In this document: one piece after another, positions 1 to 47,238 of the stretch
Position numbering within the stretch: the stretch's first letter is position 1
Layout of the letters: each line of letters opens with the position of its first letter
Origin: Candidatus Gottesmanbacteria bacterium
Lineage (GTDB): Bacteria > Patescibacteriota > Microgenomatia > UBA10105
NCBI GenBank assembly: GCA_023245415.1
Contig: JAHFKJ010000010.1
Span: 1 to 47,238, forward strand
DNA length: 47,238 nt
Reading direction: 5' to 3'
The notes under the pieces: model-generated
Databases searched by the model: none
What the model was told of the DNA's origin: nothing
Seen by the model: the letters and a program-made list of their open reading frames with translations, nothing else
Position numbers and translations under genes: made by a program

Positions 1-325
1 GATTGACTTGAGTGGCAAGAAGGGCACCGATATTTTTTTCATATACCCCATTGATGCATAGTTTGGTACAATAGGGCAAGCAGAAGTATTAATTCTGGGT
101 GCCAGTTTTGATACGCTGCCACTGAAAGAGAAAAAGTTAACAAAAAGTTAACAGGTAGCGTATCTAGTCCACCGAGCAGGTGGAAATCCTCATTACTGTC
201 CGATTGCGCCGTCAAAAAACGCAATTCCACTTAAGCTAAGTCCACTTAAATTTATTTCACAGAAGATTTTATCGAACAAGAAAAAAACACCTTCGTACGT
301 GTAAATTTCTATTTAGGTTCGTGCT
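1..325. other. Region without a convincing gene
   Basis: No recognisable gene. The only listed ORF (39-230, minus) would start with GTG, has no visible ribosome binding site and resembles no family I know. A run of seven A's at about 283-289 (T's on the minus strand) follows a weak ACAC/GTGT inverted repeat, so a terminator for the 84-aa gene just upstream is possible but not strong. Confidence 0.4.
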
Positions 326-580
326 TTAACCCTTGTGGAAGATGAGTTTTATTCCTATTGCCAAAGCGCAAACGAACAGGTTGGCAACAAATAATCCCCA
401 TTTCTTTTGTCTGAAACTATGATACGCACCATAAATACCCATTAAGATACCAATGCTGTATAGAGCAAAAGGGAGAATAAATATTGATGCCACAGATGCA
501 ACTGCACCCCAAATTGCTGTTTTTTTAGGATCTTTCATTTCACCAAAGAAATTATCCCATTTTGATGGTTTATCTGCCAT
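326..580 (-). CDS. Small two-helix membrane protein, function unknown
   Basis: 84 aa. The first ~18 residues are hydrophilic (MADKPSKWDNFFGEMKDPKK). Two hydrophobic segments follow, at about residues 20-48 and 62-80, with a short basic loop (FRQKKW) between them, so it is probably an inner-membrane hairpin with a cytoplasmic N-terminus. The ATG lies one base after the stop of the 214-aa gene, and a purine-rich GAGGGGGTG inside that gene's last codons could serve as Shine-Dalgarno, so the two are probably co-transcribed and translationally coupled. I do not recognise the family. Confidence 0.7.
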   Translation of the reverse strand: MADKPSKWDNFFGEMKDPKKTAIWGAVASVASIFILPFALYSIGILMGIYGAYHSFRQKKWGLFVANLFVCALAIGIKLIFHKG

Positions 581-581
581 A

Positions 582-1226
582 TTATTTTTGATTCACCCCC
601 TCAATACATGCACTCCTTTGCGCTCCGGCTTTTTCGCAAAGTGATGCGTTTTTACTATTTTGGCCAAGAAATGCATAACAACTTTGGGTAGAGACATTTA
701 AGGGAACCTTACTTGGATTGTGAACCTTGAGTGAAATATTGTCACAAAGTGATGCGTTAAGAGCTTCCATAGCGACGTTCTGTATGCAAAAGTCTTTATT
801 TATCAATACTTGACCACCATTTATATCAATTGCGTATTGACTAGTAATATTGCTACATAAATCTACATTTTTTGTTTTAGTAGCAATGTTGAGATAACAA
901 GTGTCTTTTGATCCATCACCACTGACTTTCTGAATTTTTGCACAAAGTTCTGGTTTTTGTAATGCTTCGGCTACATTGCTATAACAATTGTCTTTAGAAT
1001 CAGCTTTTGGATCACTAGATTGCACACTGATCTTCTCGCACAAAATGGGATCTTTTTTCTTTTGAGCCGCACTATTGAAACATGCATCTCGGTTCGACGT
1101 AAGACTTTCGCAGTTATCTGTAATTCGGTCAGAAATTACCTCAAGAAGAGTATCTTTAGAAACAAATAAAAAAAGTGCCATTGCGACTACAAAAGCAATT
1201 AGCAAATAAATTTTTGTTTTACTCAT
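582..1226 (-). CDS. Membrane-anchored cysteine-repeat protein
   Basis: 214 aa. Residues ~5-22 form one hydrophobic segment after a basic start (MSKTK), so it is a signal anchor. The rest is polar and carries a repeating pattern of about 30-45 residues: a 'xLCxxI' element followed by 'C(Y/F/I)xN(V/I/S)A', e.g. PILCEKI, NCYSNVA, ELCAKI, TCYLNIA, DLCSNI, FCIQNVA, SLCDNI, SCYAF, SLCEKA. Cysteines are paired and evenly spaced, which suggests disulfides outside the membrane. There is no lipobox, so it is not an obvious lipoprotein. It is followed at once by the 84-aa membrane protein. Function unknown; an extracytoplasmic binding or adhesion role is only a guess. Confidence 0.75.
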   Translation of the reverse strand: MSKTKIYLLIAFVVAMALFLFVSKDTLLEVISDRITDNCESLTSNRDACFNSAAQKKKDPILCEKISVQSSDPKADSKDNCYSNVAEALQKPELCAKIQKVSGDGSKDTCYLNIATKTKNVDLCSNITSQYAIDINGGQVLINKDFCIQNVAMEALNASLCDNISLKVHNPSKVPLNVSTQSCYAFLGQNSKNASLCEKAGAQRSACIEGVNQK

Positions 1227-1408
1227 TCTATTTAATAGTTACACTTACAACTCCTAAAATCAATAACTATTTTTGATACAATGCGGGGAAAAGAGGTTGT
1301 TTTTCGCGCATGTGAGAGCGGGGTAAGTAAAACTAAAAATAAATTCCTTGCTCAAGCGAAAGACGAGAAAATAGCGCGCAAAAAATAACTGAAGTGAGGT
1401 CGCGTTTA

Positions 1409-1428
1409 CCCTGAGCGAAGTCGAAGGG
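1409..1428. repeat. Dispersed palindrome-like element, single copy
   Basis: CCCTGAGCGAAGTCGAAGGG has complementary ends (CCCT/AGGG, and TTCGAC against the GAAGTCGAA core) and so can form a small hairpin. It is a variant of the unit in the tandem array 38 bp away and of the element inside alaS. From memory, such CCTGAGC..GAAGG words occur in many environmental bacterial genomes; that is recalled, not checked here. Confidence 0.65.
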
Positions 1429-1465
1429 ATGCGGCGAGTTGACTACTTTGAAATTCAGTTCTAAT

Positions 1466-1561
1466 CCTTCGGCAAGCTCAGGACAAGTTCCTTCGGCAAG
1501 CTCAGGACAAGTTCCTTCGGCAAGCTCAGGACAAGTTCCTTCGGCAAGCTCAGGACAAGCT
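1466..1561. repeat. Tandem array, 4 x 24-nt unit
   Basis: Four head-to-tail copies of the 24-nt unit CCTTCGGCAAGCTCAGG + ACAAGTT begin at 1466, 1490, 1514 and 1538. They are identical except for the last two bases of copy four (CT for TT). The 17-nt core is the reverse complement of the element found inside alaS at 45222-45238. The identity of the copies suggests recent amplification. In the minus-strand frame the array reads TCPELAEG four times. Confidence 0.95.
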
Positions 1562-1632
1562 TTTTTATAAATCTCGACCAATAGAAAAAAATTAACACGC
1601 GGTTTATCTCGTCCATCTAACAGATGTAAATG

Positions 1633-2910
1633 CTATTTGGCTTTCCACAACTTACGAACTTCACCCACCAAATATAATGAACCAGTTACCAAAAGTGGTA
1701 ATTGCTTCTCAAAACTTAAACGTTTCGCAGTTTCTACTGCAGAAATTGGATCTGCAATGATTGCAGTTGGTTTTCGCGTATATTGCGCTAACTGTTGCGG
1801 ATCTAATGCCAAATTTTTCCCAACGTCAATCATTTGAGTAAAACGGGTAAAGACATAATGATCAGAAATTTGATCAAGCTCTCTCAACATGGATTTAACC
1901 GATTTATCGCCTTTCACGGCTACGATCGAGACAAATTTCTGTTTGGAATAAAGATGTTTAACAGAACTTACTAACGCTTGCATTTTTGCTCTGTTATGGG
2001 CTCCATCAAGGATTGTGAGTGGATGCAAATTAACAATCTCAAATCTACCGGGAATAAAAGCAGTTTGAGCAGCTACCCTTATTGCCGTTTTTAATTCCTT
2101 TTCTTTTTTAGGGAAAAAATTATGTATAAAACGCGTTGTTGCTTCCACCGCCAAGGTGAAATTGATATGTTGAAAATCTCCAGGCAAGGCCAATAACTCT
2201 TGGCGTACTTTAAAGTTTTGACCATGTAGCAAAAGAGGCACTTTAAGATCTTTGCAACGCTTCGCAAGCATCTTCCGAAGCAACGGCTGAGTAATTCCAG
2301 AAACAACAAATGGTGCACCTTTTTTTATAATCCCAATTTTATCTTTGCAGATTTTAGCCACTGTTTTTCCTAAAATCGCAGTGTGATCTAGACTCACGTT
2401 AGTCAAAATAACTCCTGAAGCCGGAATAATATTGGTTCCATCCAAGGTTCCACCAAGTCCAACTTCAATAACAGCTGCTTGCACTTTCTCATGAGCAAAA
2501 TAGAGGAAACTCATTGCGACTAATAGTTCGAAATAAGTCGGTGACCCGAATTGTTGCGCTATATTTGTTGTATTAATATCCTTATCAACTTCATCGAGAA
2601 CTTGATCGAACGTTTTTTCTGAAATAGGGCAGTTGTTTATTTGCATCCGTTCAGTTAAAGATTCAAGATGCGGACTCAGATGTAATCCGGTTTTAATTCC
2701 TAATTGACTTAAAATTGCGGCGGTAAACGTGGCGGTCGAACCTTTACCGCTCGTTCCTCCCACATGAATAATGGGATATTTATTTTGCGGATCTCCCAGA
2801 AGTTTACATAAGATCCGGATTCTCTCAAGCTGCATTGTTTTATGTACTACAGTCGGAAGTGGAATAAACGTCTCCAAATATGCTCGAGCGCTCGCGAAAT
2901 TTCTAAACAT
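1633..2910 (-). CDS. folC: Folylpolyglutamate/dihydrofolate synthase family ligase
   Basis: Mur-ligase superfamily enzyme that joins an amino acid (glutamate in known FolC) to a folate carboxylate using ATP. The P-loop is HVGGTSGKGST (usual family form HVAGTNGKGST), followed by the family's SPHLESLTERMQIN segment, EVGLGGTLDGTN, TNVSLDHTAILGKT and the C-terminal domain motif ILDGAHN, all in the expected order. The ORF track opens at 2949, but an ATG at 2910 (MFRNFASARAYLE) fits the family's usual N-terminus, and a sigma70-like promoter lies between the two, so I place the start at 2910 (425 aa). Transcribed alone and divergent from the DUF2130 gene. Few other folate genes are expected in such reduced genomes, so the true substrate is uncertain. 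Confidence 0.88.
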   Translation of the reverse strand: MFRNFASARAYLETFIPLPTVVHKTMQLERIRILCKLLGDPQNKYPIIHVGGTSGKGSTATFTAAILSQLGIKTGLHLSPHLESLTERMQINNCPISEKTFDQVLDEVDKDINTTNIAQQFGSPTYFELLVAMSFLYFAHEKVQAAVIEVGLGGTLDGTNIIPASGVILTNVSLDHTAILGKTVAKICKDKIGIIKKGAPFVVSGITQPLLRKMLAKRCKDLKVPLLLHGQNFKVRQELLALPGDFQHINFTLAVEATTRFIHNFFPKKEKELKTAIRVAAQTAFIPGRFEIVNLHPLTILDGAHNRAKMQALVSSVKHLYSKQKFVSIVAVKGDKSVKSMLRELDQISDHYVFTRFTQMIDVGKNLALDPQQLAQYTRKPTAIIADPISAVETAKRLSFEKQLPLLVTGSLYLVGEVRKLWKAK

Positions 2911-2917
2911 TCGCGCT

Positions 2918-2946
2918 ATTGTAGTCGCTTTATATATGTGGTTCAA
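2918..2946 (-). promoter_or_regulatory. folC promoter, predicted leaderless
   Basis: On the minus strand TTGAAC (2946-2941), a 17-bp spacer and TACAAT (2923-2918) form a good sigma70-type promoter. Only 7 nt separate the -10 box from the ATG at 2910, so transcription should begin at or next to the start codon. This also excludes the upstream start at 2949, which would lie outside the transcript. Confidence 0.65.
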
Positions 2947-3002
2947 CAAGATTTATACATTCTTTACACTTGATCAGTTTTGTGGTTTCATATGCACAAC
3001 CT

Positions 3003-4169
3003 ATGAACGACAAAGTAACTGTTCTTTGCCCACACTGTCAACGCGAAATTCCTCTCGATGACGTGCTTACCCATCAAATTGAAGGAAAATACAAACATGA
3101 TTTTGACATCCAACTCCAACAGGAAAAAATAAAACTCTGGAAAGTAGCCCAAGAAAAGGCAGCTGAAAAAATTAACGCGGAAAAAGAGGTGGAAATGAAA
3201 CTTCTTAAAGAAGATCTTTCAGAAAAAACAAAGAAACTCGTAGAAGCCCAAAGTGTAGAATTGAACCTAAGAAAGCAGCGTGTGCAACTTGAAGAAGATA
3301 AAAAAGAATTTGAACTAAAATTACAACGCCAAATTGATTCCGAACGAAATAAAATTCAGGAAAATACTGCTCGAAAAATAACTGAAGAATTTCGACTCAG
3401 ACAAGCTGAAAGTGAAAAGAAATTACAAGATGTACTAAAAGCAAATGAAGAGCTGCGTCGAAAAATTGAACAAGGATCACAACAAACTCAAGGTGAAGTG
3501 CTGGAATTAGAAGTGGAACATACTTTAAAGTCTGAATTTCCCTATGATGTAATAGTTCCGGTAGATAAGGGAGTACGAGGAGCAGATGTCATACAAAAAG
3601 TTCACGATACTTCAGGAAGACTGGCAGGAACAATCATCTGGGAGTCGAAACGAACTAAAGCATGGAGTGAAGGTTGGATATTGAAACTGAAAGATGACCA
3701 ACGCAGTGCAAAAGCTGAAATCGCTGTACTTATATCCAATATACTTGCGAAAGATATAAAATACTTTGGATTTAAAGATGGTATTTATATCTGTGATTAT
3801 CAATCATATTTGGGATTAGCCAAACTTTTACGCTCAACACTTATACAGCTAGCATCAGCAAAACTGGCTAATGTGGGGAAAAAAGAAAAAATGGAAGTGC
3901 TGTGGAATTATCTGACGAGTGTCGAATTTCAAGGACGCATGGAATCTGTTCTTGATTCATTTAAAACAATGAAGCAAGATCTGGAACAGGAAAAGCGTGC
4001 ATACACCAAAATTTGGGCTAAGCGTGAAAAACAAATCGAGCGGGTTATTCAGAACACCGTTGGATTAAGAGGTGATCTTGAAGGAGTTATGGGCAATGCA
4101 TTGCCTCAGATAAAACAACTTGAGTTATCAAGTAACGAAGAACTTGAGCAGATAATAGAAAAAATTTAA
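3003..4169 (+). CDS. DUF2130 domain coiled-coil protein
   Basis: 388 aa from the ATG at 3003 (the track opens at an upstream TTG at 2970). It begins with a short zinc-ribbon-like motif CPHCQREIP, then a long charged coiled coil (about residues 25-165, rich in E/K/Q), then the DUF2130 globular domain (EVLELEVEHTLKSEFPYDVI..VPVDKGVRGADVIQKV..IIWESKRTK..WLKLKDDQRSAKA), and a second coiled segment with the family's ELSSNEELEQI end. The domain resembles restriction-endonuclease-like folds (the ADVI and WESK elements), but its function is not established. Divergent from folC and followed by a membrane protein 21 bp on. Confidence 0.85.
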   Translation: MNDKVTVLCPHCQREIPLDDVLTHQIEGKYKHDFDIQLQQEKIKLWKVAQEKAAEKINAEKEVEMKLLKEDLSEKTKKLVEAQSVELNLRKQRVQLEEDKKEFELKLQRQIDSERNKIQENTARKITEEFRLRQAESEKKLQDVLKANEELRRKIEQGSQQTQGEVLELEVEHTLKSEFPYDVIVPVDKGVRGADVIQKVHDTSGRLAGTIIWESKRTKAWSEGWILKLKDDQRSAKAEIAVLISNILAKDIKYFGFKDGIYICDYQSYLGLAKLLRSTLIQLASAKLANVGKKEKMEVLWNYLTSVEFQGRMESVLDSFKTMKQDLEQEKRAYTKIWAKREKQIERVIQNTVGLRGDLEGVMGNALPQIKQLELSSNEELEQIIEKI

Positions 4170-4190
4170 CAAAACAGTTATTATAAGTGT

Positions 4191-4592
4191 ATGTCGGAAA
4201 AAATAATTGGCTATGGATTGTTAATAAGTGGAATTATTATCATCGCATTGTCTGGTTATAGTGTGTATAGCGTTTTTACCAAACAGGGAGAACCGGTCAA
4301 ATTGTTTAATTTTAAAGGAATTGGTATAAATATCAGTCAAATAGCAGTGAACAGTTTACCTCAGGGAATAAGCCAATTTGCTCCTAAAAACGATAATCCG
4401 CAGACTACAGAAATTATTAGTGCCGATATGTTAAATGAAACTTCAAATTTTATCGCTCACTACATTCTCATGGGATTTATCGCAAGTATTGGATTTAAAA
4501 TTGCTACTTTGGGAACAATGATGGTTCGTCCTATTGTAGTTAAACTGCGTGCTCAACCCATCTCTGAATCACAATTACCAGCACAACAATAA
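4191..4592 (+). CDS. Two-helix membrane protein, function unknown
   Basis: 133 aa. Transmembrane segments lie at about residues 6-30 (GYGLLISGIIIIALSGYSVY) and 86-112 (FIAHYILMGFIASIGFKIATLG), separated by a ~50-residue polar loop that is probably extracytoplasmic. The tail is polar and Gln/Pro-rich. It follows the DUF2130 gene in the same direction and converges on rpsI. I cannot assign a family. Confidence 0.75.
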   Translation: MSEKIIGYGLLISGIIIIALSGYSVYSVFTKQGEPVKLFNFKGIGINISQIAVNSLPQGISQFAPKNDNPQTTEIISADMLNETSNFIAHYILMGFIASIGFKIATLGTMMVRPIVVKLRAQPISESQLPAQQ

Positions 4593-4609
4593 GAAGAATC
4601 TATTACCTC

Positions 4610-4720
4610 TTTGGACTTTGCCCCAGAATAATCCTTACTTGCTCCCAAGGTCTACGTCCTTGCTTCGCAAGCGCGGCTGTTGAGGGACTACAGTCAAAAA
4701 ATTAACGTTTTGGACTTTGC
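4610..4720. repeat. 12-nt direct repeat flanking spacer at the rpsI 3' end
   Basis: TTTGGACTTTGC occurs at 4610-4621 in the intergenic spacer and again at 4709-4720 inside the last codons of rpsI. The ~87 bp between them are less AT-rich than the surroundings and include a CTTGC-TTC-GCAAG hairpin (around 4663-4675). This could be the scar of an insertion that duplicated the gene end, or a convergent terminator region. Confidence 0.5.
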
Positions 4721-5187
4721 TTTTTCTTACGTGCTTTACCTGCGAACCCGGCTTTGCGCCGCTGCTTCATACGGGAATCGCGGGTCAGAAATCCGCGTTT
4801 TTTAAGAATAGAATGATATTTTTCGTGATCAACTGTATCTAAGGCTCGCGCCAGTCCATGAATAACTGCTTCCAGTTGACCGGTAAGTCCTCCGCCTACA
4901 ATTTTTATAGTTGTAACAAATCTGCCCAAATTGTTGGTAGTGCGAAATGGTTCAAGATAGCGTTTTTTGGCTGTTTCCCCGATGAAATAATCTTCGATTG
5001 GTCGCTGATTGACCATGATAACTCCCTTTTCATAGGATTTATCTTGGACTATGATTTTTTCTTCAGTTGTAGAAACATACAACCTCACCCGAGCAGAGGC
5101 TTCTTTTCTTCTGCCCACAGCATAATAATAGTGATTGCTAGCTGTTTCTTTCGAACTTTCTTTTTCTATTATTTTAGTAGTTACCAT
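4702..5187 (-). CDS. rpsI: 30S ribosomal protein S9
   Basis: 161 aa. The C-terminal ~130 residues are typical uS9 (YYYAVGRRKEASARVRLY, RPIEDYFIGE, GGGLTGQLEAVIHGLARAL, LTRDSRMKQRRKAG) and end in the basic SPKR tail that reaches the ribosomal P site. There are ~20 extra residues (MVTTKIIEKESSKETA..) at the N-terminus compared with the usual ~130 aa. Last gene of the ribosomal block, 17 bp after rplM, the conserved L13-S9 pair. It converges with the 133-aa gene. Confidence 0.97.
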   Translation of the reverse strand: MVTTKIIEKESSKETASNHYYYAVGRRKEASARVRLYVSTTEEKIIVQDKSYEKGVIMVNQRPIEDYFIGETAKKRYLEPFRTTNNLGRFVTTIKIVGGGLTGQLEAVIHGLARALDTVDHEKYHSILKKRGFLTRDSRMKQRRKAGFAGKARKKKQSPKR

Positions 5188-5204
5188 ATAAGTGACTTTT
5201 TTAT

Positions 5205-5621
5205 TTATTTAAACTTACTCGTATAGGGATGAGCTTCTTCTTTATATACATACAGTCGCTTTAGCAATGCATCCCGCAATTTATTCTTAGGCAGCATTCC
5301 GGTAACTGCGCGCTTGATCACATCTTCAGGAAATGAAGCTAGTTTTTTACCTAAAGATTCTTTACGCAATCCCCCAGGATAGCCTGAATATGTAGTATAT
5401 ATTTTCTGAACGAGCTTTTTGCCTGTAACTTTGATATAAGCTGCGTTAATCACTACAACATTATCACCGCAATCCAAATGAGGCACATAATAAGATTTCG
5501 ACTTACCCATAAGTAACTGAGCGATTTTCGTGGCACTACGACCGAGTATTTGGTTTTTAACGTCAATAAGCTGCCACTGGTGAGTAAGGTCTTCATCTTT
5601 AGTAGTACGAGTATATCTCAT
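5205..5621 (-). CDS. rplM: 50S ribosomal protein L13
   Basis: 138 aa, normal length for uL13. Typical elements are WQLIDVKNQILGRSATKIAQLL, DCGDNVVVINA, KVTGKKLVQKIYTTYSGYPGG and AVTGMLPKNKLRDALLKRLYVY. An early assembly protein of the large subunit. It starts one base after rplQ ends and is followed by rpsI, so it appears to be the tail of the alpha operon rather than a separate unit. Confidence 0.97.
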   Translation of the reverse strand: MRYTRTTKDEDLTHQWQLIDVKNQILGRSATKIAQLLMGKSKSYYVPHLDCGDNVVVINAAYIKVTGKKLVQKIYTTYSGYPGGLRKESLGKKLASFPEDVIKRAVTGMLPKNKLRDALLKRLYVYKEEAHPYTSKFK

Positions 5622-5622
5622 C

Positions 5623-6108
5623 TTATTTAGTTATTTTTTTAACTCTCACCTTTTCGTTTTTCTTCATATCTTTAACTCTCACCTTTTTGGCAGAAGATTG
5701 TTTTTCTTTTTTTACATTAGATTTCTTATCAATAACAACTTCCTCTGCTTCTACGATTTTTTCGACCAATTCAAATCTTACTTGCGGACCATTATTACCT
5801 TCACTTGGTGCTGACCGAATAATTCGCGTATATCCACCAGGTCGTAACTTAAACAACTCACCCAGCGCTTTTAACTTTCTTGCAACTTTAATATCCCCAC
5901 ATTCCTGTATTAAACGCTTATAACTAGCCAAATCTTTTTTCTTAGCCAGAGTAATCAGTTGTTCGAGTTGTGGTCGTACCGCATCTGCTTTAGCGCGTGA
6001 TGTGGTGATAGCATTGTATGTAACGACCGCTTTGATTATGTTGCGAAACAATTGTTTCCGCTCGTTGGTGTTACGGGATAATTTTTTCCCAAAAATCCGC
6101 TTTTTCAT
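5623..6108 (-). CDS. rplQ: 50S ribosomal protein L17 with basic C-terminal extension
   Basis: 161 aa. Residues 1-~115 are normal bL17 (MKKRIFGKKLSRNTNERKQLFRN, TTSRAKADAVRPQLEQLITLAK, GGYTRIIRS). A ~45-residue Lys-rich tail follows, containing two KVRVK words encoded by a direct repeat (AACTCTCACCTTTT on the plus strand near 5640 and 5673). The ATG overlaps rpoA's TGA (ATGA), indicating translational coupling. The tail may add rRNA contacts; this is inferred. Confidence 0.96.
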   Translation of the reverse strand: MKKRIFGKKLSRNTNERKQLFRNIIKAVVTYNAITTSRAKADAVRPQLEQLITLAKKKDLASYKRLIQECGDIKVARKLKALGELFKLRPGGYTRIIRSAPSEGNNGPQVRFELVEKIVEAEEVVIDKKSNVKKEKQSSAKKVRVKDMKKNEKVRVKKITK

Positions 6109-7022
6109 ACTGATAAAGCTACCCCTTTGTCGCGCAATTTCTCTTCGATAATCGTCAGTGATTTACCTCCTAAATTTTTGAGCTTCAGTAACTCCTGTCT
6201 TGGAGTACCCAAAAGTTGCCCTACCGTCTCAATTCCACCATTAGCTAAAGAATTGGCTATTCGAGTCGGAATATCCAACTCTTCAATCCTCATCTTGAGA
6301 ATTTCATCTGATACTGTTGGTGTAACTGCCACTCCCTCTGCAATTTCTGCTTTTGGCTCATATACTTGTAAGAAATACGACACCAATATTTTGGCAGATT
6401 CTTCCAAAGCAGATTCAGCGGTAACTGATCCGTCAGTCCAAATTTCTATAACCAATTTATCTAAATTGGTCATCCGTCCCACGCGAGTCGCCTCAACTTT
6501 ATAATTCACACGACGTATTGCATTGTAGATACTGTCAACCATTATGATGCCTATTTCTTCGCTTTTGCGTTGATCTGCAGTTTCGTAACCATAACCGGTT
6601 TTTGCAGTAAACTCGACATCTAACTTCGTTTTTTTGTCAGAGAGCGTCGCCAAATAAAGATCAGGATTAACGATTGTTACTCCAGATGGAACCTCAATGT
6701 CTCCGGCAAATACTTCTGTAGAACCGCGCTTATTCAACTTAAGTTTTACAGGTTTATCATCACTTATCTGTAATCTTACCTTCTTGATATTAAGTATAAA
6801 TTCAACAATATCCTCTTTTAATCCAGTAAGAGTTGAAAATTGATGTTTAACTCCATCAATTTTTACACTCGTGATCGCCGCCCCTTTTATAGAGGTTAAA
6901 AGGACTCGCCGCAGACTTGTGCCGAGCGTCTGACCATATCCTTCCTCAAGAGGTTCAATGATAAATTTGCCGTAACCGGCAGTTACCTTTTCGGTTTTGA
7001 CTTTAAAATGTGGTTCACGCAT
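6105..7022 (-). CDS. rpoA: RNA polymerase subunit alpha
   Basis: 305 aa. The N-terminal dimerisation domain (FIIEPLEEGYGQTLGTSLRRVLLTSI..GAAITSVKIDGV) is followed by a hinge and the C-terminal HhH domain (LDIPTRIANSLANGGIETVGQLL..LLKLKNLGGKSLTIIEEKL), which in other bacteria contacts UP-element DNA and activators. The full C-terminal domain is kept despite the small genome. Its Shine-Dalgarno AAAGGAGG is 47 nt from the ATG with a hairpin in between (see separate entry). Confidence 0.98.
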   Translation of the reverse strand: MREPHFKVKTEKVTAGYGKFIIEPLEEGYGQTLGTSLRRVLLTSIKGAAITSVKIDGVKHQFSTLTGLKEDIVEFILNIKKVRLQISDDKPVKLKLNKRGSTEVFAGDIEVPSGVTIVNPDLYLATLSDKKTKLDVEFTAKTGYGYETADQRKSEEIGIIMVDSIYNAIRRVNYKVEATRVGRMTNLDKLVIEIWTDGSVTAESALEESAKILVSYFLQVYEPKAEIAEGVAVTPTVSDEILKMRIEELDIPTRIANSLANGGIETVGQLLGTPRQELLKLKNLGGKSLTIIEEKLRDKGVALSV

Positions 7023-7077
7023 ACAATTTTTTTTTGGAAATAAAACAATAACATTATTGAAATTTCCAACCTCCTTT
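7023..7077 (-). promoter_or_regulatory. rpoA leader: Shine-Dalgarno separated from ATG by a hairpin
   Basis: AAAGGAGG (7077-7070) is followed directly by a stem TTGGAAAT/ATTTCCAA (7069-7062 with 7041-7034), with an inner CAATA/TATTG stem, and then seven A's plus TTGT before the ATG at 7022. If the hairpin folds, the Shine-Dalgarno-to-ATG gap shrinks from ~47 to ~11 nt, a usable spacing. An RNA structure that decides rpoA translation is therefore likely. Confidence 0.6.
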
Positions 7078-7113
7078 AACTTGTGAATTTATAATTAGTA
7101 ATCATGTCTAGTG

Positions 7114-7734
7114 TTAACGCGAATAATATTCAACAATTAATTGTTCATTAATTTCTTCGGTAATATGAGTGCGATCCGGAATATGCAGCATTTTCCCAAC
7201 TGGCCCGACTCGTTCCAGCCAGTCAGGAAGGGCCGGTGGCTTTTCGGTAATTAGCTTGCTAACTGCAGGTATATCCATACCGCGCTTCGTCAGACTGACA
7301 ACATCGTCAATTTGCAACTGGTAAGAGGGTATATTTACTTTTTGATTATTAACGCAAACATGTCCATGAGTCACTATTTGTCGAGCTAAGTTCCGAGTAG
7401 GAGCAATAGACAAACGATACAAAATATTATCTAATCTTCGTTCTAACTGCTGCAATAAAACTTCCCCGGTATTTCCGGAAACTTTAAGCGCTTTTTCATA
7501 ATAATTGCGGAATTGTTTTTCTAAAACTCCGTAGATGCGTTTTGCTTTTTGCTTCTCTCGAAGCTGTAAACCAAAGTCTGACATTTTGCCTTTTCCGCGA
7601 TGACTGTGGGATCCAGGAATAATATTTAAGCGCTTAAGTAGCTGAGCGTGTGCATGACTTCCGGGTGTTTTAAGTCCGAGATCAACATGCTCTCTTCGCG
7701 CTAAACTGTTTTTTGGTCCAGTGTATCGTGCCAT
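7114..7734 (-). CDS. rpsD: 30S ribosomal protein S4
   Basis: 206 aa, standard uS4. The N-terminal segment lacks the zinc cysteines (MARYTGPKNSLARREH), so it is the zinc-free form. The S4 RNA-binding domain is clear (ERRLDNILYRLSIAPTRNLARQIVTHGHVCVNN..). It nucleates 30S assembly by binding 16S rRNA, and in other bacteria it represses the alpha operon by binding its mRNA. It lies between two structured spacers: a long hairpin upstream and the rpoA leader downstream. Confidence 0.98.
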   Translation of the reverse strand: MARYTGPKNSLARREHVDLGLKTPGSHAHAQLLKRLNIIPGSHSHRGKGKMSDFGLQLREKQKAKRIYGVLEKQFRNYYEKALKVSGNTGEVLLQQLERRLDNILYRLSIAPTRNLARQIVTHGHVCVNNQKVNIPSYQLQIDDVVSLTKRGMDIPAVSKLITEKPPALPDWLERVGPVGKMLHIPDRTHITEEINEQLIVEYYSR

Positions 7735-7751
7735 AATTAGTTAATAGATAT

Positions 7752-7832
7752 TAGTTAGTAGTTCACAGTTTAAAAAAAATAAATAGTAATTTTTCTACTA
7801 AAATCTTTAAACTATCAACTATGAGCTAACTA
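7752..7832 (-). promoter_or_regulatory. Long hairpin between rpsK and rpsD
   Basis: Arms at 7752-7774 and 7806-7832 match over 7+5+8 bases (TAGTTAG, TAGTT, AGTTTAAA), interrupted by a 4-nt bulge and a 3-nt internal loop. Inside lies a second stem TAGTA/TACTA. The 5' arm on the minus strand begins in the TAG stop codon of rpsK. It could be a terminator, a processing site or an S4 target; no U-tract follows directly. Confidence 0.65.
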
Positions 7833-8201
7833 CACTCTTCTTTTTTTCTTGGGTCTGACTCCGTTATGAGGCATAGGTGTCACATCAGCAATCATTATTA
7901 TATTGAGTCCCGCTGCTTTGAGTGCTCTAAGTGCTGCGTCTCTACCAGCGCCAGGCCCTTTGATAAATACCTCTACTTCTTTAAGTCCTTGGGCAACGGC
8001 TTTTTTGGCAGTGGCTTCAACTGCTGTCGTTGCCGCAAACGGAGTTGCCTTACGGGCACCTTTAAATCCTACTGCACCGCTTGATCCCCAGCAAATCGCA
8101 TTACCATTTTTATCAGTGATAGTTACGATTGTATTGTTAAAGGTCGCAGTTATATAAACTCGACCTGACTGATGAACTCGTTTAAGTTTTGTTTGCGTCA
8201 T
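7830..8201 (-). CDS. rpsK: 30S ribosomal protein S11
   Basis: 123 aa uS11. Typical sequence [45 protein letters not shown] and C-terminal [19 protein letters not shown] platform protein of the 30S subunit next to the mRNA exit. It starts two bases after rpsM's stop in the conserved S13-S11-S4 order. Confidence 0.98.
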
Positions 8202-8202
8202 A

Positions 8203-8619
8203 TTATTTTGCAGCCGGTTTTGCGGCCGGTGTATCCAATTTCACCCGATCTTCTTTTTTCATGGCTCCAATTGTTACGCGTTTTCCGCGTTTAGTCCGGG
8301 CGTTGGATCTGGTGCGTTGACCATGTACTGGCAATTTTTTAATGTGTCGAATACCCCGGTATGACCCTATCTCTTTGAGTAGTTTGATATTATTTTGAAC
8401 TTCTTCCCGCAGATCACCTTCGACTTTAAACAGTTTTTCAAGCGCTTTTTGAATACTGCTTGATTCATCGTCCGTTAAATCTTTAACTCGTTTACCAGGT
8501 GGAATTTTCACGACTTCCATAACTTTACGTACGTTATTCCTACCTATTCCATAGATATAAGTAAGTGCGATATCAATACGCTTTTGCGGTAATAAATCTA
8601 TTCCTGAAATTCGTACCAT
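8203..8619 (-). CDS. rpsM: 30S ribosomal protein S13
   Basis: 138 aa uS13 with the N-terminal [29 protein letters not shown], the HhH region and the basic [25 protein letters not shown] stretch that contacts the P-site tRNA. The C-terminus carries a short Ala/Pro/Lys extension ([12 protein letters not shown]). Separated from rpmJ by a 149-bp AT-rich spacer, so it may have its own promoter. Confidence 0.97.
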
Positions 8620-8768
8620 ATATTAAAATTTAATATTCTAATTTCGAAATCTGAAATAATTTCAAAACTCAAATAATTTAAAATGTTCTAGAATTTAGCT
8701 TCTAAAATTAGTTATAAGCTTCGTAAGTTAGATTTGGATTTTCCATTCTTGCATTATTGAAAAGATGG
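8620..8768. other. AT-rich spacer between rpmJ and rpsM
   Basis: 149 bp, very AT-rich, with several imperfect inverted repeats, for example AATTTAG-CTT-CTAAAATT near 8693-8710 and a GAAAT/ATTTC pair near 8645-8664. On the minus strand a TATAAC is a weak -10 candidate. No gene is seen. It may hold a promoter and leader for rpsM-rpsK. Confidence 0.4.
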
Positions 8769-8882
8769 TTATCCTTGTCTTTGCTTATGTTTTGGATTAT
8801 CACAAATAATCATGACATGTCCATTGCGATTTACAATCTTACATTTGCGACATCGGATACGAACTGACGCTTGAACTTTCAT
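8769..8882 (-). CDS. rpmJ: 50S ribosomal protein L36
   Basis: 37 aa, absent from the ORF track because of its length. The translation from ATG at 8882 reads [20 protein letters not shown]..., ending [13 protein letters not shown]. It keeps the zinc ligands of the C+ form of bL36: CxxC, then C and H (C-x4-H). The gene begins 3 bp after infA ends, the usual infA-rpmJ-rpsM order. Confidence 0.96.
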
Positions 8883-8885
8883 AGT

Positions 8886-9104
8886 TTATTTCACTCGAAA
8901 TATAATTCTACCCCGAGTCATATCGTAAGGAGTCATTTCCATTTTCACTTTATCTCCTGGTAGAATCCTGATAAAATTAATTCGCATTTTTCCAGACAAA
9001 TGACACAATACAATTCTGCCATCTGGAATTTTTACCCGGAAAAGCGTATTTGGCAGTGCCTCGGAAACAATACCTTCAACTTCAAAAGATCCTTGATGTA
9101 CCAT
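8886..9104 (-). CDS. infA: Translation initiation factor IF-1
   Basis: 72 aa from the ATG at 9104 ([13 protein letters not shown]); the track starts two codons earlier at a TTG. A single S1/OB-fold domain with the conserved [15 protein letters not shown] and the C-terminal [14 protein letters not shown]. It binds the 30S A site during initiation. It follows map by 33 bp and precedes rpmJ. Confidence 0.97.
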
Positions 9105-9137
9105 CTTCAAAAGATCAATTCTACCTAAAATTTGCCT

Positions 9138-9896
9138 TTAGGTCAATATGATCGGCCCATTTTCACTAATTTGTACTGTTTGCTCGAAAAGACCTGATAA
9201 ACTGCCATCGGCGGTAACAAGCGACCAGTGATCATCATTTTTATACACAAGCTCTGGCTTTCCCAAGCAATAGATAACTTCAATAGCCAATACCATACCA
9301 ATTTCCAATTCAGGCGTCTTTTTCAGCGGTTTTGTCAGCAACCCGGGCACTTGCGGCGACTCATGCAATCTTTTGCCTACCCCATGACCTACAAGACTTG
9401 CAACTACACTGAATCCGGCAGATTCTATTGTATCTTGAATTGCGCAGGAAATGTGCCCAATGCGATTACCAAACTTTGCCTGACTAATAGCTTTTTTTAA
9501 AGCCTTTTCCCCAGTTTTAACAAAATTTTTCGTTTTACTATCAACCTCTAACTGTGAACTTTGAACTATCTTGGTCCAACTCGTATCTGTATGAAATCCT
9601 TGATACAAAAGTCCGACATCTAAACCAACCACATCTCCTTCCTGGAAAGGTTCGTCGGTTGGCACCCCGTGTACCACTCCATCGTTCGTTGAAATACAAG
9701 TAGCCCACTTATAGTCGCCAACGGTCATAAACGAAGGTGAACCACCAGCTACAGAGATTAATTTTTTGGTCAATTCATCAATCGCTAAAGGCACTACTCC
9801 TGGGTTGATTTCTTGCAACAACCGCTCTCGAATTGAATGCAGCTTCTTTCCGCCTGAGCGCATGATTTGTATTTCCTTCGGACTTTTAATGTGCAT
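9138..9896 (-). CDS. map: Methionine aminopeptidase type I
   Basis: 252 aa, normal for type Ia. Removes the N-terminal Met from new proteins. All metal ligands of the pita-bread fold are visible: NDGVVHG (His), GLDVG and FHTDTS (two Asp), GHGVGKRLHE (His), AIEVIY (Glu) and LFEQTV (Glu). There is no N-terminal zinc extension. Overlaps the upstream kinase gene by 11 bp. Confidence 0.97.
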   Translation of the reverse strand: MHIKSPKEIQIMRSGGKKLHSIRERLLQEINPGVVPLAIDELTKKLISVAGGSPSFMTVGDYKWATCISTNDGVVHGVPTDEPFQEGDVVGLDVGLLYQGFHTDTSWTKIVQSSQLEVDSKTKNFVKTGEKALKKAISQAKFGNRIGHISCAIQDTIESAGFSVVASLVGHGVGKRLHESPQVPGLLTKPLKKTPELEIGMVLAIEVIYCLGKPELVYKNDDHWSLVTADGSLSGLFEQTVQISENGPIILT

Positions 9897-10446
9897 GATA
9901 ATACTTAAAATAAATCTCTAATTCCTGTATAAATTCAACTTCAGAACCTTCATTCTTTATTAAATAGTCTGCTATCGCAATAGGGCCACCTTTATTTGTA
10001 TCTTCAATTTCATGAAAATCTCGCTGACGTGCCTCTGCAATCGTCAATGGCCGTATTTGTCGACGCCCTAAACGACCATATCTTATTTCAGATCTCGTAT
10101 AAATACAAAGCAATTGTAAATCTGAGAATTTCTCAATCAAATAGAGATATTCCTCCCAACTATACAACCCATCAAGAACTATTAATGCGTTATTTTTCTT
10201 GATTGCATTTATTCTAGGTTCAATTTTGATCGCCATCGCTGCCATACCCAACTCTTGTCTTATTTTTTTTCGATACCAACTTTCGTTTACTTCTGTCAAA
10301 GACTTCGTCAGCTCTTTCAGACCAATATCTGTTTGATCTCCAAATCTGAGAATCGGTATTCCCTTTTTTTTAAAAAAATTAGCCGCGGTTGACTTTCCAG
10401 AACCGGGCATTCCAACTATAGCAACTATGTTAGACTTTACATTCAT
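9886..10446 (-). CDS. P-loop nucleotide kinase, dephospho-CoA-kinase-like
   Basis: 186 aa. A Walker A motif GMPGSGKST at residues ~12-20 is followed by KKKGIPILRFGDQTDI, a Walker-B-like ALIVLDGLYSWEEY, and RREIRPLT-like arginines (RRQIRPLTIAEARQRDF). The layout resembles the archaeal dephospho-CoA-kinase-like family more than standard CoaE. It overlaps adk by 4 bp (ATGA) and map by 11 bp, so it is tightly tied to the secY-adk-map operon. The substrate cannot be told from sequence; a nucleoside or CoA precursor is likely. Confidence 0.75.
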   Translation of the reverse strand: MNVKSNIVAIVGMPGSGKSTAANFFKKKGIPILRFGDQTDIGLKELTKSLTEVNESWYRKKIRQELGMAAMAIKIEPRINAIKKNNALIVLDGLYSWEEYLYLIEKFSDLQLLCIYTRSEIRYGRLGRRQIRPLTIAEARQRDFHEIEDTNKGGPIAIADYLIKNEGSEVEFIQELEIYFKYYHAH

Positions 10447-10985
10447 TTACTTAGATCGCTAAAAATTTCAGTTGTCACTTCACTGATGGGTTTCTCACCA
10501 TCAACTTCAATCAGTCGCCCCTTTTCACGATAAAACCCAAGCACCGGCTCAGTAACATCATGAAACAGTTTAATCCGCTGACGAATTGCCTGCAGTGTAT
10601 TATCTTCACGAACCCCCTCCTCTATTCGACCGCTTAATCTCCATAATGCTTCTTTGTCTGAAACTTTCAGATAAATAACTTTGTCAACGCCGTTGGTAAA
10701 CGCCTGGGCCTGGTTTAAGGTTCTGGGGAAACCATCTAGTATATAGCCCTTTTGGTATTCCACTCTTTGTAAGTATTCTTCAATAATAGAAATAGTTTTG
10801 TCGTCTGGAATTAAATATCCGGCATTAAGGGTTTCTTTAACATATCTGCCCCAGGGAGATTTATCTTTGGACATTTCACGGAAAATATGCCCCGAAGATA
10901 GATAGGGAACGCCCATTTTTTGGGAGAGAATATTACCCTGAGTAGATTTTCCCGAACCCTGAATACCTATAAGGATGACTTTCAT
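10443..10985 (-). CDS. adk: Adenylate kinase
   Basis: 180 aa. Catalyses ATP + AMP = 2 ADP. P-loop GIQGSGKSTQG, NMP-binding LSSGHIFREM, YILDGFPRTLNQA and SGRIEEGVREDNTLQAIRQRI are present. The LID is the short type without the zinc cysteines, which explains the length (long forms ~215 aa). A clear Shine-Dalgarno (AAAGGAG) precedes the ATG. Located after secY as in most spc operons. Confidence 0.95.
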   Translation of the reverse strand: MKVILIGIQGSGKSTQGNILSQKMGVPYLSSGHIFREMSKDKSPWGRYVKETLNAGYLIPDDKTISIIEEYLQRVEYQKGYILDGFPRTLNQAQAFTNGVDKVIYLKVSDKEALWRLSGRIEEGVREDNTLQAIRQRIKLFHDVTEPVLGFYREKGRLIEVDGEKPISEVTTEIFSDLSK

Positions 10986-11014
10986 AAAGACTTGCTCCTT
11001 TTTAGAATAATTTT

Positions 11015-12298
11015 TTATAAAAATCCGTCGTAGTTTCGCATCACCAACTGTGCTTCCAAAGCCTTTACTGTTTCTAACACAACAGAAACCACAATTAAAA
11101 CTCCGGTACCCCCCAACAGTAATGTATTTATTCCAGTAACCTGCCGGGCAATTGATGGCAAAATTGCAATTATTCCTAGAAATATAGCTCCAGCCAATGT
11201 CAGCCGGTTTAGAATAAACTGCAGATATGTGGCGGTCGATTTCCCCGGCCGAATTCCGGGAATAAAACCCCCGTATTTTTGGATTTCGTCAGCTATCTTT
11301 TGCGGATTGAAAGTCACTGCTGTGTAAAAGTAGGTAAACCCAACAACCAGCAGGAAATAAAAAATATTGTAGGTTATCCCATTTGGATTAAAAAAACGAG
11401 TTAATCCGCTACCGATGGCGATCAGCTGCTGATTTTTAGTCTGTGCTAGGAATTGACCGATGATTTGCGGCAACAAAACTAAAGATACGGCAAAAATTAT
11501 TGGAATCACTCCTGCCTGATTGATGCGCAAAGGCAAATAACTGGTATTTCCACCATACATGCGATTACCGCGAATCCGCTTGGCATACTGAATATGAATT
11601 TGCCGCACGGCCTCATTTACCACAACTATTGCTGCAATCACAACCAATGCTAGAAGCACAAATACCAGCATATTCGTTATTGATTGGCTTGTGACTGTAG
11701 TTGCAGTTTGACTCAAACTAACCGGCAGACGACCAACTATCCCCGCAAATATTAATAACGAGATTCCATTTCCAACCCCCCGTTCAGTAATGAGTTCTCC
11801 AAGCCACATCAGGATTAAAGTACCTGCCATCATAGTAGTTACCAGAGTTATAAGCGGTAGGGGTGAAAAATTTGCAATAATTCCCTGATTACGTAGGAGC
11901 GCATACATTCCAATCGACTGTAAAACTGATAATGGAACTGTTATCATTCTGGTGTATTGATTAATTTTTTGGCGTCCGTATTCTCCTTCTTTGGATAGTT
12001 CTTCAAGTTTTGGGAAAACCATCGTCAGAAGCTGTAATATGATTGAAGCATTGATATAAGGATTTAATCCTAAAGCCATAACTGAGAAATTGACCAATGT
12101 TCCGCCCGAGAATATATCCAGAAGTCCCAAAAATTGATTTGATTTAAAAAGTTGAGCTAATTTTGCTACATCAACGCCCGGAATCGGAACATGAGCAAAT
12201 AATCTAAAAACAATGAGAATTCCCAGCGTGAAGATTATTTTGTTTCTGAGCTCTGGAGTTTTAAAGCTTTCAACCAGAGGTTTAAGTAAGGACGACAT
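11015..12298 (-). CDS. secY: Protein translocase subunit SecY
   Basis: 427 aa with ten predicted membrane helices, the core of the SecYEG channel. Recognisable parts are [13 protein letters not shown] (helix 1 region), the plug region [40 protein letters not shown] and the cytoplasmic loop with [10 protein letters not shown]. Starts 9 bp after rplO ends. No other sec gene lies in the window. Confidence 0.97.
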
Positions 12299-12307
12299 AA
12301 TTTCTAT

Positions 12308-12754
12308 TTATACCTGATTTTTAACTTCTCCACCTGACTTTTCAATTTTGACTTTAGCACTTTTGGACGTCGGCAAACTAACTGTTAAAGCATGTTCAAG
12401 TATTCCATCTCCAAGTATCTTTATTTTACTTTTTAAATCACTCTGGCGTATCAGTTGATATTTCACCAATATTTCTCGGGTAACGTTCGTGTTTTTCGGC
12501 AATCGATTGAGTGATTTAAGATTGATAACCAGTGCTTTTTTAGATGCAGGTTTATTTCTTCCTCTACCACGATACAAGGGCAAGCGTTTTACGAGTGACA
12601 ATTGTCCGCCTTCAAAACTCACAGGAATTTTACCTCGAGCTTTTTGACCCTTAGTACCCCGACCGGAAGTTTTACCTCTACCGCTACCCTCACCTCTACC
12701 GAGTCGTTTGACTTTTTTAGTCACTGATTTTGACAAAGTTGTTAAACTAACCAT
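12308..12754 (-). CDS. rplO: 50S ribosomal protein L15
   Basis: 148 aa uL15. Glycine/arginine-rich N-terminus (RLGRGEGSGRGKTSGRGTKGQKARG) and the FEGGQLSLVKRLPLYRGRGR segment. It begins 3 bp after rpsE's stop; the rpmD (L30) gene normally found between rpsE and rplO is absent. Confidence 0.97.
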   Translation of the reverse strand: MVSLTTLSKSVTKKVKRLGRGEGSGRGKTSGRGTKGQKARGKIPVSFEGGQLSLVKRLPLYRGRGRNKPASKKALVINLKSLNRLPKNTNVTREILVKYQLIRQSDLKSKIKILGDGILEHALTVSLPTSKSAKVKIEKSGGEVKNQV

Positions 12755-12757
12755 GAA

Positions 12758-13237
12758 TTAAATTTTCCCTTTCTTAACCTGACGTAAGTGTTTTAAGGCC
12801 TCCAGCGTTGCATAGACGTTTGAGGCTTGATTTTTGCTGCCTAGTATTTTGGATACGATGTTGCGAATTCCGGCAGCTTCAACCACAGCTCTGACTGCGC
12901 CGCCGGCAATGACTCCGGTACCGACTGGGGCCGGCTTAAGTAAAACTTTTGCTGCACCAAGTTTTAGGTACACGTCATGCGGAATAGTAAAATCATTAAG
13001 CGGAACTACTATCAAATGTTTTTTGGCATAACTTACGCCTTTTTGAATCGCGGAAGATACATCCGGAGCTTTACCCAAACCGACTCCGACTCTACCTTTC
13101 TTATCACCAACTACAATCAGTACTGAGAATCCAATTCTGTTTCCACCTTTAGTCTTTTTTGATACCCGATTTATCTGGACCACTTTTTCATCAAATTCTT
13201 TTGGTTCTAAGCGGTAATTACCCATTCGATTTCTCAT
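12758..13237 (-). CDS. rpsE: 30S ribosomal protein S5
   Basis: 159 aa uS5: N-terminal double-stranded-RNA-binding domain ([41 protein letters not shown]) and C-terminal domain with [22 protein letters not shown]. Start at 13237 or at an internal ATG four codons on (MGNYRLEP); I cannot decide. Contributes to decoding fidelity and the mRNA entry tunnel. Confidence 0.97.
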
Positions 13238-13240
13238 ACT

Positions 13241-13585
13241 TTAAAAGTTTAAACCTCCTTCACGCAATCCTTCGGCCAATGCTTTAACTCTACCATGGTA
13301 CGCATAACCGCTGCGATCAAAAACCACTTTTGTAATCGGTATCTGCAAAGCTTTCTCGGCAATAAGCTTGCCCAATACTTTTGCTTTTGTAATTTTTTGT
13401 TTTTCCCCAATATTTTTGTCATTTATACCCAGCAACGTAATCCGTTTCTCGTCATTTATCAGTTGCACAAACAAGTGTTTTTGGGAACGATAAACCGACA
13501 AGCGCGGGATTTCGAAAGATCCGAATATTTTTGTCCGTATTCGTTTATGTCTTCTAGTTCTTAAGTTAATATGGTGTTTTTTCAT
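13241..13585 (-). CDS. rplR: 50S ribosomal protein L18
   Basis: 114 aa from the ATG at 13585 (MKKHHINLRTRRHKR); the track's start at 13606 would run into rplF's end, while 13585 leaves 7 bp after rplF's stop. uL18 with RLSVYRSQKHLFVQLIND, KAKVLGKLIAEKAL and the C-terminal FDRSGYAYHGRVKALAEGLREGGL. Binds 5S rRNA with L5. Confidence 0.95.
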   Translation of the reverse strand: MKKHHINLRTRRHKRIRTKIFGSFEIPRLSVYRSQKHLFVQLINDEKRITLLGINDKNIGEKQKITKAKVLGKLIAEKALQIPITKVVFDRSGYAYHGRVKALAEGLREGGLNF

Positions 13586-13592
13586 ATATATA

Positions 13593-14141
13593 TTATGCTG
13601 GTACACCAGCTGCTTTAACTGCTTTACCGGCTTTTTTTCGCACTATTTCACCTGCGTAACGGATACCTTTACCCTTATACGGTTCCGGTGGTTTTACATT
13701 TCTTATCTTAGCTGCGATTTCCCCTACCATCTTCTTATCAATTCCAGAAATAGTAATTTTAGTATTATCGGTAACAGTAAACGAAATATTTGCTGGAGCT
13801 TGAATTTTTACCGGATGTGTAAATCCAACCAGCAACGTTATTTCATTACCCGTTCCTTGAGCTTTGTATCCTACTCCAACTAACTCGAGATTTTTATTCC
13901 AACCGACAGACACTCCCAAAACGGCATTACTTATCAGCGATCTATACAGGCCATGTATATTCGCGTTATCCGGAATTTCTTCAGACAGCGTAATGCTGTT
14001 GTTTTGAATTTGCATCTTAAGCATTGACGGCAATTTTAATTGCAAACTGCCTTTTGGACCTTGAACGCTAATTTGTTCATCGGCCAAAGAAACCGTGACT
14101 CCACCTGGCAACATGATTGGTGTTTTTCCGATTCTTGACAT
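13593..14141 (-). CDS. rplF: 50S ribosomal protein L6
   Basis: 182 aa uL6 with two L6 repeats. MSRIGKTPIMLPGGVTVS at the start and the signature PPEPYKGKGIRYAGEIVRKKAGK near the end. Sits near the factor-binding site of the 50S. Starts 6 bp after rpsH. Confidence 0.98.
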   Translation of the reverse strand: MSRIGKTPIMLPGGVTVSLADEQISVQGPKGSLQLKLPSMLKMQIQNNSITLSEEIPDNANIHGLYRSLISNAVLGVSVGWNKNLELVGVGYKAQGTGNEITLLVGFTHPVKIQAPANISFTVTDNTKITISGIDKKMVGEIAAKIRNVKPPEPYKGKGIRYAGEIVRKKAGKAVKAAGVPA

Positions 14142-14147
14142 AATTAT

Positions 14148-14534
14148 TTACCAGACTAAACAAATCAGTTCTCCACCGATGTGCTGTTGTTTTGCCTCCA
14201 CATGTGTTTTTATACCTCTTGACGTTGAAATAATGTAAAATCCAAGTCGGTTATGAATTTTTGTTAATGATTTCGTATCTGCATACTGACGTCTTCCCGG
14301 TTTACTAATCCGTTTAATTTCAGTAACTGCCGGCACACCTTCTAAGTAAAGCAGTCTTACTATTAAATTTTTACTATCTGCTGATTTAACCACTTCATTT
14401 ACAAAAGATTTTTTTTGTAAGACTTGCAAAAGTTCTGATTTCATTTTACTAAACGGCACGTCTATTTCTGCCTTTCTAGCCAAGTATCCGTTTTTGATTC
14501 TACTGATAAGATCTCCAATTGAATCGCTTGTCAT
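14148..14534 (-). CDS. rpsH: 30S ribosomal protein S8
   Basis: 128 aa uS8 with DSIGDLISRIKNGYLARK at the start and the signature STSRGIKTHVEAKQQHIGGELICLVW at the end. Central-domain 16S rRNA binder; in E. coli it also represses the spc operon. Follows rpsZ after a 48-bp AT-rich gap. Confidence 0.98.
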   Translation of the reverse strand: MTSDSIGDLISRIKNGYLARKAEIDVPFSKMKSELLQVLQKKSFVNEVVKSADSKNLIVRLLYLEGVPAVTEIKRISKPGRRQYADTKSLTKIHNRLGFYIISTSRGIKTHVEAKQQHIGGELICLVW

Positions 14535-14582
14535 ATGTTTTAATATTTTAAATAATATTTTTTATATAAATTAATACATATC

Positions 14583-14768
14583 CTACCAGGAAGCCTTGAC
14601 AACACCGGGTAATTCACCTCTATGCGCTCGGTCTCTAAAACAAAGCCGGCATAGACCAAACTTACGCATATAGCCTCGTGCTCTTCCGCACAAATTACAG
14701 CGATTTCGGTGTCTGACTGCAAATTTTTGTTTTCTAGAAAATTTAACAATGTCAGAAAGTTTTGCCAT
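14583..14768 (-). CDS. rpsZ: 30S ribosomal protein S14 type Z
   Basis: 61 aa from ATG at 14768 ([19 protein letters not shown]), exactly the usual length of the zinc form. The CxxC pairs ([20 protein letters not shown]) bind zinc. A strong Shine-Dalgarno AAAAGGAGAC lies in the last codons of rplE and ends 4 bp before the ATG, which decides this start over the track's 14786. Confidence 0.97.
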
Positions 14769-14769
14769 A

Positions 14770-15309
14770 TTATGTCTCCTTTTCAAAAGGCATTCCTAAT
14801 TTACTCAATAATTTAAATGCTTCTTCACGAGACTTGGCCGTTGTCACAATTGTTATCTCTAAACCTCTAAGTTTATCAATTTGTGAATATTCAATTTCCG
14901 GAAATACTGTTTGCTCCTTAAGTCCTAATGTATAATTTCCCTGATCGTCAAACCCCTTCCGGGAAATTCCGCGAAAATCCCGAACTCGAGACAACACAAC
15001 CGTCACCAGTTTCTCAAGAAAATCGTACATCCGCTGACCACGAAGTGTTACTTTAAGTCCGATGACTTCTCCAGCTCTTAGTTTAAAATTTGAAATAGAA
15101 CGCTTCGCAGTTGTTGGCGCGGGTTTTTGTCCCGTAATAAGTGCCAACTGCTGTCTCACTTTTTCGATAACTTTTTTATCTAATAATGCTTCACCTAAAC
15201 CTACATTAATAACAACTTTAATCATTTTCGGAACTGCCAAAATATTGGCCTTTCCCAATTCTTTTTGCAGTTCCTTTTTTATTTCAGAATTATATTTTTG
15301 TGCTAACAT
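14770..15309 (-). CDS. rplE: 50S ribosomal protein L5
   Basis: 179 aa uL5. [52 protein letters not shown] and [19 protein letters not shown] are typical. Carries 5S rRNA into the large subunit with L18 and touches the P-site tRNA. Its 3' end contains the Shine-Dalgarno of rpsZ. Confidence 0.98.
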
Positions 15310-15315
15310 AATTGT

Positions 15316-15621
15316 TTAAATCATTTGCTGACATTTTTTACATATTCGATGTTTATCTTTTTCAGACATAACATAACCCGCCCGAGTGGGCTTTTGACAC
15401 TTAGGACAAATTAGTTGCACTCGATTTATCGGTAAATTACGCGGGAAATCAATAATACCACTTGGCCGTCCTTCCCCCTGCTTTTTTACATGACGCTTGT
15501 AAACGTTTAACCCGGGGAGCAAAATTGTGTCCTTTTTTACATCTATCTCTTCTATTTTGCCTTTTCTACCCCGATCTTTACCTTGGACAATCATTACTTC
15601 ATCGCCTTTTTTTAGTTTCAT
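15316..15621 (-). CDS. rplX: 50S ribosomal protein L24
   Basis: 101 aa uL24. N-terminal KOW motif (KLKKGDEVMIVQGKDRGRKGKI) and a C-terminal zinc ribbon (CPKCQKPTRAGYV..HRICKKCQQM) typical of many bacterial L24. An assembly initiator for the 50S, in the L14-L24-L5 order. Confidence 0.97.
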   Translation of the reverse strand: MKLKKGDEVMIVQGKDRGRKGKIEEIDVKKDTILLPGLNVYKRHVKKQGEGRPSGIIDFPRNLPINRVQLICPKCQKPTRAGYVMSEKDKHRICKKCQQMI

Positions 15622-15636
15622 ATTTATTAACTTTTA

Positions 15637-16011
15637 TCAATAAACTTCTTCTGACATGGAAATAATTTTATTAAAACCTAATTCTTTAAGTTCGCGGGCA
15701 ATTGGACCAAAAATCCGCGATCCTTTAGGATTTTTAGTTTTTGCATCTTCAATAATCACGGCTGCGTTATCATCAAATCTTATATAAGATCCATCCGGTC
15801 GTCTTCGCTCTTTACGGGTCCTGACTATAACTGCTTTCACTTTCTCATGTGCTTTTACGAGTCCGATTGGGCTGGCTTTTTTGACAACAGCGTGGACAAT
15901 ATCTCCAATGTAGCCAAATTTACGCGTCGAACCGCCGTAAATATGCATTACCGAAATTTCGTGTGCGCCTGTATTATCCGCTACGTGTAAAATTGTTTTT
16001 AACTGAATCAT
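15637..16011 (-). CDS. rplN: 50S ribosomal protein L14
   Basis: 124 aa uL14: [16 protein letters not shown] at the start, [43 protein letters not shown] in the middle and [22 protein letters not shown] at the end. The ATG overlaps rpsQ's stop by 4 bp, so the two are coupled. Confidence 0.98.
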
Positions 16012-16247
16012 ATTTCATCCTCTTTAAAGACTTCGAGAATTTCAAAATGTTTGTCTTTAGAAATCGGCCGGACTTCCTTTATTTTTACTCTTGTCCCTAA
16101 TTGTATTTTAGTTGTCGAATGAACTTTGATCCTACGCGTTTTTCTAATGATTTTCTTAAACAGTGGATGCCGATATGTAATTTCCCGTTCGACCACGACA
16201 GTATTATTCATTTTATTGGAAATTATTTTTCCTGTATAAGTTTTCAT
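16008..16247 (-). CDS. rpsQ: 30S ribosomal protein S17
   Basis: 79 aa uS17, an OB-fold: [38 protein letters not shown] and [18 protein letters not shown]. Binds 16S rRNA early in assembly. Its ATG overlaps rpmC's stop by 4 bp, and its own stop overlaps rplN. Confidence 0.97.
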
Positions 16248-16459
16248 TTTGCTTTTTTCTCCTTTAATAAAATCTCTTGCATTACCGTAAATATCCGAGC
16301 TATATCGGAATGTAGCATCCGAAAAATACGTGTATTTTTTTGCGGCTTCACTTTACGTTCTAACTGTAATCTGGTCAATTCTTTTCGCTTTGCTGCCAAT
16401 TCTTTTTTTAATTGCTCAAGATTTTTTTCGTGTAATGCGTGAATTTCATTCTGTTTCAT
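16244..16459 (-). CDS. rpmC: 50S ribosomal protein L29
   Basis: 71 aa uL29, an alpha-helical hairpin: LEQLKKELAAKRKELTRLQLERKVKPQKNTRIFRMLHSDIARIFTVMQE. Lies at the peptide exit and forms part of the docking site for trigger factor and SRP. One base separates it from rplP; it overlaps rpsQ. Confidence 0.96.
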   Translation of the reverse strand: MKQNEIHALHEKNLEQLKKELAAKRKELTRLQLERKVKPQKNTRIFRMLHSDIARIFTVMQEILLKEKKAK

Positions 16460-16460
16460 A

Positions 16461-16868
16461 TTATTCCTTCACAATAAATTTAGTTCTAACAGGAAGTTTA
16501 GCTCCTGCTCGACGCATCGCTTCCTCAGCTACCCTTTGAGTGATTGCACTCATTTCAAACATAATACGACCGGGTCTGACTACAGCTACATATTCAGATA
16601 CGTCGCCTTTACCACTTCCCATGCGCGTTTCCGGAGGTTTTTTGGTGATTGGCTTATCAGGAAAAATTCTGATCCAAATTCTACCACCACGCTTGGTATA
16701 GTGAGTCAAAGTTTTGCGGGCTGATTCAATTTGCCGGGCGCTCACCCAACCTGCGGTTAATGCCTTAAGCCCAAATTCACCAAAATCTATAGTACTTCCC
16801 CGTATGGACAAACCTCCCATGGCTCCGCGAAAACTTTTGCGATATTTAGTTCTTTTTGCTACTAACAT
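16461..16868 (-). CDS. rplP: 50S ribosomal protein L16
   Basis: 135 aa from the ATG at 16868 ([20 protein letters not shown]). The track's 16907 start would lie inside rpsC, whereas 16868 is 5 bp after rpsC's stop and has a Shine-Dalgarno (AAAGGAG) in rpsC's last codons. Typical uL16: [34 protein letters not shown], the conserved [24 protein letters not shown] and the [12 protein letters not shown] end. Confidence 0.97.
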
Positions 16869-16873
16869 GCTAT

Positions 16874-17527
16874 TTAGAGTGGTTTCCTTTCTCCTTTGGC
16901 AACCCAAACTTTAACACCGATATATCCCGACTTAGTCAAAGATGGAATTTTGGAAAAATCTATTTCTTCACGAATTGTAGAAAGCGGTACAGTGCCTTTT
17001 TGAAATTTTTCGCGCCGGGAAATTTCAGCTCCAGCAATTCTTCCTGAAAGCATAATTTTCACACCTTTAGCTCCAGCTCCCATGATGCGTTCAATTGCCT
17101 GATTAACGACGCGTTTATGCGGCAGTCTTTTAGTTAATTGTTCTGCAATATTACTGGCGATAATGTGAGCGTCTAAATTAGGTTCTTTAACCGGTTCAAC
17201 ACGCAATTCAATTTTTAAATTGTCTCTCTTACCGTTCCGCTTGAGAAAGTCAGTGACGAATTTTTTGAGTAATTCCAGACCAGTTCCTCCTCTACCAATT
17301 ACTAAACCCGGACGCGAAACCAAAATGATTACGTCGATTTTATTTATTGACCGTTCAATCTCAATTCGAGACAACCCCGCTGATCTTAAACGTAACGTAA
17401 GTGCTTCGCGAAGTTTTATATCTTCAAAAAGCAGATTTTTGTAATATTTATCCTGAGCGTACCAGCGTGAACTCCAGGTAAATAAAGTTCCCAATCTAAA
17501 TCCATGAGGATTTACTTTTTGTCCCAT
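16874..17527 (-). CDS. rpsC: 30S ribosomal protein S3
   Basis: 217 aa uS3: [13 protein letters not shown] start, KH domain with VIIGRGGTG-like motif ([20 protein letters not shown]) and the C-terminal domain ([40 protein letters not shown]). Forms the mRNA entry helicase with S4 and S5. Separated from rplV by 68 bp. Confidence 0.98.
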
Positions 17528-17595
17528 AAATTTTTTATTGAAATTAAGAATAAAAGGATCAAGTATACAAGTATAAAAATTTCCTTTTCAGACCT

Positions 17596-18009
17596 TTATT
17601 TCTTAGTTTCTTTTTCTCTTAACTTCTTATTCTCTTTGTTTATTTTCTGACCTACATTTTCCTGTTTAACTTTATTCTCGATTTTAGTCGTTAAAACAAT
17701 TTTTATGTGGCTCATCCGCTTCTTATAAGCATGCGCCATCCCCCGGGAAACTGCACGAAATCTCTTCAATGCCCCGCCTGGTACAACGCTAATATTTTTA
17801 AATAGTAACGCATCTTTATTCATGCCATTAAGTTGCGCATTCGCTATAGCTGACTCGAGTAAGTTTAATAATTGTTTTGCACCATTTTTAGGTAAAAAAT
17901 TAAGCGTTGCAACAGCTTCTACGGGCGACATTTTTTTGATACTTTTTATAATGAGCGCCATTTTTCTTGGAGCTACCCGTACGTAATTACTTGTTGCATG
18001 TGCGTCCAT
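17596..18009 (-). CDS. rplV: 50S ribosomal protein L22
   Basis: 137 aa uL22. Core NYVRVAPRKMALIIKSIKKMSPVEAVATLNFLPKNGAKQLLNLLESAIANA and the tunnel-lining hairpin with GGALKRFRAVSRGMAHAYKKRMSHIKIVL. A Lys/Glu-rich tail of ~25 residues follows. Starts 5 bp after rpsS. Confidence 0.97.
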   Translation of the reverse strand: MDAHATSNYVRVAPRKMALIIKSIKKMSPVEAVATLNFLPKNGAKQLLNLLESAIANAQLNGMNKDALLFKNISVVPGGALKRFRAVSRGMAHAYKKRMSHIKIVLTTKIENKVKQENVGQKINKENKKLREKETKK

Positions 18010-18014
18010 AATAT

Positions 18015-18299
18015 TTATGTTTTTTCCAGTACACGCTTAGTTACTTGTCCGTGACCTCTAAACGATCGTGTTGGAGAAAATTCTCCTAAACGATGTCCCA
18101 CCATATCTTCGGTCACATAAACTTCAATGAAATTCCGTCCGTTGTGAACTTGAAATTTAAAGCCGACGAAATCAGGTGCAATTTGACAGGCACGTGCCCA
18201 TGTTTTAATAGGGGATTTTCTACCGCTTTCGTTCATTCGAGTGACTTTTTTAAATAAATTCTTATCAATGTAGGGTCCTTTTTTGCTAGATCTGCTCAT
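18015..18299 (-). CDS. rpsS: 30S ribosomal protein S19
   Basis: 94 aa uS19: [72 protein letters not shown]. Forms the 30S head with S13. Two bases after rplB. Confidence 0.98.
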
Positions 18300-18301
18300 A
18301 T

Positions 18302-19069
18302 TTATTTGGTTTTTTTGTTTGATATTATATAGCGATCACTATACTTATGCGGTTTACGAGTTTTTTTACCCAACGTCGGCTTTCCCCAAGGGCTTTTTGG
18401 TGATGGCATACCAATTCCAGATCGTCCTTCTCCACCTCCGTGCGGATGGGATCTTGGATTCTGGGCTACACCGCGTACCTCAGGTCGATTACCCAAACGT
18501 CGAGCTCTACCCGCAGTAGCAAGCTGAATAGATCGCCAATCTACATTTCCAACTTGACCTACTGTAGCGTGACACTCATCGACAAATCGGCGAATTTGAC
18601 CACTGGGCAACCTCACCTGCACATGTTTATCCTCTTTGGCTAAAACTACTGCGGCGACACCCGCAGAACGAATTAATTTCGCTCCTTTTCCCGGTATTAA
18701 TTCAATATTATGAATTTGTGTACCAATCGGTATAGCTTTTAACGGTAAAACATTCCCCGAGCGCGCATCTACTTGTTCGCCCGTTTCGAGTCTATCCCCG
18801 ATTTTTAACCCTGTTGGGGCTAAAATAAATCGCTTCTCTCCATCAGCATACTGAAGCAGAGCAATGTCAGCAGTGCGATTTGGATCATATTCAATTTCTT
18901 TAACATCAGCCCCAATACCTGGTTTGTCACGCTTAAAATCAATACTGCGAAAGTAGCGTTTTTTTCTGCCCCCTTGATGGCGAATTGATATCTGACCAGT
19001 ATTATCTCTTCCGGACTGTTTTGGAAGAATAAACATAAGTTTCTTGTGTTTTCGCTGTGAGTTTAACAT
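18302..19069 (-). CDS. rplB: 50S ribosomal protein L2, short N-terminus
   Basis: 255 aa against ~273 in E. coli; the first ~35 residues are replaced by a short basic leader. [57 protein letters not shown] and the C-terminal [15 protein letters not shown] with the conserved His near the peptidyl-transferase centre are all present. The start could also be the internal ATG at 19036 ([12 protein letters not shown]). Confidence 0.96.
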
Positions 19070-19075
19070 ATCTTT

Positions 19076-19372
19076 TTACTTAGGACTTGAATCCACTTGA
19101 AAGAGTTCAATTTTTTCGGTTGGTTTTAAACGCACCATCGCCTTTTTCCAATTTGATTGCGAAGTTAATGCTCTACGTTTACCAACCCGTTTTGTTTTCC
19201 CTTTTACGAGAGTAGTTCTGACATCAACTACATGTACTTTAAACTGGTCTTCAACTGCTTTCGCAACTTCAGTCTTATTACTTTCTAAGTGTATCGCAAA
19301 TGTATACCAGCCCTTTTGTATGAGTTGTGTTGATTTTTCGGTAATGATGGGACTTATTAATACGTTATTCAT
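19076..19372 (-). CDS. rplW: 50S ribosomal protein L23
   Basis: 98 aa uL23: VLISPIITEKSTQLIQKGWYTFAIHLESNKTEVAKAVEDQFKVHVVDVRTTLVKGKTKRVGKR. Sits at the exit tunnel and is the main anchor for trigger factor. In the usual L4-L23-L2 order. Confidence 0.97.
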   Translation of the reverse strand: MNNVLISPIITEKSTQLIQKGWYTFAIHLESNKTEVAKAVEDQFKVHVVDVRTTLVKGKTKRVGKRRALTSQSNWKKAMVRLKPTEKIELFQVDSSPK

Positions 19373-19381
19373 GTATCTGTT

Positions 19382-20116
19382 TTAAGAATCAATTTTTAGT
19401 GACAACTCATTGATTGCTTCCTGGGCAAAAATTATATGGTCATTTTCCAAAATATCAACGGCAGACAAATCTTGTAAAGGCTTCACCGTCACTCTATCGA
19501 TATTACGTGCTCCTTTAGCAGAGAGCTTCAATTCAGGCGTCAAAACTAATAATAGTCGTTTTCCCAATATACCCATAGCTTTGAGTAATCCGGCTACGTC
19601 TTTTGTTTTTCCAGAAATTTCTGTAAGTCCACCAACTACGGAGATACTATTATCACGGACTTTTTGCGTCAATGATCCATACAAAGCTTTACGGCGCATT
19701 TTCTGGGGTAGTTTTGCGACAAAATTTCTCGGATGCGGACCAAAAACTACTCCGCCACCTACAAAAATCGGAGCAGTAATACTTCCATGCCGGGCTCGTC
19801 CAGTACCTTTTTGGCGGTATATCTTTCGTGTTGAACCAGTCACTTGGCCACGTGTTTTAGTTGACTGAGTTCCCTGGCGCATATTTATGCGATGTACACG
19901 CAACGCCTGTGTCAAGAGTTCTGGTTTTGCTGACAGTCCAAAAACGGTTTTTGTTAAAACTTGTACCCCAATTTTTTCACCCCTTATATTAAATAGTGTT
20001 GTTTCAAAAACATTCTTTTTTGCTATCTTAGTCGTATCAGATAAATTACTTTTTAATTTATTACCAGTCTTTTTAAGTTTTGGTTTTACTGTAACACTTG
20101 TTTTTTTTACCGGCAT
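19382..20116 (-). CDS. rplD: 50S ribosomal protein L4 with basic N-terminal extension
   Basis: 244 aa, about 35 longer than usual. The extra part is a Lys/Thr-rich N-terminal leader ([18 protein letters not shown]..). The rest is uL4: [58 protein letters not shown] and the C-terminal [19 protein letters not shown]. In E. coli L4 also controls its own operon by attenuation and translation; a terminator-like hairpin lies just before rplC here. Confidence 0.96.
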
Positions 20117-20120
20117 ATAT

Positions 20121-20771
20121 TTAGCTTTGTTTCTGAATTTTTATAAGTCCTGTCACACGACCTGGAATTAATCCTTTCAAAGTCAACAGGTGTTTCTCAG
20201 TATCTATTTGAACAACTTTTAATCCTATTGTAGTAACATTGCCACCACCCATACGTCCAGCCATACGCTTCCCTTTATAAACACGCCCTGGCGTGGTTGT
20301 TTGTCCAATTGATCCTGGAGCGCGTTCTCGATCCGATTGACCATGTGTTCGGGGACCTCCCTTAAATCCGTAGCGTTTAACACCGCCTTGAAAACCTTTA
20401 GATTTGGAAGTTCCAGTTACTTTAACCAAATCGCCAATTTGCAATACTTTTTCGATCCCAATTTGTTCACCTAATTTATAAGGAAAATTTTCTTCGCCAT
20501 GCCAAGTCCGAAGGCGGATTTCCCGTAAAAAACGGGGTAAGTAATTTCCTTGCCCCGTCTTTTTAAGATGCCCTTTTAGCGGTAGTGTTATGTTTCGGCT
20601 GACTCTTTGATCAATACCCACCTGCAGCGCCCAATAACCATCTTTGTCACCTTTTTTGAGCTGTACCACTGTACAAGGCGCGACAAATACGTTAGTAACG
20701 GCAATTCTATTTCCGTTATCTATATATATTTGTGACTGATTGACTTTTTTTCCAAAAAAAGTATCTAACAT
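20121..20771 (-). CDS. rplC: 50S ribosomal protein L3
   Basis: 216 aa uL3: central KVTGTSKSKGFQGGVKRYGFKGGPRTHGQSDRERAPGSIG and GRVYKGKRMAGRMGGGNVTTIGLKVVQID. Early assembly protein that reaches the peptidyl-transferase centre. First gene of the rplC-D-W-B run, separated from rpsJ by 194 bp of structured spacer. Confidence 0.97.
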   Translation of the reverse strand: MLDTFFGKKVNQSQIYIDNGNRIAVTNVFVAPCTVVQLKKGDKDGYWALQVGIDQRVSRNITLPLKGHLKKTGQGNYLPRFLREIRLRTWHGEENFPYKLGEQIGIEKVLQIGDLVKVTGTSKSKGFQGGVKRYGFKGGPRTHGQSDRERAPGSIGQTTTPGRVYKGKRMAGRMGGGNVTTIGLKVVQIDTEKHLLTLKGLIPGRVTGLIKIQKQS

Positions 20772-20776
20772 ATTTT

Positions 20777-20807
20777 AAACAAAAAATCGACCTCGGTTGA
20801 GGTCGAT
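20777..20807 (-). terminator. Terminator-like hairpin immediately before rplC
   Basis: On the minus strand a perfect 9-bp stem ATCGACCTC-AACC-GAGGTCGAT (20807-20786) is followed at once by TTTTTTGTTT (20786-20777). This is a textbook intrinsic terminator shape, only ~5 nt from rplC's ATG at 20771. It may end rpsJ transcripts or act as an attenuator of the downstream operon. Confidence 0.8.
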
Positions 20808-20965
20808 AACGCTCATCCCGAGACTTTTGGTTACTGATTGCGATATGTCAGAATATGCGGCATATCTATCTCTAAGTATACCAAAGTATCTCAATTGATA
20901 CTATCGTGATACGAAATATGCGAAATGCGATATGTTTTCATATATCACGTGTCGCTTATCACGTA
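20808..20965. other. Spacer rpsJ-rplC with multiple inverted repeats
   Basis: 158 bp without a gene. It contains AGTATC-TCAATT-GATACT, GATATG/CATATC and CGTGATA/TATCACG pairs, built from recurring words (ATATG, ATCACG, GATAC). On the minus strand TATACT (20880-20875) is a possible -10 box for the rplC operon, with no good -35. A leader of about 100 nt ending in the terminator-like hairpin would follow. Confidence 0.45.
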
Positions 20966-21274
20966 TTACATCTTTATCTCAACATCAACACCGGCTGGCA
21001 ACTCTAGATGCATAAGTTGATCAATAGTTTTATCGGTCGGCTCGAGTATATCAATCAGTCGTTTATGAGTACGAATCATAAAATCTTCACGTGCATCTTT
21101 ATCTGTAAACGGTGATTTAGCTACATTATAATGCTGTCGATCGGTAGGCAAAGGAATCGGTCCCACTACTTTAGCCCCGGTTCTTATAGCTGTATCTAAT
21201 ATATTTTGACAGCATGCATCAATAATGCGTGCGTCATAAGCTTTTAAGCGTACCCGAATTCTTCCTTTAGGCAT
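20966..21274 (-). CDS. rpsJ: 30S ribosomal protein S10
   Basis: 102 aa uS10: [41 protein letters not shown] and the [33 protein letters not shown] end. A 30S head protein, also NusE in antitermination. It sits alone between tuf and rplC, with hairpins on both sides. Confidence 0.98.
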
Positions 21275-21300
21275 ATTCAGTTGTTAAGTTTAAAGACTAA

Positions 21301-21331
21301 ATACACGAATACTCTGTAAGTATTCGTGTAT
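21301..21331. terminator. Perfect 12-bp hairpin between tuf and rpsJ
   Basis: ATACACGAATAC (21301-21312) and GTATTCGTGTAT (21320-21331) form a perfect 12-bp stem with a 7-nt loop. On the minus strand the stem is followed by TTAGTCTTT, a weak U-rich tail. Probably a tuf terminator or attenuator. Confidence 0.7.
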
Positions 21332-21363
21332 CTATATTTATTATTCTAACAATCTAAACTAGA

Positions 21364-22551
21364 TTAGACAATAATTTTGGTGATAACTCCGGCTCCAACT
21401 GTATGTCCGCCTTCACGGATCGCAAACCGCAATCCTTCTTCCAAAGCTACTGGCACTATCAATTTGACCGTTGCTTTCACAGTATCTCCCGGCATGACCA
21501 TTTCCACACCCTGAGGCAATGTTACTTCTCCTGTCACATCTGTCGTACGAATGTAGAATTGAGGTCTGTAACCGGTGAAAAAGGGAGTATGTCGACCACC
21601 TTCTTCTTTGGCTAAAACATAAATTTCGGTTTCAAATTCGGTGTGTGGTTTAACACTACCGGGCTTAGCCAGCACTTGACCTCTTTCAACCTGATCTTTT
21701 TCAACACCCCGTAATAAAACTCCAATGTTATCCCCGGCCAGACCTTCATCGAGAATTTTCCTGAACATTTCTACCCCCGTAACGACCGTGGTGACTGTAG
21801 CTTTTATACCTACGATTTCAATCGTTTCGTTAACTTTTACTTTTCCTCTTTCGACTCTCCCGGTAACCACTGTCCCTCTACCCTTAATAGAAAATACATC
21901 TTCTACTGGCATCAGAAATGGTTTATCTAAATCTCGAACCGGAGTTGGTATATATTCATCGACTTTGTCCATAAGCGCCATTACCTGTTTTTGGGCCTCT
22001 TCGTCTCCTTGAAGTGCTTTAAGAGCTGAACCTCTAATTATAGGTACCTGATCACCGGGATACTGATATTTTGTGAGAAGCTCCCGCACTTCCATCTCAA
22101 CCAGATCTAGCAATTCGGAATCCTGTACCATATCGACTTTGTTTAAAAAGACAACAATTGCCGGTACGTTTACCTGCCGGGCAAGTAAAATGTGTTCGCG
22201 GGTTTGCGGCATCGGACCATCAGGAGCCGAAACAACTAATATAGCTCCATCCATCTGCGCAGCACCTGTGATCATGTTTTTGACGTAATCAGCATGTCCT
22301 GGAGCATCAATATGGGCATAATGTCTTTTTGCAGTCTCATATTCTCCGTGATGTATGTTGATGGTAACACCTCGAGCTTTTTCCTCTGGTGCATTGTCAA
22401 TATCCTCATATTTCTTAGCTTCTGCCCAACCTTTTTTAGCAAGTACCTGAGTAATAGCTGCAGTAAGTGTGGTTTTTCCGTGATCGACATGTCCAATCGT
22501 GCCAATGTTAACATGTGTTTTTGTGCGTTCAAATTTTTTCTGATCAGCCAT
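21364..22551 (-). CDS. tuf: Elongation factor Tu
   Basis: 395 aa. GTPase that brings aminoacyl-tRNA to the ribosome. G1 [10 protein letters not shown]3 DAPGHADY (usual DCPGH; the catalytic His is kept), G4 NKVDM, G5 SALK, then domains 2 and 3 ending in GAGVITKII. The switch I region reads [13 protein letters not shown], unlike the common TINTAHVEYET. It has the clearest Shine-Dalgarno in the window (TAAGGAGG), its own promoter inside fusA's 3' end, and a structured leader. Confidence 0.98.
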
Positions 22552-22575
22552 AAGGCCTCCTTAATAAAATAAATA

Positions 22576-22648
22576 CCAATCATCCAACTTTCAAATAATC
22601 CAATTTCCTAAAAGTAAGATAATTAGATAATTTGATGATTGGATTATT
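22576..22648 (-). promoter_or_regulatory. tuf leader with mutually exclusive pairings
   Basis: Segment A (22648-22634 on the minus strand) can pair with B (22604-22594; ATTGGATTATT, 11 bp) or with C (22584-22576; GATGATTGG, 9 bp). The two stems share CCAAT of segment A (22642-22638) and exclude each other. The tuf Shine-Dalgarno follows about 15 nt after C. Confidence 0.5.
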
Positions 22649-22669
22649 GGATAATTTCTAATTTCCTAT

Positions 22670-22698
22670 ATTATACAAAACTTAATTAGTCTTTGCAA
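22670..22698 (-). promoter_or_regulatory. tuf promoter inside fusA 3' end
   Basis: TTGCAA (22698-22693), 17-bp spacer, TATAAT (22675-22670) on the minus strand. The -35 box lies in fusA's last codons. Predicted start near 22663 gives a leader of about 110 nt before tuf. Confidence 0.65.
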
Positions 22699-24793
22699 TG
22701 ATTTTCTCCTGGATGTTTTTCGGGACTTCCTGATAATGACTCGGCTCCATATAGTACGTCGCTCTACCCTTGGACATACTGCGCAAAGTGGTAGCATAAC
22801 CCGATAGTTCGGCTAAAGGAACCTGTGCCAAAATCACAGTTACAGTACCTCGCTTTTCAGATCCCATAATTTGCGCTCTCTTGGCGCCTAAATCTCCAAT
22901 TACGTCTCCCATAAATTCATCGGGTGTGGTAATTTCTACCTTCATTATAGGCTCAAGAAGTACGGGATCAGCTTGTTTTACACCACTTTGGAGTGCCATT
23001 GAACCTGCAATTTTAAAGGCAATTTCTGAAGAATCAACGTCATGATACGATCCATCATAAACCGTCACCTGCATATCAACCAAAGGATAACCAGCAATCA
23101 CTCCATTTTCCATCGCTTCTTTAACACCCTTGTCGATCGGAGTAATAAACTCAGCAGGTATTGCTCCGCCTTTAATCGCATTTACAAATTCGTATCCTTC
23201 TCCTCTATTTTTAGGTTCAAGACGCAAAAAACAGTGGCCATATTGGCCTCTGCCGCCGGACTGGCGAATATATTTACCTTCTGCCTCGGCCATTTTTCGA
23301 ATCGTCTCTTTGTAAGCTACCTGTGGAGCTCCCACCCCAGCCTCTACCTTAAATTCCCGTTTCATCCGGTCCACCAAAATCTCTAAATGAAGTTCACCCA
23401 TGCCTGAAATTATCGTCTGACCGGTCTCCGGATTTGATTTAATTTTGAATGTCGGATCTTCTTCTGCTAGTCTTTGCAGAGCAAAACCCATTTTTTCCTG
23501 ATCTGCCTTGCTTTTAGGCTCAATCGCGAGAGAAATAACCGGATCAGGAAAAGAAATTTTTTCTAAAATAATTGGATGGTTCTCATCACATAAAGTATTA
23601 CCGGTTATAGTTTCTTTTACTCCCACTAGTGCCACAATTTCACCGGCATAAGCTTCTTCTATTTCTTCACGTTTATTTGCGTGCATGAGTAAAATTCGTC
23701 CAACCCGTTCCTTTAGGCCTTTGTTGGCATTGTAAACATATGAACCAGCCTTGATCGTACCTGAGTATATTCTTACGTAAGTCAATTTTCCCACATGCGG
23801 ATCAATTTGAATTTTAAAAGCCAACCCTGAAAATGCTTCGTCATTCTGTGGCTTACGGACGAGTTTACTATCAGGGTTTTTGGGATCTACTCCCAACACC
23901 GGCGGTAAATCGAGCGGTGAAGGCAGGTAATCAATAACTGCATCTAATAATGGTTGAACACCTTTATGTCTTAGAGACGTACCACAGTAAATAGGAACTA
24001 ACTTATATGCAATCGTTGCCTTACGTAATCCTTTTTTAATTTCGTCTACTGTTAATTCACCGCCGCTTAAATACTTCTCCAATAACTTGTCGTCGGTCTC
24101 TGCAACTTTCTCGATCAACTCATGTCGGGATTTTTCAACTTCTGCTTTTATTTCCTCAGGTATTTCATCAAGTACATCGAATTTAGCACCCAGTTCACTT
24201 TCACCCCACACATACGCTTGACGAGTCAATAAGTCAACTGCGCCTTTGAATGTTGATTCAACGCCAATCGGCACTACCATCACCGCAGTTCTGGCACCCA
24301 GCCGCTCTTCAATCATTTTGATAGTGTTTCGAAAGTCTGCACCAACCTTGTCCATTTTATTAATAAAGCATATACGGGGAACATTATATTTATCAGCCTG
24401 ATGCCAGACTGTTTCTGATTGCGATTGAACCCCTTCTTCAGCATCAAGGACGGTTATACCTCCATCCAATACCCTAAGCGACCGCTCAACTTCTGCAGTA
24501 AAATCAACATGTCCGGGGGTATCAATAATATTGATACGTACATCTTTCCAAAATGTGGTGGTGGCAGCTGAAACAATGGTGATACCACGCTCGCGCTCCT
24601 GTTCCATCCAGTCCATCACTGTTGTTCCTTCATCGATATCGCCTATCTTATAAGTTCTACCTGTATAAAATAAAATTCGCTCGGTTGTCGTAGTTTTACC
24701 TGCGTCAATATGAGCGATAATCCCGATATTGCGCACTTTATTTAGTGGCATATTCCGATTTTTTGTGATAATTGCTTGTTGTGCTTGAGCCAT
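22682..24793 (-). CDS. fusA: Elongation factor G
   Basis: 703 aa, normal length. Translocase GTPase: G1 [13 protein letters not shown], switch I RGITI, G3 DTPGHVDF, G4 NKMDK, then domains II-V with the domain IV signature [12 protein letters not shown] and the domain V end [20 protein letters not shown]. Follows rpsG after a 225-bp structured spacer. Confidence 0.98.
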
Positions 24794-25018
24794 AATTACA
24801 AAAAAACGATCTAATGTACGAAATTTTGAAAAGAGAAGATAGAATTTCTTGAAATTGATCTGTTTGCTGAATATTGAACTCTTGATGAGGTTATAAAATC
24901 AAAAACTTCAATTCATCTCGAATTCAAGTTCAAGAAAATCAAGTATATCTAACCTCAAGAATTCCGTCTAGTAATAGATATATAACTCCTGTTTCTTGAT
25001 TCACCTCTATATTTGCTT
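24794..25018. other. Spacer between rpsG and fusA with long imperfect inverted repeat
   Basis: 225 bp, no gene. GAACTCTTGATGAGGTTA (24876-24893) pairs imperfectly with TAACCTCAAGAATTC (24950-24964), with a TGA bulge. The sequence between repeats CTTGA/TCAAG words. A fusA leader or terminator is possible. No convincing promoter. Confidence 0.45.
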
Positions 25019-25498
25019 TTACCATCTAAAGTGGGCAAATGCACGATTAGCTTCTGCCATTCGGTGGACCGTGTCTCGTTTCTTAATTGCATCACCCTGA
25101 TTTTTTAATATATCGCTGATTTCAGCAGCCAGTTTATCGGAGAAACTATGGTATTCTCTATTAGAACGTCTTTTAGCTGCGGCGATTATCCAACGTATCG
25201 AGAGAGACACCCGTCGATCTCCTTTAACCTCTGTTGGTACTTGATATGATGCTCCTCCCACTCGACGCGCCCGAACTTCAAGCCGCGGTCCAATCATATG
25301 CAGCGCTGTTTCAAAGGTTTTGAGCGGATCAACTCCGCTAGATCTAAGAATATCTAAAGCTTTATAAACTTGAGTTTGCGCGGCACTTTTCTTACCACTG
25401 TGCATCAATCTATTGATAAATCTTGCCAGTGTTTTATTTCCATACAACGGATCTGGTTGAATAATTCTTTTTTTGATAATTTTTACTGATCGAGCCAT
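25019..25498 (-). CDS. rpsG: 30S ribosomal protein S7
   Basis: 159 aa uS7: PDPLYGNKTLARFINRLMHSGKKSAAQTQVYKALDIL, RARRVGGASYQVPTEVKGDRR and KKRDTVHRMAEANRAFAHFRW. Nucleates the 30S head and contacts E-site tRNA. Twelve bases after rpsL in str-operon order. Confidence 0.98.
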   Translation of the reverse strand: MARSVKIIKKRIIQPDPLYGNKTLARFINRLMHSGKKSAAQTQVYKALDILRSSGVDPLKTFETALHMIGPRLEVRARRVGGASYQVPTEVKGDRRVSLSIRWIIAAAKRRSNREYHSFSDKLAAEISDILKNQGDAIKKRDTVHRMAEANRAFAHFRW

Positions 25499-25510
25499 AA
25501 TCTAGTACAT

Positions 25511-25966
25511 TTAAATAACTGCTGCTGCAACTGGCTTTACTACAGCTGGAGCGCTAGTGCTTGTTTTTTTAGTTCCATATCTTGAACGGCCTTTTTTTCG
25601 GTTAACGACCCCAGTTGTGTCATATTTTCCCCGAACTACATGATACTTTACACCTGGTAAATCCGGTACTCTGCCACCCTCAACTAAAACTATCGCGTGT
25701 TCAGCCAGTTCATGACCGATGCCGGGAATATAGGCAGTAATTTCCTGTTTATTCGAAAGTCTAACACGGGCAATTTTCCGGAGTGCTGAATTTGGTTTTT
25801 TGGGAGTCATGGTTTTTACCAGCGTCACCACACCCCGTTTTTGCGGAGCAAACAATTGTTTAGTAACTCGGTCTTTAGAATTAAAATAACGTCTTAAAGC
25901 AGTTGCTTTAACTTTCTTCCTAGATTTGACCCTGGCATGTTTAACTAATTGGTTAATCGTTGGCAT
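25511..25966 (-). CDS. rpsL: 30S ribosomal protein S12
   Basis: 151 aa from ATG 25966 ([14 protein letters not shown]); the track's start four codons upstream is unlikely. uS12 decoding-centre loops [17 protein letters not shown] and [33 protein letters not shown] keep the lysine that is the common streptomycin-resistance site (KKPNS). An Ala/Val/Pro-rich C-terminal tail adds ~15 residues. Confidence 0.97.
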
Positions 25967-25985
25967 ACTTCTTTGCAAGGAAGTG

Positions 25986-26015
25986 ATTATACATTACTTC
26001 ATCAATTCTACTCAA
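25986..26015 (-). promoter_or_regulatory. rpsL promoter overlapping the rpoC stop codon
   Basis: TTGAGT (26015-26010), 18-bp spacer, TATAAT (25991-25986) on the minus strand. The -35 box includes rpoC's last codon and stop (GAG TAG). The short leader holds ACTTC/GAAGT arms just before the ATG. Confidence 0.6.
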
Positions 26016-29000
26016 GTTGAGCTTTTTCAGCGGTCACTGGTATCAGTTTTCCGATTATGACATTTTCTTTTAGTCCTACCAATTTGTCTTCCTTACCTGA
26101 TAATGCAGCATCAGTAAGCACATTTGTCGTTTCCTGAAACGAAGCTGCCGAAAGCCATGACTGGGTATACAATGAAGCCCTGGTTACACCTAAAATAATG
26201 ACTTGAGCCGTCGCTGGTTCTCCACCTTCAGCCAGTACCCGCGAATTTTCTTCTTCAAAACCTAATTTGTCAACTAACTCTCCAGGTAAAAGTATCGTAT
26301 CGCCTGATGTTTCTATTCTTACTTTATCGCTCATTTTACGGACAATAACTTCAAAATGTTTATCGTTAATTGGAATTCCTTGAGATTCATACACGCGTTG
26401 AATTTCATCAATCAAGTACACTTGGGCCCCTCTTAGACCCCGGGTAGTTAGTACAGCTTTAATGTCTAAAAATCCTGATGCTAACTGTTGTCCAATGCTT
26501 ACGAGTTCTTCATCCTTAACTAACACTTCGCTGGTAGCCGGAATCTGACATTCCCATTCTTCAACAGGTTTAATACCGACACTTTTAATACGTACTGTTT
26601 TACCTTCTTCTTTTTCGATAATTTCAACCTTGCCCGCAATTTCAGCTATCGGTGAGAGCACTTTTGGAGTACGTACTTCAAACAACTCCTCCACACGCGG
26701 TAAACCTTGTGTAACATCAAGTCCAACAATTCCCCCCGCGTGTTTAACCCGCATGGTTAACTGTGTTCCTGGTTCTCCAATCGACTGAGCCGCAACGATC
26801 CCCACCGGCACTCCTAATTCCACAAGCTGCCGGGTAGAAAAATCCCGGCCATAACACAATTGACAAAGTCCATATTTAGCTTTACAGGTAAGCGGAGATC
26901 GAACTATGATTGCGCTTATTTCTGCTTCTTCTAATTTTGTCACTATATCAGCGGTAATTTCCACTCCTTCTACAAAAAGCGGTGATTTCGACTTTGGCTT
27001 CATTACTGGTTCTGCCAATATTCTACCTAAGATGCGCGTCGAAAACGTCGCTTGGCGCAGATCTTTTTTATTTATTTCAACACCTTCTGATGTATGACAG
27101 TCTTCAATACGAACAATCGCATCGTGCGAAACATCTACAAGTCTCCTTGTTAAGTATCCAGCGTCTGCAGTTTTTAAAGCTGAATCAGTGAGACCCTTGC
27201 GTGAACCTCTCGTTGATGTTACGTATTCAAATATCGATAACCCTTCTCTAAAATTTGATTTGGTCGGCAACTCCACAATCTTCCCCAATGGATCTACCAC
27301 CAGTCCTCTCATTGCTGCCAACTGTTTCAGTTGATCTTTTGAAGCACGAGCTCCCCCTGATTCTATAATGATCCGTACAGGGTTATCTTTTGGAAGTCTT
27401 TTCCATGTTTCATCAGCAATTTTTTCGGTAACTTCAATCCAAATTTGATTTGAAAGTCGCCGTTTTTCATCAAGCGTTAAAAATCCCTGCTCATAATTAT
27501 TTTCAACTTCAGTTACTCTGGTTTCTGCTTCGTTAATAAGATCCTGTTTGTGGGGAATCATTTCATTATCAAATACGGAAAGTGATACACCTCCGGCAAT
27601 CGTGGCACCCCAAAAACCGAAGTTTTTCAGATTGTCAATCAAAGATACAACTTCTTGCGGAGACAAAATGTCAAGAGCCTTAGTAATCATCTGTTTTATG
27701 GTGACTGCTTTGACTGGTTCATTGAAATACCGAAGAGATTCAGGTAAGAGTTCATTAAACAGTACTCGTCCCACCGTCGTAACGATTAAACCATTATGTA
27801 CTTTAACCTTAATAGGTACACGCAACTGTAATTTATTGATTTGATAAAGATAAATCGGGTCTGTTCCAATACCGAAAACCTGCAGCTCTTCTTCTTTATA
27901 GTTCTCAAAATTAGGATCAATGGTTGTTACGTAAAAACAGCCTAATGCCATATCTTTATTCGGAACGGTAATCGGAGATCCATCAGCAGGTTTTAACACG
28001 TTGTTAACGGGCATCATTAAATGCTTGGCTTCTGCTTGTGCTTTTTTGGAAAGCGGGATGTGAACGGCCATTTGGTCGCCGTCAAAATCAGCATTATAGC
28101 CGGCACATACACAGGGATGTATCCTAATCGCAGATCCTTCGATAAGAATTGGATAAAATGCTTGTATACCCAACTTATGCAGTGTAGGCGCTCGATTAAG
28201 AAGTACTGGATGGTCCTTGGTAATTTCTTCTAAGATATCAAATACTTCCGGTTCTCGTTTATCGAGAATATTTTTAGCGCTTTTTACATTAGGAGCAACA
28301 CCACGAGCAATTAATTCTCGCAACACAAATGGCTTAAACATTTCTAATGCCATTTCCTTTGGCAAACCACATTGGTATAAATTTAATTCAGGACCGACGA
28401 CAATGACTGACCTGCCAGAATAATCAACACGCTTACCCAAGAGATTCTGTCGAAAACGTCCCTGCTTGCCACGAAGCATGTCGGAAAGTGACCTTAAAGG
28501 TTGAGTGGTAATTCTCGATGCTGGTCGCTGCGTTGTGTCGATTAATGAATCAACTGCTTCCTGAAGCATGCGTTTTTCATTGCGCAATATAATTTCTGGG
28601 GCACCTAAGTCAATTAAGTGTTTTAAACGATTATTCCGGTTAATAACGCGTCGATAGAGATCGTTAAGATCACTGGTAGCAAACCTTCCACCGGTAAGTT
28701 GCACCATAGGCCGTAAATCCGGGGGGAGTACCGGTAAAATAGTAATGATCATCCATGTCGGATCCATGCCCGATTTTTTCAATCCTTCTACTATACGTAA
28801 TCTCTTCGTGGCTTTAATGTGTCGTTGTCCTTTAGATTGTTGAGCTTCTTCACGCATTTCGACAGCTAAAGTATTCAGATTGAGAGATTTCACGATAGAT
28901 AAAATTGCTTCTGCCCCCATACCAACCGTGAAAAATGAACCAACTTTGTATTCTCCAAGTTTTAAGTATTCATCTTCTGAAAGTAAAGACTTTATTTTTA

Positions 29001-29727
29001 TAGAATTGACAAGATCGGCAATTGCTTTCTGAACTTCTTCGGTTTTACCTTTTTCACGAGTAATTTCATCATCAAACTGAGTTAAACGTTGTTTTTCTTT
29101 CAGATCGACATCTGATAAAGCCATATCACGTGACTCTATAGATGTAATCTTATCTTTTATTGCTTTGCGTTCAATATCGAATTCCTTTAAGGCTTTCTTC
29201 CTATTTCCTTCAATTTCCTCAATTATTTCTTTGTTCTTTTCAGAAATTTTCTTATCCAATGTCATTAAGGCTTCTTTGCGTTTATCTTCATCTACGGTCA
29301 AGACAACATATTGAGCAAAATAGATAACACTTTCTAAAGTGCGCGGTGTCATATCCAGAAGCAGTGATAATTTTGAAGGCGCACCTTTGAAAAACCAAAC
29401 GTGGGCGATGGGTGCTGAAAGGGTAATATGTCCCATTCGTTCACGGCGGACTTTTGATTGAGTTACTTCGACACCACATTTATCACAAATAATACCTCGA
29501 TATCGTATACGTTTGTATTTTCCACAGTAACACTCCCAATCTTTGGTAGGACCAAAAATTCGTTCATCGAATAATCCGTCTTTTTCAGGCTTTAAAGTCC
29601 GATAATTTATAGTTTCGGCCTTGGTAATTTCTCCATATGACCACTCTTTGATAACTTGCGCAGAAGCAAGCGTCAGTTTTAGCCCTGAAAAATCAATAAT
29701 GCTACTGAGTAAGTTTTTTTTATCCAT
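26008..29727 (-). CDS. rpoC: RNA polymerase subunit beta'
   Basis: 1239 aa from ATG 29727 ([26 protein letters not shown]); the track's longer start runs into rpoB. N-terminal zinc site [23 protein letters not shown], the catalytic [12 protein letters not shown] with three Mg-binding Asp, the second zinc site (ending [13 protein letters not shown]) and the bridge/trigger region [17 protein letters not shown] Lys/Glu-rich insert of about 140 residues ([18 protein letters not shown]..) lies in the N-terminal clamp region. ATG lies 4 bp after rpoB's stop. Confidence 0.97.
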
Positions 29728-29731
29728 ACAA

Positions 29732-32700
29732 TTATTGTGAAATAACTTCGACCATTTCTTTTTCTGTCCCTTTAATTTCCTGATCTTTCTTTTCATCAAG
29801 AGTATTTGCATCATCAGTTAAACTTACATGTGAAGCACTTACTATACCGGTTGGGGTCACATTCAGACCTAGAGCTTGCAACTCTTTTACTAGTACTTTA
29901 AATGATTCAGGCACATTTGAAGCTGGAATATCGACCCCTTTCACAATCGCCTCAAATGCTTTTGCCCTACCGACTACATCATCACTTTTTAGTGTCAGCA
30001 TCTCTTGTAATGTATGTCCAGCGCGATGAGCTTCCAATGCCCAAACTTCCATCTCTCCTAACCGTTGACCTCCCATTTGTGCTTTTCCACCCAAGGGTTG
30101 CTGTGTTACGAGTGAATAAGGTCCTGTAGAACGTGCATGAGTTTTATCTTCAACCATGTGGATCAATTTCATAACATAACCAACACCAACGGTCACCGTT
30201 AAATCAAATGGTCTTCCATTGCGTCCATCATAGAGAATAGCTTTTCCCGATACAGGAACACCGGCTCGAGCAAGTTCTTTGGAGATATTATTTTCGGCGA
30301 CTTTTTCAAATACCGGGATAGCTACTTTATAGCCAAGTTTTTCTGCAGCTATACCTAAATGCGCCTCAAGTAACTGACCCAAATTCATCCGCGATAGAAC
30401 TGATAATGGAGAAATAATGATATCAACCGGCGTTCCATCATCCATATATGGCATGTCAGCTTGAGGTACTATTTTGGAAATTACACCTTTATTGCCGTGT
30501 CTGCCAGCGAGTTTATCCCCGACGACAACTTTTCTTACCTGAGCTACCTTAATAATTATTTTTTTATTGGTTCCCGGCTCAAGTTCATCGTCTTTTTCCC
30601 GATCTAGTATTTTAATATCAATAACCGTACCCTTCTCCCCATGAGGCATTCGAAGTGATGTGTCTCTAACTTCCCGAGCTTTTTCGCCAAAAATAGCACG
30701 CAACAGCCGTTCTTCAGCCGTCAATTCTGTCTCACCTTTGGGAGCAATTTTTCCAACCAAAATATCATTTGGTCCAACTTCAGCTCCAATGACTACAATA
30801 CCTTCTTCATCTAAATTTCGTAGTGCGTCTTCTCCAACATTAGGAATATCTCGGGTAGTTTCTTCACTTCCCAACTTCGTATCAACAACAGCTGATTCAT
30901 ATTCCTCGATATGTATCGATGTTAATACATCATCTTTTACCAATCTATTTGAGATAACGATGGCATCCTCATATCCCAAACCATCAAAACTCATATATGC
31001 AATGAGTACATTTTGTCCTAAAGCCAGTTCACCAGCTTCACATGCAGGACCATCAATAATAATATCTCCGGCTTTTACTTTTTGTCCTGGTTTAACGACA
31101 GGCTTTTGGGAATAACACGTAGATTGGGCACTGCGTTTAAATTTTTCTATCGTATACAGATCCTCGCCTTTTTCATTAAGAGGCTTAATTATTACTTGGT
31201 TTGCATCTACATAGGTGATAATCCCTGACCGTTTCGCATGTACTACCCTTCCCATGGCTGATGCCGCAACTGTTTCCATACCCGTTCCCACAATTGGTGA
31301 GTGAGGAGTGATTAACGGAACTGCTTGACATTGCATATGTGTACCCATAAGTGCCCGGTTCGCCTCATCATGCGCTAAAAACGGAATTAACGAAGCTGAA
31401 GTACCAACAACTTGACGCGGAATTAAATCAATGTAGTCAACTTCATCCCGTCGAGACTCTAAAAATTCGCCTTTGTGCCTTACAGGTACGCGTTCTTCGG
31501 TAAGCATACCCTCTTTATTAAGAGATACCCCTGCATGAGTAATTCGATATCCCCATTCGTCATCAGCGGACAGATATGCAATCTCATCGGTAACTTTTAC
31601 ATCTAGATTACTCCCCTGTTTGATTTTGATTACTTTTCGATATGGGCTTTCCAAAAATCCAAATTCGTTTACCCGAGCATACAGCGCCATATATGTAACT
31701 AAACCGATATTCGGTCCTTCAGGGCTTCTCACTGGATCAATGCGGCCATATTGTGAAGAATTGATATCCCGAATAGAAAATGAAGCTCTTTCACGCGAAA
31801 TACCTCCGGTACCCATTACAGTCAGGCGGCGTAAGTTATCTACCTCGGATAACGGATTGGTTTGATCAAGTATCGTCGATAATTGACTGGTGCGGAAAAA
31901 ATCATTAATGGCGGCGATGACGGGACGAGCATTCACTACCTGGGTAGGTGTCAATTCTCCCTCTAAAGTTCCCGCTAAACTCATTTTTTCACGAACAGTA
32001 CGTTCAAGCCGTAGCAACCCTACTCTAAACGCATTGTTGGAAACTAATTCTCCCACTCGGCGTACCCGGCGGTTACCAAGATGGTCGATATCATCAACAA
32101 CTCCCAGTCCGGATGCCAGTCCAATTAAATAAGTAATAGTGCCTACTAAATCATCTTTATTTAATACCCAATTCTCTTTTATATTTAAAATGTCATTATT
32201 CAATTTTTTATTCATTTTATAGCGGCCAACTCTACCTAAATCATACCGTCTACCATTAAAAAACATATTCGACAAAAGTTCTTGTGCATTTTCAAGTACC
32301 ACTGGTTCTCCAGGACGCATTTTTCTGTAGATTTCTAAAACAGCTTCAACTTGACTTTGGGTAGGATCTTTGGCGATTGTTGAAGTAATATAATCGTGGT
32401 CAGAATTAGTATTAACGTGTTTAAATAAATTTTCCAGCTCATCGTTTGACCCGTAGCCAACTGCTCTCAGCAACGTAGTTGCCGCTAATTTTCTCCGTCG
32501 GTCAATCCGTACTGAAATCACATCGTTTCTGGAAATGGCAAATTCCAACCATGAACCATGCAACGGACGTATCTCTGCTCCAAACAAGGTTCGACCGGTA
32601 ACCGGATCAATTTCGCCGGTAAAATAAACTCCCGGTGACCTAACTAATTGATTTACTACACAACGTTCGATACCATTAATGATAAACGTACCATTAACCG

Positions 32701-33043
32701 TCATCGCCGGTATATCACCTAAAAATACTTCTTGTGTAATTTTTTTGCCAGTTTGTTTGTTGGTCAAAGTAGCTTCAACTTTTAGGGGCATATCATATGT
32801 CACCCCTTTTTCCAATGCCACAATGGGAGTATATCGGGATTTGCCAAATGAATAATCACCAAATGATAGCGACCAATTTTTCCCTGTAAAGTCATCTATC
32901 GGGGAAATTTCTGCAAGCAATTCTTTAATTCCATGTTCAAGAAACCACTTATAAGACTCTCGCTGAACATCTGTTAAATCTAGTCGGGGAAGATTGTTGA
33001 TGTGTTGTCCCCAATATTGGCGCGGCTGATGATGTGAATCCAT
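29732..33043 (-). CDS. rpoB: RNA polymerase subunit beta
   Basis: 1103 aa, short for the family because lineage-specific inserts are missing. Protrusion, lobe, fork loop, the [17 protein letters not shown] active-site lysine motif and the C-terminal [33 protein letters not shown] clamp are all present. The rifampicin pocket reads [25 protein letters not shown], differing from E. coli at the classic positions 513, 526 and 531. First gene of the block, with its own promoter and an 82-nt leader. Confidence 0.98.
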
Positions 33044-33084
33044 TTGCTTTTTTAATAAGCTGGCTTTTTCTTAAACGACAAAAT

Positions 33085-33112
33085 AAAGCGTACGTCACCA
33101 GTTGTACGCTTT
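33085..33112 (-). promoter_or_regulatory. Hairpin in the rpoB leader
   Basis: AAAGCGTAC (33085-33093) and GTACGCTTT (33104-33112) form a perfect 9-bp stem with a 10-nt loop. On the minus strand it is followed by ATTTTG, a weak U-tract. It lies inside the predicted 5' leader of rpoBC and could be an attenuator. Confidence 0.65.
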
Positions 33113-33131
33113 TTCTATTTAACTACAGTAA

Positions 33132-33160
33132 TTTATACCACTTTCTGTTAAGTCTGTCAA
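33132..33160 (-). promoter_or_regulatory. rpoBC promoter
   Basis: Consensus TTGACA (33160-33155), 17-bp spacer, TATAAA (33137-33132) on the minus strand. Predicted start near 33125. This is the best sigma70-type promoter in the window. Confidence 0.75.
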
Positions 33161-33284
33161 TACTTTGTAATTGGTGCTGTTAAGCTGTAATTTTATCTCT
33201 CAACTGTTGCAAAAACGAACATCTAAAATATTGCATCATTTTTCACAAATTGATTATCAGAAACTGGAATCAATAAATATGAAG

Positions 33285-33425
33285 CTCCTACGGGCTTGAT
33301 GCCCGGGCTATCTTCTCCGTGTAGCTTCGTCGGGAGCGAAATCCCTCCGAAGCGAAAATTCTTCGCTTTCATCCTCAAGCTTGTGGCTCGCGGTTTTTCG
33401 CGAAGGGGGATAAAATTACTTCGCA
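33285..33425. repeat. GC-rich hairpin-dense patch
   Basis: Successive small stems: GGGC-TTGAT-GCCC, GGGA-GCGAAA-TCCC, AAGCGAA-AATTC-TTCGCTT, TCGCG-GTTTTT-CGCGA, plus an imperfect outer pairing of GAAGCTCCTACGG with CCGTGTAGCTTC. Base composition is unlike the surrounding AT-rich DNA. Possibly a structured repeat element or small RNA. Confidence 0.5.
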
Positions 33426-33433
33426 AAAAACAC

Positions 33434-34406
33434 TTATTTTAGAAACTTTGTAATATTCTGATTATGTTCCTCAAATGACACCGCGTAATGCGCCTCGCCT
33501 TTGGGGTCATGTAGATAATACATGTAGTCTGTTTTTTGAGGTAAAGCAACTGCTGTTATTGATAATAATCCTGGATTACAAATCGGTAGTGGAGGCAACC
33601 CGACATTTTTATATGTATTATATGGAGAATCAATGGATTTATCTTCCTCATCGAGAGTTTTTTTCCACCATGATTTATTTTCCGCTTGATATCCTAACGC
33701 GTACTGTACTGTAGCATCTACTTGCAACGGCCAATTTTTTTTCAATCGATTCAATAAGATTCCGGCAATTATCGGCTTGTCGGAATTTGATTTCCCTTCT
33801 CGTTCAACTAACGAAGCCAGAACAATACTTTGACGAAAACTTAAACCGTTCAATTTTAGATTTTCCGTTAAACTAGGAGTTACCCGTCTATAAAGATTTT
33901 CTTCAAATATCTTGACTATCGCTGCACTAGTGGCATCACGCGGAATCAGATATGTGTCCGGAAACATATACCCCTCTTTGGCATATTTTAAAAATTCAAT
34001 TTCAGGCAAGGCTAATTCCTGATTCAGTTTAAGTGCAATTTCCTCAACTCGCCACCCTTCAAGCGTCGTGACACGAATATCCATTTTGCCAAGCGTTAAT
34101 GCTAAGATAATTGAATTGGTATTCATAGAAGGACTCAGAAGAAAATCACCAGCCTGAATTTTGTTATCAAAACCAGTAAATTTTATCCTTAAAAAAAAAT
34201 CCAATCTGGTTTTTGATTAATCCTTCATTTTTAAGTCGAGTAGCAATCGTTCGTATATTTTCGCCCTTAGTTATAGTGAAAGTTTTGCTTGAGACATCCA
34301 TTGAATTTACTGGAGAATTAGCATCTGTCCACCAAAGTGACGTTCCTCCTATAACAAATATCAACAAAACGATAAAGACGAAAATACGGACTATAAACTT
34401 ATGCAT
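33434..34406 (-). CDS. mltG: Endolytic transglycosylase MltG, interrupted by a one-base frameshift
   Basis: Two overlapping ORFs make one MltG/YceG. 34406-34167 encodes the N-terminal membrane anchor (FIVRIFVFIVLLIFVIGG) and the start of the LysM-like domain (TKGENIRTIATRLKNEGLIK). 34204-33434 encodes the rest: FTGFDNKIQAGDFLLSPSMN, VTTLEGWRVEEIA, the catalytic Glu in LASLVEREG and the end YNTYKNVGLPPLPICNPG. The switch falls at GGA-T9-AAGG (34191-34199 on the plus strand as A9); eight T's would restore one frame (..GFFLRIKFTGFD). MltG cuts nascent glycan strands at the membrane. It follows a small Cys protein and precedes rpoB. Confidence 0.85.
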
Positions 34407-34432
34407 GAATATAAGTCACTCTAAGTTAAGCT

Positions 34433-34630
34433 TTAAACTTCAGACAATAACGCACGTCGATATGTCCCTTTCTCTTCATTGTATATATACATCCGTTTAC
34501 ACTTACACAACACAACATTATTAGCCTGCTGATTACTTTTTGTCCCTTGCACAAGCGACGTTCCACAACCAACGCAGCGTTTTTGGCTGAGTAACCAGGA
34601 TTGAACTGGTGTAATTATATTTTTTAGCAT
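34433..34630 (-). CDS. Small cysteine-containing protein, possible zinc ribbon
   Basis: 65 aa from the ATG at 34630 (MLKNIITPVQSWLLSQKR); the track opens at an upstream TTG. A CVGCGTSL motif and a later CKCKRMYIY give four cysteines spaced like a treble-clef zinc ribbon. Found 26 bp before mltG in the same direction. Function unknown. Confidence 0.65.
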   Translation of the reverse strand: MLKNIITPVQSWLLSQKRCVGCGTSLVQGTKSNQQANNVVLCKCKRMYIYNEEKGTYRRALLSEV

Positions 34631-34721
34631 AATTAAACAGAAATTAAGCAATAAAGAAATGAAGGAGATAAGAATATCTAATTCCTTTTTTATGTTTTTC
34701 TTTTTTTCCTTGATTTCCTCG

Positions 34722-35984
34722 CTATTCTATAGTATAGATCGGGACATGTTTAACAGTTTCTATCGCTTCCTGTAATCTCCATTTATCAGAACTATACAGT
34801 GTACATAGTATATCATTAGTGTCTAATTTATCTTCAAGTTTTCGCTCTAAGTAGACACCGGCTTTTTTATCATGGGGACTTCCCAATATTCTTGCCACAA
34901 CAGATACATCGCGATTATTAAGCCCAGATACTCTTCCTGATCGCCAACTTTTAACTTCATGTCGATAAATTCCCAAACTTAAATTTGTACACGAACATTC
35001 AGGATCACCGCCCTGAACTTTTATTATTTCGCGCATTTTTGTGAGCGCTTTGCCTGTTGTAAGAATTTCTGTAGCGACTGCTTCTCCCATACCAGGTTTA
35101 TAGGGGCCTTTAATATCAACAAAACATAAATCCAATAATTTACTCGCAAGCCGCAAAGCTTTCTGTTCAAGTTTAAGCGGTCTTTCTTTTTGTTGCTCTA
35201 ATACTTGAAATACGTCTCTGACTTCAAGCACTGGACCAATACCTCTTCCTGCTGGCTGTCTCGCTTCGTTTACATCAACTATCAATTTAAGGCCAAATCG
35301 GTTACCCAAACGCATAAATTTTTTTTCGATAATCGCCCCGTCCTTTATATGTCTGATTTTCATATTAGGGCCAACTGGAACATCAAATATGACATGTGTT
35401 GCTCCTGAGGCAATTTTCTTAGCCATTATGGAAACAATGATTTTATCAAAGGATTCAAAAGCCAATGGCTCTTCAACCTGAATTATAATATCATCTGCAG
35501 GAGCCAACCCTAAATGTCCACCCCAAACAATACACCCACCGACTTTTTCTACAATCTGCTTGATTTGTTTAGGAGAGAATGTAACTGGCGCAACTACTTC
35601 CATAGTGTCAGCTGTTCCAGAAGGTGACGTTATCGCTCGAGACGAATTTTTGGGGATTTTGATTCCGGCTGCGGCAACAATAGGCACAATAATCATCGTC
35701 GTACGCGTTCCAGCCATGCCTCCTGTCGAATGCTTGTCTGCAACCACTCCTTTGAACTTAAGTTGTTCACCCGTTTCTGCCATGGCTTTGGTCAGATAAT
35801 ACAACTCTTCATTGTCAAAGCCTTCGGTAAACCCGGCTGCTGCAAAGTAAGTTGTTAAAACATCACCAAGACGACGATTTGCAATTTCATCCATCAAGGT
35901 AAACACCTCATTGTACGTCAGCTTTTTACCCACGAGTTTTTTCTTGATGGCTTCTATGGCAATGCGATGCTTATCAGAACTCAT
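34722..35984 (-). CDS. AMP phosphorylase / thymidine phosphorylase family
   Basis: 420 aa. Phosphorolysis of a nucleoside or NMP, giving a free base and a ribose phosphate. Motifs: DKHSTGGMAGTRTTMIIVPIVAAAG, SSRAITSPSGTADTMEV, GGCIVWGGHLGLAPADD, and GRGIGPVLEVRDV near the C-terminal third. The wording is closer to archaeal AMP phosphorylases than to E. coli DeoA, but the ~85-residue N-terminal extension of archaeal enzymes is missing. No RubisCO or ribose-1,5-bisphosphate isomerase gene is in the window. Overlaps ruvX by 11 bp. Confidence 0.82.
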   Translation of the reverse strand: MSSDKHRIAIEAIKKKLVGKKLTYNEVFTLMDEIANRRLGDVLTTYFAAAGFTEGFDNEELYYLTKAMAETGEQLKFKGVVADKHSTGGMAGTRTTMIIVPIVAAAGIKIPKNSSRAITSPSGTADTMEVVAPVTFSPKQIKQIVEKVGGCIVWGGHLGLAPADDIIIQVEEPLAFESFDKIIVSIMAKKIASGATHVIFDVPVGPNMKIRHIKDGAIIEKKFMRLGNRFGLKLIVDVNEARQPAGRGIGPVLEVRDVFQVLEQQKERPLKLEQKALRLASKLLDLCFVDIKGPYKPGMGEAVATEILTTGKALTKMREIIKVQGGDPECSCTNLSLGIYRHEVKSWRSGRVSGLNNRDVSVVARILGSPHDKKAGVYLERKLEDKLDTNDILCTLYSSDKWRLQEAIETVKHVPIYTIE

Positions 35985-36363
35985 GAATTTTATTTTGTTT
36001 TATAAACGTATCTAACATAATCGCCGCAGCAGTTTGATGAATTTTTTGACGTCGATTTTTTTGACCGGAACTGATCTGAAGAAGTTGCATTTGTGCCTCA
36101 TATGAGGATAATGTTTCATCCCATAACGTTATCGGTAAAGGCAATACTTTTTTGAGTTGGGCAACGAAATCTTTTATTTTAACAGCTATTTTCCCTTCAG
36201 GTATACCAATAACTAATCTTTCAATGCCCATTTGTCTACAAAGTGAAACAATCTCGACCGTTGCTTGTTTACGCGAAACGCGTCTTACTCCCTGGCTTAA
36301 AATGCCTTCTGAAAATGCAATTCCTATCCATTTCTCACCATAGTCTAATCCTAGTAGTTTCAT
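35974..36363 (-). CDS. ruvX: RuvX/YqgF RNase-H-like nuclease
   Basis: 129 aa, normal. YqgF fold implicated in 16S rRNA end processing and Holliday-junction resolution. LGLDYGEKWIGIA supplies the first Asp, VIGIP the second strand and WDETLSSYEA the usual DER/DET motif. In the C-terminal motif the expected Asp (VDxxAA) is His (KIHQTAAAIML). Overlaps the phosphorylase gene and follows the sortase by 5 bp. Confidence 0.88.
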   Translation of the reverse strand: MKLLGLDYGEKWIGIAFSEGILSQGVRRVSRKQATVEIVSLCRQMGIERLVIGIPEGKIAVKIKDFVAQLKKVLPLPITLWDETLSSYEAQMQLLQISSGQKNRRQKIHQTAAAIMLDTFIKQNKIHEF

Positions 36364-36368
36364 GAGCC

Positions 36369-37067
36369 TTAATTGTCGCTAAACTGGACACGTTTAGCAG
36401 TTAACCATAAGCGCTCCCAGTATGTACCTGGTGGAACACAGGTTACCAGCGTCAAATACGAATTATCATACCGTTGTTCAAGCCCAGACACATCATCCGG
36501 CGTTACTACACGCTTGTCCATCACTTTATAACGATAGTCTATTCCATCGAAACGTACAAATATGTCATCCCCGATTTTCAGTGTAGGAATTAATGAAAAG
36601 ATCGTCAAATAGTCTTTAGGGTTATAAAAAGAGGGCAGGACTGAATGTCCAAAAATCACTGCGTTCCCGTATTTACCAGGCAAACCTGTGCCGCCATAAT
36701 GGATGAGATTTTTAGTCAAATCGTTCGAACCAATTTTCACAATCGCACCAGTTATCCGCACCTTGGGAATAGAAATGGTGTATGTGTCAATCGGTGAATC
36801 AGTCTTTTTTGAACTATGAGGCATCCATGAGTTAACTTTTTTTAAATCAATTGGTATTTTTTGTTCGCTCGCGTAAGATTTGGCTACAAAATCTTCAGAG
36901 ATGGGTGTAACTAGATGGTCTGAAGGAGCAATATATACATACTTAAATGCTAAGATCGGCCAGATAACCCACAAAAGTAAGGCGATCCCAAGACTTATTG
37001 ACATCAGGGGTACTACAGGTATCGTTATCGTAACTGGCAACATTTTTACATAGCGAGAGTGCTTCAT
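36369..37067 (-). CDS. Sortase family transpeptidase
   Basis: 232 aa from ATG 37067 (MKHSRYVKMLPV); the track opens at a TTG. One N-terminal membrane helix (~17-40), then a sortase beta-barrel: YTISIPKVRITGAIVKIG, the catalytic His in FGHSVLP (~140), Cys in TLVTCVPPGT (~209) and Arg in WERLWLTAKR. Sortases attach surface proteins to the cell wall or build pili; no LPxTG-type substrate is visible here, so the target is unknown. Confidence 0.9.
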   Translation of the reverse strand: MKHSRYVKMLPVTITIPVVPLMSISLGIALLLWVIWPILAFKYVYIAPSDHLVTPISEDFVAKSYASEQKIPIDLKKVNSWMPHSSKKTDSPIDTYTISIPKVRITGAIVKIGSNDLTKNLIHYGGTGLPGKYGNAVIFGHSVLPSFYNPKDYLTIFSLIPTLKIGDDIFVRFDGIDYRYKVMDKRVVTPDDVSGLEQRYDNSYLTLVTCVPPGTYWERLWLTAKRVQFSDN

Positions 37068-37138
37068 ATATTTATCATGACACAAACACTGAAATTATTG
37101 CAAGCAACTTCTTGATTGAAATTAGCTTTTGGGGATAA

Positions 37139-37474
37139 TTATTTTGCAATTGCTTGAAGAAACCAGCTTACAATCGAAAGAACAAAACTGAAAATAAGTG
37201 CCCAACCAAATCCAGCCACATGAAATTCCGGTACTAATGCACTTACCAGAAGCACCAAAAAAGCATTTATAACAAACGTAAATAAACCTAGTGTGAGTAA
37301 TGTAATAGGAAGAGTTAATATAATAAGAATTGGTTTAAGAATTGTATTAACGATGCCTAATAAGGCTGCAACAATCATTGCCGTAAGAAAATTTCCCACC
37401 CGAACCCCCGGTAAAATATATCCGGTAATAAAAACTGCCAGTCCATTTATGAGTAAATAAATTAATAATTTCAT
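37139..37474 (-). CDS. PF04020-like (phage holin 4 superfamily) membrane protein
   Basis: 111 aa, almost entirely hydrophobic, four helices: LLIYLLINGLAVFITGYILPGV, FLTAMIVAALLGIVNTILKPILIILTLPITLLTLGLF, a third and a fourth helix ending in SWFLQAIAK. The NxILKPIL and LPIT..TLGLFTFVINAF pattern is characteristic. Common in bacterial chromosomes and not evidence of a prophage. Function unknown. Confidence 0.88.
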   Translation of the reverse strand: MKLLIYLLINGLAVFITGYILPGVRVGNFLTAMIVAALLGIVNTILKPILIILTLPITLLTLGLFTFVINAFLVLLVSALVPEFHVAGFGWALIFSFVLSIVSWFLQAIAK

Positions 37475-37480
37475 ATGTTA

Positions 37481-37486
37481 ATTATA
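37481..37486 (-). promoter_or_regulatory. -10 box of the PF04020-like gene, leaderless layout
   Basis: TATAAT on the minus strand lies 6 nt from the ATG at 37474. No good -35 is seen. Confidence 0.5.
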
Positions 37487-37591
37487 GTATATGCGTTTTT
37501 ACGGTTTTAATAAAACACTAACAAGTATATTTTCAATACATTATAAATTTTTGAAACTGACTCACCTTTATCGCAGCTTGTAGTGAGAAAT

Positions 37592-39085
37592 TCACCTGGC
37601 CCGTTGCTCTACGTAGATATTGCCGGTGAATTTCTTATTCCAGACATTTTTCCCATCTCCATCTCGCTCTTTTAACCAATTTAATCGTCTATCAGGATAA
37701 AGTGGATTTGGTTCAACGACCAGAAATACTTGCGATGTAACGTGTTCTCTGTCTGGAACCTGTTCATATTTTCTTGTACCCAACCATAAAAATAAATATT
37801 GATACTGATAGTCAATCAGGGCTGGTGAATAAACTTGCACATTAAACGGTTTTCCAGTTGTATGATCAAATATCTCTTGTACAGCGGCAAGTTGATTCCT
37901 AAAAACAGATGAGTCTCCTTCCCATGGAGGAATCATCAATCTCCATGGTTCCCAAATGATAATCATGTAGACTCCAACCAGGAGTACTCCAAATACTTTG
38001 AAACGCTCTATAACTGAATTAAGACACACTATAAAAGGTATTAAAAATAGCGCAGGCAAACCGATAAGATAATGGTTCCAAATTTGTCCAGGAAAGAAAA
38101 GCAATTCGCAAAAGAGAATTAGAATAGTAAAAATAATCAGTTTAATGAATATAGTAGTGAATTTAGAGTAAGTCGCCCAATATTTTTTCAAAACTAAGAT
38201 TGTTAAAAAGACATATAACCCTCCCAACATTTTATTACCATTCGCTGTTAGATCTGTAAAAATACCCAAAAACAGTTGCCCTGTAGATGTAAATTGGTCA
38301 ATAAATCCTTTTGATCTGCCTGGCGACCAGTGAATATAGTTAACGACTGACTTAAGTTGCAGAAAATCATGTCGCATGTCAAAAATTAGCCTGGGTATTG
38401 CCCAAAATATAAATCCTCCGATACCTAATGCGATTTCTTTAGAGGTTGGTCTGATCCCTGATAACAGAAGAGCGATTAAAAAAGCCGGCACGAAAAATGT
38501 TCCGAAACCGATATGAAACTCAAAAATAACTCCAAGAAGAATTCCGATCATGAAAAAAGGGCTGCATTTCTTCAAATATAGTAAGACAGTTAAAAATAAA
38601 CCCAGCATTGCAATAGGCACAATGTTTGGATGCCAAATTTGAGATGAATAGCGTATAAATGTTGGTGAAATAGCTATAAAAAAGGCACCGATAATCCCAC
38701 AGACTCTATTTTTAATGGTATTGCATATATAAAAAAACAAAAAAATTATTAATGTTGAGCTAATATTATAAATGGTAACAAGCTGCTCGGGATTTCCTTT
38801 TACTAAGTAGAAAAATGGGGCCAAAAACCAAAACCACCAAACACCATGAAACACACCGTCAATCGGGCCAGTCGGCGGTCCAATTAACTGCAATTTGTGT
38901 TCATTTACTATTTTAGATAACGTTAAGAAATCTCGTCCCTGATCAAAAGTGAATGCAAACCCGCCATCCAATCCTGATAGACGCGGGTATAACCCCACTA
39001 GATAAATAGCAACTAGAAATAGTACCGCTTTTTTATTTTTGAAGAGAGTAGTAAATAGAGACTTACGAACTGACGAATAAATCAA
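37592..39085 (-). CDS. GT-C fold membrane glycosyltransferase
   Basis: 497 aa, about 10-11 membrane helices. The first outer loop holds FDQGRDF, where the Asp is the likely catalytic base of GT39/GT83-type enzymes using polyprenyl-phosphate sugars. A second loop has HGVWWFW. A C-terminal soluble part (~390-497) probably faces outward. The start is TTG at 39085, since no ATG precedes the first helix. Likely builds surface glycans or glycoproteins. Confidence 0.82.
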   Translation of the reverse strand: MIYSSVRKSLFTTLFKNKKAVLFLVAIYLVGLYPRLSGLDGGFAFTFDQGRDFLTLSKIVNEHKLQLIGPPTGPIDGVFHGVWWFWFLAPFFYLVKGNPEQLVTIYNISSTLIIFLFFYICNTIKNRVCGIIGAFFIAISPTFIRYSSQIWHPNIVPIAMLGLFLTVLLYLKKCSPFFMIGILLGVIFEFHIGFGTFFVPAFLIALLLSGIRPTSKEIALGIGGFIFWAIPRLIFDMRHDFLQLKSVVNYIHWSPGRSKGFIDQFTSTGQLFLGIFTDLTANGNKMLGGLYVFLTILVLKKYWATYSKFTTIFIKLIIFTILILFCELLFFPGQIWNHYLIGLPALFLIPFIVCLNSVIERFKVFGVLLVGVYMIIIWEPWRLMIPPWEGDSSVFRNQLAAVQEIFDHTTGKPFNVQVYSPALIDYQYQYLFLWLGTRKYEQVPDREHVTSQVFLVVEPNPLYPDRRLNWLKERDGDGKNVWNKKFTGNIYVEQRAR

Positions 39086-39279
39086 TTTTATAGATTGTAT
39101 TTGTAACCGAAAGGAAATAATTATCTATCTTTACTCTTGTTTTCACAACAATCTATTTGAGATTTTAACATATATGGCCAATCACTTTTTTTCAAGATTT
39201 ATGAATATTCGTATAAACGTCAATGCTTTAGATAAACAAAGTCTAAATTACAAATCAATGGTGGCGTAATCTTGTCGTT
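39086..39279. other. Spacer upstream of the GT-C gene
   Basis: 194 bp. On the minus strand TACAAT (39099-39094) lies 8 nt from the TTG start of the GT-C gene. TTTAGA/TCTAAA arms near 39224-39246 could belong to a terminator of the gene above. Nothing else is seen. Confidence 0.4.
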
Positions 39280-41496
39280 TTACAATGAAGTGATAACAAT
39301 GCTTATTTTTTGAGGATTGATCGGTAAAGACTTTTTCATACTTTCGAGTGGCGCATTCACATTAAATTCCACACCGGATACATTTGTCGTTGCACGAAGC
39401 AGTTCTGTCGCTTCAACTACAGATTTTCCCGCCAATTTTTTAGGCAAATCTTTTGTATCTAACTTAGGATATAGTTTAAGTTTCATATCGATTGTCAAAC
39501 TATAAACTCCATCTTTAGCCGTAATATCTTCAACGCTAATATCTGCTTCATCAGCTTTATATTCATAGTTTGGCGGAATATGTTCCTTTACTACTGAATC
39601 GAGAAGTTGTAAAAAATCGCTCTGACTATAAGTCAAAGCTGTAACTTCTACTGTCATTTCCAATCCTAATTGATCTCCTTCTTCGCCGACTTCTTTGTTA
39701 AAAATTTCTTTAGAAATTTTACTCTTGATTGATTCTGACAATACTTTTTCAGATGCAGTTATCTTTTGTGAAAGATTTTGTTGTGCCTGTTTTTCCAAAT
39801 CTTTTTGCAATTTATCTCTCGCGCTTTTTTGGTCGTCACGGGAAACAACAGCAACCTCTTTACTCGTTCCGCCAGAGAAAGCCTTTTCGTTACGCGCTGA
39901 ATACAGATTGGTAGGTAAGTCTGCAAAAGCCAGTTCAGTGCCTGGCCCAATGTTGGCGGCAGTTCCAATGTCTACAGCTGTAATGGATGTGTTCACCGTT
40001 CCATAAGAAAGCGACCCGACATTTTCTGAGGCTGATGCAATTTTAGTATCGTCATCCAATGTAAATTTGAGCTTACCCGCAATAATAATTGTTCCTTTCT
40101 TAAACTGCTTTGTATTTAAAGTTTTGTTGTAAATAGTAACTTCACCCTTTGCTTTTTCTCCAATGGTTTTTTTACCTGAAGTTTCAATCGATTTGGTACC
40201 CTTTGATTCAACATTGATTTCTTTTCCCGGTAAAACTTTGTTTCGCGTGTCAACGCTTGAGGCTTTTAAGTCTACGGTTATGCGTTCTGTCTGGTTTAAG
40301 TTTTGATGTGAAACTAATAAAGTGATTTGAGCATAAGGCAAACTCCAATAGGCAAATATACCCGCTGCCCCTAAAATAATTAAAATTATTAATATGGTAA
40401 CTATAACTAAAGCATTTGTGTTACGTGGCAGTTTTAACTTGAATGTAAGTTTTGACAATATACAACTTAATGACAGTTTTTTTTCCAGTTTACGTGAAGG
40501 TAATGGCAATTCAGATGTATTTTCTGCCAATTCAGAAACTGCCTCGACATTAGATATTTCTTCACCAGTTAGATCGGTCTCAATTTTTCCGTTTTCCCCT
40601 GTGACGTCTTTATCTTTGATAAAACCTAAATCTTGAGCAATTTCAGCAACTTCATCAGGTTCCTTTTGTTTTTCATTCTCCAACGCTGTTTTCACTCGGT
40701 TATTTGTGATTTCGGCTGCGGAAGAACTGCTATCTAAATCTGCATGCTCTTCTTGAGTATGAGGTATAATTTCGCTGCTACTGGCAATCGCGACGGCTTT
40801 TACGGAAAAATCATTTTTTAATACTTCTATCCTGGGAAAGTGTATAAAATTAGCCTTTTTTTGCCACGGATAATTGAGCATTTCATCTTTCAATTTTTCT
40901 AATTCACCACTTGTTCCATACAAGAGAACTCGTGAAGGTAACACTTCAACATCCATAAATGAACCTAATGCCTTCTCTACGTCCGTAGTCACATTTTCGG
41001 TACGCTCGGAAGTCACTGATCCACAAGACTTTCCGATTTTAAATAAGGACACGGTTATGTGTTTACTTTCAACACCAACTAAAACTACTGTTTGCTGAGT
41101 CCCTTCGTCACGATGGAGCAAATGTTCAATAGCAAGCGGCAACTCCACAAAACCCATAGGTGTTAGTGAAAGACTAGTAGTTAACTGTTTGAGTTTTTTA
41201 AGATACGTGTCTTTAATTCGGTCTTCATGAAGCCACTCTGGAAAAAGTCCGAATATAACTTTTGTTAACTCTTTACCCTCAGGTAAAATATCTTCAATTT
41301 CTGTAACCGCAGCATCAGCTGCGTTGATTGCATTGTCCCAACTGTCCAGATATTCTTTGATTGAGACTTTCAAAACATTTCCGGAACCATCCTTACCAGT
41401 TTCTAAAATTGCTGCATCAATCCGGTCTTCAGAAACTAATAATGCACACAGATACTCTTTCTCTTCTTTTTTATGATGGAATAGTCCTTCAAGCAT
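39280..41496 (-). CDS. Actin-like / transmembrane / baseplate-J-like fusion protein
   Basis: 738 aa. Residues 1-~240 resemble an actin-like fold of the PilM/FtsA kind (YLCALLVSEDRIDAAILE, KVIFGLFPEW, VVLVGVESKHITVSLFKIG). A low-complexity acidic linker follows (~245-345), then one membrane helix (~362-385, ALVIVTILIILIILGAAGIFAYW). The outer part (~390-738) has a baseplate-J/gp47-like segment (KGEVTIYNKTLNTKQFKKGTII, AADIGTAANIGPGTELAF) and a beta-rich end. Possibly a surface or pilus-like assembly protein linking cytoplasm and outside. A single gene with its own promoter. Confidence 0.75.
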   Translation of the reverse strand: MLEGLFHHKKEEKEYLCALLVSEDRIDAAILETGKDGSGNVLKVSIKEYLDSWDNAINAADAAVTEIEDILPEGKELTKVIFGLFPEWLHEDRIKDTYLKKLKQLTTSLSLTPMGFVELPLAIEHLLHRDEGTQQTVVLVGVESKHITVSLFKIGKSCGSVTSERTENVTTDVEKALGSFMDVEVLPSRVLLYGTSGELEKLKDEMLNYPWQKKANFIHFPRIEVLKNDFSVKAVAIASSSEIIPHTQEEHADLDSSSSAAEITNNRVKTALENEKQKEPDEVAEIAQDLGFIKDKDVTGENGKIETDLTGEEISNVEAVSELAENTSELPLPSRKLEKKLSLSCILSKLTFKLKLPRNTNALVIVTILIILIILGAAGIFAYWSLPYAQITLLVSHQNLNQTERITVDLKASSVDTRNKVLPGKEINVESKGTKSIETSGKKTIGEKAKGEVTIYNKTLNTKQFKKGTIIIAGKLKFTLDDDTKIASASENVGSLSYGTVNTSITAVDIGTAANIGPGTELAFADLPTNLYSARNEKAFSGGTSKEVAVVSRDDQKSARDKLQKDLEKQAQQNLSQKITASEKVLSESIKSKISKEIFNKEVGEEGDQLGLEMTVEVTALTYSQSDFLQLLDSVVKEHIPPNYEYKADEADISVEDITAKDGVYSLTIDMKLKLYPKLDTKDLPKKLAGKSVVEATELLRATTNVSGVEFNVNAPLESMKKSLPINPQKISIVITSL

Positions 41497-41747
41497 ATGG
41501 CAGATGTTTCTATATTAAACAAATGGTTTCATATTTGCAAAAAAACAACCATTCATATAAATGGAAAATGCAATACTAATCGCATTTTCGTCATATATGG
41601 CTCATCGCAGCAGTTTTTGGGGTGTGGTTTCCAGTAATATCTGGGATTGTAAAAAAAACGAAAAAACCTGGAAGGCGTGTTTATATTATTTATTCGGAAT
41701 TACCATTTATTCGCTGATTGAGTTAAGATCTTCCTATACAGAATTTT
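41497..41747. other. Spacer upstream of the fusion-protein gene
   Basis: 251 bp. On the minus strand TTGCAA (41540-41535), a 17-bp spacer and TAATAT (41517-41512) form a plausible promoter for the fusion gene. A plus-strand ORF of 77 aa (41561-41794) overlaps the tail of the 112-aa gene and is not convincing. Confidence 0.45.
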
Positions 41748-42080
41748 TTAAGTTTGATACTGAATTGATCTCAATTTCTGTATTAAATGATTAATCAGAC
41801 TTTGACGATAAACAATAAAACTTTTTTTAATTTTGACGAGAGGTCGATTTTTTTCTCTAATTACCAGTTGTAACGCGTATTTTTCTTTGATAAGCAACCG
41901 TCTTTGCCAAACCAAATCTCTGGTTAATTTTAAGTGGTTATTTTGATCTGAACTTACATCACTTAAAGGTGACTGGAATCTTGAATTTGAACTGTTTTTT
42001 GATTGTTTTGAGGGCGACAAAATGGAGATAATTACCCATCCCAACAACAAAATAAATAATATAATAAATCCTAAATCCAT
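41748..42080 (-). CDS. Single-helix membrane protein, function unknown
   Basis: 110 aa from ATG at 42080 (MDLGFIILFILLLGWVIISIL); the track starts two codons earlier at a GTG. One N-terminal membrane helix, then a Ser/Asn linker and a basic region (WQRRLLIKEKYALQLVIREKNRPLVKIKKSF) likely cytoplasmic. No family recognised. Confidence 0.6.
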   Translation of the reverse strand: MDLGFIILFILLLGWVIISILSPSKQSKNSSNSRFQSPLSDVSSDQNNHLKLTRDLVWQRRLLIKEKYALQLVIREKNRPLVKIKKSFIVYRQSLINHLIQKLRSIQYQT

Positions 42081-42174
42081 AGTCACTACTTATTATTTTC
42101 TCTCGACTGTAATTTATTGAGTTTTTCTGGTTATAATCAGGTTTGATTTTTCTGCCCCAGCATAGCTATTTTTT

Positions 42175-42507
42175 TTATCTGCCAAGACGCGTGATGTAAT
42201 TAAAGGCATAGAAATATTTTCGCCAGAGTCCAGCAGAAGAACTATACGAGTTTTTTCCAAAAAAATAATCGACCAAACATTCGCGCAATCTAGTCAATTC
42301 TTTGAGTTGAGAATAGGTATAGTCACATGCAATGGTGAGGTCTAAAAGTTCCAGACATCTAAAAAAAGCAAACTGTGAATATTCAATATTACCTTTTTCT
42401 TTCCAGTTGATTGCCCGCTCGACTTCGCTCCCTACATGCGCAAGCTGCTCGCAGAGTTGAATTTTTTTCCAGCGACCGGCAATGAGTTGCGGATGCTGTG
42501 TATTCAT
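42175..42507 (-). CDS. Conserved small helical protein next to DUF5674
   Basis: 110 aa, mainly helical, with MNTQHPQLIAGRWKKIQLCEQLAHVGSEVERAI, FFRCLELLDLTIACDYTYSQLKELTRLRECLVDYFFG. I recall similar proteins beside DUF5674 genes in other CPR genomes, but could not check. It starts 4 bp after the DUF5674 stop, so the two are one operon. Function unknown. Confidence 0.65.
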   Translation of the reverse strand: MNTQHPQLIAGRWKKIQLCEQLAHVGSEVERAINWKEKGNIEYSQFAFFRCLELLDLTIACDYTYSQLKELTRLRECLVDYFFGKNSYSSSAGLWRKYFYAFNYITRLGR

Positions 42508-42511
42508 GTAA

Positions 42512-42853
42512 TTAATCTTTAATTAAGCTTTGTACTACGACTATTATTTTCTTTTTAATCGTCTGATCATCCACACCACGGCTCAAGTTTTTTTGGCCCG
42601 GCCGAACGTTAATCATTGAGTCAAATTCAATAAATTCATCACCCTGTAAATCAGGATATAGATTTATTCCCCAAATATTCTTTTGATTTGATCCATCCGA
42701 AATAAGCATTGCTTCCTCATCAGAGTGCAGTTCAGCATCAAGCGTCATGATATTTCTCTCAATGTCCACAACCGCTTTGACTAAATTCCCAAAACTCTTT
42801 TGGGCAATCTGGTGTAAATCCTTACGGTATATCGGCTGACGAATAATTTGCAT
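42512..42853 (-). CDS. DUF5674 family protein
   Basis: 113 aa from ATG 42853 (MQIIRQPIYRKDLHQIA). Family hallmarks: FGNLVKAVVDIERNIMTLDAELHSDEEAMLI, WGINLYPDL, EFIEFDSMINVRPGQKN.SRGVDD. No known activity. A TATAAT (42868-42863) lies 9 nt before the ATG, so the mRNA is nearly leaderless. Confidence 0.82.
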   Translation of the reverse strand: MQIIRQPIYRKDLHQIAQKSFGNLVKAVVDIERNIMTLDAELHSDEEAMLISDGSNQKNIWGINLYPDLQGDEFIEFDSMINVRPGQKNLSRGVDDQTIKKKIIVVVQSLIKD

Positions 42854-42862
42854 ACAGCAAGT

Positions 42863-42868
42863 ATTATA
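42863..42868 (-). promoter_or_regulatory. -10 box of the DUF5674 gene
   Basis: TATAAT on the minus strand, 9 nt before the ATG at 42853. No clear -35. Predicted untranslated leader of about 2-3 nt. Confidence 0.5.
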
Positions 42869-42952
42869 ACTCACAAAAGTTGAAAAGAGGCGATTGCATA
42901 TCAACACCTGGAAGCTGTTTTAAATATTGTAGTCCAAAGACACTTCTGCTGA

Positions 42953-43453
42953 TTAGGCACCCATGATCTTCGTGCGAAGGCGGATAAACTCAACTGTCCA
43001 ACTCGGTAAATGTCCTTTATATGTGTGTTGAAACTGCGGATTTAAACAGTCGTCGGACTTAATTATCTTTCGGCAATTAAGACTATGACAATTACAATCC
43101 CAATTTGCTCTAAAATCGCTATTTATCTCGGCAGTGGCATAATCATATGTAACTTCATCGCCAATATTTATATCTTTTCTGGCTACGAGAGTCTCATCAT
43201 CGGTATTCCAGGTATTTGGATCGCAGCTGTGATTCATATATTCACTACCATCAGAAACAATAATAAACTTATCATTATATTGATAAGCGAGTTTTTGTCT
43301 TAAAGGCGGAAGCTGATGAAGTTCTTCCAGAGTAAGTTGCTTTTCGTGGGAATCTAATTTCCATACGATTGCACCTTTCGGAATAAATGCGGTAGCTACT
43401 ATTCCTATACCGTTTATTGAACTATTACTAACTTTAACATTTGCATTTAGCAT
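42953..43453 (-). CDS. SET-domain protein lysine methyltransferase
   Basis: 166 aa from ATG 43453 (MLNANVKVSNSSINGIGIVATAFIPKGAIVWK); the track opens at a GTG. Full set of SET motifs: GIGIVA..IPKGAIV, NHSCDPNT (SAM pocket and knot), GDEVTYDYA (catalytic Tyr) and a post-SET Cys cluster CNCHSLNC. Transfers methyl from SAM to protein lysines; the substrate is unknown. Stands alone, divergent from fic; no signal peptide. Confidence 0.88.
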   Translation of the reverse strand: MLNANVKVSNSSINGIGIVATAFIPKGAIVWKLDSHEKQLTLEELHQLPPLRQKLAYQYNDKFIIVSDGSEYMNHSCDPNTWNTDDETLVARKDINIGDEVTYDYATAEINSDFRANWDCNCHSLNCRKIIKSDDCLNPQFQHTYKGHLPSWTVEFIRLRTKIMGA

Positions 43454-43555
43454 ATGAACACCTGTTAACACCTAGGGAGTGTTTTAAATATAACATACAT
43501 CAAATGTCATATTATATCTTGTAACATATTCCAATATCTTCTAATATCTTCCCAA
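43454..43555. promoter_or_regulatory. Divergent SET/fic intergenic region
   Basis: Contains the fic promoter and, near the SET start, a direct repeat of AGGTGTT (minus strand) around TGTTAACA, and the palindrome CCTAGG. These could be operator sites for shared control. TATATT on the minus strand is a weak -10 for the SET gene. Confidence 0.4.
43519..43547 (+). promoter_or_regulatory. fic promoter, predicted leaderless
   Basis: TTGTAA (43519-43524), 17-bp spacer, TAATAT (43542-43547), then 8 nt to the ATG at 43556. The transcript should start within 0-2 nt of the start codon. Confidence 0.62.
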
Positions 43556-44536
43556 ATGAAAACTCCGCCAGATTATCAAACTACTTTACAGATCACAAAA
43601 CTGTTGCGGGAAATTGAGATTTTAAAATCTGTTTTTAGCTTAATTCCGATCAATCCTCAAATTATTACCAATATCCGTCGCGCGTCATTTCTCAAGAGTT
43701 CCCTTTATTCTGCCCGGATAGAAGGCAATCCTCTTGAACTAAGTGACGTTACAAACGCGACATTTACCCCTTCCAGTTCAATGAAAAAACGCGAAGTTGC
43801 CAATATTTTACACGCGCTCACTTTTATTTACGAAGAATCACCACAAAAAATGTCTCAAGATTTTTTGAAAATACTTCACCGTATTGTTCTTACTGATATT
43901 TCACCTGATGCAGGTATATTTCGTACCGAAGTTTCTGCTATTTTTAATACCGCGGGGGTAGCTATGTATATGACTCCGCCGCCGCAAAAAATTGCTGAAC
44001 TCGTGGGCAACTGGTGTAATTGGACCAACGCCAGTAACGAACCGGGTCCAGTCAAAGCTGCTTTGGCTCATTATTGGTTTGAAAAAATTCATCCGTTTTT
44101 GGACGGAAACGGCAGGGTGGGAAGACTGGTTATTTCATGGATTCATATACACTCTAATTTTGATTTTGGAGGCCTTGTAGCTATAGAAGAATATATTGAT
44201 GAACACAGGCAAGACTATTATGACGGTTTAAATACCTCGGGAAATAATATCACGGCTTTTGTTGAATTTTTTCTTACTGCCTTTGTAGTACAAGTTCAAA
44301 AAGCACTGAAACTGATAAAAAATCCGCCACCCCAGACGCAAAGCAATTTACTTCCCCGCCGGCAGGAAATCGTTGACACCATCAAAGATCATACTCTGGT
44401 TTCATTCGATATGCTTTGGCGCAGGTTTCAAAAAGTCCCCAAGAGCACACTACATAATGATCTAAAACAACTAATTAAAGGCAATCACATCAAAAAATTG
44501 GGAACGACTAGAGGGGTGGTGTATACACTTGAGTAA
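43556..44536 (+). CDS. fic: Fic family protein with N-terminal inhibitory helix
   Basis: 326 aa. Fic motif HPFLDGNGRVGR at ~178-189 with the catalytic His, which in studied proteins transfers AMP (or another nucleotide part) to hydroxyl side chains. An inhibitory helix motif SARIEGNP (S-x3-E-G-N) at ~52-59 places it among self-inhibited class II Fic proteins. The C-terminus (~275-326) is a winged-helix (SFDMLWRRFQKVPKSTLHNDLKQLI), suggesting DNA binding. The only plus-strand gene between 4593 and 46999, divergent from SET. No obvious antitoxin partner. Confidence 0.93.
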   Translation: MKTPPDYQTTLQITKLLREIEILKSVFSLIPINPQIITNIRRASFLKSSLYSARIEGNPLELSDVTNATFTPSSSMKKREVANILHALTFIYEESPQKMSQDFLKILHRIVLTDISPDAGIFRTEVSAIFNTAGVAMYMTPPPQKIAELVGNWCNWTNASNEPGPVKAALAHYWFEKIHPFLDGNGRVGRLVISWIHIHSNFDFGGLVAIEEYIDEHRQDYYDGLNTSGNNITAFVEFFLTAFVVQVQKALKLIKNPPPQTQSNLLPRRQEIVDTIKDHTLVSFDMLWRRFQKVPKSTLHNDLKQLIKGNHIKKLGTTRGVVYTLE

Positions 44537-44567
44537 AAAATACAATTTAAGTTGCAAACCGTCTAAA

Positions 44568-44933
44568 TCATGGAGTAGCTAATCTTTTTCTGAAGTCTGC
44601 TTCTGCCTTATCACCAAGTTTTATCAATCTGGTGTAGGATGGTTTAGACCTCTCCTGTCCATCTTCAGGCCAAAATTCATCCATATATAAATTGGGGATA
44701 TTTGTCGGAAATCTTTTTATTTTTCCTTGCGTATGCTTAGATACTTTGCCAACATGCCAGCTGGATATTGGATCTTTCCCTACTCCAAATTGTTGTATTG
44801 CAGTCACGGTAGCTTCTTCCGTTCCCAAACCTACATCCATAAATCCAAACCCTTTTGAATGCCAATTTCCAAGTTCCGGAAATTTATTCGTAGCCGCTCT
44901 TGTAAGTGACGCAGGATTATCTGCTTCGACCAT
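44568..44933 (-). CDS. Hypothetical protein, 121 aa
   Basis: 121 aa, polar, no membrane segment, with FPELGNWHSKGFGFMDVGLGTEEATVTAIQQFG and a basic/aromatic end. I do not recognise it. Supported as a gene by a good promoter upstream. Ends 31 bp from fic's end (convergent). Confidence 0.6.
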   Translation of the reverse strand: MVEADNPASLTRAATNKFPELGNWHSKGFGFMDVGLGTEEATVTAIQQFGVGKDPISSWHVGKVSKHTQGKIKRFPTNIPNLYMDEFWPEDGQERSKPSYTRLIKLGDKAEADFRKRLATP

Positions 44934-44951
44934 AAAGTTTATTCTTTATGG
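44930..44951 (-). promoter_or_regulatory. Inverted repeat containing the start codon of the 121-aa gene
   Basis: CCATAAAG-TTTATT-CTTTATGG is a perfect 8-bp inverted repeat. On the minus strand its second arm contains the ATG (CTTTATGG), so the mRNA would fold its own start codon into a 5'-terminal hairpin, or the repeat is a repressor site. Confidence 0.55.
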
Positions 44952-44954
44952 CCA

Positions 44955-44983
44955 ATATTACTATCTCTCTCTGTCAAAGTCAA
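44955..44983 (-). promoter_or_regulatory. Promoter of the 121-aa gene
   Basis: TTGACT, 17-bp spacer, TAATAT (44960-44955) on the minus strand. Predicted start near 44948, about 15 nt before the ATG at 44933. Confidence 0.6.
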
Positions 44984-45073
44984 TTTTAAAGTAGCAGAAA
45001 CACCGCATGGCAAAAGTACTGTATATTCACTTAATTTTGATTTTTATTCAAAAATTGCATATGTATAATATCG

Positions 45074-46933
45074 CTAAGGTGTCTTGCTCACGGTCGCATA
45101 AATTCTTCTCGTTCCGGCCCCAAGCGCTTCTTCTTTCATAATTTTAAATCTCCCTAAAATACCCGTGTGCTCAACATGCGGTCCACCGCAGATCTCGCGA
45201 CTAAATACTGAGTTGCGAGACCCTGAGCTTGCCGAAGGGTTTCCCACTGAATACACTTTTACTTTTTCCGGATAGCGTTCGCCAAAAAAAGCCAGAGCGC
45301 CATCTTTGATCGCATCAGTATACGTAGTAATTTTAAATGAAACCGGTAAATCTTTTTTAATCTGCTCATTGATTAAGTTTTCGATTTTTTTTATTTCTTC
45401 TTCTGATAACTTTGATGGATGTGAAAAATCAAAGCGCAGACGCTCGGCCGTGATATTACTTCCTTTTTGTTGGACATGATTTCCTAAGATGATTCGCAGT
45501 GCTTGATGCAGAAGATGCGTCGCGGTATGGAGTTTCACAACTTCCTCGCTATGATCAGCTAACCCACCTTTAAACATACCTCTAGCTGCAGTCCGTGACT
45601 TATCCTGATGGGTTTTAAATGCCTTGGCAAATTCGCCTTTTTCGACAACTTGTCCACGACTTCGAGCAATCTCTTCAGTCATTTCCCACGGAAAACCAAA
45701 TGATTCATATAGTTTAAATGCTTGTGTTCCATCAAGTTTTTCAATTTTTTCAATTTTTTTGAGCCCTTTTTCCAATGACTTCCCAAATCTGTATGCTTCT
45801 TCTTCAAGTAACAATTTAATTTCTTGAGCCTTTGTCACCACTTCCGGATATGCATCTTCGTAAATTTGGGCAACCGGCGTCACGAGTTGACCGACGTATT
45901 TCCAGTCACCCGCAAGTCCGAGACTTCGTCCGTGCAAAAGTGCCCGGCGGACGAGCCGACGCAGGACATATCCTTGTAACTTATTTGAAGGCAACACTCC
46001 ATCCGCCAGCATCATCACCGAGCATTTTATATGGTCTGCCACAATTCGCATTGCACGAGTAGTTTTTGGCTCATCTGTATAATTTTTTTTTGACAATCCT
46101 TCGATTATTCGAATAATCGAAGAAAATAAATCAGTTGTAAATACATCGGGATTATCATTTGAAGCCGCTGTCAGTCGCTCAAGTCCCCCGCCAAAATCGA
46201 CATTTTTTTGAGATAATTCTTTGAGTGTTCCATCTGCTTGTTTTACAAATTGCATAAAGACGCTATTACAAATTTCCATATAGCGACCGCAATCGCAGTT
46301 GGGATGGCATGTTTCGTCTTTCCACGGAGAATGCTCGTGCAGGTGTAATTGCTCCCCAAAGTCATAAAACATTTCACTGTCGGGTCCACCCGGTTCACCC
46401 GGAGGCATCTTATCCGGCTCACCAGCACGTGACCACCAATTTTTCGCTGCTGGATAAGCAAATATGCGCTCATTTTCTTCAGCTTCGATCCCCACGTTCG
46501 AAAAAATCTCCTGCCAAACTTTGATTGACTCAGTATCTTTGGGAACTGAATTGTTTCCCGCAAAAACTGTCACGTACAAGCGACGCGGATCGAGTCCCAA
46601 TTCACGTGTGACAAATTCAAAAATCCACGGCAGTTGTTCTTTTTTGAAATAGTCCCCGAGAGACCAATTGCCGAGCATTTCAAAAAAGATCGTATGCCGA
46701 TTGTCCCCCACCTCATCAATATCCTGCATACGAACTCCTTTTTGACTATTTACCAATCGCTTCCCTTCCGGATGTTCCTCCCCTAATAAATAAGGGATAA
46801 GCGGCTGCATGCCCGAAGAATTAAATAGGGTAGTTGGATCATTTTCCGGTACGAGCGCGGCGGAAGGGATTTCTTTATGTCCCCTTTTTACGAAAAATTC
46901 AATATATTTACGCCTCACGTCTGCTGATTTCAT
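45074..46933 (-). CDS. alaS: Alanyl-tRNA synthetase, lacking the C-terminal domain
   Basis: 619 aa against ~870 usual. Catalytic domain (SADVRRKYIEFFVKRGH, FNSSGMQPLIPYLLGEEHPEGKRL, GNWSLGDYFK), tRNA-recognition domain and editing domain (HTATHLLHQAL, Cys and His in ICGGPHVEHTG) are present. The chain stops after the editing domain, so the DHHA1 C-Ala part is missing, as in many CPR. Between VKVYSVGN and NSVFSREICGG a PSASSGSR insert is encoded by a dispersed repeat. Charges tRNA-Ala and clears mischarged Ser/Gly. Confidence 0.95.
   Translation of the reverse strand: MKSADVRRKYIEFFVKRGHKEIPSAALVPENDPTTLFNSSGMQPLIPYLLGEEHPEGKRLVNSQKGVRMQDIDEVGDNRHTIFFEMLGNWSLGDYFKKEQLPWIFEFVTRELGLDPRRLYVTVFAGNNSVPKDTESIKVWQEIFSNVGIEAEENERIFAYPAAKNWWSRAGEPDKMPPGEPGGPDSEMFYDFGEQLHLHEHSPWKDETCHPNCDCGRYMEICNSVFMQFVKQADGTLKELSQKNVDFGGGLERLTAASNDNPDVFTTDLFSSIIRIIEGLSKKNYTDEPKTTRAMRIVADHIKCSVMMLADGVLPSNKLQGYVLRRLVRRALLHGRSLGLAGDWKYVGQLVTPVAQIYEDAYPEVVTKAQEIKLLLEEEAYRFGKSLEKGLKKIEKIEKLDGTQAFKLYESFGFPWEMTEEIARSRGQVVEKGEFAKAFKTHQDKSRTAARGMFKGGLADHSEEVVKLHTATHLLHQALRIILGNHVQQKGSNITAERLRFDFSHPSKLSEEEIKKIENLINEQIKKDLPVSFKITTYTDAIKDGALAFFGERYPEKVKVYSVGNPSASSGSRNSVFSREICGGPHVEHTGILGRFKIMKEEALGAGTRRIYATVSKTP
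45221..45239. repeat. Dispersed repeat element inside alaS
   Basis: CCCTGAGCTTGCCGAAGGG shares its 17-nt core with the tandem array at 1466-1561 (opposite orientation). It is read in frame as PSASSG within the AlaS editing domain, in a loop just before the zinc-site motif. Confidence 0.9.
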
Positions 46934-46943
46934 ATCTAAATAA

Positions 46944-46999
46944 CTTGATAAATTATATCATGAGAAACACCCAAAAACCGTTTCCAGTATAATTGAAAA
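46944..46999. promoter_or_regulatory. Divergent alaS / EamA-remnant promoter region
   Basis: On the minus strand TATAAT (about 46957-46952) lies 18 nt before alaS's ATG. On the plus strand TATAAT (46988-46993) lies 6 nt before the ATG at 47000. Neither has a strong -35. Confidence 0.45.
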
Positions 47000-47173
47000 A
47001 TGCTTTGGCTGTGGTTATCTCTCTTATCAGCGCTCATTTTCAGTGTCTTACCGCTCTTCATGCGTGTATTTGCAGCATTGGGAGGAATCCTTATTCTTAA
47101 AGAAAGAACTCAACTTACCAAAAAAATCATCGCCGGATTTTTAGTGTTTATTGGAGTTTTACTTTTGCGGTAA
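47000..47173 (+). pseudogene. Internally deleted EamA/DMT-type transporter gene
   Basis: 57 codons, absent from the ORF track. It starts like an EamA domain (MLWLWLSLLSALIFSVLPLFMRV) and ends like one (GGILILKERTQLTKKIIAGFLVFIGVLLLR), but the ~80 residues between, some three to four helices, are missing. It is probably a remnant, unless the short two-helix protein has a role. It keeps a TATAAT box 6 nt before the ATG. Confidence 0.6.
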
Positions 47174-47197
47174 ACATACAAAATGCTACAATATCAT

Positions 47198-47238
47198 ATG
47201 GGTTATTTTATAGAACTTAATACATTACTTAGACTTCC
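47198..47238 (+). CDS. Start of a further gene, cut by the window edge
   Basis: ATG at 47198 reads MGYFIELNTLLRL before the window ends. A TACAAT (47187-47192) lies 5 nt before the ATG, again a leaderless layout. Too short to identify. Confidence 0.45.
   Translation, partial: MGYFIELNTLLRL

Follow-up and report, generated by a model that had tools for sequence, protein, structure and literature searches.

How does the ribosome find the start codon of a gene whose Shine-Dalgarno (SD) sequence lies some 50 nt upstream of it? This question is raised by the junction between rpsD and rpoA in a 47,238-nt stretch of DNA from a Candidatus Gottesmanbacteria bacterium (contig JAHFKJ010000010.1), the whole of which is referred to here as the window.

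Anatomy of the rpsD-rpoA spacer

Both genes lie on the minus strand and can be firmly identified from their protein-family matches (Table 1). The spacer between the rpsD stop codon and the rpoA ATG (7022-7020) is 91 nt long. After the SD AAAGGAGG, a further 47 nt (7069-7023) precede the ATG, and this insert contains an 8-bp outer stem (7069-7062 paired with 7041-7034) enclosing a 5-bp inner stem (7059-7055 paired with 7050-7046). The two-stem hairpin is the minimum free energy (MFE) fold of the insert alone (-9.5 kcal/mol) and likewise in context, where the first four closing pairs of the outer stem have pair probabilities of 0.92-1.0. A preliminary description of the locus, made from the sequence letters, had given the same geometry, with 11 nt left between the hairpin and the ATG, and it proved exact in both the sequence and the MFE fold.

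The pairing energy of the far SD with the anti-SD is about -12.6 kcal/mol, versus +2.0 for the 16 nt proximal to the ATG. The canonical anti-SD GGATCACCTCCTT was found in the genome of the window, and the far SD is predicted to be 97% unpaired at 37 C. There is no in-frame start codon between the far SD and the rpoA ATG, nor further upstream after the previous stop. A missed start inside the spacer was rejected; an ATG in the hairpin is out of frame. An intrinsic terminator was also ruled out, because the stem is A+T-rich and, on the rpoA strand, runs into A residues where a terminator would have a run of U.

Table 1. Features of the rpsD-rpoA junction and of the neighbouring rpsK-rpsD junction in the window.
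Feature	Coordinates	Strand	Basis
rpoA, RNA polymerase alpha subunit, 305 aa, ATG start	6105..7022	-	NCBIfam NF003519, E=9.8e-100
A-rich residual linker, 11 nt, hairpin to ATG	7023..7033	-	sequence
Outer stem, 3' arm ATTTCCAA	7034..7041	-	MFE fold
Inner stem-loop CAATA-ATGT-TATTG	7046..7059	-	MFE fold
Outer stem, 5' arm TTGGAAAT, first base directly after SD	7062..7069	-	MFE fold
rpoA SD AAAGGAGG	7070..7077	-	sequence; pairing energy with anti-SD
rpsD (ribosomal protein S4), upstream cistron	7114..7734	-	NCBIfam NF003717, E=3.7e-67; stop codon 7116-7114
Second quasi-palindromic insert, rpsK-rpsD junction	7735..7829	-	MFE -24.6, z -4.4

We also evaluated how often such a hairpin would be expected by chance. 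The whole 127-nt region is unexceptional, with a folding z of +0.2 against shuffles. The insert alone is more stable than 98.4% of dinucleotide shuffles (MFE p ~0.016), and its energy and placement are both matched by 0.65% of them. In other words, the window hairpin on its own is modestly above chance and makes a weak case; the strong evidence comes from the comparison across relatives.

The split layout in related genomes

For this comparison we used the order to which the window genome belongs, that of the Gottesmanbacteria-type Microgenomates, with names taken from the relatives' records. The sample contained rpoA in 26 genomes, and its start was readable in 25. A far SD was found at rpoA in 16 of these 25 genomes, being clear-cut in 14. 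In such split genomes the SD lies mostly at or near the rpsD stop, often overlapping it (TAAGGAGG), and is followed by an insert of 47-103 nt and then by the ATG. Each of the 16 inserts is predicted to fold as a single hairpin domain that begins 0-3 nt past the SD core and stops 2-16 nt short of the ATG, and the total predicted SD-ATG spacing that remains after folding is 3-17 nt (mean ~9.7 in the 16 genomes). The folding z of the inserts averages -3.46 (Stouffer -13.8), versus +0.19 for 32 equal-length pieces of neighbouring coding sequence. The spacing measure alone, counted as unpaired exterior bases, is unremarkable against shuffles (Fisher p 0.33). It is the stability, and the stability combined with the placement, that stand out, not the spacing alone.

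The pairing energies show the same division as in the window. The far SDs of 14 of the 16 split genomes lie at -10.7 to -12.6 kcal/mol, versus +2.0 to -2.4 kcal/mol for the region near the ATG, and a GGAGG-like core is kept in the far SD of 14 of the 16 despite the turnover of the insert. Two cases (L020 and L022) are doubtful, with weaker far SDs (-5.7 and -7.1, respectively) and a weak near SD (-4.0 and -3.3). When folded in context, the inserts of L006, L020, L024 and L025 favour a fold other than the bridging one. In the other nine genomes an ordinary SD lies within ~10 nt of the ATG (-8.5 to -12.0 kcal/mol), preceded by a hairpin in two of them. Therefore, expression of rpoA in the order does not depend on the hairpin. 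Inspection of ~67 loci outside the order revealed no clear rpoA case.

The preliminary description had held that the SD is too far from the ATG in linear form and is brought to it by the hairpin. Computation agrees with this, the layout recurs across the order, and 14-16 of the 25 genomes keep a structured insert without a nearer SD, contrary to what the description had named as its refutation, an unstructured spacer or an SD nearer the ATG in relatives. We propose that the rpsD-rpoA spacer is probably, with a chance of about three in four, a hairpin-bridged (split) ribosome-binding site of the type represented by phage T4 genes 38 and 25.

Enrichment at rpoA and similar layouts at other junctions

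To see where else the layout occurs, we scanned the alpha, spc and S10 operons of 24 genomes with one automatic rule for a far SD plus a hairpin. The layout was found at rpoA in 12 of 24 cases and at other genes in 11 of 460 (Fisher p ~1e-11, with the relatedness of the genomes ignored). The other-gene cases include rpsD in L176 and adk in L179, L180 and L182; at the secY-adk junction of these three, an SD (AAAGGAG or AAGGAG) overlapping or adjoining the secY stop is followed by a hairpin and the ATG. Genome-wide counts covered 623 kb of the window genome (G000) together with 400 kb from each of G023 and G019, and are rough because they are based on simple ORF calls. A split layout was observed before rpsL in G023 (L114:17243-17319) and upstream of a thymidine-phosphorylase-like gene, named by eye, in G019 (L223:5463).

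Other palindromic sequences were also observed in these operons. The second insert in Table 1, which also has a stop-hairpin-ATG layout, lies between the end of rpsK, where the SD (AGAAGAG) is weak, and the ATG of rpsD. The same arrangement is seen at this junction in L003 and L017, and comparable long inserts occur in L016, L020 and L022. In front of rpsE (13238-13258, minus strand), the SD AAGGAGG is 16 nt from the ATG with the small palindrome ACTTTTAAAGT between them, which is possibly a miniature of the split layout. In L176 (genome G017), long near-perfect palindromes fill many of the operon junctions; GTCATTGCGAG-type repeats are among them, and two of these palindromes have a common GGTAGTGAA...CTACTACC(C/T)GGT end. 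Elsewhere in the window, an ORF at 1333-1581 (minus strand) consists largely of CPELAEGT repeats and is probably not a gene but a tandem DNA repeat.

Further operon junctions in some genomes carry quasi-palindromes that have no clear SD. This introduces the possibility that quasi-palindromes land in junctions and are tolerated there, folding away with little harm, so that the SD is bridged by a device that was never selected. Such a reading shares the bridging step with the hairpin-bridged site and differs on why the hairpin is present, and the confidences in the two overlap. Similar quasi-palindromes at rpsK-rpsD, rpsM-rpsK, rpsC-rplP, rpsH-rplF, rplB-rpsS and other junctions of some genomes favour it, and given their presence at these other junctions, some of the inserts could be tolerated insertions, not selected devices. 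However, the strong enrichment at rpoA stands against it, as does the position of the hairpin at the order's rpoA, after the SD in 16 genomes and before it in two. We consider tolerated insertion rather unlikely as the general explanation, and the history of the inserts bears on it further.

Turnover of the insert sequences

On a tree of RpoA and S4, both families of the order include split genomes, and at least six changes of state are needed; in one genus, all seven of seven members are split. The insert sequences are mostly unalignable, even inside one genus, and no sequence or loop motif common to the inserts was found among the split genomes. That close relatives carry very different inserts, and that several genomes have none, is consistent with tolerated insertion. 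However, the closest pair, L024 and L025, points the other way. Their inserts (~78 nt) differ by two substitutions and one indel, and the third codon positions of their rpoA genes are 63% identical. Given that the insert is far more alike than the third positions, this suggests constraint on the insert.

The only alignable inserts are those of L017, L024 and L025, in which a double compensatory change was found in 0 of 24 pairs among three sequences only; in their consensus fold, part of the SD is paired with TTCT. The evidence that the fold is conserved therefore comes from unrelated inserts that close time after time, and not from covariation.

We also searched for REP- or MITE-like copies. 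The window insert is single copy in 623 kb of its own genome, a 401-nt query across the whole of G000 gave one match, and the insert of G023 is single copy in 400 kb of that genome. A dispersed mobile repeat was rejected as the origin of the window insert, because it is single copy in the sampled sequence. The unrepeated state of the G000 and G023 inserts in the sampled genome parts is also a point against tolerated insertion.

Alternative roles of the far SD and the hairpin

In family f17 (L072, L080, L084, L085, L087, L090-L092, L095 and L100), a TGnTAnAAT-like extended -10 sequence lies directly before the rpoA ATG and there is no SD, a layout suggesting that rpoA there has a promoter of its own and a leaderless mRNA. 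In family f5 (L032 and L075), a strong hairpin and then an A-rich linker separate the rpsD stop from the rpoA ATG, and outside the hairpin there is no SD.

It is conceivable that rpoA is reached without the far SD also in the window, by re-initiation from rpsD or on an mRNA that is leaderless or made from an internal promoter; the hairpin would then be an insulator, an mRNA stabiliser or a cleavage site. Many genes in the window genome have no recognisable SD, so that initiation may be able to do without one, and the layouts of the related family f17 and of f5 are in line with this. However, the GGAGG-like core of the far SD persists while the insert turns over, and no good -10 sequence was seen before the window ATG, judged by eye. 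We regard initiation without the far SD as unlikely.

The preliminary description had also suggested that the hairpin is a sensor, either of a bound protein such as S4 or of temperature. In a regulated switch, S4 or another ligand would stabilise or melt the hairpin and so turn rpoA translation on or off. The gene for S4 lies directly upstream, and in other bacteria S4 regulates its own synthesis (PMC10931766); L017, L024 and L025 have the alternative SD-TTCT pairing in common. However, the alpha cistron of E. coli escapes repression by S4 (PMC10931766), the inserts have no common sequence or loop motif, and an Rfam scan of 6000-9200 found no leader; two weak matches below the gathering score are located elsewhere. 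Given that there is neither a common motif nor an Rfam S4 leader, nothing points to S4 binding, and a switch of this kind is very improbable.

A thermosensor is less credible still. The stem is A-U-rich, as would suit one; however, the outer stem is predicted to be 0.80-1.0 formed from 4 to 65 C, and the SD is already free at 37 C. These predictions indicate that there is no thermosensor in the physiological range. In addition, melting would turn translation off, which is the opposite of the usual thermosensors.

Comparison with known systems and a proposed mechanism

To our knowledge, most documented hairpin-bridged SDs come from phage T4, two genes of which are the usual examples. A literature search on the term "split Shine-Dalgarno" found nothing. 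In T4 genes 38 and 25, a structure shortens the SD-AUG spacing from 22 to 5 nt and from 27 to 11 nt, respectively, and destabilising the structure leads to less initiation (PMC3014915, reviewing Nivinskas 1999 and Malys and Nivinskas 2009). Thus, the bridging mechanism works in principle. The likeness to the window is close, in that the SD is too far away in linear form, a hairpin lies between the SD and the AUG, and the residual spacing is 5 nt (gene 38) and 11 nt (gene 25) versus 11 nt in the window. Gene 25 is likewise preceded by an intercistronic junction, and its arrangement is conserved within one clade but missing from more distant phages (PMC3014915). In contrast to the T4 genes, the window case is chromosomal, concerns the essential rpoA of a CPR order and is known from sequence and predicted folds, and its inserts are longer (47-103 nt) and mostly unrelated between species.

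Another comparison is offered by the split ribosome-binding site of E. coli thrS, in which the SD remains adjacent to the start codon. There, a long hairpin is accommodated by the ribosome without unfolding (Sacerdot et al.; PMC3936740). The ribosome would likewise hold a long hairpin at rpoA; however, the part beyond the hairpin in thrS is single-stranded, and ribosome binding depends on it (PMC3936740).

For the hairpin-bridged site at rpoA, we infer that the ribosome uses the far SD. The 3' end of the 16S rRNA would pair with it just outside the hairpin, and the folded hairpin would be held as a side branch, leaving an SD-ATG path of ~11 nt, not 47 nt. The role of the hairpin would be steric; if so, its sequence would drift, and what is maintained would be the SD, the closed fold and the residual distance. 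Placed after the rpsD stop, the hairpin would also reduce run-through or re-initiation from rpsD, with rpoA initiated from its own SD, and the synthesis of the alpha subunit would thereby be set apart from that of the ribosomal proteins.

The E. coli alpha operon has the same gene order, rpsM-rpsK-rpsD-rpoA-rplQ, although its S4 operator lies at rpsM and takes the form of a pseudoknot instead of a hairpin between the rpoA SD and ATG. The E. coli alpha cistron is regulated apart from the flanking ribosomal-protein cistrons (PMC10931766). Given this separate regulation, a hairpin after rpsD together with rpoA's own SD would serve the same end, and the decoupling of rpoA from the ribosomal-protein cistrons is a plausible reason why the hairpin is kept. 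More tentatively, rpoA might have a clade-wide ribosome-binding site that is free of sequence and defined by its fold, with selection acting on the SD, the closed hairpin and the residual distance, plus uncoupling from the ribosomal-protein cistrons as the counterpart of rpoA independence in the E. coli alpha operon.

The case concerns an essential chromosomal gene in most of an order, with unrelated hairpins that close at the same places, and these genomes provide many natural experiments on the amount of structure that a 30S subunit can accept between an SD and a start codon. Gene finders and initiation models based on spacing would call such starts devoid of a ribosome-binding site. The arrangement also bears on how rpoA could escape the control of its ribosomal-protein operon.
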